A stretch of DNA of 64,000 nucleotides from Pelagibacterales bacterium SAG-MED28 (GCA_014653835.1 JACWDY010000002.1:1-64000); one strand, 5' to 3'; shown: positions 1 through 64,000, numbered from the stretch's first letter. Program-made: numbers and translations. Notes: generated by a model from the letters alone, not told the origin.

Positions 1-364
1 AGGCCGAAATAACACCTATCGATCCAATAATAGAACTGGAGTTAGCGTAAATTTCATCTCCAGCACACGAAATTAAATAACCACCGGATGCAGCTACGTC
101 TTCGGCAAATATCATTACTTTTACCTTGCTTTTTTCAGCTAATTGCCTGATGTAACTATAAATTAAATGAGATTGAACTGGAGATCCACCTGGAGAATTA
201 ATTGAGACTGCAACATGTGTTATTTTTTTTAAAGAAAATGCTTTTTTCAAAATCTCTCTTTGACCAGCAAGATCAATGCCTTTATTAAATCGACCGGCAG
301 AACCAATTACTCCGGTTAATCTTACGTGCGGTACTATTTTTTTCTTTTTAAAAATTGAAAACAT
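1..364 (-). CDS. S49 family (SppA/SohB-like) signal peptide peptidase, 3' end truncated by window edge
   Basis: Manual minus-strand translation from ATG at 364..362: MFSIFKKKKIVPHVRLTGVIG...INSPGGSPVQSHLIY...IFAEDVAASGGYLISCAGDEIYANSSSIIGSIGVISA. Contains the S49 motifs SPGG and A(A)SGGY. Confidence 0.88.
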   Translation of the reverse strand, partial: MFSIFKKKKIVPHVRLTGVIGSAGRFNKGIDLAGQREILKKAFSLKKITHVAVSINSPGGSPVQSHLIYSYIRQLAEKSKVKVMIFAEDVAASGGYLISCAGDEIYANSSSIIGSIGVISA

Positions 365-505
365 ATTTAGATGAACTTCATCACTCTTATAACAGTAATA
401 GACAAGATTTTAATATTAAATTACGCTACTTACAGTTGAATTATAGGTGCGTCCTTAAGTTACTAATTAAAAATTTATTATCAAATAAAACAATTATAAA
501 TACTA

Positions 506-1522
506 TTGATGGGATCAGTTATACCACTAAAAAAATCTGCAAACTCAGCCTACTTAGAGCTTAAAAACATCTTGGGTACTAAGCTAGAGAAAGTGGAGGG
601 GTTAATTGAGCAAAAGCTAAAAAGTGAAGTAGATTTAATTGAAAAGATGAGTGATCATCATCTTAAATCTGGTGGAAAAAGGCTGAGAGCTTTATTGACC
701 TTAGAATCTGCAAAACTAACAGGCTATAATGAGGATAAAAGAGATATCAATCTTGCAGCTTGCGTAGAACTAATTCACTCAGCTACACTATTACATGACG
801 ACGTAATTGATGAGAGTTCACTAAGAAGAGGAGTCAAAACTACAAATTCAATTTGGGGTAATCAATCATCAATATTAGTTGGGGATTATCTTTTAAGCAG
901 ATGTTTCGAAATTATGGTTCAAGATGGGGATTTAGAAGTATTACAACTTTTATCATCTACTTCTGCAAAAATTGCTCAAGGGGAGGTGCTTCAACTACAA
1001 CATAAAGGTGAAGCCGATCTTTTAGAAGAAACATACATTGATATAATAAATTTAAAAACAGCATCACTTTTTTCTGCTGCAACAAAAACTGGAGCTTGTA
1101 TTTCTGGAAGTAACGAAAAAGAAAAAAAAGCTTTAGAGTCTTATGGAAGAAATTTAGGTTTAGCATTTCAAATAGCTGATGATGCTCTTGATTATTACGC
1201 TAAAGAAAAATTTTTTGGAAAAGAAATTGGTAAAGATTTTTATGAGGGCAAAGTCACTCTACCTTTAATAACAATATTTCAAAAAGGAAATAAAGAAGAA
1301 AAAGAATTTTTAACAGATATAATGAAAAAAGAAAAAAGAACCGAAGAGGATTTTAGTGAAACTCTTGCTTTAATATTTAAATATAAAGCAGTTGAAACAA
1401 GCCTAAAGAAAGCAGAATACTTTGTAAATGTTTCTTACGATGCTTTAGCAATTTTTACTGATAATGAGGATAAGAAAATATTACAAAATTTAACTAGTTT
1501 TAGTTTGAATAGATCTTTTTAA
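506..1522 (+). CDS. ispB: Polyprenyl (octaprenyl-type) diphosphate synthase
   Basis: DDxxD-type motif LLHDDVIDES and second motif FQIADDALDY in the translation; full-length trans-prenyltransferase architecture. Confidence 0.93.
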   Translation: MMGSVIPLKKSANSAYLELKNILGTKLEKVEGLIEQKLKSEVDLIEKMSDHHLKSGGKRLRALLTLESAKLTGYNEDKRDINLAACVELIHSATLLHDDVIDESSLRRGVKTTNSIWGNQSSILVGDYLLSRCFEIMVQDGDLEVLQLLSSTSAKIAQGEVLQLQHKGEADLLEETYIDIINLKTASLFSAATKTGACISGSNEKEKKALESYGRNLGLAFQIADDALDYYAKEKFFGKEIGKDFYEGKVTLPLITIFQKGNKEEKEFLTDIMKKEKRTEEDFSETLALIFKYKAVETSLKKAEYFVNVSYDALAIFTDNEDKKILQNLTSFSLNRSF

Positions 1523-2151
1523 GGATAAAGAAGTTCCTTATTCCATTTACCATTATTATTTTTATAATTTAATCTCTCATGAATCCTACCCTCACCATCA
1601 ACCCAAAACTCTATTTCCTCAGGTAAAACTCTCCAACCAGACCAATGGGGAGGCCTCGGAACGTTATTTTCATCGGGGTATTTTTTTTCAAATTCTTTAA
1701 TCTTGTCCAAAAAAGTTTCTCTTTTATCTAAAATTTGGGATTGTGAGGAAGCCCAAGCGCTAATTCGGTTTTTGTAAGGTCTTGAATTATAGTAATCATC
1801 TGCCTCTTTTTTAGAAACCTCTTCTACTTTTCCAATTACTCTTACTTGGCGTCTTAAACTTTTCCAATGAAAACAAATTGATGCTTTCTGATTTTCTTTT
1901 AGCTCACCACCTTTTTTACTGTTAAAATTTGTATAAAAGACAAATCCTTTATCACTTAAACCTTTCAGTAAAACCATTCTTACATTAGGTTGGTTATTTT
2001 TATTTGAAGTAGCTACGGCTAGAGCATTCGGGTCGTTAATTTCAGTCTCTTTTGCCTTCTCAAACCATTTTTTGAATAAATCTATTGGATTACCTAAGTC
2101 TTCAAAACAACTGTCTAATCCCAATGAATTTTTGCCATTTTTTTGATTCAT
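1519..2151 (-). CDS. pdxH: Pyridoxamine 5'-phosphate oxidase
   Basis: Translation with NAVRMVLLKG-like 'PNVRMVLLKGLSDKGFVFYTNFNSKKG' and C-terminal 'RIHERLNY...W....LYP'. Confidence 0.95.
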   Translation of the reverse strand: MNQKNGKNSLGLDSCFEDLGNPIDLFKKWFEKAKETEINDPNALAVATSNKNNQPNVRMVLLKGLSDKGFVFYTNFNSKKGGELKENQKASICFHWKSLRRQVRVIGKVEEVSKKEADDYYNSRPYKNRISAWASSQSQILDKRETFLDKIKEFEKKYPDENNVPRPPHWSGWRVLPEEIEFWVDGEGRIHERLNYKNNNGKWNKELLYP

Positions 2152-2185
2152 ATATTTATTAAAATAATCTATACATTAAATATCT

Positions 2186-3268
2186 ATGTCTTTTAATACT
2201 TTTGGAAAAATATTTAGATTTACTACTTGGGGGGAATCCCACGGCCCAGCTATTGGATGTGTAATTGATGGTTGTCCACCAAATATACCTTTATCAGAAA
2301 AAGATATTCAAGCTGATATGGATAGAAGAAGACCCGGTCAATCCAAGTTCACAACTCAAAGAAAAGAGCCTGATAAAGCGATAATTTTGTCAGGGGTATT
2401 TGAAGGAAAAACAACAGGAACTCCTATATCAATAATTATTTATAATGAAGATAAAAAATCAAGAGATTACGAGTCTATAAAAAATAAATTTAGACCAGGT
2501 CATGCTGATTATACTTATTTTAAAAAATACGGTATAAGAGATTTTAGAGGTGGTGGACGTCAATCAGCTAGAGAAACTGCAAGCAGAGTAGCGGCAGGAG
2601 CGGTTGCTCGGATAATTTTGAAAAAAATTATTGGAAAAAAATTTAATGTAATCGGGGCTGTAACACAATTAGGTTTAATGTCATGTGATAAATCAAATTG
2701 GAAAGACAGTGAAATAAGAAAAAATCCTTTTTTCTGCCCGGATAAAAAGTCCGTAAAGCTTTGGGAAAAATATCTTCTAGCTGTAAGGAAAGCAGGGTCC
2801 TCGTGTGGAGCAGTAATTGAGTTAAGAGCTTCAGGAATTCCAGTTGGTTTGGGAGCGCCTATTTATTCAAAACTAGACACTGATATTGCTGCATCTTTAA
2901 TGAGTATTAATGCAGTGAAAGGAGTGAATATTGGCTCAGGTATGAATGCTGCTTACTTAAGTGGTGAAGAGAATTCTGATGAAATAAGAAAAAAATCCGG
3001 AAAAATAAATTTTAAAACTAATCATGCTGGAGGAATTCTTGGAGGAATTTCATCTGGACAAGATATTGTTGCGTCATTTGCAGTTAAGCCAACTTCATCA
3101 ATTTTAACGAGCAGAGAAACTATAGACAAAAAAGGGAAAAATACAAAAATTTCTGTTAAAGGACGACATGATCCTTGTGTAGGTATTAGAGCGGTACCGA
3201 TCGGTGAAGCAATGATTAACTGTGTTTTACTTGATCATTTATTGATGCACAGAGCGCAGTGCAGTTAA
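2186..3268 (+). CDS. aroC: Chorismate synthase
   Basis: Signature [14 protein letters not shown] and [19 protein letters not shown]. Confidence 0.97.
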
Positions 3269-5184
3269 TTAGAAATTTTATTTTTATTTTTAGCTAAAAT
3301 TATATTTGAGTTTAAAGTTTCCTCAACTTTATTAGCTATAGATAAACTATCTAGACCAGCAGTCTCATACATTTTTTCCGGAGTATCTTGATCAATAAAA
3401 ATATCTGGCAAAATCATAGATCTAAATTTTAAGCCTATGTCAAATACACCTCGTTCTGATAAAAATTGCATTACGTGAGAACCGAATCCCCCTATAGAAC
3501 CTTCTTCAATTGTTATTACGACTTCGTGATTAGAAGCTAATTCTATTATTAATTTTTCATCTAATGGCTTTGCAAATCTTGCATCAACAATTGAACAATT
3601 TATACCTTTTTTTGAAAGCAGATCTGATGCTTTTTTACATTCTTCCAACCTTGTCCCAAAATTAAGAAGTGCAACTTTTTTACCTTCTTGAATTACACGT
3701 CCTTTTCCGATTATTAAAGTTTCATTTATAGATGGTAATTCAATTCCAATACCATTTCCTCTTGGATACCTAAAAGCTGAGGGACGATCGTTAATATTTA
3801 CAGAGGTATTAATCATTTTAACTAGTTCAGCCTCGTCACTTGCTGCCATAACAACAAAGTTAGGTAAAGTTGAAAGGTATGTTATGTCAAAAGAGCCAGC
3901 ATGAGTTGGACCGTCGGCGCCAACTAATCCCGCACGATCTATAGCGAACCTTACTGGTAATGATTGTAAAGCAACATCATGAACCACTTGATCATAAGCC
4001 CTTTGAAGAAAAGTAGAGTAAATTGCAGCATAAGGTTTATAACCCTCAGTGGCCAAACCAGCAGCAAAAGTAACCGCGTGTTGTTCGGCAATTCCAACAT
4101 CAAAAGAACGATCTGGAAACTTTTTTTCAAATAAGTTTATACCAGTTCCAGTCGGCATTGCGCCTGTGATACCAATAATTTTTGTGTCTTGTTCAGCGTG
4201 CTTAATTAAAGTTTCTGCAAAGACTTTTGTGTAGGAAGGGGTGTTTGATTTTGATTTTGCCTGCTCACCAGTAGAAATATTAAATTTAGATACACCATGA
4301 TATTTGTCTCCCGACTCCTCAGCAGGTTTGTATCCTTTTCCTTTTTCAGTTCTAACATGTATTAATACCGGACCTTGATGATTAGAATTTTTAACATTTT
4401 CAAATATTTGAACTAAATTTTCTACATCGTGTCCATCTATTGGGCCAACATAATAAAAACCAAGCTCACTAAATAATGTTCCGCCTGTAACAATATTTCT
4501 GAGTAAATCCTCTGCTTTACCAGCTTTTTGGCTAAATCTTTTTGAAAAAGATGAAATTATCATTTTCAATGTCTCTCTCAAATTAAAATATAATTTACCA
4601 GATAAAAGTTTAGCTAAATATTTACTCATTGCACCGACAGGTCTAGCTATTGACATATCGTTATCATTTAAAATAACTATTAATTTTGATCTCAAAGCTC
4701 CAGCGTTATTCATCGCCTCGTATGCCATACCTGCGCTCATAGCCCCATCACCAATAACTGCTACTACATTATTGTTATTATTCAATAATTTTTTTGCAAC
4801 AGCCATTCCAAGAGTTGAGGAAATTGAAGTTGAACTATGTGCCGCTCCAAAAGGATCGTACTCACTTTCAGTTCGTTTTGTAAACCCAGATAGTCCACCG
4901 CCCTTACGAAGAGTTTTAATTCTATTTCTTCGTCCTGTAATAATCTTATGCGGGTAACATTGATGACTAACATCCCAAACTAATTTATCTTTTGGAGTAT
5001 CAAACACATAATGTAAAGCTACAGTTAGTTCAACTACACCTAGTCCCGCACCTAAATGTCCGCCGGTTTCAGAAACTACATCTATTAATTCATCTCTTAG
5101 TTCTTCAGATATTTTTTTAAGATCATCTTTTTTGAATTTTCTTAAATCAGCTGGAAAGTTAATTTGTTTAATAAGTCTGCCCAT
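3265..5184 (-). CDS. dxs: 1-deoxy-D-xylulose-5-phosphate synthase
   Basis: Full-length translation: [58 protein letters not shown]. Confidence 0.97.
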
Positions 5185-6060
5185 TAAAATTTTCTTTCTA
5201 ATATAAACTCAATCGTACTAGTTAAATCTTTTGAACTTTTTCCATGTTTTTCTAATTTACGCAATATTTTTCTCTTTAAATTATTTGCGAACAAATAAGC
5301 TTTTTTTTCGCCTATCAAATTTAATAGAGTCGACTTACCTTTTTTATGATCTTTTTTGACTGGTTTGCCCATTAACTTTTTCAAGCCCCTATGATCTAAA
5401 AAATCGTCAGCTAGTTGAAAAAGTAAACCTATCTCTTCTCCTAAGTTACTTAAAAATAATTTTTCTTTGGTATTTTTTTTAGATACAGCTCCGGCAGCAT
5501 ACAGACAGAAATCAAACAATTTTCCTGTTTTTTTTTTTTTGCATATTGATAATTTGATTAATTCCTTTTTTTTTATTCTCAAACCTTAGATCTAATTCTT
5601 GTCCTCCAGCAATACCCGTATGCCCGGAACAACTAGCTAGATATTTAATAATCTCATTCTTTGTTTTAGGGCTTAATAAATATTTTTTGTCAGCAATAAT
5701 TTCAAAAGCCAATGTAAGAAGAGAACTTCCTGCTAGCACAGCTGAAGCTTCACCAAATTTAACATGTGTTGCTGGTTTACCTCTTCTAACAGTGTCATTG
5801 TCCATACAAGGTAAGTCATCATGAATTAATGAATAAGAATGAATACACTCAACTGCAGCACAAATATTTATAAGTTTTTTTTCATTTATGTTAAATATTT
5901 TTCCTGCATCTAGTATTATGGTTGACCTAATTTTTTTTCCTCCAGAAATGACTCCGTACTTCATTGGGTTTACTAACAAAGATGGTTTCTGTTTATTTAA
6001 AAATTTTATTAAAAATTTATCAACTTTTTTCGCATTTTTAATTAATTTTTTTTCAATCAT
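5184..6060 (-). CDS. ispA: Short-chain prenyl (farnesyl/geranyl) diphosphate synthase, split into two frames at an A13 tract
   Basis: ORF 5512..6060 (..[27 protein letters not shown]..) continues out of frame in ORF 5184..5582 (..[27 protein letters not shown]..). The break lies at T13 (plus strand 5528-5540). Confidence 0.85.
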
Positions 6061-6269
6061 TATTTATTTTTTGATGAAATTTCTTTAAATTTTTTTTTAA
6101 ATAGTGCATCTATATGTTTATTGAGTTGAATTAATCTTTGGTAATCATTTTTTGTATCATCTAAATTTATGTCCTGACTTTCTAATTTACTTAAAATTGT
6201 ATCAATTTCTTCTCTAGCCTCTTTTAATGATTTACTTTTTACGTTAGCTGGAATATTTTCTACTTTCAT
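6060..6269 (-). CDS. xseB: Exodeoxyribonuclease VII small subunit
   Basis: 69 aa; 'SLKEAREEIDTILSKLESQDINLDDTKNDYQRLIQLNK' is XseB-like; canonical position upstream of ispA/dxs. Confidence 0.75.
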   Translation of the reverse strand: MKVENIPANVKSKSLKEAREEIDTILSKLESQDINLDDTKNDYQRLIQLNKHIDALFKKKFKEISSKNK

Positions 6270-6290
6270 TTTTTAAATAATAATTACATT

Positions 6291-7247
6291 ATGAAAAATA
6301 GCTATTCAAATATATTTACTTTTAACAAAAAAATTCTCAAGAAAACGATTAAAAATTTAAGTTTAGGGAAAGTGATTGGGTTACCCACAGAGACAGTTTA
6401 TGGTCTTGGGGGAAATGCTTACTCTAAAAAATCAATTCGAAAAATATTTAAATTAAAAGGTAGGCCCAAAACAAATCCACTCATTATTCATTATTATAAT
6501 GTTAATTACGCAATGGAGGATGTAGTGCTAAATGAATACTTCAAAAAACTGTATAAAAAATTTTGCCCGGGACCGATTACATTTATTTTAAAAAAAAAGA
6601 AAAATTCAAAAGTTCATTCTTCTGCAAGAGCTGGATTAAATACTGTTGGCGTAAGATTTCCAAAACACAAAATTGCTAGGTCTATTTTAAAAAAAATTAA
6701 TTTTCCTTTGGCAATGCCAAGTGCAAATAAATCAACAAATGTAAGTCCGGTAAGTTCAAAAGATGTTTATGAAGAATTTAAAAAAAAAATTAGTTTAATT
6801 TTAGATGGTGGAAAATGTAAAATCGGTATTGAATCTACTGTTGTAGATTTGACTAATAATCCTAAAATCTTAAGGCCTGGAATAATCAACAAGAGCAAAA
6901 TAGAAAAAGCTTTAAAATTAAAGATAAATAATACAAATAATAGTAAAAAAAATAGATCACCAGGTATGATGAAAAAACATTATTCACCTGGAATACCTGT
7001 TCTAATTAATCAAAATAAATCTGACGGGAAAAGTGCTTTTATATACCTAGGAAGTAGATACAAAAATAAAAAAAATTTTTTCAGTTTAAGTAAAAATTCA
7101 AATTTAGATAAAGCCGCGTCAAATTTATACAAAATTTTCAGGATTATTAAAAAAAATGGATATAAAAAAATTCAAATAAGCAAAATTCCAAATATAGGCT
7201 CTGGTATAGCAATTAATGATAGGATAAGACGTGCATCTAAGTCTTAA
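6291..7247 (+). CDS. L-threonylcarbamoyladenylate synthase (Sua5/YwlC/TsaC family)
   Basis: 'GKVIGLPTETVYGLGGNAYSKKSIRKIFKLKGRPKTNPLIIH' and 'PLAMPSANKSTNVSPVS'. Confidence 0.95.
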   Translation: MKNSYSNIFTFNKKILKKTIKNLSLGKVIGLPTETVYGLGGNAYSKKSIRKIFKLKGRPKTNPLIIHYYNVNYAMEDVVLNEYFKKLYKKFCPGPITFILKKKKNSKVHSSARAGLNTVGVRFPKHKIARSILKKINFPLAMPSANKSTNVSPVSSKDVYEEFKKKISLILDGGKCKIGIESTVVDLTNNPKILRPGIINKSKIEKALKLKINNTNNSKKNRSPGMMKKHYSPGIPVLINQNKSDGKSAFIYLGSRYKNKKNFFSLSKNSNLDKAASNLYKIFRIIKKNGYKKIQISKIPNIGSGIAINDRIRRASKS

Positions 7248-7982
7248 ATGGAATTAATAGTAAAAAATCTTGTTAAAAAATTTAAATCTACCGTTGCCGT
7301 AGATAATATTAGTTTTAAAATTGAAAAAAATAATACTTTAGGACTTTTAGGGCCTAATGGATGTGGAAAAACTACTTCTATTGGCATGATGTTGGGTCTA
7401 ATCACTCCAACTCAAGGAGAAATTTTAATAAATGGAACTAAATTAAATTCTGAAAATAGAATCAAATTATTAAGTTTCATGAATTTTGCATCTCCATATA
7501 TCGAATTACCAAAAAAACTTACTGTAAGGCAAAATCTTGAAGTTTACGCTAGATTATACGGTGTTAATGAAAAGGTTCAGAGAATAGATGAATTAATTGA
7601 AGAATTAAATTTAAGTAAATTTTTATATAGAAATACTGGTGAATTATCATCTGGACAAAAAAATAGAGTTTCGTTAGCTAAATCATTAATCAATAAGCCT
7701 AAGTTACTTTTCTTAGATGAGCCAACTGCAAGCTTAGATCCTGATGTTGGAGATTTTGTGAGAGAATATCTAGAAAAATATAAGAAGAAAAATGAACTTA
7801 CAATGTTATTGGCATCGCATAATATGAAAGAAGTAGAGAGATTATGCGACAAAGTAATAATGATGAAACAAGGTAAAATTGTCGATAACGGAACTTGCCA
7901 AGAAATAATAAAAAAACATGGTAGAGAAAATCTTGAAGATACTTTTTTAAAAATAGCTAGGAGTAAAAATGAATTGGAATAA
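7248..7982 (+). CDS. ABC transporter ATP-binding protein (ABC-2 type exporter)
   Basis: Walker A GPNGCGKTT, signature LSSGQKNR, Walker B LLFLDEP. Confidence 0.95.
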   Translation: MELIVKNLVKKFKSTVAVDNISFKIEKNNTLGLLGPNGCGKTTSIGMMLGLITPTQGEILINGTKLNSENRIKLLSFMNFASPYIELPKKLTVRQNLEVYARLYGVNEKVQRIDELIEELNLSKFLYRNTGELSSGQKNRVSLAKSLINKPKLLFLDEPTASLDPDVGDFVREYLEKYKKKNELTMLLASHNMKEVERLCDKVIMMKQGKIVDNGTCQEIIKKHGRENLEDTFLKIARSKNELE

Positions 7983-8760
7983 AATATTTGCCTTAAGCTT
8001 GAGACATATTTATTTAATCAAAGGATCTTTTCCTAGAATTTTAGACTTAATATATTGGCCAACAATACAAATATTTCTTTGGGGTTTTATATCTAAATTT
8101 TTTACATTAAATTCGTCATATTATGAAAACACTGTTGGCATAATTTTAAGTGCAGCAATACTCTATGATTTTCTTTTTAGATCAAGTATTAGCTATAACA
8201 TGATGTTTCTAGAGGAAATTTGGAGTAGAAATTTTACAAATTTATTTATTGCCCCAATCAAGTTAAGTGAAATAATTGCTGCCCTTACATTTACAGCAAT
8301 ATTTAGAACTATGATTGGTTTAGTGCCTGCCGCACTCCTTGCAATTCCTTTTTTTGGAGTATCTATTTTAAAAATAGGCGCTCCGCTAATTTTTTTATTA
8401 GTTACCTTATATATATTTGGTGTCACTTTAGGTCTTTTAGTAACTTCAGGTTTAGTGAGATTTGGACCATCGTTTGAAAATATTGCTTGGGCGAGTTTAT
8501 TTTTTTTAGCACCTTTAGGATGTATTTATTATCCTATAGAAATACTTCCCGAATGGCTTCAAATAATTGCTAAATTACTCCCCTTAGTTCATATTTTTGA
8601 AGAAATGAGAAATATTTTAATCTATGATATAATAAATTATTCGCAAATATTTAAAGCTATATTCATATCCTTTTTATATTTTGTGATTGGAGTAACTACT
8701 TTTTATATATCATATAGTGGAGCTAGAAATAGAGGAACTCTAATAAATATAGGAGAATAA
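7969..8760 (+). CDS. ABC-2 type transporter permease
   Basis: Hydrophobic multi-TM protein overlapping the ATPase gene; 'ASLFFLAPLGCIYYPIEILPEWLQIIAKLLPLVHIFEEMR' is typical of ABC-2 permeases. Confidence 0.88.
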   Translation: MNWNKIFALSLRHIYLIKGSFPRILDLIYWPTIQIFLWGFISKFFTLNSSYYENTVGIILSAAILYDFLFRSSISYNMMFLEEIWSRNFTNLFIAPIKLSEIIAALTFTAIFRTMIGLVPAALLAIPFFGVSILKIGAPLIFLLVTLYIFGVTLGLLVTSGLVRFGPSFENIAWASLFFLAPLGCIYYPIEILPEWLQIIAKLLPLVHIFEEMRNILIYDIINYSQIFKAIFISFLYFVIGVTTFYISYSGARNRGTLINIGE

Positions 8761-8762
8761 AC

Positions 8763-9470
8763 GTGCATAAAAATATTGATAAAATAAAAAAATTGGAAGG
8801 ATCTCCTTTAATTTTAAAAAACTTATTCACAAAAACGGAGCTAGAGAAATTTCTAAATCTTTATCATACTCTTCCCACAACAGTTCATAATAAAAAGCAA
8901 AACGTTATAAAGAAAAGATGGCTTAAAGATTATAACGAGGAATTAGAAAATATTTTTTTTAATAAATTAAAAAAAGAAATAGGTGAATTTAAAATGGATA
9001 ATCTTAAAGATGAAAATAACGAAGATATTTTAGGGCTTTTTCAAGAAAGTTATAATCCTATTGGATTACATGTAGATGCTGGATTTAATTTAAATGAAAT
9101 AATTTACAAACAAACCTTAATTCCGCTCACTTCAAAAGGTAGTACTGTTATTTTTAAAAATAAATTTTATGGGAATTCTACAAATTTTACAATCGATGAA
9201 AATGAATTAAAAATAAAAGATCTTAAATACGGTCAAAACCAAAGATCCTCTGAACATTTGAAATTATTTAAAAAAAAACTCTTTAATAAAGAGGATCATG
9301 AAAAATACTTAAAACATGAAAAAATAGAGAATCTCTCAGGACTTGAAATTGATACAATTTATGAGTGGGAACTAGGTTCAATGTTAATTTTTGATAGAAC
9401 CAGATTGCATTGTTCTTCGTCTTTAATTGAAGGCAAGAAAATAGGATTGACTACATTTACAAAAAAATAA
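8763..9470 (+). CDS. Putative 2-oxoglutarate/Fe(II)-dependent oxygenase-like protein
   Basis: HxD-like 'GLHVDAGF' and distal 'MLIFDRTRLHCSSSLIEGKKIGLTTF', consistent with a 2OG-Fe(II) facial triad; family assignment is inference. Confidence 0.5.
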   Translation: MHKNIDKIKKLEGSPLILKNLFTKTELEKFLNLYHTLPTTVHNKKQNVIKKRWLKDYNEELENIFFNKLKKEIGEFKMDNLKDENNEDILGLFQESYNPIGLHVDAGFNLNEIIYKQTLIPLTSKGSTVIFKNKFYGNSTNFTIDENELKIKDLKYGQNQRSSEHLKLFKKKLFNKEDHEKYLKHEKIENLSGLEIDTIYEWELGSMLIFDRTRLHCSSSLIEGKKIGLTTFTKK

Positions 9471-9482
9471 AACTTCTAAAAG

Positions 9483-10427
9483 ATGAAAAGTAAAATTTTT
9501 AAATTTTCGAAAAGTTTAGTCAAAATCTTATTACCAAAAATATTTAAAATTTTAATTAAGTTAAAGTTAAACCGAAGAGTCATAAATTTTCTTCACGAAA
9601 AGAGCTATGATAGCAATAGTAAGTACAATTTCACCTCTCTATTAGAAAAATTTCTTGAAAAAAATAAAATTATAGCTCTAGACGTAGGAGCTCAGGGCGG
9701 ATTTAACTCTGATGCTTTTTTTCCAAAAAAATATGATCATTTTTTTGAAGAAATATTAATAGAGCCCATTGATTTTGAAGCAAAAAAAATAAGGGATAAA
9801 AAATTCGTGATAAATAAGGGTTTATGGAGTGAAAAAGTAAAAAAAAAATTATATATTTTAGATAATAGACTTGGGAGCTCTTCTATGTACGAGCCAAATG
9901 AAAATAGTTTTGACTTACATGATATTAGAGAAAAAAAATATGGTGATTATAAAGTAACTCGTTCAATTGATGTTGAGTGTAATACCTTAGCTAATCAACT
10001 TGCAGAACTTAATATTAATAATTTAGATTATTTAAAAATTGATACCCAAGGTTCAGAGTTAGAGATTTTAAAAGGACTTGGAAAATTTCGTCCATTATTA
10101 ATTAAAATTGAAGCACATTTTTTTTCTATGTATAAAAATGTTCCAAGCTGGAATAAATTAACTAATCTTCTTTACGAACTTAATTACGTTTTAATTGATT
10201 GGAAAGGTATAGGAAACCACGCTACAAGAATTCCAGCTGAAGCAGATTTGATTTTTATACCAAATTTTGACAATAAAGTTGGAAAAGAAATAATTATGCA
10301 AAATAAAAATAAATTTATCAGCTTAATGTTAATTTTTGGTCAATTAAAACTTTTGCAGATTATTATAAAAAGATTTGGGATTAATGATGAAGAACTAGCA
10401 AAAATAGAGGATGAGTACTTTAATTAA
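9483..10427 (+). CDS. FkbM family methyltransferase
   Basis: 'IALDVGAQGGFNSDAFFP...' and 'LDYLKIDTQGSELEILKGL..LIKIEAHF' are FkbM-type SAM methyltransferase motifs. Confidence 0.85.
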   Translation: MKSKIFKFSKSLVKILLPKIFKILIKLKLNRRVINFLHEKSYDSNSKYNFTSLLEKFLEKNKIIALDVGAQGGFNSDAFFPKKYDHFFEEILIEPIDFEAKKIRDKKFVINKGLWSEKVKKKLYILDNRLGSSSMYEPNENSFDLHDIREKKYGDYKVTRSIDVECNTLANQLAELNINNLDYLKIDTQGSELEILKGLGKFRPLLIKIEAHFFSMYKNVPSWNKLTNLLYELNYVLIDWKGIGNHATRIPAEADLIFIPNFDNKVGKEIIMQNKNKFISLMLIFGQLKLLQIIIKRFGINDEELAKIEDEYFN

Positions 10428-11227
10428 TGGCTATATACGATTGCTTTCAATATTTTAACGAGGACCATATTGTTGATCTTCGATTTAATATTTTAAATGA
10501 ATATGTTGATTATTTTGTTGTCTCAGAGTCAACAAAAACTCACCAAGGTAAAAGTAAAAAAATAAATTTTGATATAAAAAATTTCGCTAAATTTAAGAAT
10601 AAAATAAAATTTATAGTTGCTGATTATAAAGAGGAAATAAATTTTATTGAGCATACAGGAGGGGAGTCTCCTATAGAACAGCATCAGAGAAACTCGCTAA
10701 TAGAAGGTATTAAAGATGCTTCACCAGAAGATTTTATAATTTTATCTGACTCTGATGAGATTCCTGATCTTGCAAAACTTTCTCAAGTAAAAAAAAATAA
10801 AAAGTTTATAGTATTTGCGCAGAAGATGTTTATGTATAAATTAAACTTACAAAATTTAAACGAAAGTAATTGGATGGGATCAAGGATAGCAAAAAAGAAG
10901 AATATTAAATCGATGCAAGAATTAAGAAATTTAAAATTTAAACCTTACCCTTTTTGGAGAATTGATAAATACAATCAACAGATTATAAATGGTGGGTGGC
11001 ATTTTTCTTATTTACAAACACCGTCACAAATACTTCAAAAAGTAAAATCTTTTTCTCATGGAGAGCATAATAATGAAAACATAAATGAAAAATATATTCA
11101 GGAAAAAATATTTAAAAATGAGGATATTTTTGGTCGCGGTATTAAGTTAAAGAAGATTCCTTTAGACATTACCTATCCTAAATATATATATAAAAATAAG
11201 GAAATTTTTTCAGATTGGGTAATTTAA
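10427..11227 (+). CDS. Glycosyltransferase family 17-like (N-acetylglucosaminyltransferase family)
   Basis: 'MAIYDCFQYFNEDHIVDLRFNILNEYVDYFVVSESTKTHQGK' and 'ILSDSDEIPD', typical of GT17. Confidence 0.85.
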   Translation: MAIYDCFQYFNEDHIVDLRFNILNEYVDYFVVSESTKTHQGKSKKINFDIKNFAKFKNKIKFIVADYKEEINFIEHTGGESPIEQHQRNSLIEGIKDASPEDFIILSDSDEIPDLAKLSQVKKNKKFIVFAQKMFMYKLNLQNLNESNWMGSRIAKKKNIKSMQELRNLKFKPYPFWRIDKYNQQIINGGWHFSYLQTPSQILQKVKSFSHGEHNNENINEKYIQEKIFKNEDIFGRGIKLKKIPLDITYPKYIYKNKEIFSDWVI

Positions 11228-11230
11228 AAA

Positions 11231-11308
11231 TGGCGCGCCGGATAGGAGTCGAACCCATAACCTCCGGAGCCGAAATCCGGCGCTCTATCCAGTTGAAGCT
11301 ACCGGCGC
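11231..11308 (-). tRNA. tRNA-Arg (anticodon TCG)
   Basis: Minus strand GCGCCGGTAGCTTCAACTGGATAGAGCGCCGGATTTCGGCTCCGGAGGTTATGGGTTCGACTCCTATCCGGCGCGCCA; 7-bp acceptor, CCGGA-TTTCGGC-TCCGG anticodon arm, GTTCGAC T-loop, encoded CCA. Confidence 0.96.
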
Positions 11309-11332
11309 AGTAACAATAATTTAGATTAATTT

Positions 11333-12313
11333 ATGAATAATACAATTAAATTTTCTGTAGACGCTCAAAATAGTGGAAAAAGGTTGGATGTTTTTTTAAC
11401 GAAAAATATCGAAAACTATACAAGATCATTCCTTAAAAAATTAATTGAGGACAAACAAGTAAAATTAAATAATAATTTTCTTATCTCTCCATCAACTAAA
11501 ATAAAATTTAAAGATCAAATTACAGTGCATATTGTTCAGAAGAATGAACAAAATATTATTCCTAAAAAGATAAAATTAGATGTGGTTTTTGAAGACAAAG
11601 ATGTTCTAGTCATTAATAAACCTAAAGGAATGGTTGTTCATCCAGGAGCAGGAAATTATGAGGATACTTTAGTCAACGCACTACTTTTTAAATATAAAAA
11701 AAATTTATCTAATGTTAATGGAACATTAAGACCAGGTATTGTTCATAGACTTGATAAAGAAACAAGTGGACTGTTAGTTGTTGCAAAAAATAATTTAGCA
11801 CACTCAAATTTAGGAAATCAATTTAGTAAACATACAATTAAGAGAAAATATTTATGTTTATCTTGGGGGGTAGTTCGACCTCTTAATGGAAAAATTAATA
11901 CATTAATCTCCAGAGATAAAAAAAATCGTCAATTGATGACGGCTAGCGATGTTAATGGAAAAAAAGCAATAACTAATTATAAAACAATTAAAGTTTTCAA
12001 CATAAAAGATATTCCAAAAATAAGTTTAATAGAATGCGAATTAGAAACTGGGAGAACACATCAAATAAGAGTTCATCTAAAATATAAAGGCACTTCTTTA
12101 CTTGGAGATAGGCAGTACGGAAAAAAAAATATAAAATTTAAAAAAATTAATTATGAATTTTTTGATAAATTAAACAAATTGTCTGGTCAGGCATTACACG
12201 CGAAAACTTTAGAATTTGCTCATCCTATAACAAACAAATTGATGTGTTTTAATTCAGATTTACCTAGTAGTTTTAAAAAAATATTGAAATTGCTTGAAAA
12301 TTTAAGTGATTGA
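11333..12313 (+). CDS. rluD: RluA-family pseudouridine synthase (RluD-like)
   Basis: S4-like N-terminus; 'GIVHRLDKETSGLLVVAKN' and 'ETGRTHQIRVHLKYKGTSLLGD'. Confidence 0.92.
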   Translation: MNNTIKFSVDAQNSGKRLDVFLTKNIENYTRSFLKKLIEDKQVKLNNNFLISPSTKIKFKDQITVHIVQKNEQNIIPKKIKLDVVFEDKDVLVINKPKGMVVHPGAGNYEDTLVNALLFKYKKNLSNVNGTLRPGIVHRLDKETSGLLVVAKNNLAHSNLGNQFSKHTIKRKYLCLSWGVVRPLNGKINTLISRDKKNRQLMTASDVNGKKAITNYKTIKVFNIKDIPKISLIECELETGRTHQIRVHLKYKGTSLLGDRQYGKKNIKFKKINYEFFDKLNKLSGQALHAKTLEFAHPITNKLMCFNSDLPSSFKKILKLLENLSD

Positions 12314-12343
12314 AATAATTTAATTCATATATAATTATTACTC

Positions 12344-13240
12344 ATGAGGAAAAAAAATCAAATTAATAGTCTTCCAGTTCCCTCGGTAGGTGGTTTGTCT
12401 ATTTATTTGGCACAGATTAAGAAGTTTCCTATGCTTGATGCGGAAGAAGAGTATATGCTAGCCAAAAATTGGAGGGAGAGTGGTAATTTAAAAGCTGCTC
12501 ATAAATTAGTTACTAGTCATTTGAGGTTAGTTGCTAAAATTGCAATGGGATACCGTGGCTATGGTCTTCCAGTAAATGAATTAATTTCAGAGGGAAATAT
12601 AGGTTTAATGCAAGCAGTAAAAAAATTTGACCCCGATAAAGGATTTAGACTTGCAACATATGCAATGTGGTGGATAAAAGCCTCAATACAAGAATATGTA
12701 TTGAGATCATGGAGTTTAGTTAAAATGGGTACCACAACAGCTCAGAAAAAGCTTTTTTTTAATTTAAAGAAACTTAAAAATCAAATTGCACCAGGACAAG
12801 ATGGAGACTTAAAAGATGAACAAGTTAATGAAATATCACAAAGGTTAAATGTGGAATCTCATGAAGTTGTAAACATGAATAGGAGAATGATGGGCCAAGA
12901 AAAATCTTTAAATGATCCTATTAAAAGCGGTGAAACAGATGAATGGCAAGATTGGTTAGTCGATAACAGCTTAGATCAAGAATTAATTATTTCTCAAAAA
13001 CAAGAGTACAATGACAAAAAAGAATTATTAAATAGTGCAATGAAAATATTAAATGGTAGGGAAAAAGAAATTATTTCTGCAAGAAGACTTTCCGAAGAAC
13101 CAAAAACTTTAGAAGAATTAAGCAAAAAATATAAAATTAGTAGAGAAAGAATACGTCAAATAGAAACAAAAGCATTTGAAAAATTGCAAAAATCTATGAT
13201 TAATGCAAGTAAATCAAAAAACTTACTTCCTGCAAATTAG
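12344..13240 (+). CDS. rpoH: RNA polymerase sigma-32 factor
   Basis: '[89 protein letters not shown]' is a sigma-32 signature. Confidence 0.96.
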
Positions 13241-14529
13241 TTGCTAAAAGGATCTTCTACTAAAATTGTATCTTCTCTTTCAGGACTTGTGGAAATACTT
13301 GATATTCTTGCCCCAATAAAATCTTCAAGAGCATGTATATATTTTTTTGCATTATCAGGTAAATCTTTTAGGTTTCTTATTCCTTCTGTTTTAGTTTTCC
13401 ATCCAGGAAATGATTTATAAATTGGTTTTATATTAAATTGATCTTCGGATGCAGCTGGCAAATAATCAATTTTTTTACCATTTAATTCGTATTCTACGCA
13501 CATTTTAATTTCATCAAGTTCATCCAACACATCCAATTTAGTTAAAGCTATTCCATTTATTCCAGATATTTTTATTGTTTGTCTAACCAAAACAGCGTCA
13601 AACCAACCGCACCTTCTTTTTCTAGCAGTTACAGTTCCAAATTCTTTTCCTCTTCTTCCCAAATTTTCTCCAATGTCATTTTCTAGTTCTGTTGGAAAAG
13701 GCCCGCTACCTACTCTAGTAGTGTAAGCTTTAGTTATGCCCAATACATAATTAATCTTATCTGGACCTGATCCTGAGCCAGTTGCTGCCATAGCTGGGAC
13801 AGTATTTGATGATGTAACAAACGGATAAGTACCGTGATCCACGTCTAAAAGTATACCCTGCGCACCTTCAAAAAGTATTTTTTTTCTATCATTATTAAAT
13901 TGGTCTAATTTTAACCAAACAGGTTGAGCAAATTTTAGAATTTCTGGGGCTATTTTAAATAACTCTTTTTTTAATTCATTCTTTTCAAAAATTTTTTTAT
14001 TTAAACCTTTTCTAATTGCGTTATGATGCTGTAATACATTTTCTAGTCTATTATCTAGATTACTTTCAGATCTTAAATCCATAACTCTGATTGATCTTCT
14101 TCCAACTTTATCCTCATAACAAGGTCCAATACCTCGTCTGGTTGTACCAATTTTACCTATTCCTGCTGCGTCCTCTCTTATTTCATCCATCTCTTGATGA
14201 AATGGAAGTATTAGTGAAGCGGACTCAGAAATCATAAAATTTTCCGGGGTTACATCCACTCCTAGTTTTTTAATTTCTTCAATTTCACTTAATAATGCCC
14301 AGGGATCAATAACAACTCCATTTCCAAGGACAGAAATTTTTCCTTTTCTCACAATACCTGATGGAAGCAATCTTAACTTGAATACTTTTTTATCAATAAC
14401 TAGAGTATGACCAGCATTATGACCTCCTTGAAATCTAACAACAACATCCGCCTCACTGGACAGCCAATCTACTATCTTACCTTTTCCCTCATCTCCCCAT
14501 TGTGAACCAACTACAACAACATTTTTCAT
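13237..14529 (-). CDS. purA: Adenylosuccinate synthetase
   Basis: '[20 protein letters not shown]' and '[20 protein letters not shown]'. Confidence 0.97.
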
Positions 14530-15341
14530 TAATTAAATTTTTTATTTATACTGATAGAATTTAAATGATTTATCGGACCGTTTCCTTTTCCTAAGTTTAA
14601 ATTAGATTTAATTGCTTCATTAACATATTTAATTCCTAACTCACAAGATTTAATCAGATCTTTTCCACATGATAAATATGTTGCTATTGAAGAAGATAAC
14701 GTACAACCGGTTCCATGTGTATTTTTTGAGTCATATTTTATACTATTGAAAACTTTTATTATTTTTTTATTGACTAAAATGTCATTCATTTTTGATGACT
14801 TTAAATGACCACCCTTAATCAGAACGTTTTTAGCACCATTATCAATTAATATTTTTCCAGCTTTAATCATATCTTTTGTCGAATTTATTTTAATTTTTGT
14901 TAAAATTTCAGCCTCCGGAATATTGGGTGTTATCAATAACGTATTTTTCATTAACTTTTTTTTTATATAGATTATTGCAATATTATTTATTAACTTTGTG
15001 CCCCCTTTTGCAACCATAACTGGGTCAAGCACTAATTTATTTAATTTTAATTTATTCAAAGATTTAATCACTGCCAAAATAACTTCTTTTGAATGGAGCA
15101 TTCCAATTTTAGTTGCACCTGGTCTAATGTCCTTTGCTGAAAATTCTATTTGATTACTTATCTCTTTAGGGTTAATGGGTACTATCGATTTTACTCCTGT
15201 TGTATTTTGAGCAGTGACTGCCGTGATTGCTGTCATTGCGTAACTACCTAATGAGGTAACAGTTTTAATATCCGCTTGGATTCCAGCCCCGCCAGATGAG
15301 TCTGAGCCTGCGATAATCAGAACTTTAGATTTTGGTTTCAT
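14529..15341 (-). CDS. thiD: Hydroxymethylpyrimidine/phosphomethylpyrimidine kinase
   Basis: '[38 protein letters not shown]' and '[18 protein letters not shown]'. Confidence 0.95.
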
Positions 15342-16676
15342 CTATCTATTAATTGTTTTTTTTACAATATTTATACAATTATTCATCAAAGAATGATCAA
15401 ATGATTCGCACATAATTCTTATTTTAGGCTCTGTTCCAGATGGTCTGATAAGTAATCTACCTTTATTTTTGATAAGATCACTAGCTAATTTAATTGCTTT
15501 CTTACATTTAGATGACTCAATAATTTTTTTATCTTTCACTTCTATATTTAAAAGTTTTTGAGGAACTGGCTTATACACCTGAAACATTTTACTTGCTAAT
15601 TTACCTTTTCTTAAAGCAAATAAAGCCTCTAAAGCTACTAGAAGTCCATCTCCAGTAGTAGCAAATTTACCCAAAATTATATGACCTGATTGCTCCCCAC
15701 CTAAATTAAAATTATTTTTTTTCATCATTTCTTTTACATATCTATCGCCAACTTTTGATCTTTTGAAATTAATTTTTTTATTTAAAAAAAATTTTTCCAA
15801 TCCATAATTTGACATTAAAGTTCCAATTACTCCGCCTTTTAAAATTTTTTTTCTTCTCCATCTACTAGCAATCATAGCAATAATTTGATCTCCATCAATT
15901 ATTTGCGATTTTTCATCACACATGATTACCCTGTCGGCATCCCCATCTAGGGCTATTCCAATATCTGCTTTAAATTTTCTAACATTTTTTTTTAAAACTT
16001 GAGGAAACGTAGAGCCGCATTTATAATTAATGTTTAAACCATTTGGTGTAACACCTATCGAATGTACTTTAGCACCTAAATCAGACAATATCTTTGGACC
16101 AGATTTATATCCTGCTCCATTTGCACAATCTAATACTATTCTCATTCCTTTAAGACTAAAATTCTTAGGAAAATTTTTTTTTAAAATTTTAATATATTTA
16201 TCATTTCCATCCTCAAGCCTTTTTACTCTTCCTAATAATTTTGATTTTGAGAGCTGAGTTGTTGTTTTTGTATCAATTAAATTTTCAATTTTTTTTTCAA
16301 TATCATCTGATAATTTCATACCATCTGGACCAAATAATTTTAGTCCGTTATCATGAAAAGGGTTGTGAGATGCAGTAATCATAATTCCTAAATTAGCTCT
16401 CATTTTTTTTGTAAGCATAGCCAATCCATTTGTCGGAAGCGGTCCTAACGTAAATATATGCATTCCAGCTGAAGTTAATCCTGAAACTAAAGCTGGTTCA
16501 AGGGTATAGCCGGATAATCTAGTGTCTTTTGCTATTATAGCAATTTGTTTTTTTTTTTTTAAATTTTTAAAGTACGTACCCGCAGCAAGACCAAATTTAA
16601 AAAATTTTTCACCATTGATATTTCCGATATTAACTTTCCCTCTTATTCCGTCTGTTCCAAAGTATTTTTTCTTCAT
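15342..16676 (-). CDS. glmM: Phosphoglucosamine mutase
   Basis: 'YFGTDGIRGKVN', 'GIMITASHNPFHDNGLKLFGPDG', 'LLIRPSGTEPKIRIMCE'. Confidence 0.96.
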   Translation of the reverse strand: MKKKYFGTDGIRGKVNIGNINGEKFFKFGLAAGTYFKNLKKKKQIAIIAKDTRLSGYTLEPALVSGLTSAGMHIFTLGPLPTNGLAMLTKKMRANLGIMITASHNPFHDNGLKLFGPDGMKLSDDIEKKIENLIDTKTTTQLSKSKLLGRVKRLEDGNDKYIKILKKNFPKNFSLKGMRIVLDCANGAGYKSGPKILSDLGAKVHSIGVTPNGLNINYKCGSTFPQVLKKNVRKFKADIGIALDGDADRVIMCDEKSQIIDGDQIIAMIASRWRRKKILKGGVIGTLMSNYGLEKFFLNKKINFKRSKVGDRYVKEMMKKNNFNLGGEQSGHIILGKFATTGDGLLVALEALFALRKGKLASKMFQVYKPVPQKLLNIEVKDKKIIESSKCKKAIKLASDLIKNKGRLLIRPSGTEPKIRIMCESFDHSLMNNCINIVKKTINR

Positions 16677-17731
16677 TTATTTATTAATGTTTCATATAAT
16701 AAGATACCTTGTTTAACTTCTTCAACATTATGCACTCTAAAAATTCTTACTCCTTGAGATAAAGAAAATAATATTGTAGATAAAGTTCCTCCCAATCTTT
16801 CCTTGGTATCAAAGGGTCCAGAAATTTGACCAATAAATCTTTTTCTAGAAGGTCCGATTAATACAGGAAAACCAAGTGAATGGAATACTGAAATCTTTTT
16901 TAAAATCATCAAATTATGTTTCAGGTTTTTTCCAAAACCAATACCAGGATCTAAAATAATTTTTCTGTTATACCTCTCAGATTTAAACTTTTTAATCTGA
17001 TTTTCAAAAAAATCGTAAATGTCTAACAAAACATGATTATATAATGGGTTTATTTGCATAGTTTGTGGAGTTCCTTGCATATGATGAACTATTTTCCATA
17101 AATTTTTATTTTTTACTACACTAAATGATTTTGGATCAAATCTAAAACACGAAACATCGTTAATTATATCTGCATCTTTTTTTATTGAAAAATCCATCAC
17201 TTGAGATTTTCTTGTATCTATTGACAATAATATCTCAGGAAATTTTTTTTTAAATTGTTCTATTACTTTTTCTAATCTTTTAAGCTCATTTTTTTGAGAT
17301 ATAATTTTAGATCCAGGTCGTGTGGACTCTCCTCCTATATCTATAATTTCTGCACCAGCTTTTTTCATTAGCATTATCTTTTGAATAGCTTTTCGAGTTG
17401 AATTAAACTTACCACCGTCTGAAAAACTATCTGGAGTCATATTTAAAATTCCCATCAAAATATGACTTTTGTTCCCTAAAAATTCTCTTTTTGAAATTAT
17501 TTTTTTTATATCTTGAGATATTTTGTTTTTAATAGATGGAGGTAATTTTTTGATATTTTTAATGTCTATAATTTTTGACTTTATCTTTTTTTTATTTCTA
17601 CTAAAAATTTCAATTTGATTAAATGATATACTATCGTTACCACAGAGTGGGAGTGTTAATTTGGCTTTAATTAATTTTTTTGAATTTAGGCCATAGAAAA
17701 AATTACACGCACGAGTGTAATATTTTCTCAT
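16673..17731 (-). CDS. folP: Dihydropteroate synthase
   Basis: 'LMGILNMTPDSFSDGGKFN', 'IIDIGGESTRPGS', 'IILDPGIGFGKNLKHN'. Confidence 0.94.
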   Translation of the reverse strand: MRKYYTRACNFFYGLNSKKLIKAKLTLPLCGNDSISFNQIEIFSRNKKKIKSKIIDIKNIKKLPPSIKNKISQDIKKIISKREFLGNKSHILMGILNMTPDSFSDGGKFNSTRKAIQKIMLMKKAGAEIIDIGGESTRPGSKIISQKNELKRLEKVIEQFKKKFPEILLSIDTRKSQVMDFSIKKDADIINDVSCFRFDPKSFSVVKNKNLWKIVHHMQGTPQTMQINPLYNHVLLDIYDFFENQIKKFKSERYNRKIILDPGIGFGKNLKHNLMILKKISVFHSLGFPVLIGPSRKRFIGQISGPFDTKERLGGTLSTILFSLSQGVRIFRVHNVEEVKQGILLYETLINK

Positions 17732-17736
17732 AGTAT

Positions 17737-19635
17737 TTAAATAGCTGGCTTAGGTTTTAATCCTAGCGATCCAAGAGCAGATGATGAACTTTTACCATCA
17801 TCTTTATCCTCTTCCTTAAATGATCTAGTGGGCTTAACATCTCTTAAAATCAAATCTCTAATTTCATCTCCTGATAAAGTTTCATAGATTAAAAGAGCTT
17901 TAGCAAGTTTGTGAAGATCATCAATTTTATCTTTTAAAATTTGTTTAGCTCTTTCATAGCCCTTATCTACAATCTTTTTAACTTCAGCATCAATTTTTTT
18001 AGCTGTCTCTTCAGACATATTTTGACTTTTTGTTACAGATCGACCTAGAAATACTTCTTCCTCATTTTCTCCGTAAGCTATAGTGCCCAACTCTGTAGTC
18101 ATTCCATATTTTGTAACCATATTTTTTGCTAGTTTTGTTACCATATCAATATCGGATGAGGCCCCTGATGTAACTTTATCATGGCCAAAAATTATTTCTT
18201 CAGCAATTCTTCCGCCCATAGCAACTGCGATATCAGAGTGCATTTTTTCTCTCGTTACAGAGAGTTGATCTCTTTCTGGTAATCTCATAACCATACCCAG
18301 GGCTCTTCCTCTTGGAATAATTGTTGCTTTATGTATTGGATCAGAAGCTTTTTCGTTTAAAGCTACTATCGCATGACCACCTTCATGATACGCTGTAAGT
18401 TTTTTTTCATCTTCAGACATGACCATAGATCTTCTCTCGGCTCCCATCATTACTTTATCTTTCGCTTCCTCAATATCAGACATTGTTACAACTCTTTTAT
18501 TTTTTCTAGCAGCAAGCAAAGCTGATTCATTAATTAAATTTGCTAAATCAGCTCCAGAAAATCCTGGAGTACCTCTTGCTATTGTTCTTAATTTCACATC
18601 TGGGCCAGTGCTAATTTTTTTAACGTGTACTTTCAAAATGGCTTCTCGACCAATTATATCTGGATTTCCAACAACTACTTGTCTGTCAAATCTCCCTGGT
18701 CTTAATAAAGCAGGATCTAAAACGTCTGGTCTGTTGGTGGCGGCAATCAAAATAATTCCTTCGTTAGTATCAAAACCATCCATCTCAACTAATAATTGGT
18801 TAAGAGTTTGTTCTCTTTCATCATTTCCTCCACCTAATCCTGCACCTCGACTTCTTCCTACGGCATCTATTTCATCAATAAATATTATACATGGAGAATG
18901 TTTTTTTCCTTGCTCAAACATGTCTCTAACTCTAGAGGCTCCAACACCTACAAACATTTCAACGAAGTCTGAACCAGAAATTGAAAAGAATGGTACGTTG
19001 GCTTCACCAGCAATAGCTTTAGCCAACAAAGTTTTTCCAGTTCCTGGAGGTCCAATTAAAAGAGCACCCTTAGGAATTTTTCCTCCTAGACGGCTAAATT
19101 TTTTTGGATCTTTTAAAAACTCAACTATCTCTTCTACTTCTTCTTTAGCTTCTTCTACACCAGCTACATCGTTAAAAGTAACTTTTCCTTGAGCTTCGTT
19201 CAATAATTTTGCTTTTGATCTTCCAAATCCCATCGCCCCGCCTTTTCCCCCTTGCATTTGACGCATAAAAAATATCCAGACACCGATAAGTAAAAGCATA
19301 GGAAACCATGATAATAAAATTCCTAAAAGTGACGGCATTTTATCTTCTTGCGCACTAGCAACTATGCTGACACCTTTCGATGAAAGTTTATCAACTAATT
19401 CAGGGTAATTTGGCGAATAAGTTTTAAATGTATTTCCATCAGCTAACACCCCGGAAATATTATTTCCTTGAATTTTAACCTCCACAACTCTTCCAGCATC
19501 TACCTCATTTAAAAAATTGGAAAATGGTAATAAATTTTTATTAGAGTTGTTTTTATTTGGATCTTGAAACATATTGAATAGCCCAACTGAGAGGAGGACT
19601 ATTATGACCCACATTATTAAATTTTTTACATTCAT
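17737..19635 (-). CDS. ftsH: ATP-dependent zinc metalloprotease FtsH
   Basis: '[51 protein letters not shown]' plus HEGGH zinc motif. Confidence 0.98.
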
Positions 19636-19732
19636 AACTATTTAAATAATCATTAATTGCTTTTTAACAAGTATATTTTAAAACATATTGAGTTGTAAAT
19701 AAGACAAAAAGGGACTAATTTGATAAAAAAGT

Positions 19733-20752
19733 TTAAGGTTTTTCTACTTTTAAGCATAAATGTTCACCTTTTTTAAAAAAGATACATCCTCCAAGAGTAG
19801 AATTTTTAAAATCATTTTTATCTATATTATTTATTAAATTTTCTACTTTTTTAGATCTCAAATCATAATAATTACTTTTAAATTGTTTTATTGATTGATT
19901 TATAACAGCAATTTTGATGTCCTTATTAAGATCTTTATACTTTTTAAAATTTATTAAAATTCCGCTTTTTGACTTTTTTATTAATTCTTTAAAAGTTTTA
20001 TTTAAATATCCCTCTAAGGTTGTTTTGCTTAGAGATAAGTTTTGAATAGACTTAAATATTTTCTCATATTTAATTCCACTTTTTTCTAAAGGTTTTTTTA
20101 AATTTCTTACTTTTGTTCTCAAATATTTTTCATTTTTATTAGATGGATCTTTAAAATACTTGCCAAAAATAGTTTTAGAAATTTTTATTAAAAATTGCTT
20201 TTGAGTATCTAATAAAGGCCTAAATAAAATTACCTGATTGTTAATCTTACTCAAAGATTTCATTGCAGACAATCCCTTTAATCCACTTCCTCTTGAAAGT
20301 CTTATTAAAAAAGTTTCGACTTGGTCTTCTAAATTATGGGCAGTTAAAATAACTTTAATGTTATTTTTTTTACAAAAGCTTTTAAGAATATCATATCTTA
20401 CATTTCTTGCTTCAGCCTGAATGTTTTTAGTAATTTTTTTTTTATTTATTAAAACTTTCAAGTTAAAGTATTTTTTTTTTAAGAGATTTTTAACCTTTTT
20501 AGCTTCCCGATTAGAATTCTTTCTAATATTGTGGTCTACAAGTAAGTAATAAAACTTAGTCTTATTTCTAAAAGTATAAGCCTTTGTTAATGCAACAAGG
20601 GCAAGGCTATCTGGGCCTCCTGATACTGCTACTAAATATTTTTTCTTCTTTAAAGAATCTAGTTTGCTTTTAAAATTTAAAAATATTGTTGATAAATCTT
20701 TATAATCTTTAAAACCGTTTTTAAGATTTACACTTGAATTTTTTCTGCTCAT
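19733..20752 (-). CDS. tilS: tRNA(Ile)-lysidine synthase
   Basis: PP-loop 'YLVAVSGGPDSLALVAL', 'LTAHNLEDQVETFLIRLSRGSGLKGLSAM'. Confidence 0.92.
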   Translation of the reverse strand: MSRKNSSVNLKNGFKDYKDLSTIFLNFKSKLDSLKKKKYLVAVSGGPDSLALVALTKAYTFRNKTKFYYLLVDHNIRKNSNREAKKVKNLLKKKYFNLKVLINKKKITKNIQAEARNVRYDILKSFCKKNNIKVILTAHNLEDQVETFLIRLSRGSGLKGLSAMKSLSKINNQVILFRPLLDTQKQFLIKISKTIFGKYFKDPSNKNEKYLRTKVRNLKKPLEKSGIKYEKIFKSIQNLSLSKTTLEGYLNKTFKELIKKSKSGILINFKKYKDLNKDIKIAVINQSIKQFKSNYYDLRSKKVENLINNIDKNDFKNSTLGGCIFFKKGEHLCLKVEKP

Positions 20753-21683
20753 ACTGAGCTTTTTGTAACACAGACTTGTTAGCTTTTGGGTATTCTTTTT
20801 TAATACCTGATATCATTTTACATCCTTGATCTTTTTCGCCAAGCTGAACCATGGTTATTCCTAATTTTAAAAGATTGTCTGGTCCTTTTTTGCTTTTAGG
20901 GTAATTTTGGTATCCATCCAGATACGCGGTAGCTGCATCAGAATATAATTGTCTAATTCTAAAGGTTTCACCATACCAATACTGTGCACTTCCAGCTAAA
21001 TCATGATCTTTATTTTTATCGATGAATTCTTTTAATGCAAACTCTGCTGTTTCATAATCACCTATTTTCATAAAACTAACTGCAAACTCATATTGTTCTT
21101 CAGCAGGCTTGTCCGGAAGTAATGACTCTCTAGTTTCAGGTACTTCAGAAATAACTGTTTGCGCGCTTTCTATAGAATTAATTGACTGCTCCTTAGGTAA
21201 ATTTGAAGTTTGATAACCTGGAGCTGCTCCGAAATCTTGGGGTTTGGTAGATCCTGGAAGAACTGTCTGTTTTTGTTTTGTTGTACCAACTGTTCCTGTT
21301 TCTAAATCAGAAAACCGTAATTGAGTATCTGATTGAATTTTTGTAACTCTTGATGACAATTTATCTAACTTAAAATTAACTTCTTCAAACTTGTTTGTAA
21401 GTACTCTAAATTGATCCTCTATTTCATTTAATTTTAAAAGATGCTTAGTCATAATATCTTCGTTTAATCCGTCAGAACTTATTTTGCTTGAAGAGTTAAT
21501 TGAAGCAACATCAGATTTTTGATAAACAGCTTTTTCCAATGTTTTAAGATCTTTTGTAATTACTTGAATCTGATCGGAAATTGCTTTTAGATAAATTTCT
21601 TCTTCTTCCGCATAAATAGGATTAATAAAAAATATTAATACGGATGATAAAATAAGTGTTTTTAGTTTTATATCTACAAACAT
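20721..21683 (-). CDS. cpoB: Tol-Pal system protein YbgF/CpoB
   Basis: Signal peptide, coiled-coil N-terminus, C-terminal TPR region 'AEEQYEFAVSFMKIGDYETAEFALKEFIDKNKDHDLAGSAQYWYGE'; adjacent to pal/tolB. Confidence 0.9.
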   Translation of the reverse strand: MFVDIKLKTLILSSVLIFFINPIYAEEEEIYLKAISDQIQVITKDLKTLEKAVYQKSDVASINSSSKISSDGLNEDIMTKHLLKLNEIEDQFRVLTNKFEEVNFKLDKLSSRVTKIQSDTQLRFSDLETGTVGTTKQKQTVLPGSTKPQDFGAAPGYQTSNLPKEQSINSIESAQTVISEVPETRESLLPDKPAEEQYEFAVSFMKIGDYETAEFALKEFIDKNKDHDLAGSAQYWYGETFRIRQLYSDAATAYLDGYQNYPKSKKGPDNLLKLGITMVQLGEKDQGCKMISGIKKEYPKANKSVLQKAQYEQKKFKCKS

Positions 21684-21714
21684 GTTCTGTTTTTAATTAG
21701 ATAAAATGGCAAAA

Positions 21715-21750
21715 AAAAGACCCCTTAATTTTTAATTAAGGAGTCTTTGT
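21715..21750 (-). terminator. Rho-independent terminator downstream of pal
   Basis: Minus strand AAGACTCCTTAATTAAAAATTAAGGGGTCTT followed by a T run; long stem with one G-T type mismatch, located just 3' of pal. Confidence 0.85.
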
Positions 21751-21766
21751 ATTAGTTAAATATTGA

Positions 21767-22243
21767 TTAGTTTACTTTAACAGTTACGGATCTTCTATTT
21801 TGAGACCAAGCTAAAGGTGACGAAGCTGGGTTAACAGGTTTTTCTTTACCATAACTTATTACAGAAATTCTTTTTCCTGAAATTCCATAAGTCATTAAAT
21901 AATCTCGAGCAGCATTAGCTCTTCTTTCACCTAATGCTAAGTTATATTCTCTAGTTCCTCTTTCGTCTGCGTGACCTTCAATTGTGACATTAAGGTTTTT
22001 ATTTTTTCTTAAGTAAGTAGCTTGTTTTCTTAAAGTAGCTCTTGAAGCAGTAGTAAGTGAAGATTTGTTTGTAGCGAAAAATACTCTATCAGGTACTCCT
22101 GAAGCTAAATATTTTACAGTTTCAGTTCCTGTGTATACGTCTCCGTCAATGTCTCCAGATTTTTTTGCAGTAGAACAAGCACTTAATATTAAAGTGGCAA
22201 AGATAACTAGTAAAACATTTTTTAAATTCTTATTAAATATCAT
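21767..22243 (-). CDS. pal: Peptidoglycan-associated lipoprotein
   Basis: Lipobox 'LILSACSTA'; OmpA-like 'TIEGHADERGTREYNLALGERRANAARDYLMTYGI'. Confidence 0.96.
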   Translation of the reverse strand: MIFNKNLKNVLLVIFATLILSACSTAKKSGDIDGDVYTGTETVKYLASGVPDRVFFATNKSSLTTASRATLRKQATYLRKNKNLNVTIEGHADERGTREYNLALGERRANAARDYLMTYGISGKRISVISYGKEKPVNPASSPLAWSQNRRSVTVKVN

Positions 22244-22321
22244 TTTTTCCCCTGGGTTTGTTAATTGGTTTATTTCAAATTATTAGAAGTTATTCAAGTC
22301 TATTTTACTTAAATTTTAACA

Positions 22322-23659
22322 TTATTTTGATAAAAGAGAGGACCAAGATGGGTCAGAAGCATCTGTTTCAGTTTTGAGCCTCTTTTCATTGTATCCAGTA
22401 ATATCTATGGACCATAATTTTGCAGAAAAACCTTCCCCCTTTGATCCGGATTTAGTCTCTCTATAAAATACTAAGACTCTTCCATTGGGTGACCAAGAGG
22501 GGGCTTCTTGATAATAATTTTCGGTAAGCAATCTTTCCCCCGTCCCGTCCGTTCTCATAACACCAATATAGAATTTACTTTTATGCATTTTCGTAAATGC
22601 AATTAAGTCTCCTCTCGGAGACCAAACGGGTGTACCATATATGCCATTACCAAAAGTAATTCTTTTAACTCCACTTCCGTCACTTCGCATAACATAAATT
22701 TGTTGCAAGCCACTTCTGTCAGAGTTAAATGCAATATATTTTCCATCTGGTGAGAATGAAGGTGAAGTATCTATTGATGAATGTTCTGTTATTTTTTCAA
22801 CAACTCTTGAGTCTAATTCCATGGTATAAATATCTGAATTGCCATCTTTAGCAAAACTCATAACAATTTTTTTGCCATCAGGGGAAAATCTTGGCGCAAA
22901 TGTCATCCCTGGAAAATTCCCAACCACTTCTTGTGTACCAGTTTCAATGTCAAGTAGGTATACTCTTGGCATATTTCTAAAATATGACATATAAGTTACC
23001 ATCTGATTTGTTGGATTAAATCTAGGAGTTAATACTAATTCATTGCCTAGAGTTAAATATTTTGTATTAGCGCCATCTTGATCCATAATAGCTAATTTTT
23101 TTACCCTTTGATTTTTAGGGCCGTTTTCTGCAACATAAATTATTCTTGTATCAAAATACCCTTCTTCTCCAGTTAATCTTTCATAAATCTTATCTGAAAT
23201 AATATGAGCTACTCTCCTCCAGTTAGATGGAGTTGTTGTAAAAGCTAAAGCAGTCATTTCTTTAGCGGCTGCCAAATCCCAAAGTCTAAATTCAACTTTC
23301 AATTTACCATCTTTGACCAAAAGTTTGCCAGTTACTAATGCTTGAGCTTTTATTAATCTCCAGTCTTCAAATCTTGGTTTTAGATGTGCAATATCTGGTT
23401 TTTGAACAAATGCTTCTTTTTTTAATGGATTAAATAATCCTGTAGACCTAAAATTATCTTCTATAATTTTTGAAATATCCTCACCAAGTACTTTAATTTT
23501 CATGCCATCATAATTTTGAGATTTAATATCAACATGTAATGGAGAAATTGCAATTGGCAGAGGATCTAAATTTCCTCGAGTGATATCAATTTCTATTAGA
23601 GCAAAAGATTTGCCAAATAAAAATAGATATAAAATAAAGAAATAAAGTAATTTTTTCAT
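22322..23659 (-). CDS. tolB: Tol-Pal translocation protein TolB
   Basis: WD40-like repeats '[36 protein letters not shown]'. Confidence 0.96.
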
Positions 23660-24466
23660 TTAACCTTTTAACATTTCTGTTGGGTTAAAGTTAAGCTGTA
23701 ATTCTTTCCATTTATCATAACCTGTTGGGGGTACTTTAAGTGGTTGACATAACCTGACTGCCCTCAAAGCACTTTCTGCCAAAACTTTGTAAAATTTTTG
23801 CCCAGGCCTATTCATTCTTTGGTGATCTAAAATTTCTGATTTCATTATTGTTCCGTCTTTTTTTAATTTAAGTTTAATTCTTACTAGTAAATCTTCATCA
23901 TATGGCAATCCCAATGGAACACTCCAGCATCCAAAAATTTGAGCTCTTAAAGCATCCTCTTGTGAAAGAGTTAAACCTGTTGCAAATGAATTTTTTTGAC
24001 TGCTTTGAGTTACTTTATCATTTTTTTTTTGCTTTACTGCCTCTACTTCTTTAGCTTTGTCTATTAGGGCAGCTATTTGATTAGTATCGACAATTTCCTT
24101 TTTTTCAAATTGCGAGGATTGTCTGATTTCAGGTTTTATTTCGTCTGGGTTTTGTTTTTTTTTTACTATTTGTTTTTCCTCTTTTTTTTCATTCGGGAGT
24201 GGGATTCTATCAGGTTTTTCTTTTGCTTTCGCTGCTGGGGGAGCCTGTTCGGATACCAATCTCTCCTCTTTTTTTTTAGTTTCTTCAATTATTTTTCTAG
24301 CTTTCGGCGCGTAAGGTATATTAGTTTTGTCAGTAATTTGAATTAACTCAACCGAAACTATTGGTGGTAAATCAATTGGCTCTCTGAGCATAAATGGTAA
24401 GCTTAGGATAGTTAATAAAACTAATACTGAGTGAAAAGTAATTGAGTAAATTAAACTTTTTATCAT
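23660..24466 (-). CDS. tolA: TolA-like cell envelope protein
   Basis: N-terminal TM, K/E-rich middle, C-terminal 'FGCWSVPLGLPYDEDLLVRIKLKLKKDGTI...ALRAVRLCQPLKVP'; between tolB and tolR. Confidence 0.9.
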   Translation of the reverse strand: MIKSLIYSITFHSVLVLLTILSLPFMLREPIDLPPIVSVELIQITDKTNIPYAPKARKIIEETKKKEERLVSEQAPPAAKAKEKPDRIPLPNEKKEEKQIVKKKQNPDEIKPEIRQSSQFEKKEIVDTNQIAALIDKAKEVEAVKQKKNDKVTQSSQKNSFATGLTLSQEDALRAQIFGCWSVPLGLPYDEDLLVRIKLKLKKDGTIMKSEILDHQRMNRPGQKFYKVLAESALRAVRLCQPLKVPPTGYDKWKELQLNFNPTEMLKG

Positions 24467-24474
24467 AAATCATC

Positions 24475-24888
24475 CTAATTTTTATAGGGTTCAGAAATTA
24501 AAGCTACTTTAGAAAAACCTGCACCAGATAATGTTCCCATTACCTCCAATACTCTTCCGTAATTTATATTTTTATCCCCTCTTACATAAATTCTTGTGTC
24601 AGTTCTATTTTTTGCAATAGCAAGTAACTTCGGTATCATTTTTTGATAAGTAACTTGATGTTCTTGAATATAAATTTCACCCTTTGAATTTATACTTAAA
24701 GTAAGTGGTTCTTGGTCATCAGGTAATGAGTCTGCGGCAGACTCTGGCAAATCGACTTGTACTCCAACTGTTAATAAAGGAGCAGTTACCATAAAAATGA
24801 TTAGAAGTACTAACATTACGTCAACAAAAGGAGTAACATTAATTTCACTCATTGGTTCTTTTCTTGAACGATGAAATTGAAATGCCAT
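24475..24888 (-). CDS. tolR: Biopolymer transport protein TolR (ExbD family)
   Basis: 'MSEINVTPFVDVMLVLLIIFMVTAPLLTVGVQVDLP'. Confidence 0.95.
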   Translation of the reverse strand: MAFQFHRSRKEPMSEINVTPFVDVMLVLLIIFMVTAPLLTVGVQVDLPESAADSLPDDQEPLTLSINSKGEIYIQEHQVTYQKMIPKLLAIAKNRTDTRIYVRGDKNINYGRVLEVMGTLSGAGFSKVALISEPYKN

Positions 24889-24890
24889 TT

Positions 24891-25571
24891 TTAAATAATT
24901 GATAGAAATCTTTTTGAAAAGTTTTCTATTCTGGAAAAATATTTTTGAGAATCGTTATTAAATTTATTATAAGCTACAACAGCTGGTATAGCTGCCAATA
25001 ATCCTAACGCTGTGGCAAACAAAGCCTCGGCAATACCTGGTGCAACAATTGCTAAACTTGTATTCCTTGATATTGCAATAGATTGAAATGAATTCATTAT
25101 ACCCCAAACAGTGCCGAACAGTCCGATAAAAGGAGCGGTTGAACCCACAGTAGCTAAAAATGTAAAATTTTTTTCAACTTTTTTCATTTCTGTATCGGTA
25201 GCAATTTCTAGCATCCTTCCCACTCTTGCCGCTTGAACAGTGGAAGATTGTCTTTTTGTTTTTAATAATTCAGCCATAGCTGATTTAAAAATTAATATTG
25301 CTGGATCATTTGAATTGGACGGTAAACTATTATTAAAACTTTCTGCAGATTTGGCTTTCCAGAATTTTTTCTCGAAATCCTCTATTGAATTGTTAATTTT
25401 TTTGAATAATTTAAATTTATAAAAAATTAACGCCCATGAAAAAATTGAGCAAGCGATCAATAAAATTATTACAAATTTAACTACGAAGTCAGCTCTTACA
25501 AATAGTTTCCATAGAGAAAAGTCTGTTGCCCCGCCTAATCCGACTACTTGAGCTGCTATATCCTGTTCCAT
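24891..25571 (-). CDS. tolQ: TolQ proton channel (MotA/TolQ/ExbB family)
   Basis: 'FLATVGSTAPFIGLFGTVWGIMNSFQSIA....APGIAEALFATALGLLAAIPAVVAYN'. Confidence 0.96.
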   Translation of the reverse strand: MEQDIAAQVVGLGGATDFSLWKLFVRADFVVKFVIILLIACSIFSWALIFYKFKLFKKINNSIEDFEKKFWKAKSAESFNNSLPSNSNDPAILIFKSAMAELLKTKRQSSTVQAARVGRMLEIATDTEMKKVEKNFTFLATVGSTAPFIGLFGTVWGIMNSFQSIAISRNTSLAIVAPGIAEALFATALGLLAAIPAVVAYNKFNNDSQKYFSRIENFSKRFLSII

Positions 25572-25622
25572 TAAGTTTGATTACTTTTAGAATGTGTCAT
25601 GAATTTGGCGTTATTAATTTTT

Positions 25623-26120
25623 CTAAGATTTAATTTCATCAGTTAATCTTGTTTCACTGAAGAATCTAGCAATCAATATTGCATCAGATTTGTTGACATC
25701 TTTTTTTTTTGCAAGTTGAGAAGACAATTTTGGATACATTTCAATGACTTTTGTTCTACTTGAGTCTTTCGATGAATTAATTAATTCAAAATGTTTTTTC
25801 CACTTTGAGGGTCTTACAAAGAATATTGGTAATTCTAAAGCAGCACAAATACCTTTAATAGCGCCAAAAGTTTGACCAAAATTAAACATGCTGGTAACAC
25901 CCTGACCTGGCATCGCATTAACTTGCTCAACAACTACAGCTGCTTTCTCGATATCTTCGATATTCTGTTTTATTAGATTTACGAGAAGAGCGCTATTTAA
26001 TTGTCTTTTATTTTTTTTTCCTTCTGGCATCACTGGCATATCAAATATATTTAAAACTTTATCATTCTCTAATACAGCTATTGCTCCACTCAAACCAGGA
26101 TCTATTCCGATGACTTTCAT
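25623..26120 (-). CDS. RuvC-like crossover junction endodeoxyribonuclease (phage-like subtype)
   Basis: 'MKVIGIDPGLSGAIAVLENDKV', 'VVVEQVNAMPGQGVTSMFNFGQTFGAIKGI', 'KSDAILIARF'; RNase H-fold acidic residues in RuvC-like spacing. Sits in the usual ruvC slot after yebC. Confidence 0.8.
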   Translation of the reverse strand: MKVIGIDPGLSGAIAVLENDKVLNIFDMPVMPEGKKNKRQLNSALLVNLIKQNIEDIEKAAVVVEQVNAMPGQGVTSMFNFGQTFGAIKGICAALELPIFFVRPSKWKKHFELINSSKDSSRTKVIEMYPKLSSQLAKKKDVNKSDAILIARFFSETRLTDEIKS

Positions 26121-26848
26121 TATTGTAAATTTTTCAAATTAGCATTAGTAAAAATATTTTGCACATCATCTAATTCCTCTAATGAAGTTAAAACTCCTAA
26201 AATTTGCTCACTTTGCTCTTTGTTAAGTTTTAAATAATTTAAAGGCCTCCACTCTATAGAGGAATAAGTAAAAGCCTCTATTTGTTTTTCAAGTTCGGTT
26301 TTGATTTTGTAAAAATCCTCCTTTTCTGTAATAATCTCAAAAGAATTATCTAAACTTGAACAATCTTTTGCTCCAGCATTGATTGCAATCTCAAATATTA
26401 TTTCTTCTCTAATTTTCTTTTTATCGACATGAATGACACCACAATTTGTAAACATGTGTTTGGTTGAGCCTAGCTCACCTAATCTACCACCTTTTTTCTG
26501 TAATACAGTTCTTATACTTGAAGCAGATCTATTTTTATTATCTGTTAAAGTTTCAATTATTAAAGCAACGTTAAATGGGCCAAAACCCTCATATCTTAAA
26601 GTTTCATAATTTTTATCATCGCTGATTTCGGATTTGCTTATTGCTCGGGAAATATTATCTTTAGGCATATTGGCTTGCTTAGCGGCTTGAATTGCAACTC
26701 TTAACCTAGGATTCATATCAGGATCTTTATCGCCTAATTTAGCTGCAACTGTAATTTCCCTAGAAAGTTTAGAAAATATTTTTGATCTCTCTTTATCTAT
26801 TCTTCCTTTTTTGTGTTTAATTCCAGCCCAATGTGAATGACCTGCCAT
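26120..26848 (-). CDS. yebC: YebC/PmpR family protein
   Basis: 'MAGHSHWAGIKHKKGRIDKERSKIFSKLSREITVAAKLG'. Confidence 0.97.
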   Translation of the reverse strand: MAGHSHWAGIKHKKGRIDKERSKIFSKLSREITVAAKLGDKDPDMNPRLRVAIQAAKQANMPKDNISRAISKSEISDDKNYETLRYEGFGPFNVALIIETLTDNKNRSASSIRTVLQKKGGRLGELGSTKHMFTNCGVIHVDKKKIREEIIFEIAINAGAKDCSSLDNSFEIITEKEDFYKIKTELEKQIEAFTYSSIEWRPLNYLKLNKEQSEQILGVLTSLEELDDVQNIFTNANLKNLQ

Positions 26849-26850
26849 AA

Positions 26851-27657
26851 CTATTTAGTTAAACTACCTCCATCAATTATTCTAATAACATTTTTTGCTA
26901 AACCGTTCTCGGTGTTTGCCTCTATAATTATACCCGACAATGTTCCTTCACCTTCAGCGGGAAAATGTTTTACTGCATCATTATTTTTAAAAAATTTTTT
27001 TATTGAATTTTCTTTATTCATTCCAATTACAGAATTATAATCACCACACATGCCAATATCAGTCTGATAAGCTGTGCCCTTTTCTAAAATTCGAGTATCT
27101 GCTGTAGGTACATGGGTATGTGTTCCAACTACACAAGTCGCTTGTCCGTCAAAAAAATGTCCGGCAGCCATTTTTTCACTTGTTATTTCTCCATGAAAAT
27201 CTACCACTGAAAAATCTACATCCTTTTTTAAAATCATTTTTGCAAGTATTTTTTTTGCTTCTTGAAATACATCCTCAGTTTTTTTCATAAAAACGTTTCC
27301 CATAAGATTTATTACACCGATTTTATATTTTTTATCTTTTGTAAGGTATTTTTCGTATCCTTTTCCAGGAGAACCTTCTACCAGATTTGCCGGTCTCAAA
27401 AGTCTATTTTCTTTATTAATATAACTTGCTGTTTCCTGTTTATCCCAAATGTGATTTCCTGAAGTAATTACATCTACACCAATTTTAAAAAATTCTTCAG
27501 CTATTTCTTGGGTTATGCCTTTTCCATCGTCAGCAGAATTTTCACCGTTAACAATGACAAAATCTATTTCATTATTTTTAATAATTTTTGGAAGTTTTTT
27601 ATTTAAAGCATTCCTACCTGAAGATCCCATAACATCCCCCAGAACCAATATTTTCAT
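26851..27657 (-). CDS. YmdB-family metallophosphoesterase
   Basis: 'MKILVLGDVMGSSGRNAL', 'VIVNGENSADDGKGIT', 'GNHIWDKQE', 'VVGTHTHVPTADTRIL'. Confidence 0.93.
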   Translation of the reverse strand: MKILVLGDVMGSSGRNALNKKLPKIIKNNEIDFVIVNGENSADDGKGITQEIAEEFFKIGVDVITSGNHIWDKQETASYINKENRLLRPANLVEGSPGKGYEKYLTKDKKYKIGVINLMGNVFMKKTEDVFQEAKKILAKMILKKDVDFSVVDFHGEITSEKMAAGHFFDGQATCVVGTHTHVPTADTRILEKGTAYQTDIGMCGDYNSVIGMNKENSIKKFFKNNDAVKHFPAEGEGTLSGIIIEANTENGLAKNVIRIIDGGSLTK

Positions 27658-28208
27658 TAATAAACTCCTTTTTCAGTCAAAATATAATCTAATTTTACAT
27701 CGTTTTTATCTATTGGAAGCTTATGGTGTTTTTGAAATGAAAAGGCAACACCAACAGTTAAGATATTGCTAAATTTTTTCAAATATTTATTAAGATATCG
27801 ATCATAGAAACCTTTGCCATATCCCAGTCTACATTTATTTCTATCAAAAGCTAAAATTGGTACAAGAATAATATCAGGGATTTTAATCTTAGATTTTACG
27901 GGTTCTAATATTCCAAATTTATTTACTAATAAAACGTTGTTTTTTTTCCATGAAAAAAAATTCATTACATTATTTTTCTCAATAACGGGAAGGAGTATAT
28001 TCTTATCAATCATACTTTTATTTTCTAAAATTTTAAGAACATTAATCTCAAAGCTAGTTGGATAATACAAAGCTAAATTTAAATTTTTTTTTTTAAAATT
28101 TGATTTAACAAAACTAAGAAAAGAATCGAAAAATTCCTTATTAATTGCACAATATTTCCTTTTTCTTAAGTTCAAATACTTCTTTCTTAGTATACTTTTT
28201 TGATACAT
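27657..28208 (-). CDS. 5-formyltetrahydrofolate cyclo-ligase
   Basis: 'DIILVPILAFDRNKCRLGYGKGFYDRYLNKYLK' signature. Confidence 0.93.
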   Translation of the reverse strand: MYQKSILRKKYLNLRKRKYCAINKEFFDSFLSFVKSNFKKKNLNLALYYPTSFEINVLKILENKSMIDKNILLPVIEKNNVMNFFSWKKNNVLLVNKFGILEPVKSKIKIPDIILVPILAFDRNKCRLGYGKGFYDRYLNKYLKKFSNILTVGVAFSFQKHHKLPIDKNDVKLDYILTEKGVY

Positions 28209-28655
28209 CTACTGTATTTTAGACAGCGATTTTGAATTAGAAATAATTTTCTCTAATGATTGAGTTGTTTTATCAAGCATTGACTCATATGAAGTATTAT
28301 TTTCTTCTATGGTATTTTTTAAACTTTCTAATTTGTTATTAAGTTTTTTTATTTCTACATCCTTGTTATTTTTGTATTGAATGGCCAGCGATTTTATCTC
28401 TTTAAATTTATTGGAGATTTCATCTAATTTATTTTTTTGGTTAGCAACTTTTTGTTTTAAATCAAAATACTCATCTATAAGCTGGATAGTTGTGATCAAT
28501 AATAATTTATTTTCCCCAATGTTTCCAAGCTTATCTTTTAATTCAGAATATTTTTTATCTAAAAATTTAGTCAGTTTTTTCAAAGACTCTTCTTGGCCTT
28601 CATCACATGAAAGTAGATAATCTTTATTATTAAATTTGATATTTACATTTGCCAT
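28209..28655 (-). CDS. zapA: Cell division protein ZapA-like
   Basis: 'VNIKFNNKDYLLSCDEGQEESLKKLTKFLDKKYSELKDKLGNIGENKLLLITTIQLIDEYFDLK'; adjacent to 5-FCL gene as usual. Confidence 0.85.
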   Translation of the reverse strand: MANVNIKFNNKDYLLSCDEGQEESLKKLTKFLDKKYSELKDKLGNIGENKLLLITTIQLIDEYFDLKQKVANQKNKLDEISNKFKEIKSLAIQYKNNKDVEIKKLNNKLESLKNTIEENNTSYESMLDKTTQSLEKIISNSKSLSKIQ

Positions 28656-28966
28656 TTATCTATTTCACCTACTAAACTCTCAGTTTCTTGACTTAAGTCC
28701 TCAATATCTTTTTTAAACCTTTCTTCAAGTTCAGATTTCTGACTTACCTCTAATTGAAGTTTTTGTAATTTTTCTTTTAAATATTTGTGTTCTCTCATTA
28801 ATTCTTGATTTTGTTTCTCTATTTTTTTTTTATTGTTTGATAATTCATTTCTCTCTATTTTTATTTTTTCAATTTCGTATTCTGGTTGTGAATAACTTAA
28901 AGATATAGAATTTAATTTATCTATAAGTAGGTTTAAATTTTGTTCTTTTTTTTCAATATTGCTCAT
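28643..28966 (-). CDS. Small coiled-coil protein of unknown function, upstream of zapA
   Basis: 107 aa, strongly heptad-like K/E/L-rich sequence; overlaps zapA start. Confidence 0.7.
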   Translation of the reverse strand: MSNIEKKEQNLNLLIDKLNSISLSYSQPEYEIEKIKIERNELSNNKKKIEKQNQELMREHKYLKEKLQKLQLEVSQKSELEERFKKDIEDLSQETESLVGEIDKWQM

Positions 28967-29024
28967 AAAGTTTTTAAAGCATATTATTGATATAGTTAGT
29001 TTAAGTCTATATATGTAATTATAA

Positions 29025-31007
29025 GTGAGTGTAAATTTTAACCAATTATCAAACGCAATTAGATTTTTATCTGTTGATGCTGTGCAAAAAGCAAAATCAG
29101 GTCATCCAGGTATGCCAATGGGTATGGCAGACGTTGCAACAGTGTTATTTAAATACCACCTGAGGTTTAATCCACGAAATCCTAATTGGATTAACAGAGA
29201 TAGATTTATTTTATCCGCAGGACACGGCTCCATGCTACTTTATTCTTTGCTTTATCTCTGTGGCTACAAAAGTGTCTCAATTGAAGATATAAAAAATTTT
29301 AGGCAACTAAACTCAATTTGTGCAGGACATCCAGAATATAAAAAGGGATCTGGAATAGAAACTACTACCGGTCCATTAGGACAAGGCTTGGGTAATGCTG
29401 TAGGAATGGCAATAGCTGAAGAAATATTTAGAAAAAAATTTGGATCATCTTTAATTAACAATAAAACATTCGTAATTGCCAGTGATGGAGATCTAATGGA
29501 AGGAGTTAGCCATGAGGCAATGAGTTTAGCTGGGCATCTAAAATTAAAAAATTTAGTTGTCTTCTTTGATAATAATAAAATTTCAATTGATGGATCTACA
29601 TCTTTAAGCGTTTCGGATAATTATAAAAAAAGATTTGAGTCGTATAATTGGGAATTCTTAGAAATTAATGGTCATAATGAAAAGCAAATTTCAAAAGCTA
29701 TTTCTAAAGCAACAAAATCTAACAAACCAACAATAATTTCTTGTAAAACAGTCATAGGTTTTGGATCACCTAATAAATCAGGTAAAGCCTCCTCTCATGG
29801 ATCTCCTCTAGGAGAAGAAGAAATAACTTTAGTTAGAAAGAAACTTAAATGGAACCACAAACCGTTTGAAATTCCGAGAGAAATTTTAGAAGAGTGGAAA
29901 AAAATTGGTGATAGAGGTGAGCAACTTGAAGAAAAATGGCAAGAATTAATTAATAAAAAAAATTCTCAAATCAAAAATAAACTTGAAAAAGTTTTTAACA
30001 ATAATGAACTTGGGGATTTAGAAAATTTAATTGAAAAGCAAAAAACAAAATATTTTGAAACAAAACCAGATTTAGCCACTAGGCAATGTTCAATGGCAAC
30101 TATTGAGAGTATTTCATCTATATTCCCTCGGCTAATTGGTGGCTCAGCAGATTTGAGTGGTTCAAATAATACTAAAACAAACAACTCTAAAATAATTAAT
30201 TCTAAAAATTTTGATGGAAATTATATACACTATGGTGTTAGAGAACACGGTATGGCGGCTGTGATGAATGGTTTGGCCCTTTACGGAGGTATAATACCAT
30301 ATGGGGGCACATTTCTAATTTTTTCAGATTACTGTAAACCTTCTATCAGATTATCTGCTTTAATGGGTCTTAAAGTAATTTATATTTTTTCTCATGACTC
30401 TATTGGTCTTGGAGAGGATGGTCCTACTCATCAACCAATTGAACAACTTAGTGGTTTAAGAGCTATTCCAAATTTAAATGTTTTTAGGCCTGCTGACATA
30501 AATGAAACTTTAGAATGTTGGGAAATAGCTTTGAAAAGTAAAAACACCCCTAGTGCTATAGCTTTGTCTAGACAAAAAGTTCCGTACATTAATCCTAAAA
30601 ATTCAAAAGAAAATAAATCTGAAAAAGGAGCTTACGTTGTGAATTTAACTTCACACGAGAGTAATGTAACATTAATAGCTTCAGGCACAGAGGTGGAACT
30701 TGCTTTAGAAGTTCAGAGAAAACTAAAAGAAAATAGTATTCATTCAAAAGTTGTTTCGATGCCATGCATGGAACTTTTTGACCAACAATCTGAGGATTAT
30801 AAGAAAGATATATTAGAAGAAGATTCATTAATTGTTACAATAGAAGCTGGAAGTATTATGTCTTGGCAAAAATATATTAAAAACAATGGGATCAATTTAG
30901 GTATCGATAAATTTGGTGAAAGTGCGCCATACAAAGAAATTTATAATCATTTAGATCTGTCGGAAGAAAAAATTACTAGCTTTATTCAAAAGAAATTAAG
31001 AGAGTAA
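29025..31007 (+). CDS. tkt: Transketolase
   Basis: 'SVDAVQKAKSGHPGMPMGMADVATVLF', 'GPLGQGLGNAVGMAIAE', 'GDGDLMEGVSHEA'-type TPP motif; GTG start. Confidence 0.97.
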   Translation: MSVNFNQLSNAIRFLSVDAVQKAKSGHPGMPMGMADVATVLFKYHLRFNPRNPNWINRDRFILSAGHGSMLLYSLLYLCGYKSVSIEDIKNFRQLNSICAGHPEYKKGSGIETTTGPLGQGLGNAVGMAIAEEIFRKKFGSSLINNKTFVIASDGDLMEGVSHEAMSLAGHLKLKNLVVFFDNNKISIDGSTSLSVSDNYKKRFESYNWEFLEINGHNEKQISKAISKATKSNKPTIISCKTVIGFGSPNKSGKASSHGSPLGEEEITLVRKKLKWNHKPFEIPREILEEWKKIGDRGEQLEEKWQELINKKNSQIKNKLEKVFNNNELGDLENLIEKQKTKYFETKPDLATRQCSMATIESISSIFPRLIGGSADLSGSNNTKTNNSKIINSKNFDGNYIHYGVREHGMAAVMNGLALYGGIIPYGGTFLIFSDYCKPSIRLSALMGLKVIYIFSHDSIGLGEDGPTHQPIEQLSGLRAIPNLNVFRPADINETLECWEIALKSKNTPSAIALSRQKVPYINPKNSKENKSEKGAYVVNLTSHESNVTLIASGTEVELALEVQRKLKENSIHSKVVSMPCMELFDQQSEDYKKDILEEDSLIVTIEAGSIMSWQKYIKNNGINLGIDKFGESAPYKEIYNHLDLSEEKITSFIQKKLRE

Positions 31008-31016
31008 CTCTGATTT

Positions 31017-32207
31017 ATGGATAAAATAAATTTTTTTCCTGATAATTTAGATGTTCAAAATAAAAAAATAATCCTTAGGTTAGATCTAAACGTGCCTTTA
31101 AAAGATAAAGTAATAAAAGATTATACAAGAATAGATTTATGCTTACCTTTTATAAAAAGATTAATTGAAAAAAAAGCAAAAATAATAATTATAAGTCATT
31201 TAGGTCGACCAAAAGAAAAAAAAGATCCTGCTCTTTCTTTAATGCCAATTTATAAATATTTAAAAAAAACACTACAAACTAACGTATATTTTTTCATGGG
31301 AAAATTTGATAATGAAGTCAAAGATAAATTTTCTCACTTAAAAGAAGGTGAAGTAATATTAATCGAAAATATAAGATATTTTAAGGAGGAAACTGAAGAT
31401 GATGATAATTTTTCAGAAAAGTTAGGTTCTTTAGGAGATATTTATATCAACGATGCTTTTTCTTGTTCTCACAGAAAGCAAGCTTCTGTGCATAAAATTA
31501 CTAAGTATATAAACATAAGCTTCGCTGGACCACTATTTAAAAAAGAAATAGATGCAATAAATCTAGTAATAAGAAATAAGAAAGAGCCGGTGACATGTAT
31601 TATCGGAGGATCAAAAATTTCAACAAAGATTAATGTTATTACAAGTCTTCTAGAAAAAATTAATAATCTTATAATTGTTGGAGCTATGGCCAATAATTTT
31701 TTAGTCTATAAAAATTTTAAAGTTGGAAAATCTTTGGTTGAAAACAATACAAAAGTAATTATAGAAAAAATTTATAATAAAGCTGTAGAAAATAATTGTG
31801 AAATAATGATACCTGAAGACTGTATAGTTGGGACCAGCTTTGAAGGAAATGGAAAAAATAAAGATTTAGATAAAATTCAAGATAATGAGATTATTTTAGA
31901 TATTGGGTTTAATACGATAAAGAGTATTAAAAAGAAAATTGATCAATCCAATACAGTTTTATGGAATGGACCAGCAGGGTATTTTGAAAATGAAAATTTT
32001 GCAAATGGTACAAGATCAATAGCTAAAACTATTTCAAAAAATACTTTAGAAAGATCTCTTATTTCGGTTCTTGGTGGAGGAGATACTCTTGCAGCAATTA
32101 AAAAAAGTAAAAGTGAACTTTCTTTCTCTCACTTATCAACAGCTGGAGGTGCATTTTTAGAGTATCTAGAGGGAAAAGACTTGCCTGGGCTAAGTGTTTT
32201 AAAATAA
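31017..32207 (+). CDS. pgk: Phosphoglycerate kinase
   Basis: 'KIILRLDLNVPLKD', 'IIISHLGRPKE', 'VLWNGPAGYFE', 'ISVLGGGDTLAAI'. Confidence 0.97.
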   Translation: MDKINFFPDNLDVQNKKIILRLDLNVPLKDKVIKDYTRIDLCLPFIKRLIEKKAKIIIISHLGRPKEKKDPALSLMPIYKYLKKTLQTNVYFFMGKFDNEVKDKFSHLKEGEVILIENIRYFKEETEDDDNFSEKLGSLGDIYINDAFSCSHRKQASVHKITKYINISFAGPLFKKEIDAINLVIRNKKEPVTCIIGGSKISTKINVITSLLEKINNLIIVGAMANNFLVYKNFKVGKSLVENNTKVIIEKIYNKAVENNCEIMIPEDCIVGTSFEGNGKNKDLDKIQDNEIILDIGFNTIKSIKKKIDQSNTVLWNGPAGYFENENFANGTRSIAKTISKNTLERSLISVLGGGDTLAAIKKSKSELSFSHLSTAGGAFLEYLEGKDLPGLSVLK

Positions 32208-32216
32208 ATAATCCTT

Positions 32217-33233
32217 ATGACCTTAAATGAAATAGCAAAAAGAATGTGCGCTAAAGGTAAAGGTATTTTAGCAGCAGATGAAAGCACGGGTACAATAGCC
32301 AAGAGATTTAAAAGCATAAACGTAGAAAATTTGGAGAAAAATAGATTAAATTTTCGCCAAACCTTATTTAATTCAAGTGCGATGAAAGACTATATCGGGG
32401 GTGTGATTTTATTTGATGAAACAATCAAGCAAAAAACTACATTAGGACCAACTGTACCTGAGTTAATTTCAAAGCATGGTGCAATACCAGGTATTAAAGT
32501 TGACAAGGGTGCTAAACCTTTGGCTGGGTCGATTGACGAAACTATTACTGAAGGTTTGGATGGTTTAAGGGAGAGGTTAAAGGAATATTTTGATTTAGGA
32601 GCTAGATTTACAAAATGGCGAGCTGTATATAAAATTAACGATAACTTTCCATCAATTCAGTCAATTAAATCTAACGCACACGCTTTAGCAAGATATGCTT
32701 CTTTAGTACAAGAGGCTAATATGGTTCCAATCGTTGAGCCAGAAGTTTTGATGAATGGATCACATGGAATTGAAAAGTGCTACCAAGTTACAACTGATGT
32801 TTTAAATGAGTGTTATAACGAACTTGAAATTCATAAAGTGGATTTACAGGGCACCGTACTTAAACCAAATATGATTATACCTGGTTCTGAATGTAAAGAC
32901 AAATCTAGTTCAGTAGAGATTGCAAAAAAAACTCTAGATTGTTTAAAAAAAAATGTACCAAGTGGTGTGCCAGGAATTGCATTTCTATCTGGGGGTCAGT
33001 CAGAGATTGAGTCTAGTAAGAATTTAAATGAGATTAATAAAATTAACGACAGTAATTTTTTAATTACTTTTTCATACGGTAGGGGTTTGCAGGCCAGCGC
33101 CCTAAAAGAATTTGGAAAAAAACAAGATAATATTGAAAATATTCAAAAAGCTTTTAATCATAGGGCTAAAATGAACGGCCTATCCTCTAAAGGAGAGTGG
33201 TCTGAAGACTTAGAAAAAATTTCAGCGGCTTAA
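32217..33233 (+). CDS. fba: Class I fructose-bisphosphate aldolase
   Basis: 'GKGILAADESTGTIAKRF', 'VPIVEPEVLMNGSHGIEKC', 'GTVLKPNMIIPG', 'VPGIAFLSGGQSEIE'. Confidence 0.97.
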   Translation: MTLNEIAKRMCAKGKGILAADESTGTIAKRFKSINVENLEKNRLNFRQTLFNSSAMKDYIGGVILFDETIKQKTTLGPTVPELISKHGAIPGIKVDKGAKPLAGSIDETITEGLDGLRERLKEYFDLGARFTKWRAVYKINDNFPSIQSIKSNAHALARYASLVQEANMVPIVEPEVLMNGSHGIEKCYQVTTDVLNECYNELEIHKVDLQGTVLKPNMIIPGSECKDKSSSVEIAKKTLDCLKKNVPSGVPGIAFLSGGQSEIESSKNLNEINKINDSNFLITFSYGRGLQASALKEFGKKQDNIENIQKAFNHRAKMNGLSSKGEWSEDLEKISAA

Positions 33234-33237
33234 ACCA

Positions 33238-33840
33238 TTGAAGAAGTTAGTATATTTAATTTCACCTAACAAAATAAATAATAAATTTTACTTAGATTTA
33301 GATAAAGTTTTATCCCATAAAAACGTTAGTTTTTTTCAATTAAGATTAAAAAAAATAAAAAAAAACTCTCTTTTTAAAGTTGCTAATAAAATAAAAAAAA
33401 TTACTTCAAAACATAAAGTAAAATTTATTATTAACGATAATTTTATTCTGGCAAGCAGGATTAAAGCAGATGGCTGTCATATGGGTCAAGAAGATGGATC
33501 TTTTAAAATAGCTAGGCGTGAACTCAAGAATAAAATCTTAGGAATTACTTGCCACAATTCTAAGACTTTAGCAAAAAATGCTATAATAAACAAAGCTGAC
33601 TACCTCGCTTTCGGATCATTCTATAATTCAAAACTTAAACCAAAAGCAAAAAAGACAAATTTAAATATTTTAAGATGGGCAAAAAAGAATATCAAAAAAC
33701 CGATTGTGGTAATTGGAGGTATTAATAACTTAAACTATAAAAAATTAATAAATTCTGGGGCTAAATATATTGCAATATCGAGTTTTATTTGGGATAACCC
33801 AAATTTAAAGCCTGAACTTGCGATTAAAAAATTTAGATGA
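33238..33840 (+). CDS. thiE: Thiamine-phosphate synthase-like (ThiE/TenI family)
   Basis: 'FFQLRLKK', 'FIINDNFILASRIKADGCHMGQEDGS', 'GITCHNSKTLAKNAIINKADYLAFGSFY', 'PIVVIGGIN'; TTG start. Confidence 0.82.
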   Translation: MKKLVYLISPNKINNKFYLDLDKVLSHKNVSFFQLRLKKIKKNSLFKVANKIKKITSKHKVKFIINDNFILASRIKADGCHMGQEDGSFKIARRELKNKILGITCHNSKTLAKNAIINKADYLAFGSFYNSKLKPKAKKTNLNILRWAKKNIKKPIVVIGGINNLNYKKLINSGAKYIAISSFIWDNPNLKPELAIKKFR

Positions 33841-34400
33841 AAATAACAGCTATTGAAATAAAACCTGGTATGATCATAGAGCACAAAAATGATTTTTGGA
33901 AAGTTTTAAAAACTCAACATGTTAAACCTGGAAAAGGTGGCGCTTTTAATCAAGTAGAATTTAAGAGTGTTATAAAGGGAACAAAGTTAAATGAAAGATT
34001 TAGATCAAGTGAGACAGTTGAAAAAGCTGAAGTTGATGAAAAAAAATTTAGCTTTTTATATATAGATGGTGAAAATTGTCACTTTATGGATAATAAGACT
34101 TTTGAACAAGTAGAAATACCTAAATCGATAACTGGAGAACAGTATAAACTATTGAAAGAAAATTTAGAAGTTACAATTTCGTTTATGGAAGAAAAACCAA
34201 TTTCAATAGAACTTCCAAACAATATAGAATGTAAAATTGAAACAACTGATGCAGCTATTAAAAATCAGACTGCTTCTTCTTCATATAAACCTGCTTTATT
34301 AGATTGTGGTATTAAAATTGATGTACCGCCCTTCATTGAAAGTGGAGAGAAAATTATTATAGATACTCGGACATTAGAGTACGTAAAAAGAGTAAATTAA
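33837..34400 (+). CDS. efp: Elongation factor P
   Basis: 'IKPGMIIEHKNDFWKVLKTQHVKPGKGGAFNQVEFKSVIKGTK'. Confidence 0.97.
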   Translation: MKITAIEIKPGMIIEHKNDFWKVLKTQHVKPGKGGAFNQVEFKSVIKGTKLNERFRSSETVEKAEVDEKKFSFLYIDGENCHFMDNKTFEQVEIPKSITGEQYKLLKENLEVTISFMEEKPISIELPNNIECKIETTDAAIKNQTASSSYKPALLDCGIKIDVPPFIESGEKIIIDTRTLEYVKRVN

Positions 34401-35200
34401 TGAGGTTAAACTCTCCTCAAATTAATTTAATTACTAAAGCATGCATGAAGGCGTCTAGATCTTTAATAAGAGATTTTGGAGAAATTGAAAATTTACAGGT
34501 TTCAACAAAAGGCCCTGGTGATTTTGTTACATCAGCTGACAAAAGAACTGAAAAGATATTAATGGATGAATTGCAAAGAGCACACCCTGAATACGGAATT
34601 ATTACCGAAGAAACTGGAGTAATTAATAAAACAAACTTAAAAAATAGATGGATTATTGATCCAATAGACGGGACAATGAATTTTTTAAACGGTATACCTC
34701 AATTTGCAATTTCTATTGGATATGAGGAGGATGGTGAAGTTAAATGTGGAGTAATATTTAACCCTATTACTAATGAGATGTTCTGTGCTGAAAAAGGAAA
34801 TGGAGCATATCTAAATAATTCTAGAATAAGAGTATCAAATAAAAAAAAAATTATAGATTCATTGCTTGTGACGGGTGGTCCTAAAGGGGCGAGTAAAATT
34901 AAAGATAAAATCTTTTCAGAATATATAAATATTTCAAATAATGTTTCTAATGTTCGAAAATTTGGAAGTGCCGCCTTAGATATGGCATATGTTGCATGTG
35001 GAAGATTTGACGGATATTGGCAAAGAGAACTAAATTATTGGGATATAGCTGCAGGTATAATAATCTTAAAAGAGGCAGGTGGACTTGTTAATTTTTTTGA
35101 AGAGGATATACAACCATCTTTAAAAAAGAATATTATAGCTACTAATAGCAATATTCATGAGGAATTAAGAGGCCTTATTAATAAAAAAGATATTGAGTAA
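34400..35200 (+). CDS. suhB: Inositol monophosphatase family protein
   Basis: 'PGDFVTSADKRTEKIL', 'GIITEETG', 'RWIIDPIDGTMNFLNGIPQFAISIG', 'YWQRELNYWDIAAG'. Confidence 0.95.
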   Translation: MRLNSPQINLITKACMKASRSLIRDFGEIENLQVSTKGPGDFVTSADKRTEKILMDELQRAHPEYGIITEETGVINKTNLKNRWIIDPIDGTMNFLNGIPQFAISIGYEEDGEVKCGVIFNPITNEMFCAEKGNGAYLNNSRIRVSNKKKIIDSLLVTGGPKGASKIKDKIFSEYINISNNVSNVRKFGSAALDMAYVACGRFDGYWQRELNYWDIAAGIIILKEAGGLVNFFEEDIQPSLKKNIIATNSNIHEELRGLINKKDIE

Positions 35201-35228
35201 AAACATTTATTAATATAAAACTCCGTTC

Positions 35229-35453
35229 ATGAAAAAAAAAACACACCCAGATTATCACAAAATTAAAGTTGTAATGACTGATGGGACTGAATTCGAGACT
35301 CGATCGACTTGGGGTAAAGAAAATGATATTTTAAAATTAGATATTGATCCAAAGTCACACTTCGCTTGGACTGGTGGAACTCAGAAAATTTTAGATAAGG
35401 GTAGAGTGAGTAAATATAATAAAAAGTTTAGCAACCTTAGATCAAAAAAATAA
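35229..35453 (+). CDS. rpmE: 50S ribosomal protein bL31
   Basis: '[31 protein letters not shown]...[13 protein letters not shown]'. Confidence 0.95.
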
Positions 35454-35456
35454 ATT

Positions 35457-36041
35457 ATGACCAAAACTCCATTTATGCCAAAAGCAACAGCTGTTTGGCT
35501 AGTTGAAAATACAACACTAACATTTAAACAAATTGCTGAATTTTGTAATTTACATGAATTGGAAATAAAAGGCATAGCTGATGGAGATGTTGCCAGAGGA
35601 ATAAAAGCTTATAATCCAATTTTAGCAGGACAATTATCAAGAGAAGAAATTGAAACATGTTCAAAAAATACTGAGAAAAAACTCGAATTATTAAAAAAGA
35701 TTGAAGAAGTCGAGGTAAAAGAGAGAAAAAGACCTAAGTATACCCCGCTGTCAAAAAGACAAGATAGACCAGATGCAATTTTATGGCTATGCAAGAATGC
35801 ATCTGAGTTAAAGGATGGACAAATTTCAAAACTTGTGGGAAGCACAAAAAGTACTGTTTCGCTTATTAGAAAAAGAAGTTATTGGAATTTCTCAAACCTA
35901 AAACCTAGAGATCCTGTTATCTTGTCATTATGCTCGCAAGAGTCATTCCAGAAAGCTTTGGAAAAAGCTAAAAGAAGAGTTGAAAGAGAGAAAAAAGCTA
36001 AAATTAGAGAGGAAAAAAAAGCTCAAACTGCTTCTCTCTAG
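35457..36041 (+). CDS. DUF1013 family protein (TrcR-type cell-cycle transcriptional regulator)
   Basis: 'PFMPKATAVWLVENTTLTFKQIAEFCNLHELEIKGIADGDVARGIKAYNPI', typical of alphaproteobacterial DUF1013 proteins. Confidence 0.9.
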   Translation: MTKTPFMPKATAVWLVENTTLTFKQIAEFCNLHELEIKGIADGDVARGIKAYNPILAGQLSREEIETCSKNTEKKLELLKKIEEVEVKERKRPKYTPLSKRQDRPDAILWLCKNASELKDGQISKLVGSTKSTVSLIRKRSYWNFSNLKPRDPVILSLCSQESFQKALEKAKRRVEREKKAKIREEKKAQTASL

Positions 36042-36092
36042 ACAAACAGATATTCTGATGATAACTACCAAGAAAATTAACTGGAGGTTTTT

Positions 36093-36287
36093 ATTAAAAT
36101 AGACGTCAAAGATAATAACGTGGAGCAAGCAATTAGAGTTCTCAAAAGAAAGCTTCAAAAAGAAGGTTTTTTTAAAGTAATGAAGATGAAAAGCACTTAC
36201 GAGAAACCATCAGAAAAAAAAAAGAGAGTTCAAACAGAAAATAGTAAAAGAATAAAAAAACTCCAAAAACTTAAAAATAGGTACTAA
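36093..36287 (+). CDS. rpsU: 30S ribosomal protein bS21, apparent ATT start codon
   Basis: Not in ORF track. Translation from ATT 36093: (M)KIDVKDNNVEQAIRVLKRKLQKEGFFKVMKMKSTYEKPSEKKKRVQTENSKRIKKLQKLKNRY-stop. GGAGG Shine-Dalgarno at 36083-36087, 5 nt upstream of the ATT. Confidence 0.9.
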   Translation: MKIDVKDNNVEQAIRVLKRKLQKEGFFKVMKMKSTYEKPSEKKKRVQTENSKRIKKLQKLKNRY

Positions 36288-36313
36288 AAATTATACAAAT
36301 GAGAGGATTAAAA

Positions 36314-36517
36314 ATGCCATCTGGTAAAGTAAAATGGTTTAACGCCAAAAAAGGTTATGGATTTATTACTGATAATGAGACACGAAAAGACATTTTTCTT
36401 CATGTATCCGCATTAGAAGAATCTAAATTAAGAGTTCTTAAAGAAGAACAAACAATAGTTTACGACATAAAAGAAGAAAGAGACAAACTTCAGGCTATTA
36501 ATATTAAAAAAAAATAA
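36314..36517 (+). CDS. Cold-shock DNA/RNA-binding protein
   Basis: 'MPSGKVKWFNAKKGYGFITDNETRKDIFLHVSALE' (CSD RNP1-like); internal ATG chosen over the track start at 36299. Confidence 0.95.
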   Translation: MPSGKVKWFNAKKGYGFITDNETRKDIFLHVSALEESKLRVLKEEQTIVYDIKEERDKLQAINIKKK

Positions 36518-36522
36518 TTTAT

Positions 36523-36599
<77 letters not shown>

Positions 36600-36601
36600 A
36601 A

Positions 36602-38425
36602 ATGACAGATATAATCAGAAATATAACTATTATAGCGCATGTTGATCATGGAAAAACTACTTTGATCGATAGCTTGATGAAGCAAAGTGGAACTTTTAGA
36701 GAAAATGAAAATGTTGAGGAACGGGTCATGGACTCGGGAGAGTTAGAAAAAGAGAGAGGTATCACAATTCTTGCTAAACCTACTTCTATTGATTGGAAAA
36801 ACTCAAGAGTAAATATTATTGACACGCCTGGCCACAGAGATTTTGCTGCAGAGGTTGAAAGAGTATTGCACATGGCAGATGGAGCTTTATTATTAATAGA
36901 CTCTGCAGAAGGTGTAATGCCTCAAACTAAATTTGTTTTGTCTAAAGCCTTAAAACAGGGTTTAAAACCTATAGTAATAATTAATAAACTGGACAAGCCT
37001 GATCAAAGAGCAAATGAGGTATTAGATGAAACTTTTGATTTATTTGTAAGTCTTGATGCTAATGAAGAACAATTAGATTTTCCAGTTTTGTACGCAAGTG
37101 GTAGATCAGGTTGGGCTTCTAAAGAAATAAATGGCCCAAGAGAAGATCTTCATCCCTTATTAAATCTGATAGTTGATCATGTAAAACCTAAAACTTTTGA
37201 TAAAACAAAACCCTTCGCTATGCTTTCTACACTTCTTTATGCAGACAGTTTTTTAGGAAGAAGTTTAGTAGGTAGAATTGCTCAAGGTACTGCTAAAGCA
37301 AATCAACAAATAAAAGCGATAAATCTTAATGGAGAAAAAATCGATGAGGGAAGACTTACAAAAATTTTTAGATATGAAGGAACAAAAAAAGTTCCAATAG
37401 ATGAAGGTGTAGCTGGGGATATAGTAATTATTGCCGGATTAGAAAAAGCAAATGTTACTGATACTATATGTGATTTAGAGATTAATAATCCAATTAATGC
37501 AACACCGATTGATCCTCCTACTATGTCTATTACTATTACAGTAAATAGTTCACCATTAGCAGGAACGGAAGGGAAAAAATTAACAAGTACTCAAATCAGA
37601 GATCGTTTAATCTCAGAGGCTGAAAATAACGTAGGCATTAACTTTGAGGAAAATAAAAATAAGGATGCTTTCGTTATAAGTGGCAGAGGAGAATTGATGC
37701 TAGAAATTCTTTTAACCCAGATGAGAAGAGAGGGTTTTGAAATGACAGTAAGCCCGCCAAAAGTTTTAATTAAAAATGACGACCAGGGTAATAAGCTTGA
37801 ACCTATTGAAGAAATAACAATGGATTTAGACGAGGAGTACTCATCTAAAATAATTGACTCAATGAATAGAAGAAAAGGTAAACTTATTGATCTTAAAGAT
37901 ACAGGTAAAAATAAAAAAAGGTTGATTTTTCATGCTCCAACTAGAGGGTTAATGGGTTACACAAGTAGATTCTTAACTTTAACTAAAGGAACCGGAGTAA
38001 TTAATAGAATTTTTCACTCTTATGGAGAATACACTGGTGATATGGAGGGAAGAAGAAACGGTGCGTTGATTTCTATGGAAAACGGTAAAGCAGTAGCGTT
38101 CGCGATTTTTAATTTACAAGCTCGTGGTGAAATGTTTGTTACTCATAACGATCCTGTTTATGAAGGAATGATTGTTGGTCTCTCATCAAAAAGTGGTGAC
38201 CTTGAGATAAACGTTTTAAAGGGTAAAAAACTCACAAATATGAGGACTCAAGGTACAGATGAGAATGTTGTTTTAACTCCAATCAGAAAAATGGCAATTG
38301 CTGAGCAATTAAGTATGCTTAATACTGATGAGGCTTTAGAAATAACTCCAAAGTCCTGTAGACTAAGAAAATTAGTTTTAGACCCTCATGAAAGAAAAAG
38401 ACAATCAAGAGCTAAGGCCTCCTGA
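36602..38425 (+). CDS. typA: GTPase TypA/BipA
   Basis: 'IRNITIIAHVDHGKTTLIDSLMKQSGTFRENENVEERVMDSGELEKERGITILAK'. Confidence 0.97.
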   Translation: MTDIIRNITIIAHVDHGKTTLIDSLMKQSGTFRENENVEERVMDSGELEKERGITILAKPTSIDWKNSRVNIIDTPGHRDFAAEVERVLHMADGALLLIDSAEGVMPQTKFVLSKALKQGLKPIVIINKLDKPDQRANEVLDETFDLFVSLDANEEQLDFPVLYASGRSGWASKEINGPREDLHPLLNLIVDHVKPKTFDKTKPFAMLSTLLYADSFLGRSLVGRIAQGTAKANQQIKAINLNGEKIDEGRLTKIFRYEGTKKVPIDEGVAGDIVIIAGLEKANVTDTICDLEINNPINATPIDPPTMSITITVNSSPLAGTEGKKLTSTQIRDRLISEAENNVGINFEENKNKDAFVISGRGELMLEILLTQMRREGFEMTVSPPKVLIKNDDQGNKLEPIEEITMDLDEEYSSKIIDSMNRRKGKLIDLKDTGKNKKRLIFHAPTRGLMGYTSRFLTLTKGTGVINRIFHSYGEYTGDMEGRRNGALISMENGKAVAFAIFNLQARGEMFVTHNDPVYEGMIVGLSSKSGDLEINVLKGKKLTNMRTQGTDENVVLTPIRKMAIAEQLSMLNTDEALEITPKSCRLRKLVLDPHERKRQSRAKAS

Positions 38426-38428
38426 TTT

Positions 38429-39472
38429 TTATTTAAATTTTAAATAAATTTTTAAAATTAAATATATAAAGAACCCCTTAATTCCCTTGTAGCCAAGATA
38501 TCTAAAAATTTTTATCGAATAATTACTCCAATATTTTTTATAATTTTCTTCACCGATCCCAAAATCAAATACCTTCAGATTATTTTCTTTTGTCCAATTT
38601 ATGAGATAATGAATTAAAATTTTTCCTGGAGAATAAAAATTAAACTCTTCATTGAATATTACTGGAATAAGATAATAAAATCTCTTATTTTCCACAATTC
38701 CTATACTTCCTGCTATCGTTTTATCGTTAACTTGAAGTAATCCAGCAACTAATTTTTCCGGGCATAAACCGCATAATTTTTTATAAAAATTTATTAAATT
38801 TTTGTCTATAGAATTCGAGATTTTCTTTTTTTCAAGGGAAGAATTTTTTTTTGTTAATATTTTACCAATTAAATCTTTTTCTTTTTCTAAAGAAAATAAT
38901 TTAAAAACGACTTTATTTTTTTCTAATAATTTTCTTTTTGTACGCCTTAATTCTGAAGAAAATTTTTTATTCTCTATCAAAGATAGATAATCCTCTGCTT
39001 CAGTATTAAGTTTAGCTTGATAAACTTTTGAATAATAACTATTGTGAATAAATTGAATAAAAGGGTTAAGAGTTTTTTCAATATATTCTGGTTGCTTATT
39101 TAAAAAAATAATATCGTAATCTTTTATTTCATCTAAAATATCATTCCAAATTAATTTAAAGTCTTTTTCACTAAACAAATTTTGATTAGTAATAATGGGG
39201 CAACAATAATCAGATTGACTAGTACCAATCCACTGTAAAATTTTAATTCGATTGTACGTTCTTATTTCAAGCGGAAAAATTGCAATGGGTTTATTATTAT
39301 CATATAAAACAACAATTTTTATTTTGTTTATGTTGAAAATCTCAATTATAGTTTTTATGAAAATATATTTTTGAAAGAAATAAAACACTCCCTCATTTTC
39401 CAAATTTTTCCAGTCTTTTATTAACTTGTTTTCAAGTTGGTTAAAAATTGTAAAAGTTAAATTTTTTTCCAT
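38429..39472 (-). CDS. GNAT/FemAB-like acyl/aminoacyl transferase
   Basis: 'KFSSELRRTKRKLLEKNKVVFKLF' and 'GLLQVNDKTIAGSIGIVENKRFYYLIPVIFNEEFNFYSPGKILIHYLINWTKENNLKVFDFGIGEENYKKYWS', a CelD/BcsL-FemAB type pattern. Confidence 0.75.
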   Translation of the reverse strand: MEKNLTFTIFNQLENKLIKDWKNLENEGVFYFFQKYIFIKTIIEIFNINKIKIVVLYDNNKPIAIFPLEIRTYNRIKILQWIGTSQSDYCCPIITNQNLFSEKDFKLIWNDILDEIKDYDIIFLNKQPEYIEKTLNPFIQFIHNSYYSKVYQAKLNTEAEDYLSLIENKKFSSELRRTKRKLLEKNKVVFKLFSLEKEKDLIGKILTKKNSSLEKKKISNSIDKNLINFYKKLCGLCPEKLVAGLLQVNDKTIAGSIGIVENKRFYYLIPVIFNEEFNFYSPGKILIHYLINWTKENNLKVFDFGIGEENYKKYWSNYSIKIFRYLGYKGIKGFFIYLILKIYLKFK

Positions 39473-39976
39473 TTAATCAAAAGCTCTTAATTCATGTTTA
39501 AAACTAAATCCTGCCTTTAAAATTGCTTTTTTACTTTTTTTGTTTGATTTTAAAACGTAAATTAAAATATTTTTGTTTTTAAATTTGTCTCTCACAAGTT
39601 TTAATAATTTTGTATAGTAACCTTTGTTTCTATATTGTTGTAAAGTTCTAAAGTCAAAAATAACTAATTTATTTAAAACATTTAATTGACGGTTCACTTC
39701 AGTTATCTCCCATTTTTTTCCACGAAAAAGCCAACCGCTTGAAACTAAATTATTATTAATACTTAATGTTAAAAAAATACAATTGTTCTTAAATCTTTTT
39801 TTTTTATCTTTATGAATTTTAAAATAATTTGATACTTCTTTTTTTTTTATAGTCGATAAATTTCTATAAATCTTAAATTTATACTTTTTGGCATATCTAA
39901 AAGATGAAGATGAATTTTTTTCGTAAATTTCAACTGTTTGGAAATAGCAAAGAAATTTTTTTAAATATTTATACAT
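39473..39976 (-). CDS. GNAT-like acetyltransferase
   Basis: 'LVIFDFRTLQQYRNKGYYTKLLKLVRDKFKNKNILIYVLKSNKKSKKAILKAGFSF', a GNAT acyl-CoA motif A-like region. Confidence 0.65.
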   Translation of the reverse strand: MYKYLKKFLCYFQTVEIYEKNSSSSFRYAKKYKFKIYRNLSTIKKKEVSNYFKIHKDKKKRFKNNCIFLTLSINNNLVSSGWLFRGKKWEITEVNRQLNVLNKLVIFDFRTLQQYRNKGYYTKLLKLVRDKFKNKNILIYVLKSNKKSKKAILKAGFSFKHELRAFD

Positions 39977-39977
39977 G

Positions 39978-40874
39978 TTATTGATACCACATTATTTTTT
40001 TTAAAATAAAAAGTGGTGTAAATAGTAGTATGTAATTCTTAAAATGCTTGATTAAATATGAACTCTTTAAAAAAAATTTTAATGTATGAAAAAAATTTTT
40101 ATTAAATTTAATATTTACAAATTCTCTATTATGAATACGAGTCATAAATTGCTTTTCTTGTAACTTATTTAAAACCTCTTTATTTAATTGTAACCAATTT
40201 TTCATCTCTTCAATCTCTTTTTTTGTATTTTTTAATGATAGATTTTCTCCGTGGACTCTGTAAGTTGCTACAGGCTCTTGAACAGTTTCAAATTCACAAA
40301 TTTTGGAAAGTTTAATGAATAAGTCAAAATCGCCAATATGATTGTAACTACTCTCAAATTTTATATTATTTTGAATTAGTATTTTTTTTCTTATGACTGT
40401 AGTAATTACTCCGATTTTATAATCTGAAAAAATATTATTAAATATTTTTCCTTTTAATAATTTTTTTTTTGAAAAAATTTTTTTTTTTCTTAATTTTTCA
40501 TTAAGTATCCACAAATTTCCATAAACAACCCCTACATGTTTATTTTCAAAAAGTTTGATTTGTTTTTCTAATTTGTCTTTTTCCCAAAAATCGTCTGCAT
40601 CGATAAAAGCAATATAATCGCCGTTGCATTTTTTAACAGCTAAATTTCGGGCTTCGTACAACGATGTATGTTCTTTTGATTGAAAATATTTTAATTTTTT
40701 GGATTTATAAGTGTCAAATATTTTTTTGCTTCTATCATTTGATTTATTATCCCAAAAAATCAATTCCCAATTATAATAGCTTTGATTTATAACAGTTTCT
40801 AATGCATCTTTAAGATATTTTTCACCGTTATAGCAATTAAGAATTATACTAACCAGTTCTTGTTTTTCTCTCAT
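39978..40874 (-). CDS. Family 2 glycosyltransferase
   Basis: 'VSIILNCYNGEKYLKDALETVINQSYYNWELIFWDNKSNDRS', 'YIAFIDADDFWEKDKLEKQI'. Confidence 0.95.
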   Translation of the reverse strand: MREKQELVSIILNCYNGEKYLKDALETVINQSYYNWELIFWDNKSNDRSKKIFDTYKSKKLKYFQSKEHTSLYEARNLAVKKCNGDYIAFIDADDFWEKDKLEKQIKLFENKHVGVVYGNLWILNEKLRKKKIFSKKKLLKGKIFNNIFSDYKIGVITTVIRKKILIQNNIKFESSYNHIGDFDLFIKLSKICEFETVQEPVATYRVHGENLSLKNTKKEIEEMKNWLQLNKEVLNKLQEKQFMTRIHNREFVNIKFNKNFFHTLKFFLKSSYLIKHFKNYILLFTPLFILKKIMWYQ

Positions 40875-40931
40875 TTTTAAAAATTAATTTATTATCTATG
40901 AATGATATATTATAATTTAGTATAAAAAATT

Positions 40932-41690
40932 ATGAATTTTTTTAAAAGAAATACAGGTCTACTGTTAAGATTTGACGATATTGCGCCTAATATGAATTGG
41001 GAAATAATGGATAAATGCGAAAAATTATTTTTGGATTATAATATTAAGCCGATATTAGGCATTATTCCAAATAACGAAGATGAAGAACTGTTAGCTTTTC
41101 CTAAAAAAGAAAATTTTTGGGAAAAAGTTAAACAATGGCAATCACTTGGTTGGGAAATTGCTATTCATGGCTATAATCACAAATATAGCTCTGTTACAAA
41201 AAAAAAAGATTACTTTAATTATGGCGGAAGATCTGAATTTTTTGGATATTCTTTAGAAGATCAAACATTGAAATTAAAAAAAAGCATAAAAATTTTTAAA
41301 GAAAATAATGTTAATGTTAGAAGTTTTTTTGCGCCAAACCACACTTATGATCTTAACACTTTTAAAGCTTTAAAAGCTAATGGCATTTTTAACGTAATTG
41401 ATGGATATGGTCTTTTTCCTTATAATAAATACGGAATAAATTTTATACCTCAATTATTTTTTAAAAATATAATACTACCTTTTGGAATTCAATCTACTCA
41501 GATTCATGTAAACTATTGGAATATTAAAAAATATAAAGATTTTGAGACTTTTATCGAAAAAAATCATAGAAAAATAATTAACTATAATTTTGCTTTATCA
41601 AAAATAAACAATAATTTAGGAAATTTAATTTTAAGATTATTTTCTGAATATCTTTTAAAATTTTATAGATTTGTAAGAGTTAAATTTTAA
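40932..41690 (+). CDS. DUF2334/NodB-like polysaccharide deacetylase family protein
   Basis: 'LLLRFDDIAPNMNWEIMDKCEKLF..IKPILGIIP', 'GWEIAIHGYNHKY', 'VRSFFAPNHTYDLNTFKALKANGI'. Confidence 0.8.
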   Translation: MNFFKRNTGLLLRFDDIAPNMNWEIMDKCEKLFLDYNIKPILGIIPNNEDEELLAFPKKENFWEKVKQWQSLGWEIAIHGYNHKYSSVTKKKDYFNYGGRSEFFGYSLEDQTLKLKKSIKIFKENNVNVRSFFAPNHTYDLNTFKALKANGIFNVIDGYGLFPYNKYGINFIPQLFFKNIILPFGIQSTQIHVNYWNIKKYKDFETFIEKNHRKIINYNFALSKINNNLGNLILRLFSEYLLKFYRFVRVKF

Positions 41691-42378
41691 ATTTTGATTT
41701 TCTGCTATCTTCTAAAAATCCTTTTACGGTATCAAGTGTCATAGACTTGAAACTTTTTCCGAAGGAGCTTATTTGATTAATTACTTTTGGAGGCATTGTA
41801 ATAATATTACATTTTAATTGTTTTGCTTGGATATAATTATAAGCCTCTCTAGTGCTTGCCCAAAGTATTTCAATATTTTTGTTTTTTTTTGTCAGGGTTA
41901 AACTTTTTTTAAATATCGGCAAAGGATCTTTACCTTTATCAGACATTCTACCTGCAAAAATAGAAATTATTGCTTTTGTTTTTTTATTTAATTTTTTGTA
42001 AATTTTTTTTGTTTGTTCAAATGTGTAAACGGCAGTAATATTTAATTTTATTCCTTTGTCACTTAATTCCTTTATAACCGGACCTGTAAAAGTTCCTTTT
42101 GAATTTACGACCGGGATTTTAACAAAAACATTTTTTCCCCAAGAATTAATTTTATATGCCTGAATGAGCATTTCTTTATGATTATCTGCAAATACTTCAA
42201 ATGAAATTGGTTTTTTTTTACAAATTTTCAAAATTTTTAATGAATAATCTTTATATTTTTTTGCCCCAGCTAATCTCATTAGGCTTGGATTAGTGGTGAA
42301 TCCATTAACTATAGTTTTATTATTATAAAATTTGATTGTTTTAAAATCAGCTATATCGCAAAAAATTTTTGTTTTCAT
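41680..42378 (-). CDS. Transaldolase / fructose-6-phosphate aldolase-like
   Basis: 'KIFCDIADFKTIK..VNGFTTNPSLM', 'VFVKIPVVNSKG', 'GIKLNITAVYTFEQ', 'ISIFAGRMSDKGKDP'. Confidence 0.9.
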   Translation of the reverse strand: MKTKIFCDIADFKTIKFYNNKTIVNGFTTNPSLMRLAGAKKYKDYSLKILKICKKKPISFEVFADNHKEMLIQAYKINSWGKNVFVKIPVVNSKGTFTGPVIKELSDKGIKLNITAVYTFEQTKKIYKKLNKKTKAIISIFAGRMSDKGKDPLPIFKKSLTLTKKNKNIEILWASTREAYNYIQAKQLKCNIITMPPKVINQISSFGKSFKSMTLDTVKGFLEDSRKSKFKI

Positions 42379-43781
42379 TAATCTAAATTCTTAACAATGT
42401 CTTCTGTCATTTTTTTAGCATCTGCAAACAACATTAATGTGTTATCTTTATAGAATAATTCATTGTCTATTCCAGCATATCCAGGCGATAAACTTCTTTT
42501 AACAAATAAAACCGATTTACATTTTTCCACATCTAGTACAGGCATACCAAATATTGGACTTTTTGGATCCGTTTTTGCTACAGGATTGGTTACATCGTTT
42601 GCCCCGATTACAAAGGCAACATCCGAATTCGCAAAATCATTATTTATATCCTCTAATTCAAAAACTTCATCGTAAGGAACATTTGCCTCGGCTAACAAAA
42701 CATTCATGTGCCCTGGCATTCTTCCAGCAACTGGATGTATGGCATATGTTACTTTAATATCATTTTTTTTTAATTTATCTACCATCTCTCTAAGAGCGTG
42801 TTGAGCTTGAGCAACAGCCATGCCATAGCCCGGAACTATAATTACGGATGATGCATTTTTCATTAAAAAAGCTGCGTCTTCCGCATTGCCGTTTTTAACG
42901 GGTTTTTGATCTTTCTTTTCTTTTAAATCATCAATAGAATTATCCGCTCCGAAACCACCGAGTATTACACTTACAAAAGACCTGTTCATGGCCTTACACA
43001 TTATGTATGAAAGTATTGCTCCAGATGATCCAACAAGTGCGCCGGTTATAATCAAAGCAGTATTTTCTAATGTGAATCCTATTCCGGCTGCGGCCCAACC
43101 AGAGTAAGAATTTAACATTGAAATCACTACAGGCATATCTGCTCCACCTATTGGTATGATTAATAAAACACCAACAAAAAAAGAAATTATTACTACAGTC
43201 CAAAAAAAATTTTCTGACTGAGTTTTGCAAAGGAAGAAAATTAAGACAAAAATAGCTATACCGAGAACTAGGTTCAAAACGTGCTGACCACTGAATGTAA
43301 TTGGAGAACCAGACATTATGCCTCTTAACTTCAAAAAAGCTATTATAGAACCAGAGAAAGTTATTGCTCCTACTGCAACACCAATAGACATTTCGATTAG
43401 ACTTGCTAGTTTAATATTGCCAGCAATCCCTAAATTAAAAGCTTCAGGGTTTAAAAAAGCTGCAATTGCCACAAAAACAGCAGCTAAACCAACTAAACTA
43501 TGAAAACCAGCTACTAGTTCTGGCATCGCAGTCATTGGAATTTTAAAAGCGATGAAAGCACCGATTGCTCCACCAATAACTAAAAAAATGATTACATAAA
43601 CTATAGATGTAGAAAAATTACCAACTGATAAGAATGTTACAATAATTGCGATTACCATTCCTGCAATTCCAAAGTAATTGCCTTGTCTAGATGTCTCTGG
43701 CGATGACAAGCCTCTTAGAGCAAGAATAAATAGTATTCCCGACACTAAATAAAAAATTGCTGACAGATTTGCAGATATCAT
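42378..43781 (-). CDS. pntB: NAD(P) transhydrogenase subunit beta
   Basis: 'VIIVPGYGMAVAQAQHALREMVDKLKKNDIKVTYAIHPVAGRMPGHMNVLLAEANVPYDEVFELEDIN'. Confidence 0.97.
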   Translation of the reverse strand: MISANLSAIFYLVSGILFILALRGLSSPETSRQGNYFGIAGMVIAIIVTFLSVGNFSTSIVYVIIFLVIGGAIGAFIAFKIPMTAMPELVAGFHSLVGLAAVFVAIAAFLNPEAFNLGIAGNIKLASLIEMSIGVAVGAITFSGSIIAFLKLRGIMSGSPITFSGQHVLNLVLGIAIFVLIFFLCKTQSENFFWTVVIISFFVGVLLIIPIGGADMPVVISMLNSYSGWAAAGIGFTLENTALIITGALVGSSGAILSYIMCKAMNRSFVSVILGGFGADNSIDDLKEKKDQKPVKNGNAEDAAFLMKNASSVIIVPGYGMAVAQAQHALREMVDKLKKNDIKVTYAIHPVAGRMPGHMNVLLAEANVPYDEVFELEDINNDFANSDVAFVIGANDVTNPVAKTDPKSPIFGMPVLDVEKCKSVLFVKRSLSPGYAGIDNELFYKDNTLMLFADAKKMTEDIVKNLD

Positions 43782-44089
43782 TTCTTTTTATCTTTCTTTT
43801 TTTTATACATTTGAAGCATTCTTTGAGTTACCAGAAATCCACCAAAGATGTTTATGGCTGCTAAAATAATAGCAATAAATCCAAAAATACTTGACGTGCT
43901 AAAAATACTTTCTGAAGATCCAGCTAATGCCGCAATAATAGCTCCAACAATAATTACTGATGAAATCGCGTTTGTAACAGACATTAGAGGAGTGTGTAGA
44001 GATGGCGTAACGCTCCATACTACGTAGTACCCAATAAAAATTGATAAAATAAATATACTTAATCTAAATATAAAAGGATCTATTTCCAT
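43778..44089 (-). CDS. NAD(P) transhydrogenase subunit alpha part 2
   Basis: 'FIGYYVVWSVTPSLHTPLMSVTNAISSVIIVGAI'; between pntB and pntA-1. Confidence 0.95.
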   Translation of the reverse strand: MEIDPFIFRLSIFILSIFIGYYVVWSVTPSLHTPLMSVTNAISSVIIVGAIIAALAGSSESIFSTSSIFGFIAIILAAINIFGGFLVTQRMLQMYKKKKDKKK

Positions 44090-44091
44090 AA

Positions 44092-45186
44092 TTAAACTTT
44101 TTGTATTAATGATTTTTCTATTATTTCATCCTCTAAATTAATATTAAAATCTTTTCTCTCTTTACTATACAAATTACGTATGAAGCTAAATAAGTTTTTA
44201 GCATACAAGTTAGAAGCTGTGAGCGGTAAGCTATTCATTAAGTTTTTAACACCTATTATCTTTATTCCATCGATTGTATTAATTTTCCCTGCTTCTGAAA
44301 ATGCAGAATTTCCTCCTTGCTCTGCAGCCAAATCATAAACAATAGATCCAGGTTTCATTAATTTTACTAAATCCTCAGTTAAAATTCTAGGTGCAGGTTT
44401 ACCAGGTATTAATGCAGTACATATGACTATATCATTTTTTTTTAATGCTTCCTTCATCATCTCAGCTTGTTTTTTCTTATAATCATCGGAAGCTTCTTTC
44501 GCATAACCGCCAGCGGTTTCCATATTTTCAGATTGCTCAACAGTTAAAAATTTTCCTCCTAAACTCTCTACTTGTTCTTTTGATGCAGCTCTCACATCTG
44601 TTGCAGAAACAATAGCACCTAATCGTTTTGCGGTTGCAATAGCTTGTAAGCCTGCTACGCCCGCACCGATTACTAAGACTTTGGCAGCTGGTACAGTTCC
44701 TGCAGCTGTCATCATCATTGGCACAGCTTTTTCAAATTCAGCAACACAGTCCACTACTGCTCTATATCCTGCTAAATTTGATTGAGAAGATAACACATCC
44801 ATAGATTGAGCTCTTGTTATACGAGGTAATAACTCAAGTGAAAAATTTTTTATATTTTTATCAATAATTTTTCCAATTAAATTTTTATTTTTTGACGGAT
44901 TAAGCATTCCAATTAAAATTGTATTTTCTTTTAGACTATTAATTTCATTTTCAGTTGGACAGTTAACCTTTATAATTGCATTGCTCAAGTTTGTTACTTC
45001 ATCTATTGAATTTTTAATTTCTACTCCAATTTTTTTAAATTCATTATCACCAATACCTAGATGAATTGCATAGTTTTTTTCTATACAAACTTTTAATCCT
45101 AGACCTATAATATTTTTTGCAGTTTCTGGAGTAAGTGAAACTCTTTTTTCTAATGTTAAATCTTCTTTAATTGAACCGACTATCAT
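44092..45186 (-). CDS. pntA: NAD(P) transhydrogenase subunit alpha part 1
   Basis: 'KEDLTLEKRVSLTPETAKNIIGLG', 'VLVIGAGVAGLQAIATAKRLGAIVSATDVRAASKEQVESLGGKF'. Confidence 0.97.
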   Translation of the reverse strand: MIVGSIKEDLTLEKRVSLTPETAKNIIGLGLKVCIEKNYAIHLGIGDNEFKKIGVEIKNSIDEVTNLSNAIIKVNCPTENEINSLKENTILIGMLNPSKNKNLIGKIIDKNIKNFSLELLPRITRAQSMDVLSSQSNLAGYRAVVDCVAEFEKAVPMMMTAAGTVPAAKVLVIGAGVAGLQAIATAKRLGAIVSATDVRAASKEQVESLGGKFLTVEQSENMETAGGYAKEASDDYKKKQAEMMKEALKKNDIVICTALIPGKPAPRILTEDLVKLMKPGSIVYDLAAEQGGNSAFSEAGKINTIDGIKIIGVKNLMNSLPLTASNLYAKNLFSFIRNLYSKERKDFNINLEDEIIEKSLIQKV

Positions 45187-45205
45187 TTTATAAATCTATT
45201 AAATT

Positions 45206-45316
45206 TTAGAGCAATGTAAGAGCTAAAATCACTAGTATAACGATAACTGCTAGAGTTCCCCATAGAACTAACTTTGTAAAACCATTATAAGTTTTTTTGA
45301 AATCTTCTTCGCTCAT
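45206..45316 (-). CDS. aa3-type cytochrome c oxidase subunit IV-like small membrane protein
   Basis: Manual translation: MSEEDFKKTYNGFTKLVLWGTLAVIVILVILALTLL-stop. 'TYNGFTK..W' + single TM matches the alphaproteobacterial aa3 subunit IV pattern. Not in ORF track because of length. Confidence 0.72.
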   Translation of the reverse strand: MSEEDFKKTYNGFTKLVLWGTLAVIVILVILALTLL

Positions 45317-45318
45317 AT

Positions 45319-45444
45319 CTAACCTTGACGAGCTTTGAATTTTGGGTTTTTTTTGTTAATGACGTAAATTTTTCCCTTACGCTTGACTAACTTCGAGTTC
45401 AAATCTCTTTTTTTTAATGATTTTAATGAGCTAGCTATTTTCAT
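45319..45444 (-). CDS. rpmJ: 50S ribosomal protein bL36 (cysteine-free paralog type)
   Basis: [41 protein letters not shown]; internal start at 45444 chosen because the track ORF extends into the 5S rRNA. Confidence 0.93.
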
Positions 45445-45453
45445 AATATTTAA

Positions 45454-45570
45454 GCCTGGCAACGTCCTACTCTTCCATATCTTAAGACAAAGTACCATCG
45501 GCGCTGAAGGACTTAACTTCCGAGTTCGGAATGGGATCGGGTGTGGCCCCTTCGCAATAATTACCAGGCG
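45454..45570 (-). rRNA. rrf: 5S ribosomal RNA (not linked to 16S/23S in this window)
   Basis: Minus strand GCCTGGTAATTATTGCGAAGGGGCCACACCCGATCCCATTCCGAACTCGGAAGTTAAGTCCTTCAGCGCCGATGGTACTTTGTCTTAAGATATGGAAGAGTAGGACGTTGCCAGGC, with canonical 5S motifs and closing helix. Confidence 0.97.
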
Positions 45571-45633
45571 CAATCTTATATTATTTTTAAAAAGTTATGT
45601 AAACAGTTGAAAAGTAGCTAATTTAAAGGTTTA

Positions 45634-45708
45634 TGGTGGGCGTGATAAGAATTGAACTTATGACCTCTACGATGTCAACGTAGCGTTCTACCACTGAACT
45701 ACACGCCC
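45634..45708 (-). tRNA. tRNA-Val (anticodon GAC)
   Basis: Minus strand GGGCGTGTAGTTCAGTGGTAGAACGCTACGTTGACATCGTAGAGGTCATAAGTTCAATTCTTATCACGCCCACCA; anticodon arm CTACG-TTGACAT-CGTAG. Confidence 0.96.
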
Positions 45709-46394
45709 TAAATCTTTGTTGCCAGTAAATCTTTTTTTAATTTATCCAAATCTCTCTTGGTATCTACACATTGCCAAAAACCATTGTGTTTAAATGCACA
45801 AAGTTGTTTTTTTTTACAAGCCCTTTCCATTGGTTCTTTCTCTAGAAAAGTACTATCCTTTTCAATCAAATTCAAAAATTTAGGCTCAATTACAAAGAAA
45901 CCACCGTTAATCCAACCTTCATCGAGTTTTGATTTTTCTTTAAAATAAGTAACGATATCCCCCTTCATTTTGATGGCTCCAAATCTTGCTGGTGGTCTTA
46001 CTGCGGTCATAGTAAACAATTTTTTTTTCTTCTTGTGGAATTTTACTAGATTTTTTATATTCACATTAGAAACTCCATCACCATAAGTCATTAAAAAAGT
46101 TTCACCAGAAATTAATTTTTTTAATCTCTTTAGCCTACCGCCAGTCATTGTATTTAAACCGGTATCAATTAGATTGATATTCCATCCAAAAGTATTGTTT
46201 TTAAAATAATCTTTTACTATTTTTCCTTTGTAGCCTAGAGCAACAATAAATTCTTTAAATCCATACTTGGCATAATTTTTCATGACATAAAATATCAATG
46301 GTTTTCCTCTAATTTGAACCATAGGCTTTGGTATTGACTTAGTGTATTCAGATAATCTAGTGCCAAAACCTCCGGCTAAAATTACAACTTTCAT
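45708..46394 (-). CDS. rfbF: Glucose-1-phosphate cytidylyltransferase
   Basis: 'MKVVILAGGFGTRLSEYTKSIPKPMVQIRGKPLIFYVMKNYAKYGFKEFIVALGYKG', 'MTYGDGVSNVNI'; start moved to internal ATG 46394. Confidence 0.94.
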   Translation of the reverse strand: MKVVILAGGFGTRLSEYTKSIPKPMVQIRGKPLIFYVMKNYAKYGFKEFIVALGYKGKIVKDYFKNNTFGWNINLIDTGLNTMTGGRLKRLKKLISGETFLMTYGDGVSNVNIKNLVKFHKKKKKLFTMTAVRPPARFGAIKMKGDIVTYFKEKSKLDEGWINGGFFVIEPKFLNLIEKDSTFLEKEPMERACKKKQLCAFKHNGFWQCVDTKRDLDKLKKDLLATKI

Positions 46395-47475
46395 AATCTT
46401 TCCTTTAAAAGTTTTTCGTAATAACATATTTGTTCATATGAATATTCTCTTATCTTTTTAGGGTTCGTATAATACTTCTTGTACCATTTAGTTGATATTT
46501 CTATTGTTTCATTGAAATTTAAAATACTTTTCCATTTTAATTTTATTCTAGCCTTTGAACAATTTAATTTTAATAAATTGGACTCATGCTGTTTAGTATT
46601 AATTTTTTTTATATGCCATGAAACATTTTTCCAGTGTTCCCTCATCTTTTTTACAAGTTTTAAAACATTATACGTTTTATTATTTGCTGGCCCAAAATTA
46701 AAAACTTCACCATGTAAATTAGAGTTATTTCTTAGCTTTGCAGCAAATAATAGATATCCCCCTAAAGCTTCAAATACATGTTGCCAAGGTCTTGTAGAAC
46801 GAGGGTTTCTTATAATAACTTTCTTTTTTTTTGACCAAGATTTCACACAATCAGGAACTAATCTGTCCGGAGACCAATCTCCACCTCCAATTACATTTCC
46901 CGCTCTTGCTACGCCAATTGAAACTTTGTTTTTTTTATTATTAAAATAAGAATTTATATATGATTGAATAATTAATTCTGCTCCTGCTTTAGAAGCGCTG
47001 TATGGATCATGACCACCAAGAATATCATTTTCCTTATAACCTCTTTTAATTTCCATATTTTTATAACTTTTATCACTAGTTATTAGTATAACAATGCATT
47101 TTTTTTTTTTCACAAACCTAAGCGACTCAAGAATATTTAATGTGCCAATAGAATTAGTTGTAATTGTCTCAATAGGATTATTATAGGATTTCTTCACTAG
47201 TGATTGTGCTGCTAGATGAAATACAAAATCAGGATTAAGCGTTTTAAATAACTTGCTAACTTTTTTAAATTTCTAATATCTAATTTTTTGTGTAAAATTT
47301 GCTTCTTTAATCCAAGAGCCTCAAAATTTGATGGTTTAGTTATATAGTCTGATGAAACACCAACTACTTTTGCTCCTAATTTTTTTAACCAGAATGTAAG
47401 CCATGATCCTTTAAAACCTGTGTGTCCGGTTACTATGATAGTTTTGTTTTTAAATGTTTTTTTCAAATTTTTCAT
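46391..47475 (-). pseudogene. rfbG: CDP-glucose 4,6-dehydratase, frameshifted in this sequence
   Basis: ORFs 47212..47475 (MKNLKKTFKNKTIIVTGHTGFKGSWLTFWLKKLGAKVVGVS..) and 46391..47197 form one RfbG; the frames join at about 47232-47240, where one extra base would give ..KRLNPDFVFHLAAQSLVKKSYNNPIETI.. Confidence 0.85.
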
Positions 47476-48380
47476 TTTATTTTTTTCTTATAATGATTAA
47501 TTGTATATTTTAAACCTCTTAACAATCCAATTTTTGGCTTCCAACCAACAAGTTTATAAACTTTCTTAATATCAGGATACGAAATCAAAGATTCATCTTT
47601 TCTAATAGGAATTTTGCCTTTATCTAATTCACCAGAATTTATAATTTTTTTAATATTTTGTATAACGTTAATAACTTTAATTGGTCGCCCGAAACCTAGG
47701 TTAATTATTTGTTTTTTAACTTTTTTGGATTTTAAAAGTAACATTATTCCTCTGATTACATCATCAATGTATAGAAAATCTCTTAATTGAGTGCCAGCGG
47801 AACAAGGAAATTTTTGATTTAGTAAACAAGATTTAATAACAAAAGGTATCAATCTATCAAATTTTTGGTGAGGACCATAAACCTGATATAACCTTATAAT
47901 TATAAAATTAAATTTAAATTTTTTTTGGTTATTCAATAAAAATTTGGTTGATAAAAACTTTGCCTTTGAATAATTAGATTTTAATTTTTTCTGGTTAATA
48001 TTCATACTTTCATTATGGGGGGGCTTATTTTGCTCATATTCAAGGCTGCTTCCTATTTGCAAAAACTTTTCTATATTTAAATTTTTAACGACATCTAATA
48101 TATTCTTTAAACCTACAAAATGTGTAAAATATGTTTTTTTGCGACTTGAATGATCAATATTTCCTCCTAGATTAATTATGTAGTCATAATTTGATTTAAT
48201 TTTTTTCTTTAGATCTTTAATTTTTGAAATGTCTGCAAGAATATATTTTACCTTTTTAATTTTTATATTTGGCTTTTTTCTGGAGAGTACTGTTACTTGC
48301 CATTTTTTTTTTAAACAATGCAAAGATAAATTAGTTCCTATAAAACCTGTTCCGCCAATTATCAGAATTTTTTTTTTCAT
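47472..48380 (-). CDS. NAD-dependent epimerase/dehydratase (SDR), probable nucleotide-sugar reductase/epimerase
   Basis: 'ILIIGGTGFIGTNLSLHCLKK', 'YSKAKFLSTK', 'IIRLYQVYGPHQKFDRLIPFVI', 'RDFLYIDDVIRGI'. Confidence 0.9.
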   Translation of the reverse strand: MKKKILIIGGTGFIGTNLSLHCLKKKWQVTVLSRKKPNIKIKKVKYILADISKIKDLKKKIKSNYDYIINLGGNIDHSSRKKTYFTHFVGLKNILDVVKNLNIEKFLQIGSSLEYEQNKPPHNESMNINQKKLKSNYSKAKFLSTKFLLNNQKKFKFNFIIIRLYQVYGPHQKFDRLIPFVIKSCLLNQKFPCSAGTQLRDFLYIDDVIRGIMLLLKSKKVKKQIINLGFGRPIKVINVIQNIKKIINSGELDKGKIPIRKDESLISYPDIKKVYKLVGWKPKIGLLRGLKYTINHYKKKIK

Positions 48381-48381
48381 A

Positions 48382-49722
48382 TCACCTATTAAAGAAAGAA
48401 TTGATACTTTTTGGTTTTTTACTTAAATTTAATAAACTTCCTTTTTTTTTAAGTTTGTAAGAAAAAATATTATTACTTATTCTTTTGGAATGAATACTTT
48501 TCCAAATTTTGTCAGAGTACAAATCAAACAAAGGATCTTCGGTAACTTGTATAATAGAATAACCTCTTTCTAAAGCTTCAACAATTGCTCCAGTTGAACC
48601 TATAAAAATTGAAAGATTCTCATTATTAAATTTTTTTTTAGTATTCAAACTTTTAATACTTTTAATCTCTTTTATTAATTGAATATTTACCTTAGTTGTG
48701 TTGGCAGCAGGGTGATTTTTTATTTTAAAACTCTTTATGTCTATTGATAATTTATCTCTTAATAATTTAAGTGATGTTGAAATATTTTCAGGTGATTTAA
48801 CAAATATCGGTAAAAATATTATATTTGAAAAAATTTTTTTTTTTAGTGTAAATCGATTTGAAGGCATAAAAATAGTTTCATTTTTCTTCCAGCCTAAAGT
48901 TCTAAAATAGTCTATTTGATCTTTTCCATTAACGATTATCTTAGATGGAGAGTATTTTTTCTTTACATAATTAGATGGGAACGGAACGGGAGGGGCGTGT
49001 ATGTAGCCTGTCAGTTTTATCTTTTTTTTATAAGTTCTTAAATATTTTATTAAGTAGTTTTGGAATGGCTGTCCCTCATAAGGGATTAAAACATTTTTCA
49101 AGTCTAATCTAATATTTTTTTTAAAAACGTTTATAAGCGTTTCTGCTAAATAACGATGTTTACTTATCATAAAATTAAAATAAGTAATATCTTTGAAGAA
49201 ATATTTAAAATTATTTTTTAAAACTTCGATAATTTTAAAAAGTGAAATTTTTTTTTTTATATCTGTTTGAAATAAAAATATATTCTTATCAATTTTATTA
49301 GGAAGAACTTGATCCATAAAAATTACAAACCATAGTGTATTTTTTGTATCTCTTGAGTTAACATTAAAATATCTATCATGAAAAGATCCATTTTTTTTAA
49401 AATTATTTTTAAAAGCCCAGGTAATAATTATTTTTTGGTAAATAAATTTTTTATCAAAGATTAATTTATATTTAGTTAAATAGCTGATGGATAATAAGTT
49501 TTTTATTACGATATATAATCTTTGAAAAATAGACACTTTTTTAGAAGCTAAGAAATTTGAATATATAAAACCAAATGTTTCGCCAGTTCTAGTTATATAA
49601 ATTGGCGAATCGAATGTGTCTTTAAATTTTATTTTTTTAAAATATGTATGAGTTTTTTTAATTTTTTCTAATACTCTGAACTGCTTTAACTTTAAATTGT
49701 CTAAGTTATTCTCATCATTCAT
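48382..49722 (-). CDS. Putative surface-carbohydrate glycosyltransferase (GT-B-like), function uncertain
   Basis: C-terminal 'NENLSIFIGSTGAIVEALERGYSIIQVTEDPLFDLYS' resembles capsule/CDP-glycerol-type transferase C-termini; locus context. Confidence 0.55.
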   Translation of the reverse strand: MNDENNLDNLKLKQFRVLEKIKKTHTYFKKIKFKDTFDSPIYITRTGETFGFIYSNFLASKKVSIFQRLYIVIKNLLSISYLTKYKLIFDKKFIYQKIIITWAFKNNFKKNGSFHDRYFNVNSRDTKNTLWFVIFMDQVLPNKIDKNIFLFQTDIKKKISLFKIIEVLKNNFKYFFKDITYFNFMISKHRYLAETLINVFKKNIRLDLKNVLIPYEGQPFQNYLIKYLRTYKKKIKLTGYIHAPPVPFPSNYVKKKYSPSKIIVNGKDQIDYFRTLGWKKNETIFMPSNRFTLKKKIFSNIIFLPIFVKSPENISTSLKLLRDKLSIDIKSFKIKNHPAANTTKVNIQLIKEIKSIKSLNTKKKFNNENLSIFIGSTGAIVEALERGYSIIQVTEDPLFDLYSDKIWKSIHSKRISNNIFSYKLKKKGSLLNLSKKPKSINSFFNR

Positions 49723-49732
49723 AATTTAATAA

Positions 49733-50458
49733 TTATTTTTTTCTTGGAGATAAATATTTTTCAACTTCAATTAAATTTTTAGGAATATCTACAGAAATTG
49801 AGCGCGAGACTTTTATAAGTTTTATTTTTGTACCTAGATCTATAAATCTTAACAATTCTATATCCTCTATACGTTCTAAGTTTGATTTTTTGTGTTTAGA
49901 AAATTTTTGTAGTTGTTTTTTAGAAAATGCGTAGATACATACTTGTTTTTTAAAATTATTGTGATTTGATTTTTTTTTTCCAGGAATAACAGATCGTGAA
50001 AAATATATTAAGTCACCGTTCTGGGCAGTAACTGCTTTAATAATATTTTTATCCTTTATTTTGGAATAATCTGTTTCATCGGCATAACCGCAAATAACGT
50101 GATTAAAATATTTTTTTTTTGCTTTGATGATTTTTTTAATATCATTGGGTTGGATTAGAGGCTCATCACCCTGAACATTAATAAAAAATTTTGACTTCAT
50201 TTTTCTAGCAGCAAATGCAATTCTATCTGTTCCTGTCTTAATGTTTTTAGGGCTCATAATTGAATTAAAGTTATTTTCACTTGCTTTTTTTTGAATTTTT
50301 TTACTATCAGTAACTATAAATATTTTACTTTTTTTAACTGCTTTTGCGCATTGTTCTGCTACTCTTATTATCATCTCTTTTCCATGAATTTTCTTGAGTG
50401 GCTTACCTTTAAATCTCGATGAATTGAAACGCGCTGGTATTAAAATTGAAAAATTCAT
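49733..50458 (-). CDS. kdsB: 3-deoxy-manno-octulosonate cytidylyltransferase-like
   Basis: 'ILIPARFNSSRFKGKPLKKIHGKEMIIRVAEQC', 'GTDRIAFAARKMKSKFFINVQGDEPLIQP', 'YGFSKKQL'-like 'YAFSKKQLQKF'. Confidence 0.9.
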   Translation of the reverse strand: MNFSILIPARFNSSRFKGKPLKKIHGKEMIIRVAEQCAKAVKKSKIFIVTDSKKIQKKASENNFNSIMSPKNIKTGTDRIAFAARKMKSKFFINVQGDEPLIQPNDIKKIIKAKKKYFNHVICGYADETDYSKIKDKNIIKAVTAQNGDLIYFSRSVIPGKKKSNHNNFKKQVCIYAFSKKQLQKFSKHKKSNLERIEDIELLRFIDLGTKIKLIKVSRSISVDIPKNLIEVEKYLSPRKK

Positions 50459-50485
50459 TTATAGATAACTCTTATTAATAATATT

Positions 50486-52072
50486 TTAATTTTTAATATA
50501 ATTCGATTTAGTTAAAAAACTTAGCTTATTTTTAATTTTTTTATCCAAATTCTTAAAAAAAATGAAAGAATCGTCCTTTTCGGGATCATTATTTTTGTAA
50601 CCATCAAAACCGGCTAAAAAGATTTTACTAACATTTCCTGAAAGACATACAGAAATCGAATATACTATTGCTAATGGTAAGTTAAATTGACAATAATTTT
50701 CTTTTATCAAAAGTTTTTTATTAGGTGAAATTTTAAAACCATAATCAAAGATTGTTTTATTATTTGCAAATAATAATTTTCTTAAATTCCTGTCCATCAT
50801 TGAAAAAGGAGTTATTAAATTTGTTTTTATGTCTTTGTAAAAAAAACTATCAGAAATAATTCTATTTGGGTGGCAAACTACTCTAAAATTAATTTCATTC
50901 TCTGGTATATGTTTATTTGTATTCAAGGCCATTACAATTAAATTATTTTTTTTGATAAATTTCGTAATCTCTGATTTTCTTTTTTTAACAGAAGCTCCTG
51001 AACCTAAAATTAAGACTTTTTTGTCTTTTAAAAAATATTTAGGACTCCACTTACCTGATGGTGACAGATTATAGCTATTTTTTTCAGTAATAATTTTTAA
51101 AGGATTAAATTTTCTCGTATCTTGTTTTTGAAGATTTTGTAAAATTACTTTATAATCCTTTGTTGAATATCTTTTGTCTGAAAGCATTTTTTGTACATAG
51201 GTAGGATGAATTTTGTGGTTTGCGGCAAATTTATAGAAATTATTTGTTCCCCATTGATATTTTTTCTTTAATTTATAAAAATCTTTTTTAATAAAATTCA
51301 ATATTAATTTGTTGGAAGATTTTACTTTGACTATTTTTTTAAAAAATTCCTCAGTTAAAGTATTACCAGGACCTCTACCCATTCCCATAATTGTGCAATC
51401 TACCCATTTACATCCATTTTTAGTAGCAATTTGACTATTTTTAAAAGCTAATTTAAGGTTATTGTGTGCATGAATTCCTAGTTCCTTAGTTGAATATTTT
51501 TTAAATTTCAGAAAAATTTTTTTTGTTTGTTTAGGTAGTAGTGAACCCAAACTATCCGCCAAATAAAGGGCTTTAATCTTTGTTTTGTTTAAAACTTTAC
51601 AAATATTCTGAATTTTTTTTAATTCTAACTCTGAAATTTGCATGATATTAACAAAAACAGTTAATCCTTTTTTTTCAAACCATTTAAAAACATCCTTTAA
51701 TTCAAAAACTTCATCTATATGGCAAGCAAACCGAATAAATTTAATTTTTTTCAAATAATTATTAGGAAAAAATTTTTTACAAATTTTAATATTATTTTCT
51801 GGCGAAGAAATGAATTCTGAAGCATTAACCATTACACCAATATTAATTTTTTTTGGTACTTTTAACAGGTTTAGGGTTTTAAGGTCAGAATGGGCAAATA
51901 TACCTTTTGAGGAGTTTTTTTTTAATGTTCTAAAACCTATTTCTACAAATTTAATATTAATTTTGTTCATTAATATTAAATATTTTTTTGCTAATCTTAA
52001 ATCAAATTGCCAATTATTGTAGTAACCACCGTCTCTTAAAGTACAATCAATAATATTTATTTTATTCAGCAT
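50486..52072 (-). CDS. HMGL-like (4-hydroxy-2-oxovalerate aldolase type) N-terminal domain fused to an uncharacterised Rossmann-like C-terminal domain
   Basis: N-term 'INIIDCTLRDGGYYNNWQFD', 'ELGIHAHNNLKLAFKNSQIATKNGCKWVDCTIMGMGRGPGNTLTEEF'; C-term 'KVLILGSGASVKKRKSEITKFIKKNNLIVMALNTN..IFLAGFDGYKN'. Confidence 0.85.
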   Translation of the reverse strand: MLNKINIIDCTLRDGGYYNNWQFDLRLAKKYLILMNKINIKFVEIGFRTLKKNSSKGIFAHSDLKTLNLLKVPKKINIGVMVNASEFISSPENNIKICKKFFPNNYLKKIKFIRFACHIDEVFELKDVFKWFEKKGLTVFVNIMQISELELKKIQNICKVLNKTKIKALYLADSLGSLLPKQTKKIFLKFKKYSTKELGIHAHNNLKLAFKNSQIATKNGCKWVDCTIMGMGRGPGNTLTEEFFKKIVKVKSSNKLILNFIKKDFYKLKKKYQWGTNNFYKFAANHKIHPTYVQKMLSDKRYSTKDYKVILQNLQKQDTRKFNPLKIITEKNSYNLSPSGKWSPKYFLKDKKVLILGSGASVKKRKSEITKFIKKNNLIVMALNTNKHIPENEINFRVVCHPNRIISDSFFYKDIKTNLITPFSMMDRNLRKLLFANNKTIFDYGFKISPNKKLLIKENYCQFNLPLAIVYSISVCLSGNVSKIFLAGFDGYKNNDPEKDDSFIFFKNLDKKIKNKLSFLTKSNYIKN

Positions 52073-52075
52073 AAT

Positions 52076-53845
52076 TTAATTATTTGTTTCTTTGTATTCT
52101 TTAAAAAATTTAAATAAAATTCTATTTATTGCTTTTAATTCTGAATCATAAGTCAATCCACCTACATGAGGAGATACGGAGACGTTGTTATTGTTTTTTG
52201 AAAATTGAATAACTTTACTTTTATTTTTTAATATATCTTCTTCATTTCTTACAACATCAGTATAGTAAGATCTTACTTTTCTTTTTTTTATATTTTGTAA
52301 TAAAACATTCTCATCTATTAATTCTCCTCTTGAAATATTAACAATTTTAATACCTTTTTTTAAATAATGAATAGTTTTAGTGTTTAATATTGATCGTGTT
52401 TTTTCATTTAGTTTTGCAGAAATAATTAAAAAGTCTAAGTTTTTTAAAAATGATTGTAAATTATTTATTTTTTTAAAATTTTTATTTATGCAACTTACGA
52501 ACGGATCATAGTAATGTATCTTTCCTCCTAGATTATGTAAAACTTTTGAAACATTTTTTCCTATTCGACCGAATCCTAAAAAACCAAATTTTAGATTATT
52601 TATTTCTCTGCTTCTTAACTCTTTTTCAAAATTTCGCCAATTGCCTGATTTAACTACTTCTAGTGAAGCCTTATAGTTTCTCAAAGAAGCTAAAACTAGC
52701 AATAAACAAAATTCAGATGAGGCTTTAATGGTTTTAGTGTCTTTAATGCTGTTCAGACTTATCACTTTAATTTTTTTATCTGCTAAATATTTTAAATCTA
52801 AGTGGGTCAATCCAGTAGATGAGGAAATTAAGTATTTTAAATTTTGAAATTGATTTAAAACTTTACTGTTCAGTTTTTTTAATCCAGCTGTAGGCGTTAG
52901 AATTGCCGATACTTTACTTTTAATATTTGAGTTTATAAATTTATAATTATCAATTTCACAATGTATCTCGTTAATATTTTTTAGATATAATTCTTTTTTA
53001 CTTAAATCAAACATGTAATAAGGATAACTATTGAGAAAATATTTAAATCTATTTTTTTTAACAATTATTTTTGGTTTAGTGTCAAATTCTTCATCTAAAA
53101 TTGTAGCTGGAAAATTATTACACAATCCTTTCTCAATTAATTTTTCACAAGTATAAAAATCAGTCACTTCATCTATGTTTATAGATTGGAGTTCGTTCAT
53201 TATATAGGGTTTAATTTTTTTGCCCCATCTAGTAACTTTGTTTACGATAGAATCTCTTTTCATAGAATAAATTGCACCATTTCTTATAAAACATTTTGGA
53301 AAATCTTGTCTTCTAGAAATTTCATTTTCTGGATTTTTTAAATCATAATGTTCTACTAGACCTTTTTTGTTTATTCTTTTCATTCTTAATGGATGCTTAT
53401 CAAATACTCTTGCAAAACTAATCACGGAGTCATATTTATTTGTAAATAATAAATTTAGAGCTTTATCTATATCTTTTCCTGTTCTTAGTGGAGCAACAGC
53501 AGGAATTTCTATAACATACTCGAATTTGGTGTTGTAAATTTGTTCAGCTTTTAAAACAGCATCTCTTAATGCGTCTTTAGATGGGACCTTATCTTTGGCT
53601 AAAACTTTGCTTCTTAAAAAAGGTGTTTCGGCTCCATAATTTTTTGCAATTTTGGCTATTTTTTTACTATCAGTAGAGACAATTAGTTTAGAGATATTTT
53701 TTGAATTTAGACCAGCATAAATAGAATAGCTAATTAAAGGATGTCCGCCAAGTTTTTTTATATTTTTTTCTTTAATTCCTTTAGATCCAGATCTTGCTAG
53801 GATTACACCTAAAACCTTTTTTTTATTATGTTTTATTTTCACCAT
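52076..53845 (-). CDS. Fusion: acylneuraminate cytidylyltransferase-like N-terminus + D-isomer-specific 2-hydroxyacid dehydrogenase C-terminus
   Basis: N-term 'VLGVILARSGSKGIKEKNIKKLGGHPLISYSIYAGLNSKNISKLIVSTDS'; C-term 'LKFGFLGFGRIGKNVSKVLHNLGGKIHYYDPF', 'GIKIVNISRGELIDENVLLQNI', 'NNVSVSPHVGGLTYDS'; one uninterrupted 589 aa ORF. Confidence 0.92.
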   Translation of the reverse strand: MVKIKHNKKKVLGVILARSGSKGIKEKNIKKLGGHPLISYSIYAGLNSKNISKLIVSTDSKKIAKIAKNYGAETPFLRSKVLAKDKVPSKDALRDAVLKAEQIYNTKFEYVIEIPAVAPLRTGKDIDKALNLLFTNKYDSVISFARVFDKHPLRMKRINKKGLVEHYDLKNPENEISRRQDFPKCFIRNGAIYSMKRDSIVNKVTRWGKKIKPYIMNELQSINIDEVTDFYTCEKLIEKGLCNNFPATILDEEFDTKPKIIVKKNRFKYFLNSYPYYMFDLSKKELYLKNINEIHCEIDNYKFINSNIKSKVSAILTPTAGLKKLNSKVLNQFQNLKYLISSSTGLTHLDLKYLADKKIKVISLNSIKDTKTIKASSEFCLLLVLASLRNYKASLEVVKSGNWRNFEKELRSREINNLKFGFLGFGRIGKNVSKVLHNLGGKIHYYDPFVSCINKNFKKINNLQSFLKNLDFLIISAKLNEKTRSILNTKTIHYLKKGIKIVNISRGELIDENVLLQNIKKRKVRSYYTDVVRNEEDILKNKSKVIQFSKNNNNVSVSPHVGGLTYDSELKAINRILFKFFKEYKETNN

Positions 53846-53847
53846 TA

Positions 53848-55263
53848 TTAAATTTTTGTTTTATAATAATTTATATTTTTAGAAATATTTTGCGCTAGAT
53901 CCCAGTGTAAAGATGAATTCAATTCAAAAGCTGATAAATTATCTAAGATTTCATGTCCTATTTTTGCTGATTTACTACTACTTATTTTATTTCCTAGGTT
54001 TTTATAAATAACAAAATTTCCAGCTTCTGAATATACTTCATCTTGTTCTAGCCTAAGCAAAAATTTTGATTTTCTGTCTAAATTATAAAAACTACTATCT
54101 ATATTTCTTAATGCTTTTAACGATTTTCCATTGTGTTTAAAAAGATACTTATTAATTTTGTTTACTCCAAAAATTATTTCAAGATTATGTATTTGCATAG
54201 AGTTAATAGAATTATCAAAATGTCTTGGATCCATAAATGGACAATTAATTTTAGACACAAGAATAAAAGATGGGTTAATTTTTTTCTTTTTTTTATAAAA
54301 ACTTATAGCTTGATTGATTGACTGATCAATCATTATATTTGATGTTGCTAAAGCACTTGATCTTTTAAGCGGTATCAATCTATTATTTTTTATTTTTTTA
54401 ACATAATTAAGTACTTTGTTATCTGGGCTAGAAATAATGATGTGACTTATTATTTTTGATTTTAATAAATTATCAATGGTCCAATCAATTAATTTTTTTT
54501 TACCAAGAGTAATAAACTCAGGGGAATTTGAGTCATATTGGCTTCCTCTAATTGGAATGAACCCAATTACAATTGGTTTTTTTTTTTTAGTATTATTTTT
54601 AAAAAATATTTTTGAACGATTTTTTAAAATTTTTTCTTGATTTTTAGTTAAACTAACAGAATGTTTTCTATAATAAAATAGTGGTAAATTAATATTATGA
54701 ATTTTATACTTTTTTTGAAACCTCAACCATATGTCAACACCATCTTGGCAATTAAATTTTTCATCATAACCTCCATTTAATTTTAAAGTAGATACTTTAA
54801 ACATCGTACATGCACCATGTGCAGGTTGATCAAATAATTTTACAGACTTAAAATCATGTCTTTTTATATGAGATAAAATTTTTCCACTATGATCAACTTC
54901 ATAAAAATCAGGAAATACAAATTCTGCTTTTTTATTTTTTTCTAAATAGTTATACATAATTTCTATTGCATTGGGATGAAGCCAGTCGTCAGCATCTAAT
55001 CTAAGTATATATTTTCCTTTTGCAGCGTACAAAGCTCTATTACAAGATTTTATTAATCCAAGATTTTTTTGAAATATAGCTGTAACTAGAGGTGATTTTT
55101 TGGCAAAATTATTGATTATCGATTTAGAGTTATCTTTTGAACCATCATCAATAATTAAAATCTCAAAATCTCGAAAACTTTGGTTGAGACAACTATTTAC
55201 TGATTTATGTAAATATTTACCATAGTTGTGGTTAGTTATATATATAGTTACTTTTGTTTTCAT
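53848..55263 (-). CDS. Fusion: family 2 glycosyltransferase N-terminus + divergent CMP-sugar nucleotidyltransferase-like C-terminus
   Basis: N-term 'VTIYITNHNYGKYLHKSVNSCLNQSFRDFEILIIDDGSKDNS', 'YILRLDADDWLHPNAIEIM'; C-term 'KKPIVIGFIPIRGSQYDSNSPEFITLGKKKLIDWTIDNLLKSKIISHIIISSPDNKV'. Confidence 0.85.
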   Translation of the reverse strand: MKTKVTIYITNHNYGKYLHKSVNSCLNQSFRDFEILIIDDGSKDNSKSIINNFAKKSPLVTAIFQKNLGLIKSCNRALYAAKGKYILRLDADDWLHPNAIEIMYNYLEKNKKAEFVFPDFYEVDHSGKILSHIKRHDFKSVKLFDQPAHGACTMFKVSTLKLNGGYDEKFNCQDGVDIWLRFQKKYKIHNINLPLFYYRKHSVSLTKNQEKILKNRSKIFFKNNTKKKKPIVIGFIPIRGSQYDSNSPEFITLGKKKLIDWTIDNLLKSKIISHIIISSPDNKVLNYVKKIKNNRLIPLKRSSALATSNIMIDQSINQAISFYKKKKKINPSFILVSKINCPFMDPRHFDNSINSMQIHNLEIIFGVNKINKYLFKHNGKSLKALRNIDSSFYNLDRKSKFLLRLEQDEVYSEAGNFVIYKNLGNKISSSKSAKIGHEILDNLSAFELNSSLHWDLAQNISKNINYYKTKI

Positions 55264-56993
55264 TTTAAATTTTCTGTAATTCTAATTTCTTGATTTTTAA
55301 TTTCAAAAACTCTGTCGCAATAACTTAAAGGTTTGTTGCTGTGTGAAATAATAATTATAGTTATACTATCACTCAATTTTTTTAATATTTTTAAAACCTT
55401 TTCTTCTGTTTTCAAGTCCAAAGCATTAGTAGATTCATCCATTATTAAAACTTCGGGTGTGTGATAAAGTGCGCGAGCTAAACCAAGTCTTTGTCGCTGA
55501 CCTTGGGATAATCTAGACCCACCCTCTCCAATTTTTGTATCAAATCCATCGGGTAATTCATTAATTAACTTAATGATTTCTGCCTTATTACAACAATCCT
55601 CTAATTTCTTTAAATCAATTTTAGATTTTTCCTCAAAACAAATATTCATATAAATTGTATCATCTAATAAAAAAATTTCTTGTGGGACATAGCTAATATT
55701 TTTTTGCCAAGATTTTGGAAAATTATGAATATTAATTTTTTCTACAAAAATATTACCTTTGCTTGGTTTTTTAAATCCTGAGATAACATCTATCAAAGTG
55801 CTTTTACCGATTCCACTTTCACCTTTAATTCCAATGATTTCATTTTTATTTATTTTAAGATTTACATTTTTAAATAAAGTCCTATCAGTCTCTTTTATAG
55901 AGTATGAAACATCTTTTAATTCTATCGTTTCAAATTTTATTGATAGATCATCCTTGTCATTATTTTTATTATTTTTAAAATCTTTTATTGTTATCAATTC
56001 TTTAGTAATTAATTCAATAGATGGTTTTGAAATTTTTAATGATTGATAGCTATTATAAAGTTTTAAAAATGAAGGCATAACTCGAACAGCAGATATTACG
56101 AGCAAACTTAATAAGGCTAGAGTATTTTGAGTTTCATTTCCACTATAAAGAAAAATTACAATAGCCAAGAAAAGAGCCAATATAATTGCTACTTCTAAAA
56201 TAATTTTGGGGATCCTTACAAGTGCCTGCAAAAGTCTAGAAATGTTAAATAATTTAAAAGTATTTTTTGTAAAATCTTCTAAATATTTTTTTTCAGTATT
56301 ATATATTTTCATTTCACGGATACCATTTATACCATTTTGAATTCTATTAATTAAATGTTGATCTCCTTCTTGTCTTTCTTTTGAAAGTCTAGTTAATATT
56401 TTTTTTGTAAATAAATGATAAAGAATCATAGTGCCGAATATTGACAAGGACAATATTGCAAAAATTTTAGGGTAATAAAAAATTATTAAAAAACAAATTG
56501 CTGATGTAAATATCGCTTCAGTAACAAGAGATATAAAGTTTAAAACTCCATGAAATATATAAGAGCATTCCTTATAAACGAGATTTATTTTATAACTTGA
56601 TGCTGTTAGTGAATGATAATCTAAACTTTCGTTTAAAAATTTTTTAAAAAGTTCTTTTCTAAAAAAATATTCAATGTTCCATGATATTCTACTTTCTAAG
56701 AAAACCACATAAACTAAAATCAAATTTTTTATTATAAATGATGCAAAAATAAAAATAAAAATATACTTAATTATCTCATCCTCAGAAAAGGTAGCAAAAA
56801 TATTACTATCGAAAGGAATAAAAAATTTAACATTGGACAATTGTTCTCCTAAAAAGAATAATACTAAAGGCACAATAGAACCTATACTCAGGACTTCGAG
56901 ACCTATCGTAAAAAAGGATAAAAAAAACAAAATAAAAAAGCCTTTTTTTTGTGAACTACTCAGCAATTGAAAAAAGTTTAAAAAAGTATTCAT
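55260..56993 (-). CDS. ABC transporter, fused permease/ATP-binding (PglK/MsbA-like flippase)
   Basis: N-terminal TM domain; 'IIGIKGESGIGKSTLIDVISGFKKPSKG', 'GEGGSRLSQGQRQRLGLARALYHTPEVLIMDESTNALD'. Confidence 0.94.
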   Translation of the reverse strand: MNTFLNFFQLLSSSQKKGFFILFFLSFFTIGLEVLSIGSIVPLVLFFLGEQLSNVKFFIPFDSNIFATFSEDEIIKYIFIFIFASFIIKNLILVYVVFLESRISWNIEYFFRKELFKKFLNESLDYHSLTASSYKINLVYKECSYIFHGVLNFISLVTEAIFTSAICFLIIFYYPKIFAILSLSIFGTMILYHLFTKKILTRLSKERQEGDQHLINRIQNGINGIREMKIYNTEKKYLEDFTKNTFKLFNISRLLQALVRIPKIILEVAIILALFLAIVIFLYSGNETQNTLALLSLLVISAVRVMPSFLKLYNSYQSLKISKPSIELITKELITIKDFKNNKNNDKDDLSIKFETIELKDVSYSIKETDRTLFKNVNLKINKNEIIGIKGESGIGKSTLIDVISGFKKPSKGNIFVEKINIHNFPKSWQKNISYVPQEIFLLDDTIYMNICFEEKSKIDLKKLEDCCNKAEIIKLINELPDGFDTKIGEGGSRLSQGQRQRLGLARALYHTPEVLIMDESTNALDLKTEEKVLKILKKLSDSITIIIISHSNKPLSYCDRVFEIKNQEIRITENLK

Positions 56994-56999
56994 TTTAGA

Positions 57000-57296
57000 T
57001 TAATTTTCTAAATCTTTCTTTAAACTTTCATATTCTTGCATTTTTTGTTTCATAAACTTAATTGTAATTTTTGTTTTTTGTTGTAGACCCTTTGGAGTTA
57101 ACACATATAAATATTTAATTTTTTTTTTGCTTTGATTGAAGTTTCTAATTTTAACAAACCCCTTTTTTTTTAACTCTTTAAGACAATAATTAATTTTTCC
57201 CAGACTAATACCTAGCTTTTTTGACAGTAAACGTTGAGAAATTTTTTTTTCTTTATTTATTTTGTTAAGAACTTTTAAATGATCTTCATTATTCAT
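57000..57296 (-). CDS. MarR-family winged-helix regulator (EPS-associated type)
   Basis: 'HLKVLNKINKEKKISQRLLSKKLGISLGKINYCLKELKKKGFVKIRNFNQSKKKIKYLYVLTPKGLQQKTKITIKFMKQKMQEYESLKKDLE', matching EPS-associated MarR architecture. Confidence 0.88.
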   Translation of the reverse strand: MNNEDHLKVLNKINKEKKISQRLLSKKLGISLGKINYCLKELKKKGFVKIRNFNQSKKKIKYLYVLTPKGLQQKTKITIKFMKQKMQEYESLKKDLEN

Positions 57297-57321
57297 TATA
57301 ATTTTATAATACAGTTCATTT

Positions 57322-57379
57322 ATTGTACAGTAAAGGATTATCTGTTCAAGTATTGAACTTAAAGTAATTTTATTGTAAT
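57322..57379. promoter_or_regulatory. Divergent promoter region with palindromic operator candidate GTTCAA-GTA-TTGAAC (57344-57358)
   Basis: 6-bp perfect arms, 3-nt spacer; minus-strand TTGAAC (57349-57344)-16 bp-TACAAT (57327-57322) faces the MarR gene; plus-strand TTGAAC (57353-57358)-15 bp-TGTAAT (57374-57379) faces the 57387 gene. Confidence 0.55.
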
Positions 57380-57386
57380 TTAAAAA

Positions 57387-58838
57387 ATGTTTTTGATAAC
57401 TAAAACACTTAAAAAAAGTAAAGACTCTGGCAAAAATGTAGAAAATTTAAAAAAAATTATCGACTCGTCGATTAAAAAAGATAGATTAAATAAAATTTTT
57501 TTAAATGATATTTCCTCCACTATCGATCTTCCTCGTAAAGTAGTTGAAAAAAAATCTAAACAAATAATTTTGAAAGAATTTAATTATAATAAGTTCAAAT
57601 TTCAAAATACTAATAATATTTTAATTAATTTTTTTTCCAATTTAAAAATTTTATTTTATTTTTTTTCACTTTTACTATGCATACATTTCTTTAATTTTAA
57701 AAAAAAAAAAATATATACTTCTATTTTGATTGAAGATCTTCATGGTGAAAGAGCTTTAAATATTTATAATAAAATAATTAAAAAAAATAAAAAAACCTTT
57801 TTGTTGCTGCCAAATTTTTTTGTTTCAAAATATAAACTTTGTCCGTATAAGTATGTTAAATTAATTCCATATAAAAAAGATATTTTTAAAAATAAAAAAA
57901 TCGTTAGTTTAATATTTAAATATTTTTTTATAAGTTTAAAATATAAACAAAATTTTTTAAAAATATTATTTCCTATTATTTACTCGTATGCAAAAAATTT
58001 CAGCAAATATTCTTATATTAATTCAAATTATTTATTACATAGTAGAATTTATTTATCTTGCCCGATTAGAAATTACTTATACAAAAAATTAGGAGGCAAA
58101 AAAATTATAACAATTCAATCACACATTATTGAAAACACAATAAGCTTATATAGTGATATGGATCATCTACTTACATTTGGAAAAAGTGGTGAAACCAAAA
58201 AAAAGTTAATTAAGTTAGGTGGAAGGATCGATAAAATTCAGCCTGTTGGTTCTTTAAGGATGGAATATGAGTTAGATTTTAAGAGAACATTAACTAAGAA
58301 GAAAATTGATATATTAATATTGGGTGTCAATCCTACTAAGTGGATGGATACCTCTAATGACATAAAAAAAAATTACTATGTTTTTTTAGATTGGATTGTT
58401 AAAATTGCAAAATTATATCCACAATTGTCAATTACATACAAACATCACTGGAGTTTTCAAGGTGACTCTATTGAGGATAAAATATTGCTTAATTCTAATA
58501 TAAAAAGAATTATAAAAGATAAAAATAATCTTAGTAGTTATGATTACTTGAATGAAGGTAATTTGGTCCTATCATTTTGTTCAACAATGATTTTAGAGGC
58601 TCAAGCAATAAATAAACCTGCTTTTTTTATTGATCCAAACAACTCTAGTACTACCTTTTTTTCTTATTTACCCTCGTTAAAAGAGTTACGTATTAATAAG
58701 TTTAAAATGCTAGAACAAAATGTGAAAAAATTTGTTTTAAAAAAAAATTATAATTACAAAATTAAAGATAAAAATTTAATTTGCCTTAAGAGTAAAAATG
58801 TGAGTAATAAAATATTGAATTATCTAAAAAAAAAATAA
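57387..58838 (+). CDS. Putative surface-polysaccharide biosynthesis protein (GT-B-like transferase)
   Basis: 'KKIITIQSHIIENTISLYSDMDHLLTFGKSGETKKKLIKLGGRIDKIQPVGSLRMEYE' and 'NLVLSFCSTMILEAQAINKPAFFIDPNNSS' resemble polysaccharide GT-B proteins; locus context. Confidence 0.55.
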   Translation: MFLITKTLKKSKDSGKNVENLKKIIDSSIKKDRLNKIFLNDISSTIDLPRKVVEKKSKQIILKEFNYNKFKFQNTNNILINFFSNLKILFYFFSLLLCIHFFNFKKKKIYTSILIEDLHGERALNIYNKIIKKNKKTFLLLPNFFVSKYKLCPYKYVKLIPYKKDIFKNKKIVSLIFKYFFISLKYKQNFLKILFPIIYSYAKNFSKYSYINSNYLLHSRIYLSCPIRNYLYKKLGGKKIITIQSHIIENTISLYSDMDHLLTFGKSGETKKKLIKLGGRIDKIQPVGSLRMEYELDFKRTLTKKKIDILILGVNPTKWMDTSNDIKKNYYVFLDWIVKIAKLYPQLSITYKHHWSFQGDSIEDKILLNSNIKRIIKDKNNLSSYDYLNEGNLVLSFCSTMILEAQAINKPAFFIDPNNSSTTFFSYLPSLKELRINKFKMLEQNVKKFVLKKNYNYKIKDKNLICLKSKNVSNKILNYLKKK

Positions 58839-58841
58839 TAT

Positions 58842-59858
58842 TTATTTTAATTTAATTTTTTCATATTTATAAAAATTTTTTTTAAATTTTTTATTTAATA
58901 TTTTATTTATTTCTCTTGCATCCAAACCAATATTTGGTCTTAAACATAGCAAATCTTTTTTTATAATCTTTTCACCGGCCATTATGTCTCTTGCGGGATA
59001 AATAGCTCTTCTAAAAATTTCGCTATGATTTGCTGATTTTTCAGAAAAGGTTATCTTTTTAAACTTACTACCTCTCATCAAGTTTATTTCAGATATTTTG
59101 TTATTCAATGTTATAACTTCTTTGTAAGTTAGAGAAACTTTATGATCTCTAAATTTTTTTCGTTTTCTTGTATCTGTAAAGTGAAACTCCATAATTTCCG
59201 ATCCTAAAAGATAAGCTACTAATATAGCCTGATTTCCTTCTGAGTGATCAGAAAATCCTACTGTCAAACCTGTTTTTTTTCTTAAATATTTAATCGCATT
59301 TAAATTCAAATCCTCGAGTTTGCATGGATAAGATGCAGTGCATTGTAGTAATGCAAGATTATTTTTTTCTTTATAAATTCGATTAGATTTTCTGAGGAAA
59401 TTGATGGTTTGAGTTATTTCTTTCAAGTTTGATAGTCCAGTTGAAAATAGAATTGGTTTATTTTTTTTTGCTATTTCACTTAGAACTGGGTAAGCAGTTA
59501 AATCACCTGATCCAATTTTATAAAAGTCCATATATTTATCTATCCAATTAATCATCTTTACGTCCCAAACAGAGGCTGAATACTTAATGCCTTTATCTTT
59601 AACCATTTTGGCAAGATACAAATATTGAGATTTTTTCAATTGAAATTTGTTAATTTGTTTAAATCTTTTAATAGAGTTCTTTTTATTAATCAAACCCTCA
59701 CCGGAATATAGCTGAAATTTTATAACGTCTACATTGGCTTTGATAGCTAATCTGACAAGTTTTTTTGCTTGTTCAAAATTTCCCTCATGATTAGCACCAA
59801 TTTCTGCAATCATCATTGGTCCATATTTGCCTGACCAAAAAGAATTTTTTTTATTCAT
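58842..59858 (-). CDS. N-acetylneuraminate/nonulosonate synthase family (NeuB-like) with SAF domain
   Basis: 'PMMIAEIGANHEGNFEQAKKLVRLAIKANVDVIKFQLYSGEGL', 'LLQCTASYPCKLEDLNLNAIKYLRKKTGLTVGFSDHSEG', C-term 'RRAIYPARDIMAGEKIIKKDLLCLRP'. Confidence 0.93.
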   Translation of the reverse strand: MNKKNSFWSGKYGPMMIAEIGANHEGNFEQAKKLVRLAIKANVDVIKFQLYSGEGLINKKNSIKRFKQINKFQLKKSQYLYLAKMVKDKGIKYSASVWDVKMINWIDKYMDFYKIGSGDLTAYPVLSEIAKKNKPILFSTGLSNLKEITQTINFLRKSNRIYKEKNNLALLQCTASYPCKLEDLNLNAIKYLRKKTGLTVGFSDHSEGNQAILVAYLLGSEIMEFHFTDTRKRKKFRDHKVSLTYKEVITLNNKISEINLMRGSKFKKITFSEKSANHSEIFRRAIYPARDIMAGEKIIKKDLLCLRPNIGLDAREINKILNKKFKKNFYKYEKIKLK

Positions 59859-59859
59859 C

Positions 59860-61113
59860 TTAGAGTTGCCAATCTACCTTATTTTTAGGAAATATAGACT
59901 TTATATCTATAATTTTTAAATTTTTATTACCCAAAGATCTTAAGTAATTAATTGTAAATTTTTTTATCTTATTGTGAGGTACGGCTATTATTATAATATC
60001 ATAATATTTTTTTTTAAAATTTTTTTCAATTTTAATATTGTAAAGTTTATCTATTTGTTGTTTATCAACAATTGGGTCATAAACGTAAATCTTATTTTTT
60101 TTTTTAAAAAAATTATAAAGTTCAAATGCCTTCGAATTTCTAATATCATTGCAATTTTCTTTAAAAGTAATTCCAAGAAAAAGTATTTTATTTCTTTTTT
60201 TTTTGACGAGAATTTTTAATGTTTCGTCATGAATAAATTTAGGTATGGCATCGTTAACTTTTCTACCTGATGAAATCATAAAAGGTCTAAAGCCAGTTTT
60301 CAGAGCTTTATATTTCAGATAATATGGGTCAACACCAATACAATGACCCCCGACTAAGCCTGGTATAAAATTTATAAAATTCCATTTAGTATTAGCGGCT
60401 GCTAATACATCTTTTGTATTAATGTCTAACTTGTGAAAAAGCATCGAAAGCTCATTTACAAACGCAATATTAATATCTCTTTGGCTATTTTCAATAACTT
60501 TTGCAGCCTCTGCAGTTTTTATATTAGCGGCTACAAATAATTTTCTTTTAACAACTTTACTATAGATTTCTTTCATTAATTTTGTTGCCTTTAAATTTGA
60601 TCCACTTATGATTTTTATTTGATTGCTTAATTTATATTTTGACTTTCCTGGATCAATCCTTTCTGGAGAATAACCAACAAAAAAATCTTTATTAAGTGTA
60701 AATTTTGTTTTTTTTTCAATTATTGGAATTAAAATATCGTCAGTACAGCCAGGGTAAACGGTTGACTCAAAAACTATAGTGCTATCTTTTTTAAGATGAG
60801 ATGCAACAATTTTAGTTGCTCTTATAATACTCCTAAGATCTGGTTTTTTATTTTTATCTACAGGTGTGGGAACAGTAATAATAAAAATATTACTTTCTTT
60901 AATGTGTTTTTTTTCATTTGAAATAAATATTTTAGAATTCTTTATTAATTTTTTAGAGCTTTCACCTGTAATATCAATTCCTTTTTTTAACTTTCTAACT
61001 CTTTCAGAATCAATATCAAAACCTACAACTTTAAAATATTTTGATAAAGATAGAGCCAAAGGTAAGCCTACATAACCTAATCCTATTAAGCTTATTTTAT
61101 ATTTATTTGACAT
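59860..61113 (-). CDS. UDP-N-acetyl-hexosamine 6-dehydrogenase (TviB/WbpO-like nucleotide sugar dehydrogenase)
   Basis: 'ISLIGLGYVGLPLALSLSKYFKVVGFDID', 'VFESTVYPGCTDDILIPIIE', 'VGYSPERIDPGKSKYKLSNQIKIISG', 'FINFIPGLVGGHCIGVDPYYL'. Confidence 0.94.
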   Translation of the reverse strand: MSNKYKISLIGLGYVGLPLALSLSKYFKVVGFDIDSERVRKLKKGIDITGESSKKLIKNSKIFISNEKKHIKESNIFIITVPTPVDKNKKPDLRSIIRATKIVASHLKKDSTIVFESTVYPGCTDDILIPIIEKKTKFTLNKDFFVGYSPERIDPGKSKYKLSNQIKIISGSNLKATKLMKEIYSKVVKRKLFVAANIKTAEAAKVIENSQRDINIAFVNELSMLFHKLDINTKDVLAAANTKWNFINFIPGLVGGHCIGVDPYYLKYKALKTGFRPFMISSGRKVNDAIPKFIHDETLKILVKKKRNKILFLGITFKENCNDIRNSKAFELYNFFKKKNKIYVYDPIVDKQQIDKLYNIKIEKNFKKKYYDIIIIAVPHNKIKKFTINYLRSLGNKNLKIIDIKSIFPKNKVDWQL

Positions 61114-62074
61114 TATAATAATCCTTGTACCAATTTACAAAATTTTTAATACCCATCAAAAAATTAGTAGGTTTTTTAAATTTTATAATTTTTTTTATTT
61201 CTTTCGAATAAGATAAAGACGCAGGTATATCCGTCGATATTTTTTTTTCTAAAATTATTTTGGCTTTTTTATTTAATTGCTTTTCTAAAATTTTAACTAA
61301 GGAAATAATTTTAATTTTTTTCCCTGAAGAGATATTTAATATTTTAAAGAAATTTTTTTTCTTCTTAACTTTCATTAATTTATAAATATTTTCAATTAGA
61401 TCCTCTATATACGTGAAATCTCTGTAATTGTTACCCCGATTGTACAGTACCAATTTTTTACCACTAATAATTTGATTACAAAATTTAAAAATACTTAAAT
61501 CTGGCCTGCCGTATGAGCCGTAGACAGTAAAAAACCTTATGCCAAACATACTTATATTAAATTGTCTATTATAATAATATGCTAAAATTTCATTATTTTT
61601 TTTAGTTGCGCCGTAGAGGGAGATGGGATTATCTGTTTTTTGCTTCTCATCAAAAGGTAGTCTATTTAAACCATAAATAGACGAAGATGAGGCAAAAATT
61701 AATCTTTTAACTTTGTATTTTTTTGAAAGCTCAAGTAAATTAAAAAATCCTAATTCATTCGTATAGATATATTTTTCGGGAAATTTTAAAGAATATTGAA
61801 CCCCTGCATAAGCAGCTAAATTTATAATTTGATCAAATTTATTTTTTTTAAAAATTAAATTTAGCTTTTTAAAATTTGAAATATCTGTTTTTAAAAATTT
61901 AAAATAATTATTTTTTTTTAATATACTAAGTCTTTTAACCTTAAGCTTTTTATCATAATAATTATTAAGAGTATCAATACCAATCACTTGGATTTTTTTA
62001 TTTATAAGTAATTTTGCTAAATGAAAACCTATAAATCCAGCGCATCCAGTAATTAAAATTTTATTATTAATCAT
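61103..62074 (-). CDS. NAD-dependent epimerase (UDP-uronate/hexosaminuronate 4-epimerase-like)
   Basis: 'ILITGCAGFIGFHLAKLLINKKIQVIGIDTLNNYYDKKLK', 'SSSSIYGLNRLPFDE', 'YGATKKNNEILAYYYNRQFNISMFGIRFFTVYGSYGRPDLSIFKF'. Confidence 0.93.
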   Translation of the reverse strand: MINNKILITGCAGFIGFHLAKLLINKKIQVIGIDTLNNYYDKKLKVKRLSILKKNNYFKFLKTDISNFKKLNLIFKKNKFDQIINLAAYAGVQYSLKFPEKYIYTNELGFFNLLELSKKYKVKRLIFASSSSIYGLNRLPFDEKQKTDNPISLYGATKKNNEILAYYYNRQFNISMFGIRFFTVYGSYGRPDLSIFKFCNQIISGKKLVLYNRGNNYRDFTYIEDLIENIYKLMKVKKKKNFFKILNISSGKKIKIISLVKILEKQLNKKAKIILEKKISTDIPASLSYSKEIKKIIKFKKPTNFLMGIKNFVNWYKDYYNVK

Positions 62075-63188
62075 TAGTAGCTAAATTTTTAAACCACACT
62101 TTTGTTTTATATCTCCAATTAGAAAAAAAAGGAGTTTGAATAGTTGAAAAAAGTAAATCAAAATTCTTTGGTATTGGAAAATTATCAATTATTACTTCTA
62201 TATGACTAGTGTCTTTACGGGCAGTAGGTTTATTTGAGTTGCTAGAAACAATTAATTTTACTGACTCAGGTAAATTCTCTAAATAATATTTAACTGTCTT
62301 AAAACCCATTTCACTAAATGAAGCAAAATTACACATTAAATCAAAATCATTATATTTTTTTATCTCATCAAAAAATGCAGACGGAATTAAATAAATTTTT
62401 TTTAAATTTAAATTAAGCTTAGAGTGAATTTCATTTTTAGAATTAATTAAATCAACTTTATCCTCGCCAAATTTTGAACATAAGTAATAATATGCAATAG
62501 TGAGTGATGAAGGTACATCAAATATAGTTACAGATTGTATTTTTTCATCATCATGCAATCTTTCTGCGAGAGATCCAAAACCTCCTCCTATTTCTAAAAT
62601 ATTAAATTTTTTTTTATTTTTGATAAGATTAAGAGAGTTAATTATCAAATTTTTTTGACTATTTGATGAAATGTCTAAAAAATGAAACTTATTTTTATCT
62701 TCGCGATACCCCCATTTATTAATTCTATCTGAAGTTGGTAGTCCAGAAAAATTTCTAAAGATAATTTTATATAATTCAACATCCCTCAAAAAAAGAATTA
62801 AAGCAGTATAGTCTTTCTTTATTTCGTTATAATGGGAATAACTCCAAAGACCCTTAATTAAAGAATTGTAGAACATATTTTCATGTAACAGGATAATCTT
62901 CTCTAAATCACCGCTTCCGTAGGTTTCAAATTGATCTTTTTTATTTATTAATAAATAATTTTTCCATAATCCACTAATTTTCAAATTTTCATTAATTTCA
63001 AAATTGTTGTAAAGAAAATCACACTTTTTATAAAATTCTAATATTTTTTTTACAATTTTTTTTTTCAAATCGAGATTTTTTACCTTTTCGAGTTTAATTG
63101 GGCCATCACTATAAAATTTTAATTGAAGTTTTTGTAATTTACTTTTTGTTCTAAAAAAATTTACGCAATTTATTGCAAATTTAATCAT
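62067..63188 (-). CDS. Putative sugar O-methyltransferase
   Basis: 'KKFNILEIGGGFGSLAERLHDDEKIQSVTIFDVPSSLTIAYYYLCSKFGEDKVDLIN' SAM-binding pattern; matches putative sugar O-methyltransferases of glycan loci. Confidence 0.8.
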   Translation of the reverse strand: MIKFAINCVNFFRTKSKLQKLQLKFYSDGPIKLEKVKNLDLKKKIVKKILEFYKKCDFLYNNFEINENLKISGLWKNYLLINKKDQFETYGSGDLEKIILLHENMFYNSLIKGLWSYSHYNEIKKDYTALILFLRDVELYKIIFRNFSGLPTSDRINKWGYREDKNKFHFLDISSNSQKNLIINSLNLIKNKKKFNILEIGGGFGSLAERLHDDEKIQSVTIFDVPSSLTIAYYYLCSKFGEDKVDLINSKNEIHSKLNLNLKKIYLIPSAFFDEIKKYNDFDLMCNFASFSEMGFKTVKYYLENLPESVKLIVSSNSNKPTARKDTSHIEVIIDNFPIPKNFDLLFSTIQTPFFSNWRYKTKVWFKNLATND

Positions 63189-63205
63189 TTTTTATATTTA
63201 TAATT

Positions 63206-63265
63206 ATGATATGTTTTATACACATATTGTTCAATATTTGAACAATCTATCATTTGTGCTATAAT
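63206..63265. promoter_or_regulatory. Divergent promoter region with 21-bp palindrome ATTGTTCAA-TAT-TTGAACAAT (63226-63246)
   Basis: 9-bp perfect arms; plus-strand TTGAAC (63238-63243)-16 bp-TATAAT (63260-63265) faces the 63311 gene; minus-strand TTGAAC (63234-63229)-17 bp-TATCAT (63211-63206) faces the 63188 gene. Confidence 0.6.
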
Positions 63266-63310
63266 TAGTAAAGTAAATACAATGTTCTTAAATAATATTT
63301 TTATTATCAA

Positions 63311-64000
63311 ATGAAATCAATATCATTAAGCGATTTAATGAATAAAGCTCATCCTTGGGAAAATTCCAATTATTACCACTTAAAATTTAAATTTTTAAAA
63401 AAAAAACACAAAAAATTCTTAAAAATTTTTCACTCTATCTTAAACAAAAATCACAATGTGAGATTTTCAGAAAAATACTGGGAAATTATATTAAGTAATT
63501 ACATATTTCAAATTTTGTACATTTACTACGAAAGAAAAGAATGTGTTAAAAGTTTTAAAAGAATAAAAACTTTTAAATTGATTAATAACAATCCAAAAAT
63601 AAGGTCATATGAGGATTTAAGAACGAACTTTGAATTTTTGCATGAATATATTCACACTAAGATTGTAGAACATTATTTTCCTCGCAAAAAAAAAATATAT
63701 TTTGAAAAGTTCTTTAAATTAAATGAGGCATTTAAAAAAAATAAATCTATAAATTATATATTGAATTATTTTTTTGAAAAAATCTTTAATATTATATTCT
63801 CTTTCAAACGAAATACAAAAGTTTGCAATGTCGGTAGTAAAGGTTTTATCTCAAAAATAAAATTACATTCCTTATTTAAAAAATTTAATATGAGTCTAGA
63901 AATGAATTATAAACTAAACTCCGATATAAGAAAAAAATTATTGAATTATTCAAATTTAAAAGCCGAACAAAAACTTATATTTTCGTTAATGATTAATTTA
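63311..64000 (+). CDS. Surface-glycan-associated putative transferase (possibly LIC12162-like), truncated by window edge
   Basis: Open frame from ATG 63311 to window end: MKSISLSDLMNKAHPWENSNYYHLKFKFLKKKHKKFLKIFHSILNKNHNVRFSEKYWEIILSNYIFQILYIYYERKECVKSF... 'S.KYWEIILSNYIFQ..YIYYER' resembles LIC12162-family N-termini. Absent from ORF track because it has no stop. Confidence 0.55.
   Translation, partial: MKSISLSDLMNKAHPWENSNYYHLKFKFLKKKHKKFLKIFHSILNKNHNVRFSEKYWEIILSNYIFQILYIYYERKECVKSFKRIKTFKLINNNPKIRSYEDLRTNFEFLHEYIHTKIVEHYFPRKKKIYFEKFFKLNEAFKKNKSINYILNYFFEKIFNIIFSFKRNTKVCNVGSKGFISKIKLHSLFKKFNMSLEMNYKLNSDIRKKLLNYSNLKAEQKLIFSLMINL

Follow-up and report, generated by a model that had tools for sequence, protein, structure and literature searches.

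The window, a stretch of 64,000 nucleotides from Pelagibacterales bacterium SAG-MED28, carries a surface-glycan locus with a small regulator gene. This gene (57000..57296, minus strand) encodes a 98 aa winged helix-turn-helix protein that matches the NCBIfam family TIGR04176, MarR_EPS, over residues 2-97 of 98 with 122.1 bits against a curated cut-off of 88 (E 8.9e-36), and is thus the EPS-type MarR regulator that an earlier note on this DNA had taken it for. Two general winged helix-turn-helix models of Pfam, HTH_24 (41.3 bits) and HTH_27, are also passed, and the gathering scores of the Pfam MarR models are missed (PF01047 with 21.2 vs 24.6 bits and PF12802 with 22.5 vs 27 bits). Among solved structures, LrpA (1i1g, E 4e-6) is the closest in sequence. 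The recognition-helix region SLGKxN[YF]C is conserved among MarR_EPS relatives, and the predicted structure, of low confidence with a mean pLDDT of 72.5 and a pTM of 0.44, comprises a helix-turn-helix core and a long C-terminal helix with the wing unresolved. Searched with the regulator, viral contigs yielded no relative. The searched literature, with its partial coverage that left subscription journals and preprints outside, yielded no operator for the TIGR04176 family.

The regulator is the first gene of a roughly ten-gene operon on the minus strand, which runs with mostly few-base gaps down to about 45.7 kb. After a 6-bp gap follows the second gene, encoding a PglK/MsbA-like ABC exporter or flippase (55260..56993; PglK E 1.5e-75, below cut-off), and the third is glycosyltransferase-like (53848..55263; EpsE-type glycosyltransferase E 8.5e-22, below cut-off). 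Genes four to six encode a PseF-like cytidylyltransferase joined to a 2-hydroxyacid dehydrogenase-like region (52076..53845), a HMGL-type aldolase-like protein (50486..52072) and a KdsB-like CMP-sugar synthase (49733..50458). The same strand continues, tightly packed (45708..49722), with genes for a protein without a family match (48382-49722), a dehydratase/epimerase (47472-48380), a CDP-glucose 4,6-dehydratase (46391-47197) and a sugar-1-phosphate cytidylyltransferase (45708-46427). Divergent from the regulator, a plus-strand gene (57387..58838) encodes a 483 aa protein without a Pfam or NCBIfam match. Beyond it lies a four-gene minus-strand unit whose members overlap or sit within 2 bp of one another. 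It begins with a NanM-type sugar O-methyltransferase (62067..63188; TIGR04371 96.1 bits, cut-off 44) and continues (58842..62074) with an epimerase-like and a nucleotide-sugar dehydrogenase-like gene, both assigned by inspection, and a NeuB/PseI-like synthase (E 6.8e-74 / 3.5e-56, below their cut-offs). This unit is faced by a divergent plus-strand gene for a 526 aa LIC12162-type transferase-like protein (63311..64000, on to contig position ~64,890; TIGR04331 E 1.1e-41, 143 bits, cut-off 225). The PglK-like exporter, the glycosyltransferase and the PseF-, KdsB- and NeuB-like genes mark the neighbourhood of the regulator as a surface-glycan locus.

Two palindromes had been reported here as candidate operators, and both are present, 5.9 kb apart and each inside a divergent intergenic region. 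O2 (57344-57358) is the perfect palindrome GTTCAAGTATTGAAC, separated by 28 bp from the divergent gene at 57387, and O3 (63226-63246, ATTGTTCAATATTTGAACAAT) is a perfect candidate operator with 9-bp arms, ATTGTTCAA-TAT-TTGAACAAT, between the divergent glycan units. A third, degenerate copy had been missed. This imperfect candidate operator, O1 (57314-57328; GTTCATTTATTGTAC, or GTACAATAAATGAAC on the minus strand), lies at -32 from the regulator ATG with O2 30 bp upstream of it, and has two mismatches to GTTCAA-N3-TTGAAC and one to the family pattern GTTCAWNNNWTGAAC. The exact motif GTTCAA-N3-TTGAAC (GTTCAANNNTTGAAC) occurs twice in the 994,863-base assembly (0.99 Mb, 42 contigs), namely as O2 and O3, against 0.11 occurrences expected per genome from composition at 28.1% GC, and the reversed control pattern has no exact match in the whole assembly. 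When one mismatch is allowed the genome holds 10 matches vs 8 for the reversed control, and because such matches add background only, it is the exact arms that carry the signal. The motif is therefore not found at chance frequency, and essentially no copy lies in coding sequence.

Alignment of 50 tandem family loci on their upstream site gave a consensus for the regulator promoter, CTTTACT-[GTTCAAtaaTTGAAC]-nnTAtanT, which reads as a -35 and a -10 box whose 17-bp spacer is taken up by the operator. The -35 stands directly before the operator and the family -10 begins 2 bp past it; at this spacer register the 50 loci average 3.86/6 matches to the -35 and 3.96/6 to the -10, and no other register reaches both. 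The downstream site in family loci often covers the stretch just before the start codon. In the window, a promoter scan together with the family consensus places the inferred boxes of the regulator operon on the minus strand at 57329..57334 (-35, TTTACT) and 57306..57311 (-10, TATTAT) with a 17-bp spacer, and O1 is taken as the operator of the regulator promoter because TTTACT-O1-TATTAT repeats the family layout. O2, which sits on the side of the 57387 gene, is a candidate for an auxiliary upstream operator or for the operator of that divergent gene.

The earlier note had read the palindrome arms themselves, TTGAAC on either strand, as -35 boxes. As a general -35 box TTGAAC finds no support at the regulator promoter, where the operator sits in the spacer between TTTACT and TATAAT. 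Matches to the promoter consensus are TTGAAC-16-TACAAT on the minus strand at 57349-57322, TTGAAC-17-TATCAT on the minus strand at 63234-63206 and TTGAAC-16-TATAAT with an extended -10 on the plus strand at 63238-63265, and the plus-strand TTGAAC pair at O2, with its 15-bp spacer, was not called by the promoter scan. The TTGAAC-16-TACAAT reading at O2, which would put its -10 inside O1, is possible and is without backing from relatives. At O3 the arms overlap plausible -35 boxes on both strands, so the proposed geometry may hold there. Among the distal sites of relatives no single promoter register emerged.

The regulator was found in 101 of the 197 genomes that were sampled from the family (in 97 of them over the cut-off) and the exact strict motif in 93, a frequency at odds with the description of the regulator as an uncommon regulatory layer. 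The fetched regulator loci number 100, of which 97 have readable upstream sequence. An exact GTTCAWNNNWTGAAC lies at most 150 bp upstream of the start codon of 84 of these 97 MarR_EPS genes, as a palindromic site that overlaps the gene's own promoter at the spacer position. By comparison, such a site precedes 42 of the 1,170 remaining genes of these loci, and 20,000 shuffles of upstream sequence produced none. At least two proximal sites, with one mismatch allowed, are present in 59/97 loci at a modal spacing of 23 bp. The 13 loci that have no exact proximal site comprise five with a one-mismatch site, two in which tandem sites precede the next gene upstream and six with neither. At the level of whole genomes, the strict motif occurs in 81 of 97 genomes with the regulator vs 12 of 100 without it (Fisher 1.1e-25), and the association is also seen inside single genera (38/43 vs 2/10 in genus g1 and 12/16 vs 1/34 in genus g4; p 5e-5 and 2e-7); the loci share ancestry and these counts are not independent events, a limitation that is eased in part by the tests inside genera and by how broad the collection is. 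The co-occurrence of motif and regulator, which had been put forward as a check, is thus borne out. The reversed control pattern has no link to the regulator (7 vs 21 occurrences). At least two of the 12 genomes with the motif and no regulator (G086 and G121) hold regulator fragments beside the site. Many of these exceptions are incomplete genomes.

Away from the regulator the same loci have 36 distal sites, of which 35 fall between genes in sequence that is 88% coding (p 8e-32); the single exception touches a start codon, and none of the 36 lies between convergent genes. The genes downstream of them have matches to sugar-nucleotide and glycan families, among them PseB, LegB, PseF, KdsB, NeuB, FnlA and LIC12162-type transferases. 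Since 70 of 74 sites in the 24 genomes that were searched completely cluster within 25 kb of the regulator, the motif is a local code of the glycan island. A same-strand gene follows the regulator in 95 of 97 family loci, at a median distance of 2 bp and within 50 bp in 87. As the regulator heads a tightly packed glycan operon, autorepression would gate the whole operon; the suggested autoregulation is consistent with the site at the regulator's own promoter, and its scope would be wider than had been assumed, in that it would take in the long downstream operon beyond the regulator gene.

The association extends beyond the family. In a phylum-wide sample the regulator was found in 38 of 399 genomes, 26 of them over the cut-off, and several of these regulators have GTTCA-N5-TGAAC just upstream. 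The pattern GTTCA-N5-TGAACG matches somewhere in 281/399 genomes of the phylum, a count that is uninformative as few bases are specified, and conclusions outside the family therefore rest on the position of the site beside the regulator. A scan of a species-level genome collection yielded 79 regulator loci, including those of Marinomonas, Methylotenera, Methylobacillus, Methylophaga, Microbulbifer, Herbaspirillum, Alcanivorax and Desulfobulbus. In 70 of the 78 loci with enough upstream sequence (Gamma- and Betaproteobacteria and Desulfobulbus) GTTCA-N5-TGAAC precedes the regulator at a distance of at most 200 bp; of the remaining eight, five carry the site 0.5-1.7 kb upstream. Conservation beside orthologous regulators, which the earlier note had set as a check, thus extends to other classes and to Desulfobulbus. 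What is conserved is the ten arm bases, since the flanks and the five bases at the centre vary. Outside the family the gene after the regulator typically encodes a sugar-nucleotide enzyme, and in 5/35 sampled loci an RfaH/UpxY-type antiterminator.

It is proposed, with a probability of about 0.88, that GTTCAA-N3-TTGAAC, or GTTCA-N5-TGAAC in the family, is the operator of MarR_EPS, through which the regulator would autorepress its own glycan operon and control neighbouring glycan units. That the regulator binds DNA, dimerises and represses instead of activating is inferred here from the sites, their placement, their conservation and their co-occurrence with the gene. In the suggested mechanism the two recognition helices of a dimer probably read a 5-bp arm each. 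A dimer on O1 would fill the spacer between the -35 and -10 boxes of the regulator promoter, helped by a second dimer on O2 (most relatives have a second site ~23 bp away), and the bound dimers would keep out RNA polymerase, so that the regulator autorepresses the glycan operon which it heads. It may also act via O2 on the divergent gene at 57387, and the pair of divergent glycan units near 63.2 kb may be controlled via O3. The idea that the regulator controls the island is in this way supported by conservation, placement and co-occurrence, and the operators remain candidates.

The chief alternative is that the palindromes are indeed MarR_EPS operators and that the regulator is an activator, or works in both directions. 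Activation is within the capacity of several members of the wider winged-helix group, and the distal sites vary in position relative to promoter-like elements; because they share no single promoter geometry, activation at some distal targets is possible. As a general account it is unlikely, since the own-promoter operator lies inside an optimal 17-bp spacer, which is the usual layout for steric repression, and the second site often reaches the start codon. It would be considerably more surprising if the palindromes bound another transcription factor of the glycan island, with the MarR_EPS gene merely one of its targets. Ten genomes without a detected regulator do hold one or two sites, but many such exceptions are incomplete genomes, the two further exceptions have regulator fragments, the motif tracks MarR_EPS within single genera such as g4, and the site adjoins the regulator across distant groups.

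A terminator or attenuator hairpin acting at the RNA level, in place of a DNA operator, is very improbable. Perfect inverted repeats could form small hairpins, yet the arms span only 5-6 base pairs, the central bases vary freely and no terminator was found at these sites; moreover, the regulator-promoter site lies between the -35 and -10 boxes, upstream of the transcript, and the sites stand before divergent genes on either strand. Chance palindromes in AT-rich intergenic DNA would account for the ordinary number of matches seen in the window when two mismatches are allowed (10 vs 6.6 expected). The exact matches, by contrast, far exceed expectation, track the regulator, keep out of coding sequence and are found again in genomes of higher GC, and chance was rejected, with next to no probability left to it, on the exact counts, the reversed control pattern, the shuffled sequences and the intergenic placement.

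MarR_EPS and its candidate operator GTTCA-N5-TGAAC may further constitute a portable cassette that keeps one DNA specificity across Pseudomonadota and some Desulfobacterota as the controlled glycan genes are exchanged, a reading for which the odds seem even. New glycan cassettes in the island would then join the control by carrying the site, a route hinted at by the satellite sites of the genomes sampled. For phages and grazers, surface glycans are main targets, and their genes lie in strain-variable islands in ocean bacteria with few regulators. Because the site lies beside the regulator across Pseudomonadota and in Desulfobulbus, the DNA target of the regulator can be read from sequence, and a readable operator predicts co-regulated glycan genes in uncultured organisms. 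About half of the family genomes that were sampled have the regulator, as do many Gamma- and Betaproteobacteria, and culturable relatives allow a direct bench test of the operator prediction.

A candidate DNA target is hereby supplied for MarR_EPS (TIGR04176), a named and apparently unstudied family of which the window gene is a member by curated score and within a polysaccharide locus. MarR, OhrR and SlyA are autorepressors with palindromic operators over divergent promoters, and MarR_EPS is reminiscent of them as a small winged-helix protein with an inverted-repeat site, divergent targets and probable autoregulation; it differs in its size of ~98-110 aa, in its GTTCA-N5-TGAAC arms, in heading a glycan operon and in having no known ligand. 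LexA boxes, GTTC-N7-GTTC or GAAC-N4-GTTC, have the GTTC/GAAC tetramer in common with the site described here, which however is an inverted repeat concentrated in glycan islands and does not follow the LexA arrangement. Like the genes for RfaH and UpxY, that for MarR_EPS heads a long polysaccharide operon, but RfaH and UpxY act on elongation whereas MarR_EPS bears the signature of a DNA operator at initiation. The two layers can be combined, since an RfaH/UpxY-type gene directly follows MarR_EPS in some of the loci outside the family.

The regulators assigned to family f38 include some with a different upstream sequence. GTTCA-N5-TGAAC, the consensus of the candidate operator of MarR_EPS regulators (TIGR04176), was not found in the searched upstream sequence of three f38 loci (L176, L177 and L178), all of which carry GTTCA(C/T)ATG at the regulator start codon. 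In L178 this region possibly includes a shorter palindrome with a 2-bp gap, GTTCATATGAAC, at the regulator start. Two longer homologues of 213-231 aa, encoded in genomes of 7-9 Mb (G483, contig C1, 4931937-4932284; G396, contig C118, 345564-345936), score under the family cut-off of 88 bits, and directly 5' of each lie two GTTCA-N5-TGAAC sites with a spacing of 26-29 bp.

A MarR_EPS-like domain also occurs at the N-terminus of what is apparently a longer fusion protein, encoded on the minus strand of locus L190 (genome G586, 1-1821). By inspection, the rest of the protein resembles a bifunctional ATP sulfurylase/APS kinase, in open frames of 690-705 aa. Comparable long frames are present in 14 f13 genomes. 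The apparent fusion suggests a connection of the domain with sulfate activation.

Within the window, the CDP-glucose 4,6-dehydratase gene downstream of the regulator (46391-47197, minus strand) is without its first ~90 residues. The absent N-terminal part is found in another frame of the same strand at ~47197-47472, which means that the assembly carries a frameshift at this place, whether genuine or an error.

Among 35 sampled genes located immediately 3' of MarR_EPS, five match RfaH/UpxY/NusG-type antiterminators. The first genes of some EPS operons thus seem to couple control of initiation to that of elongation.
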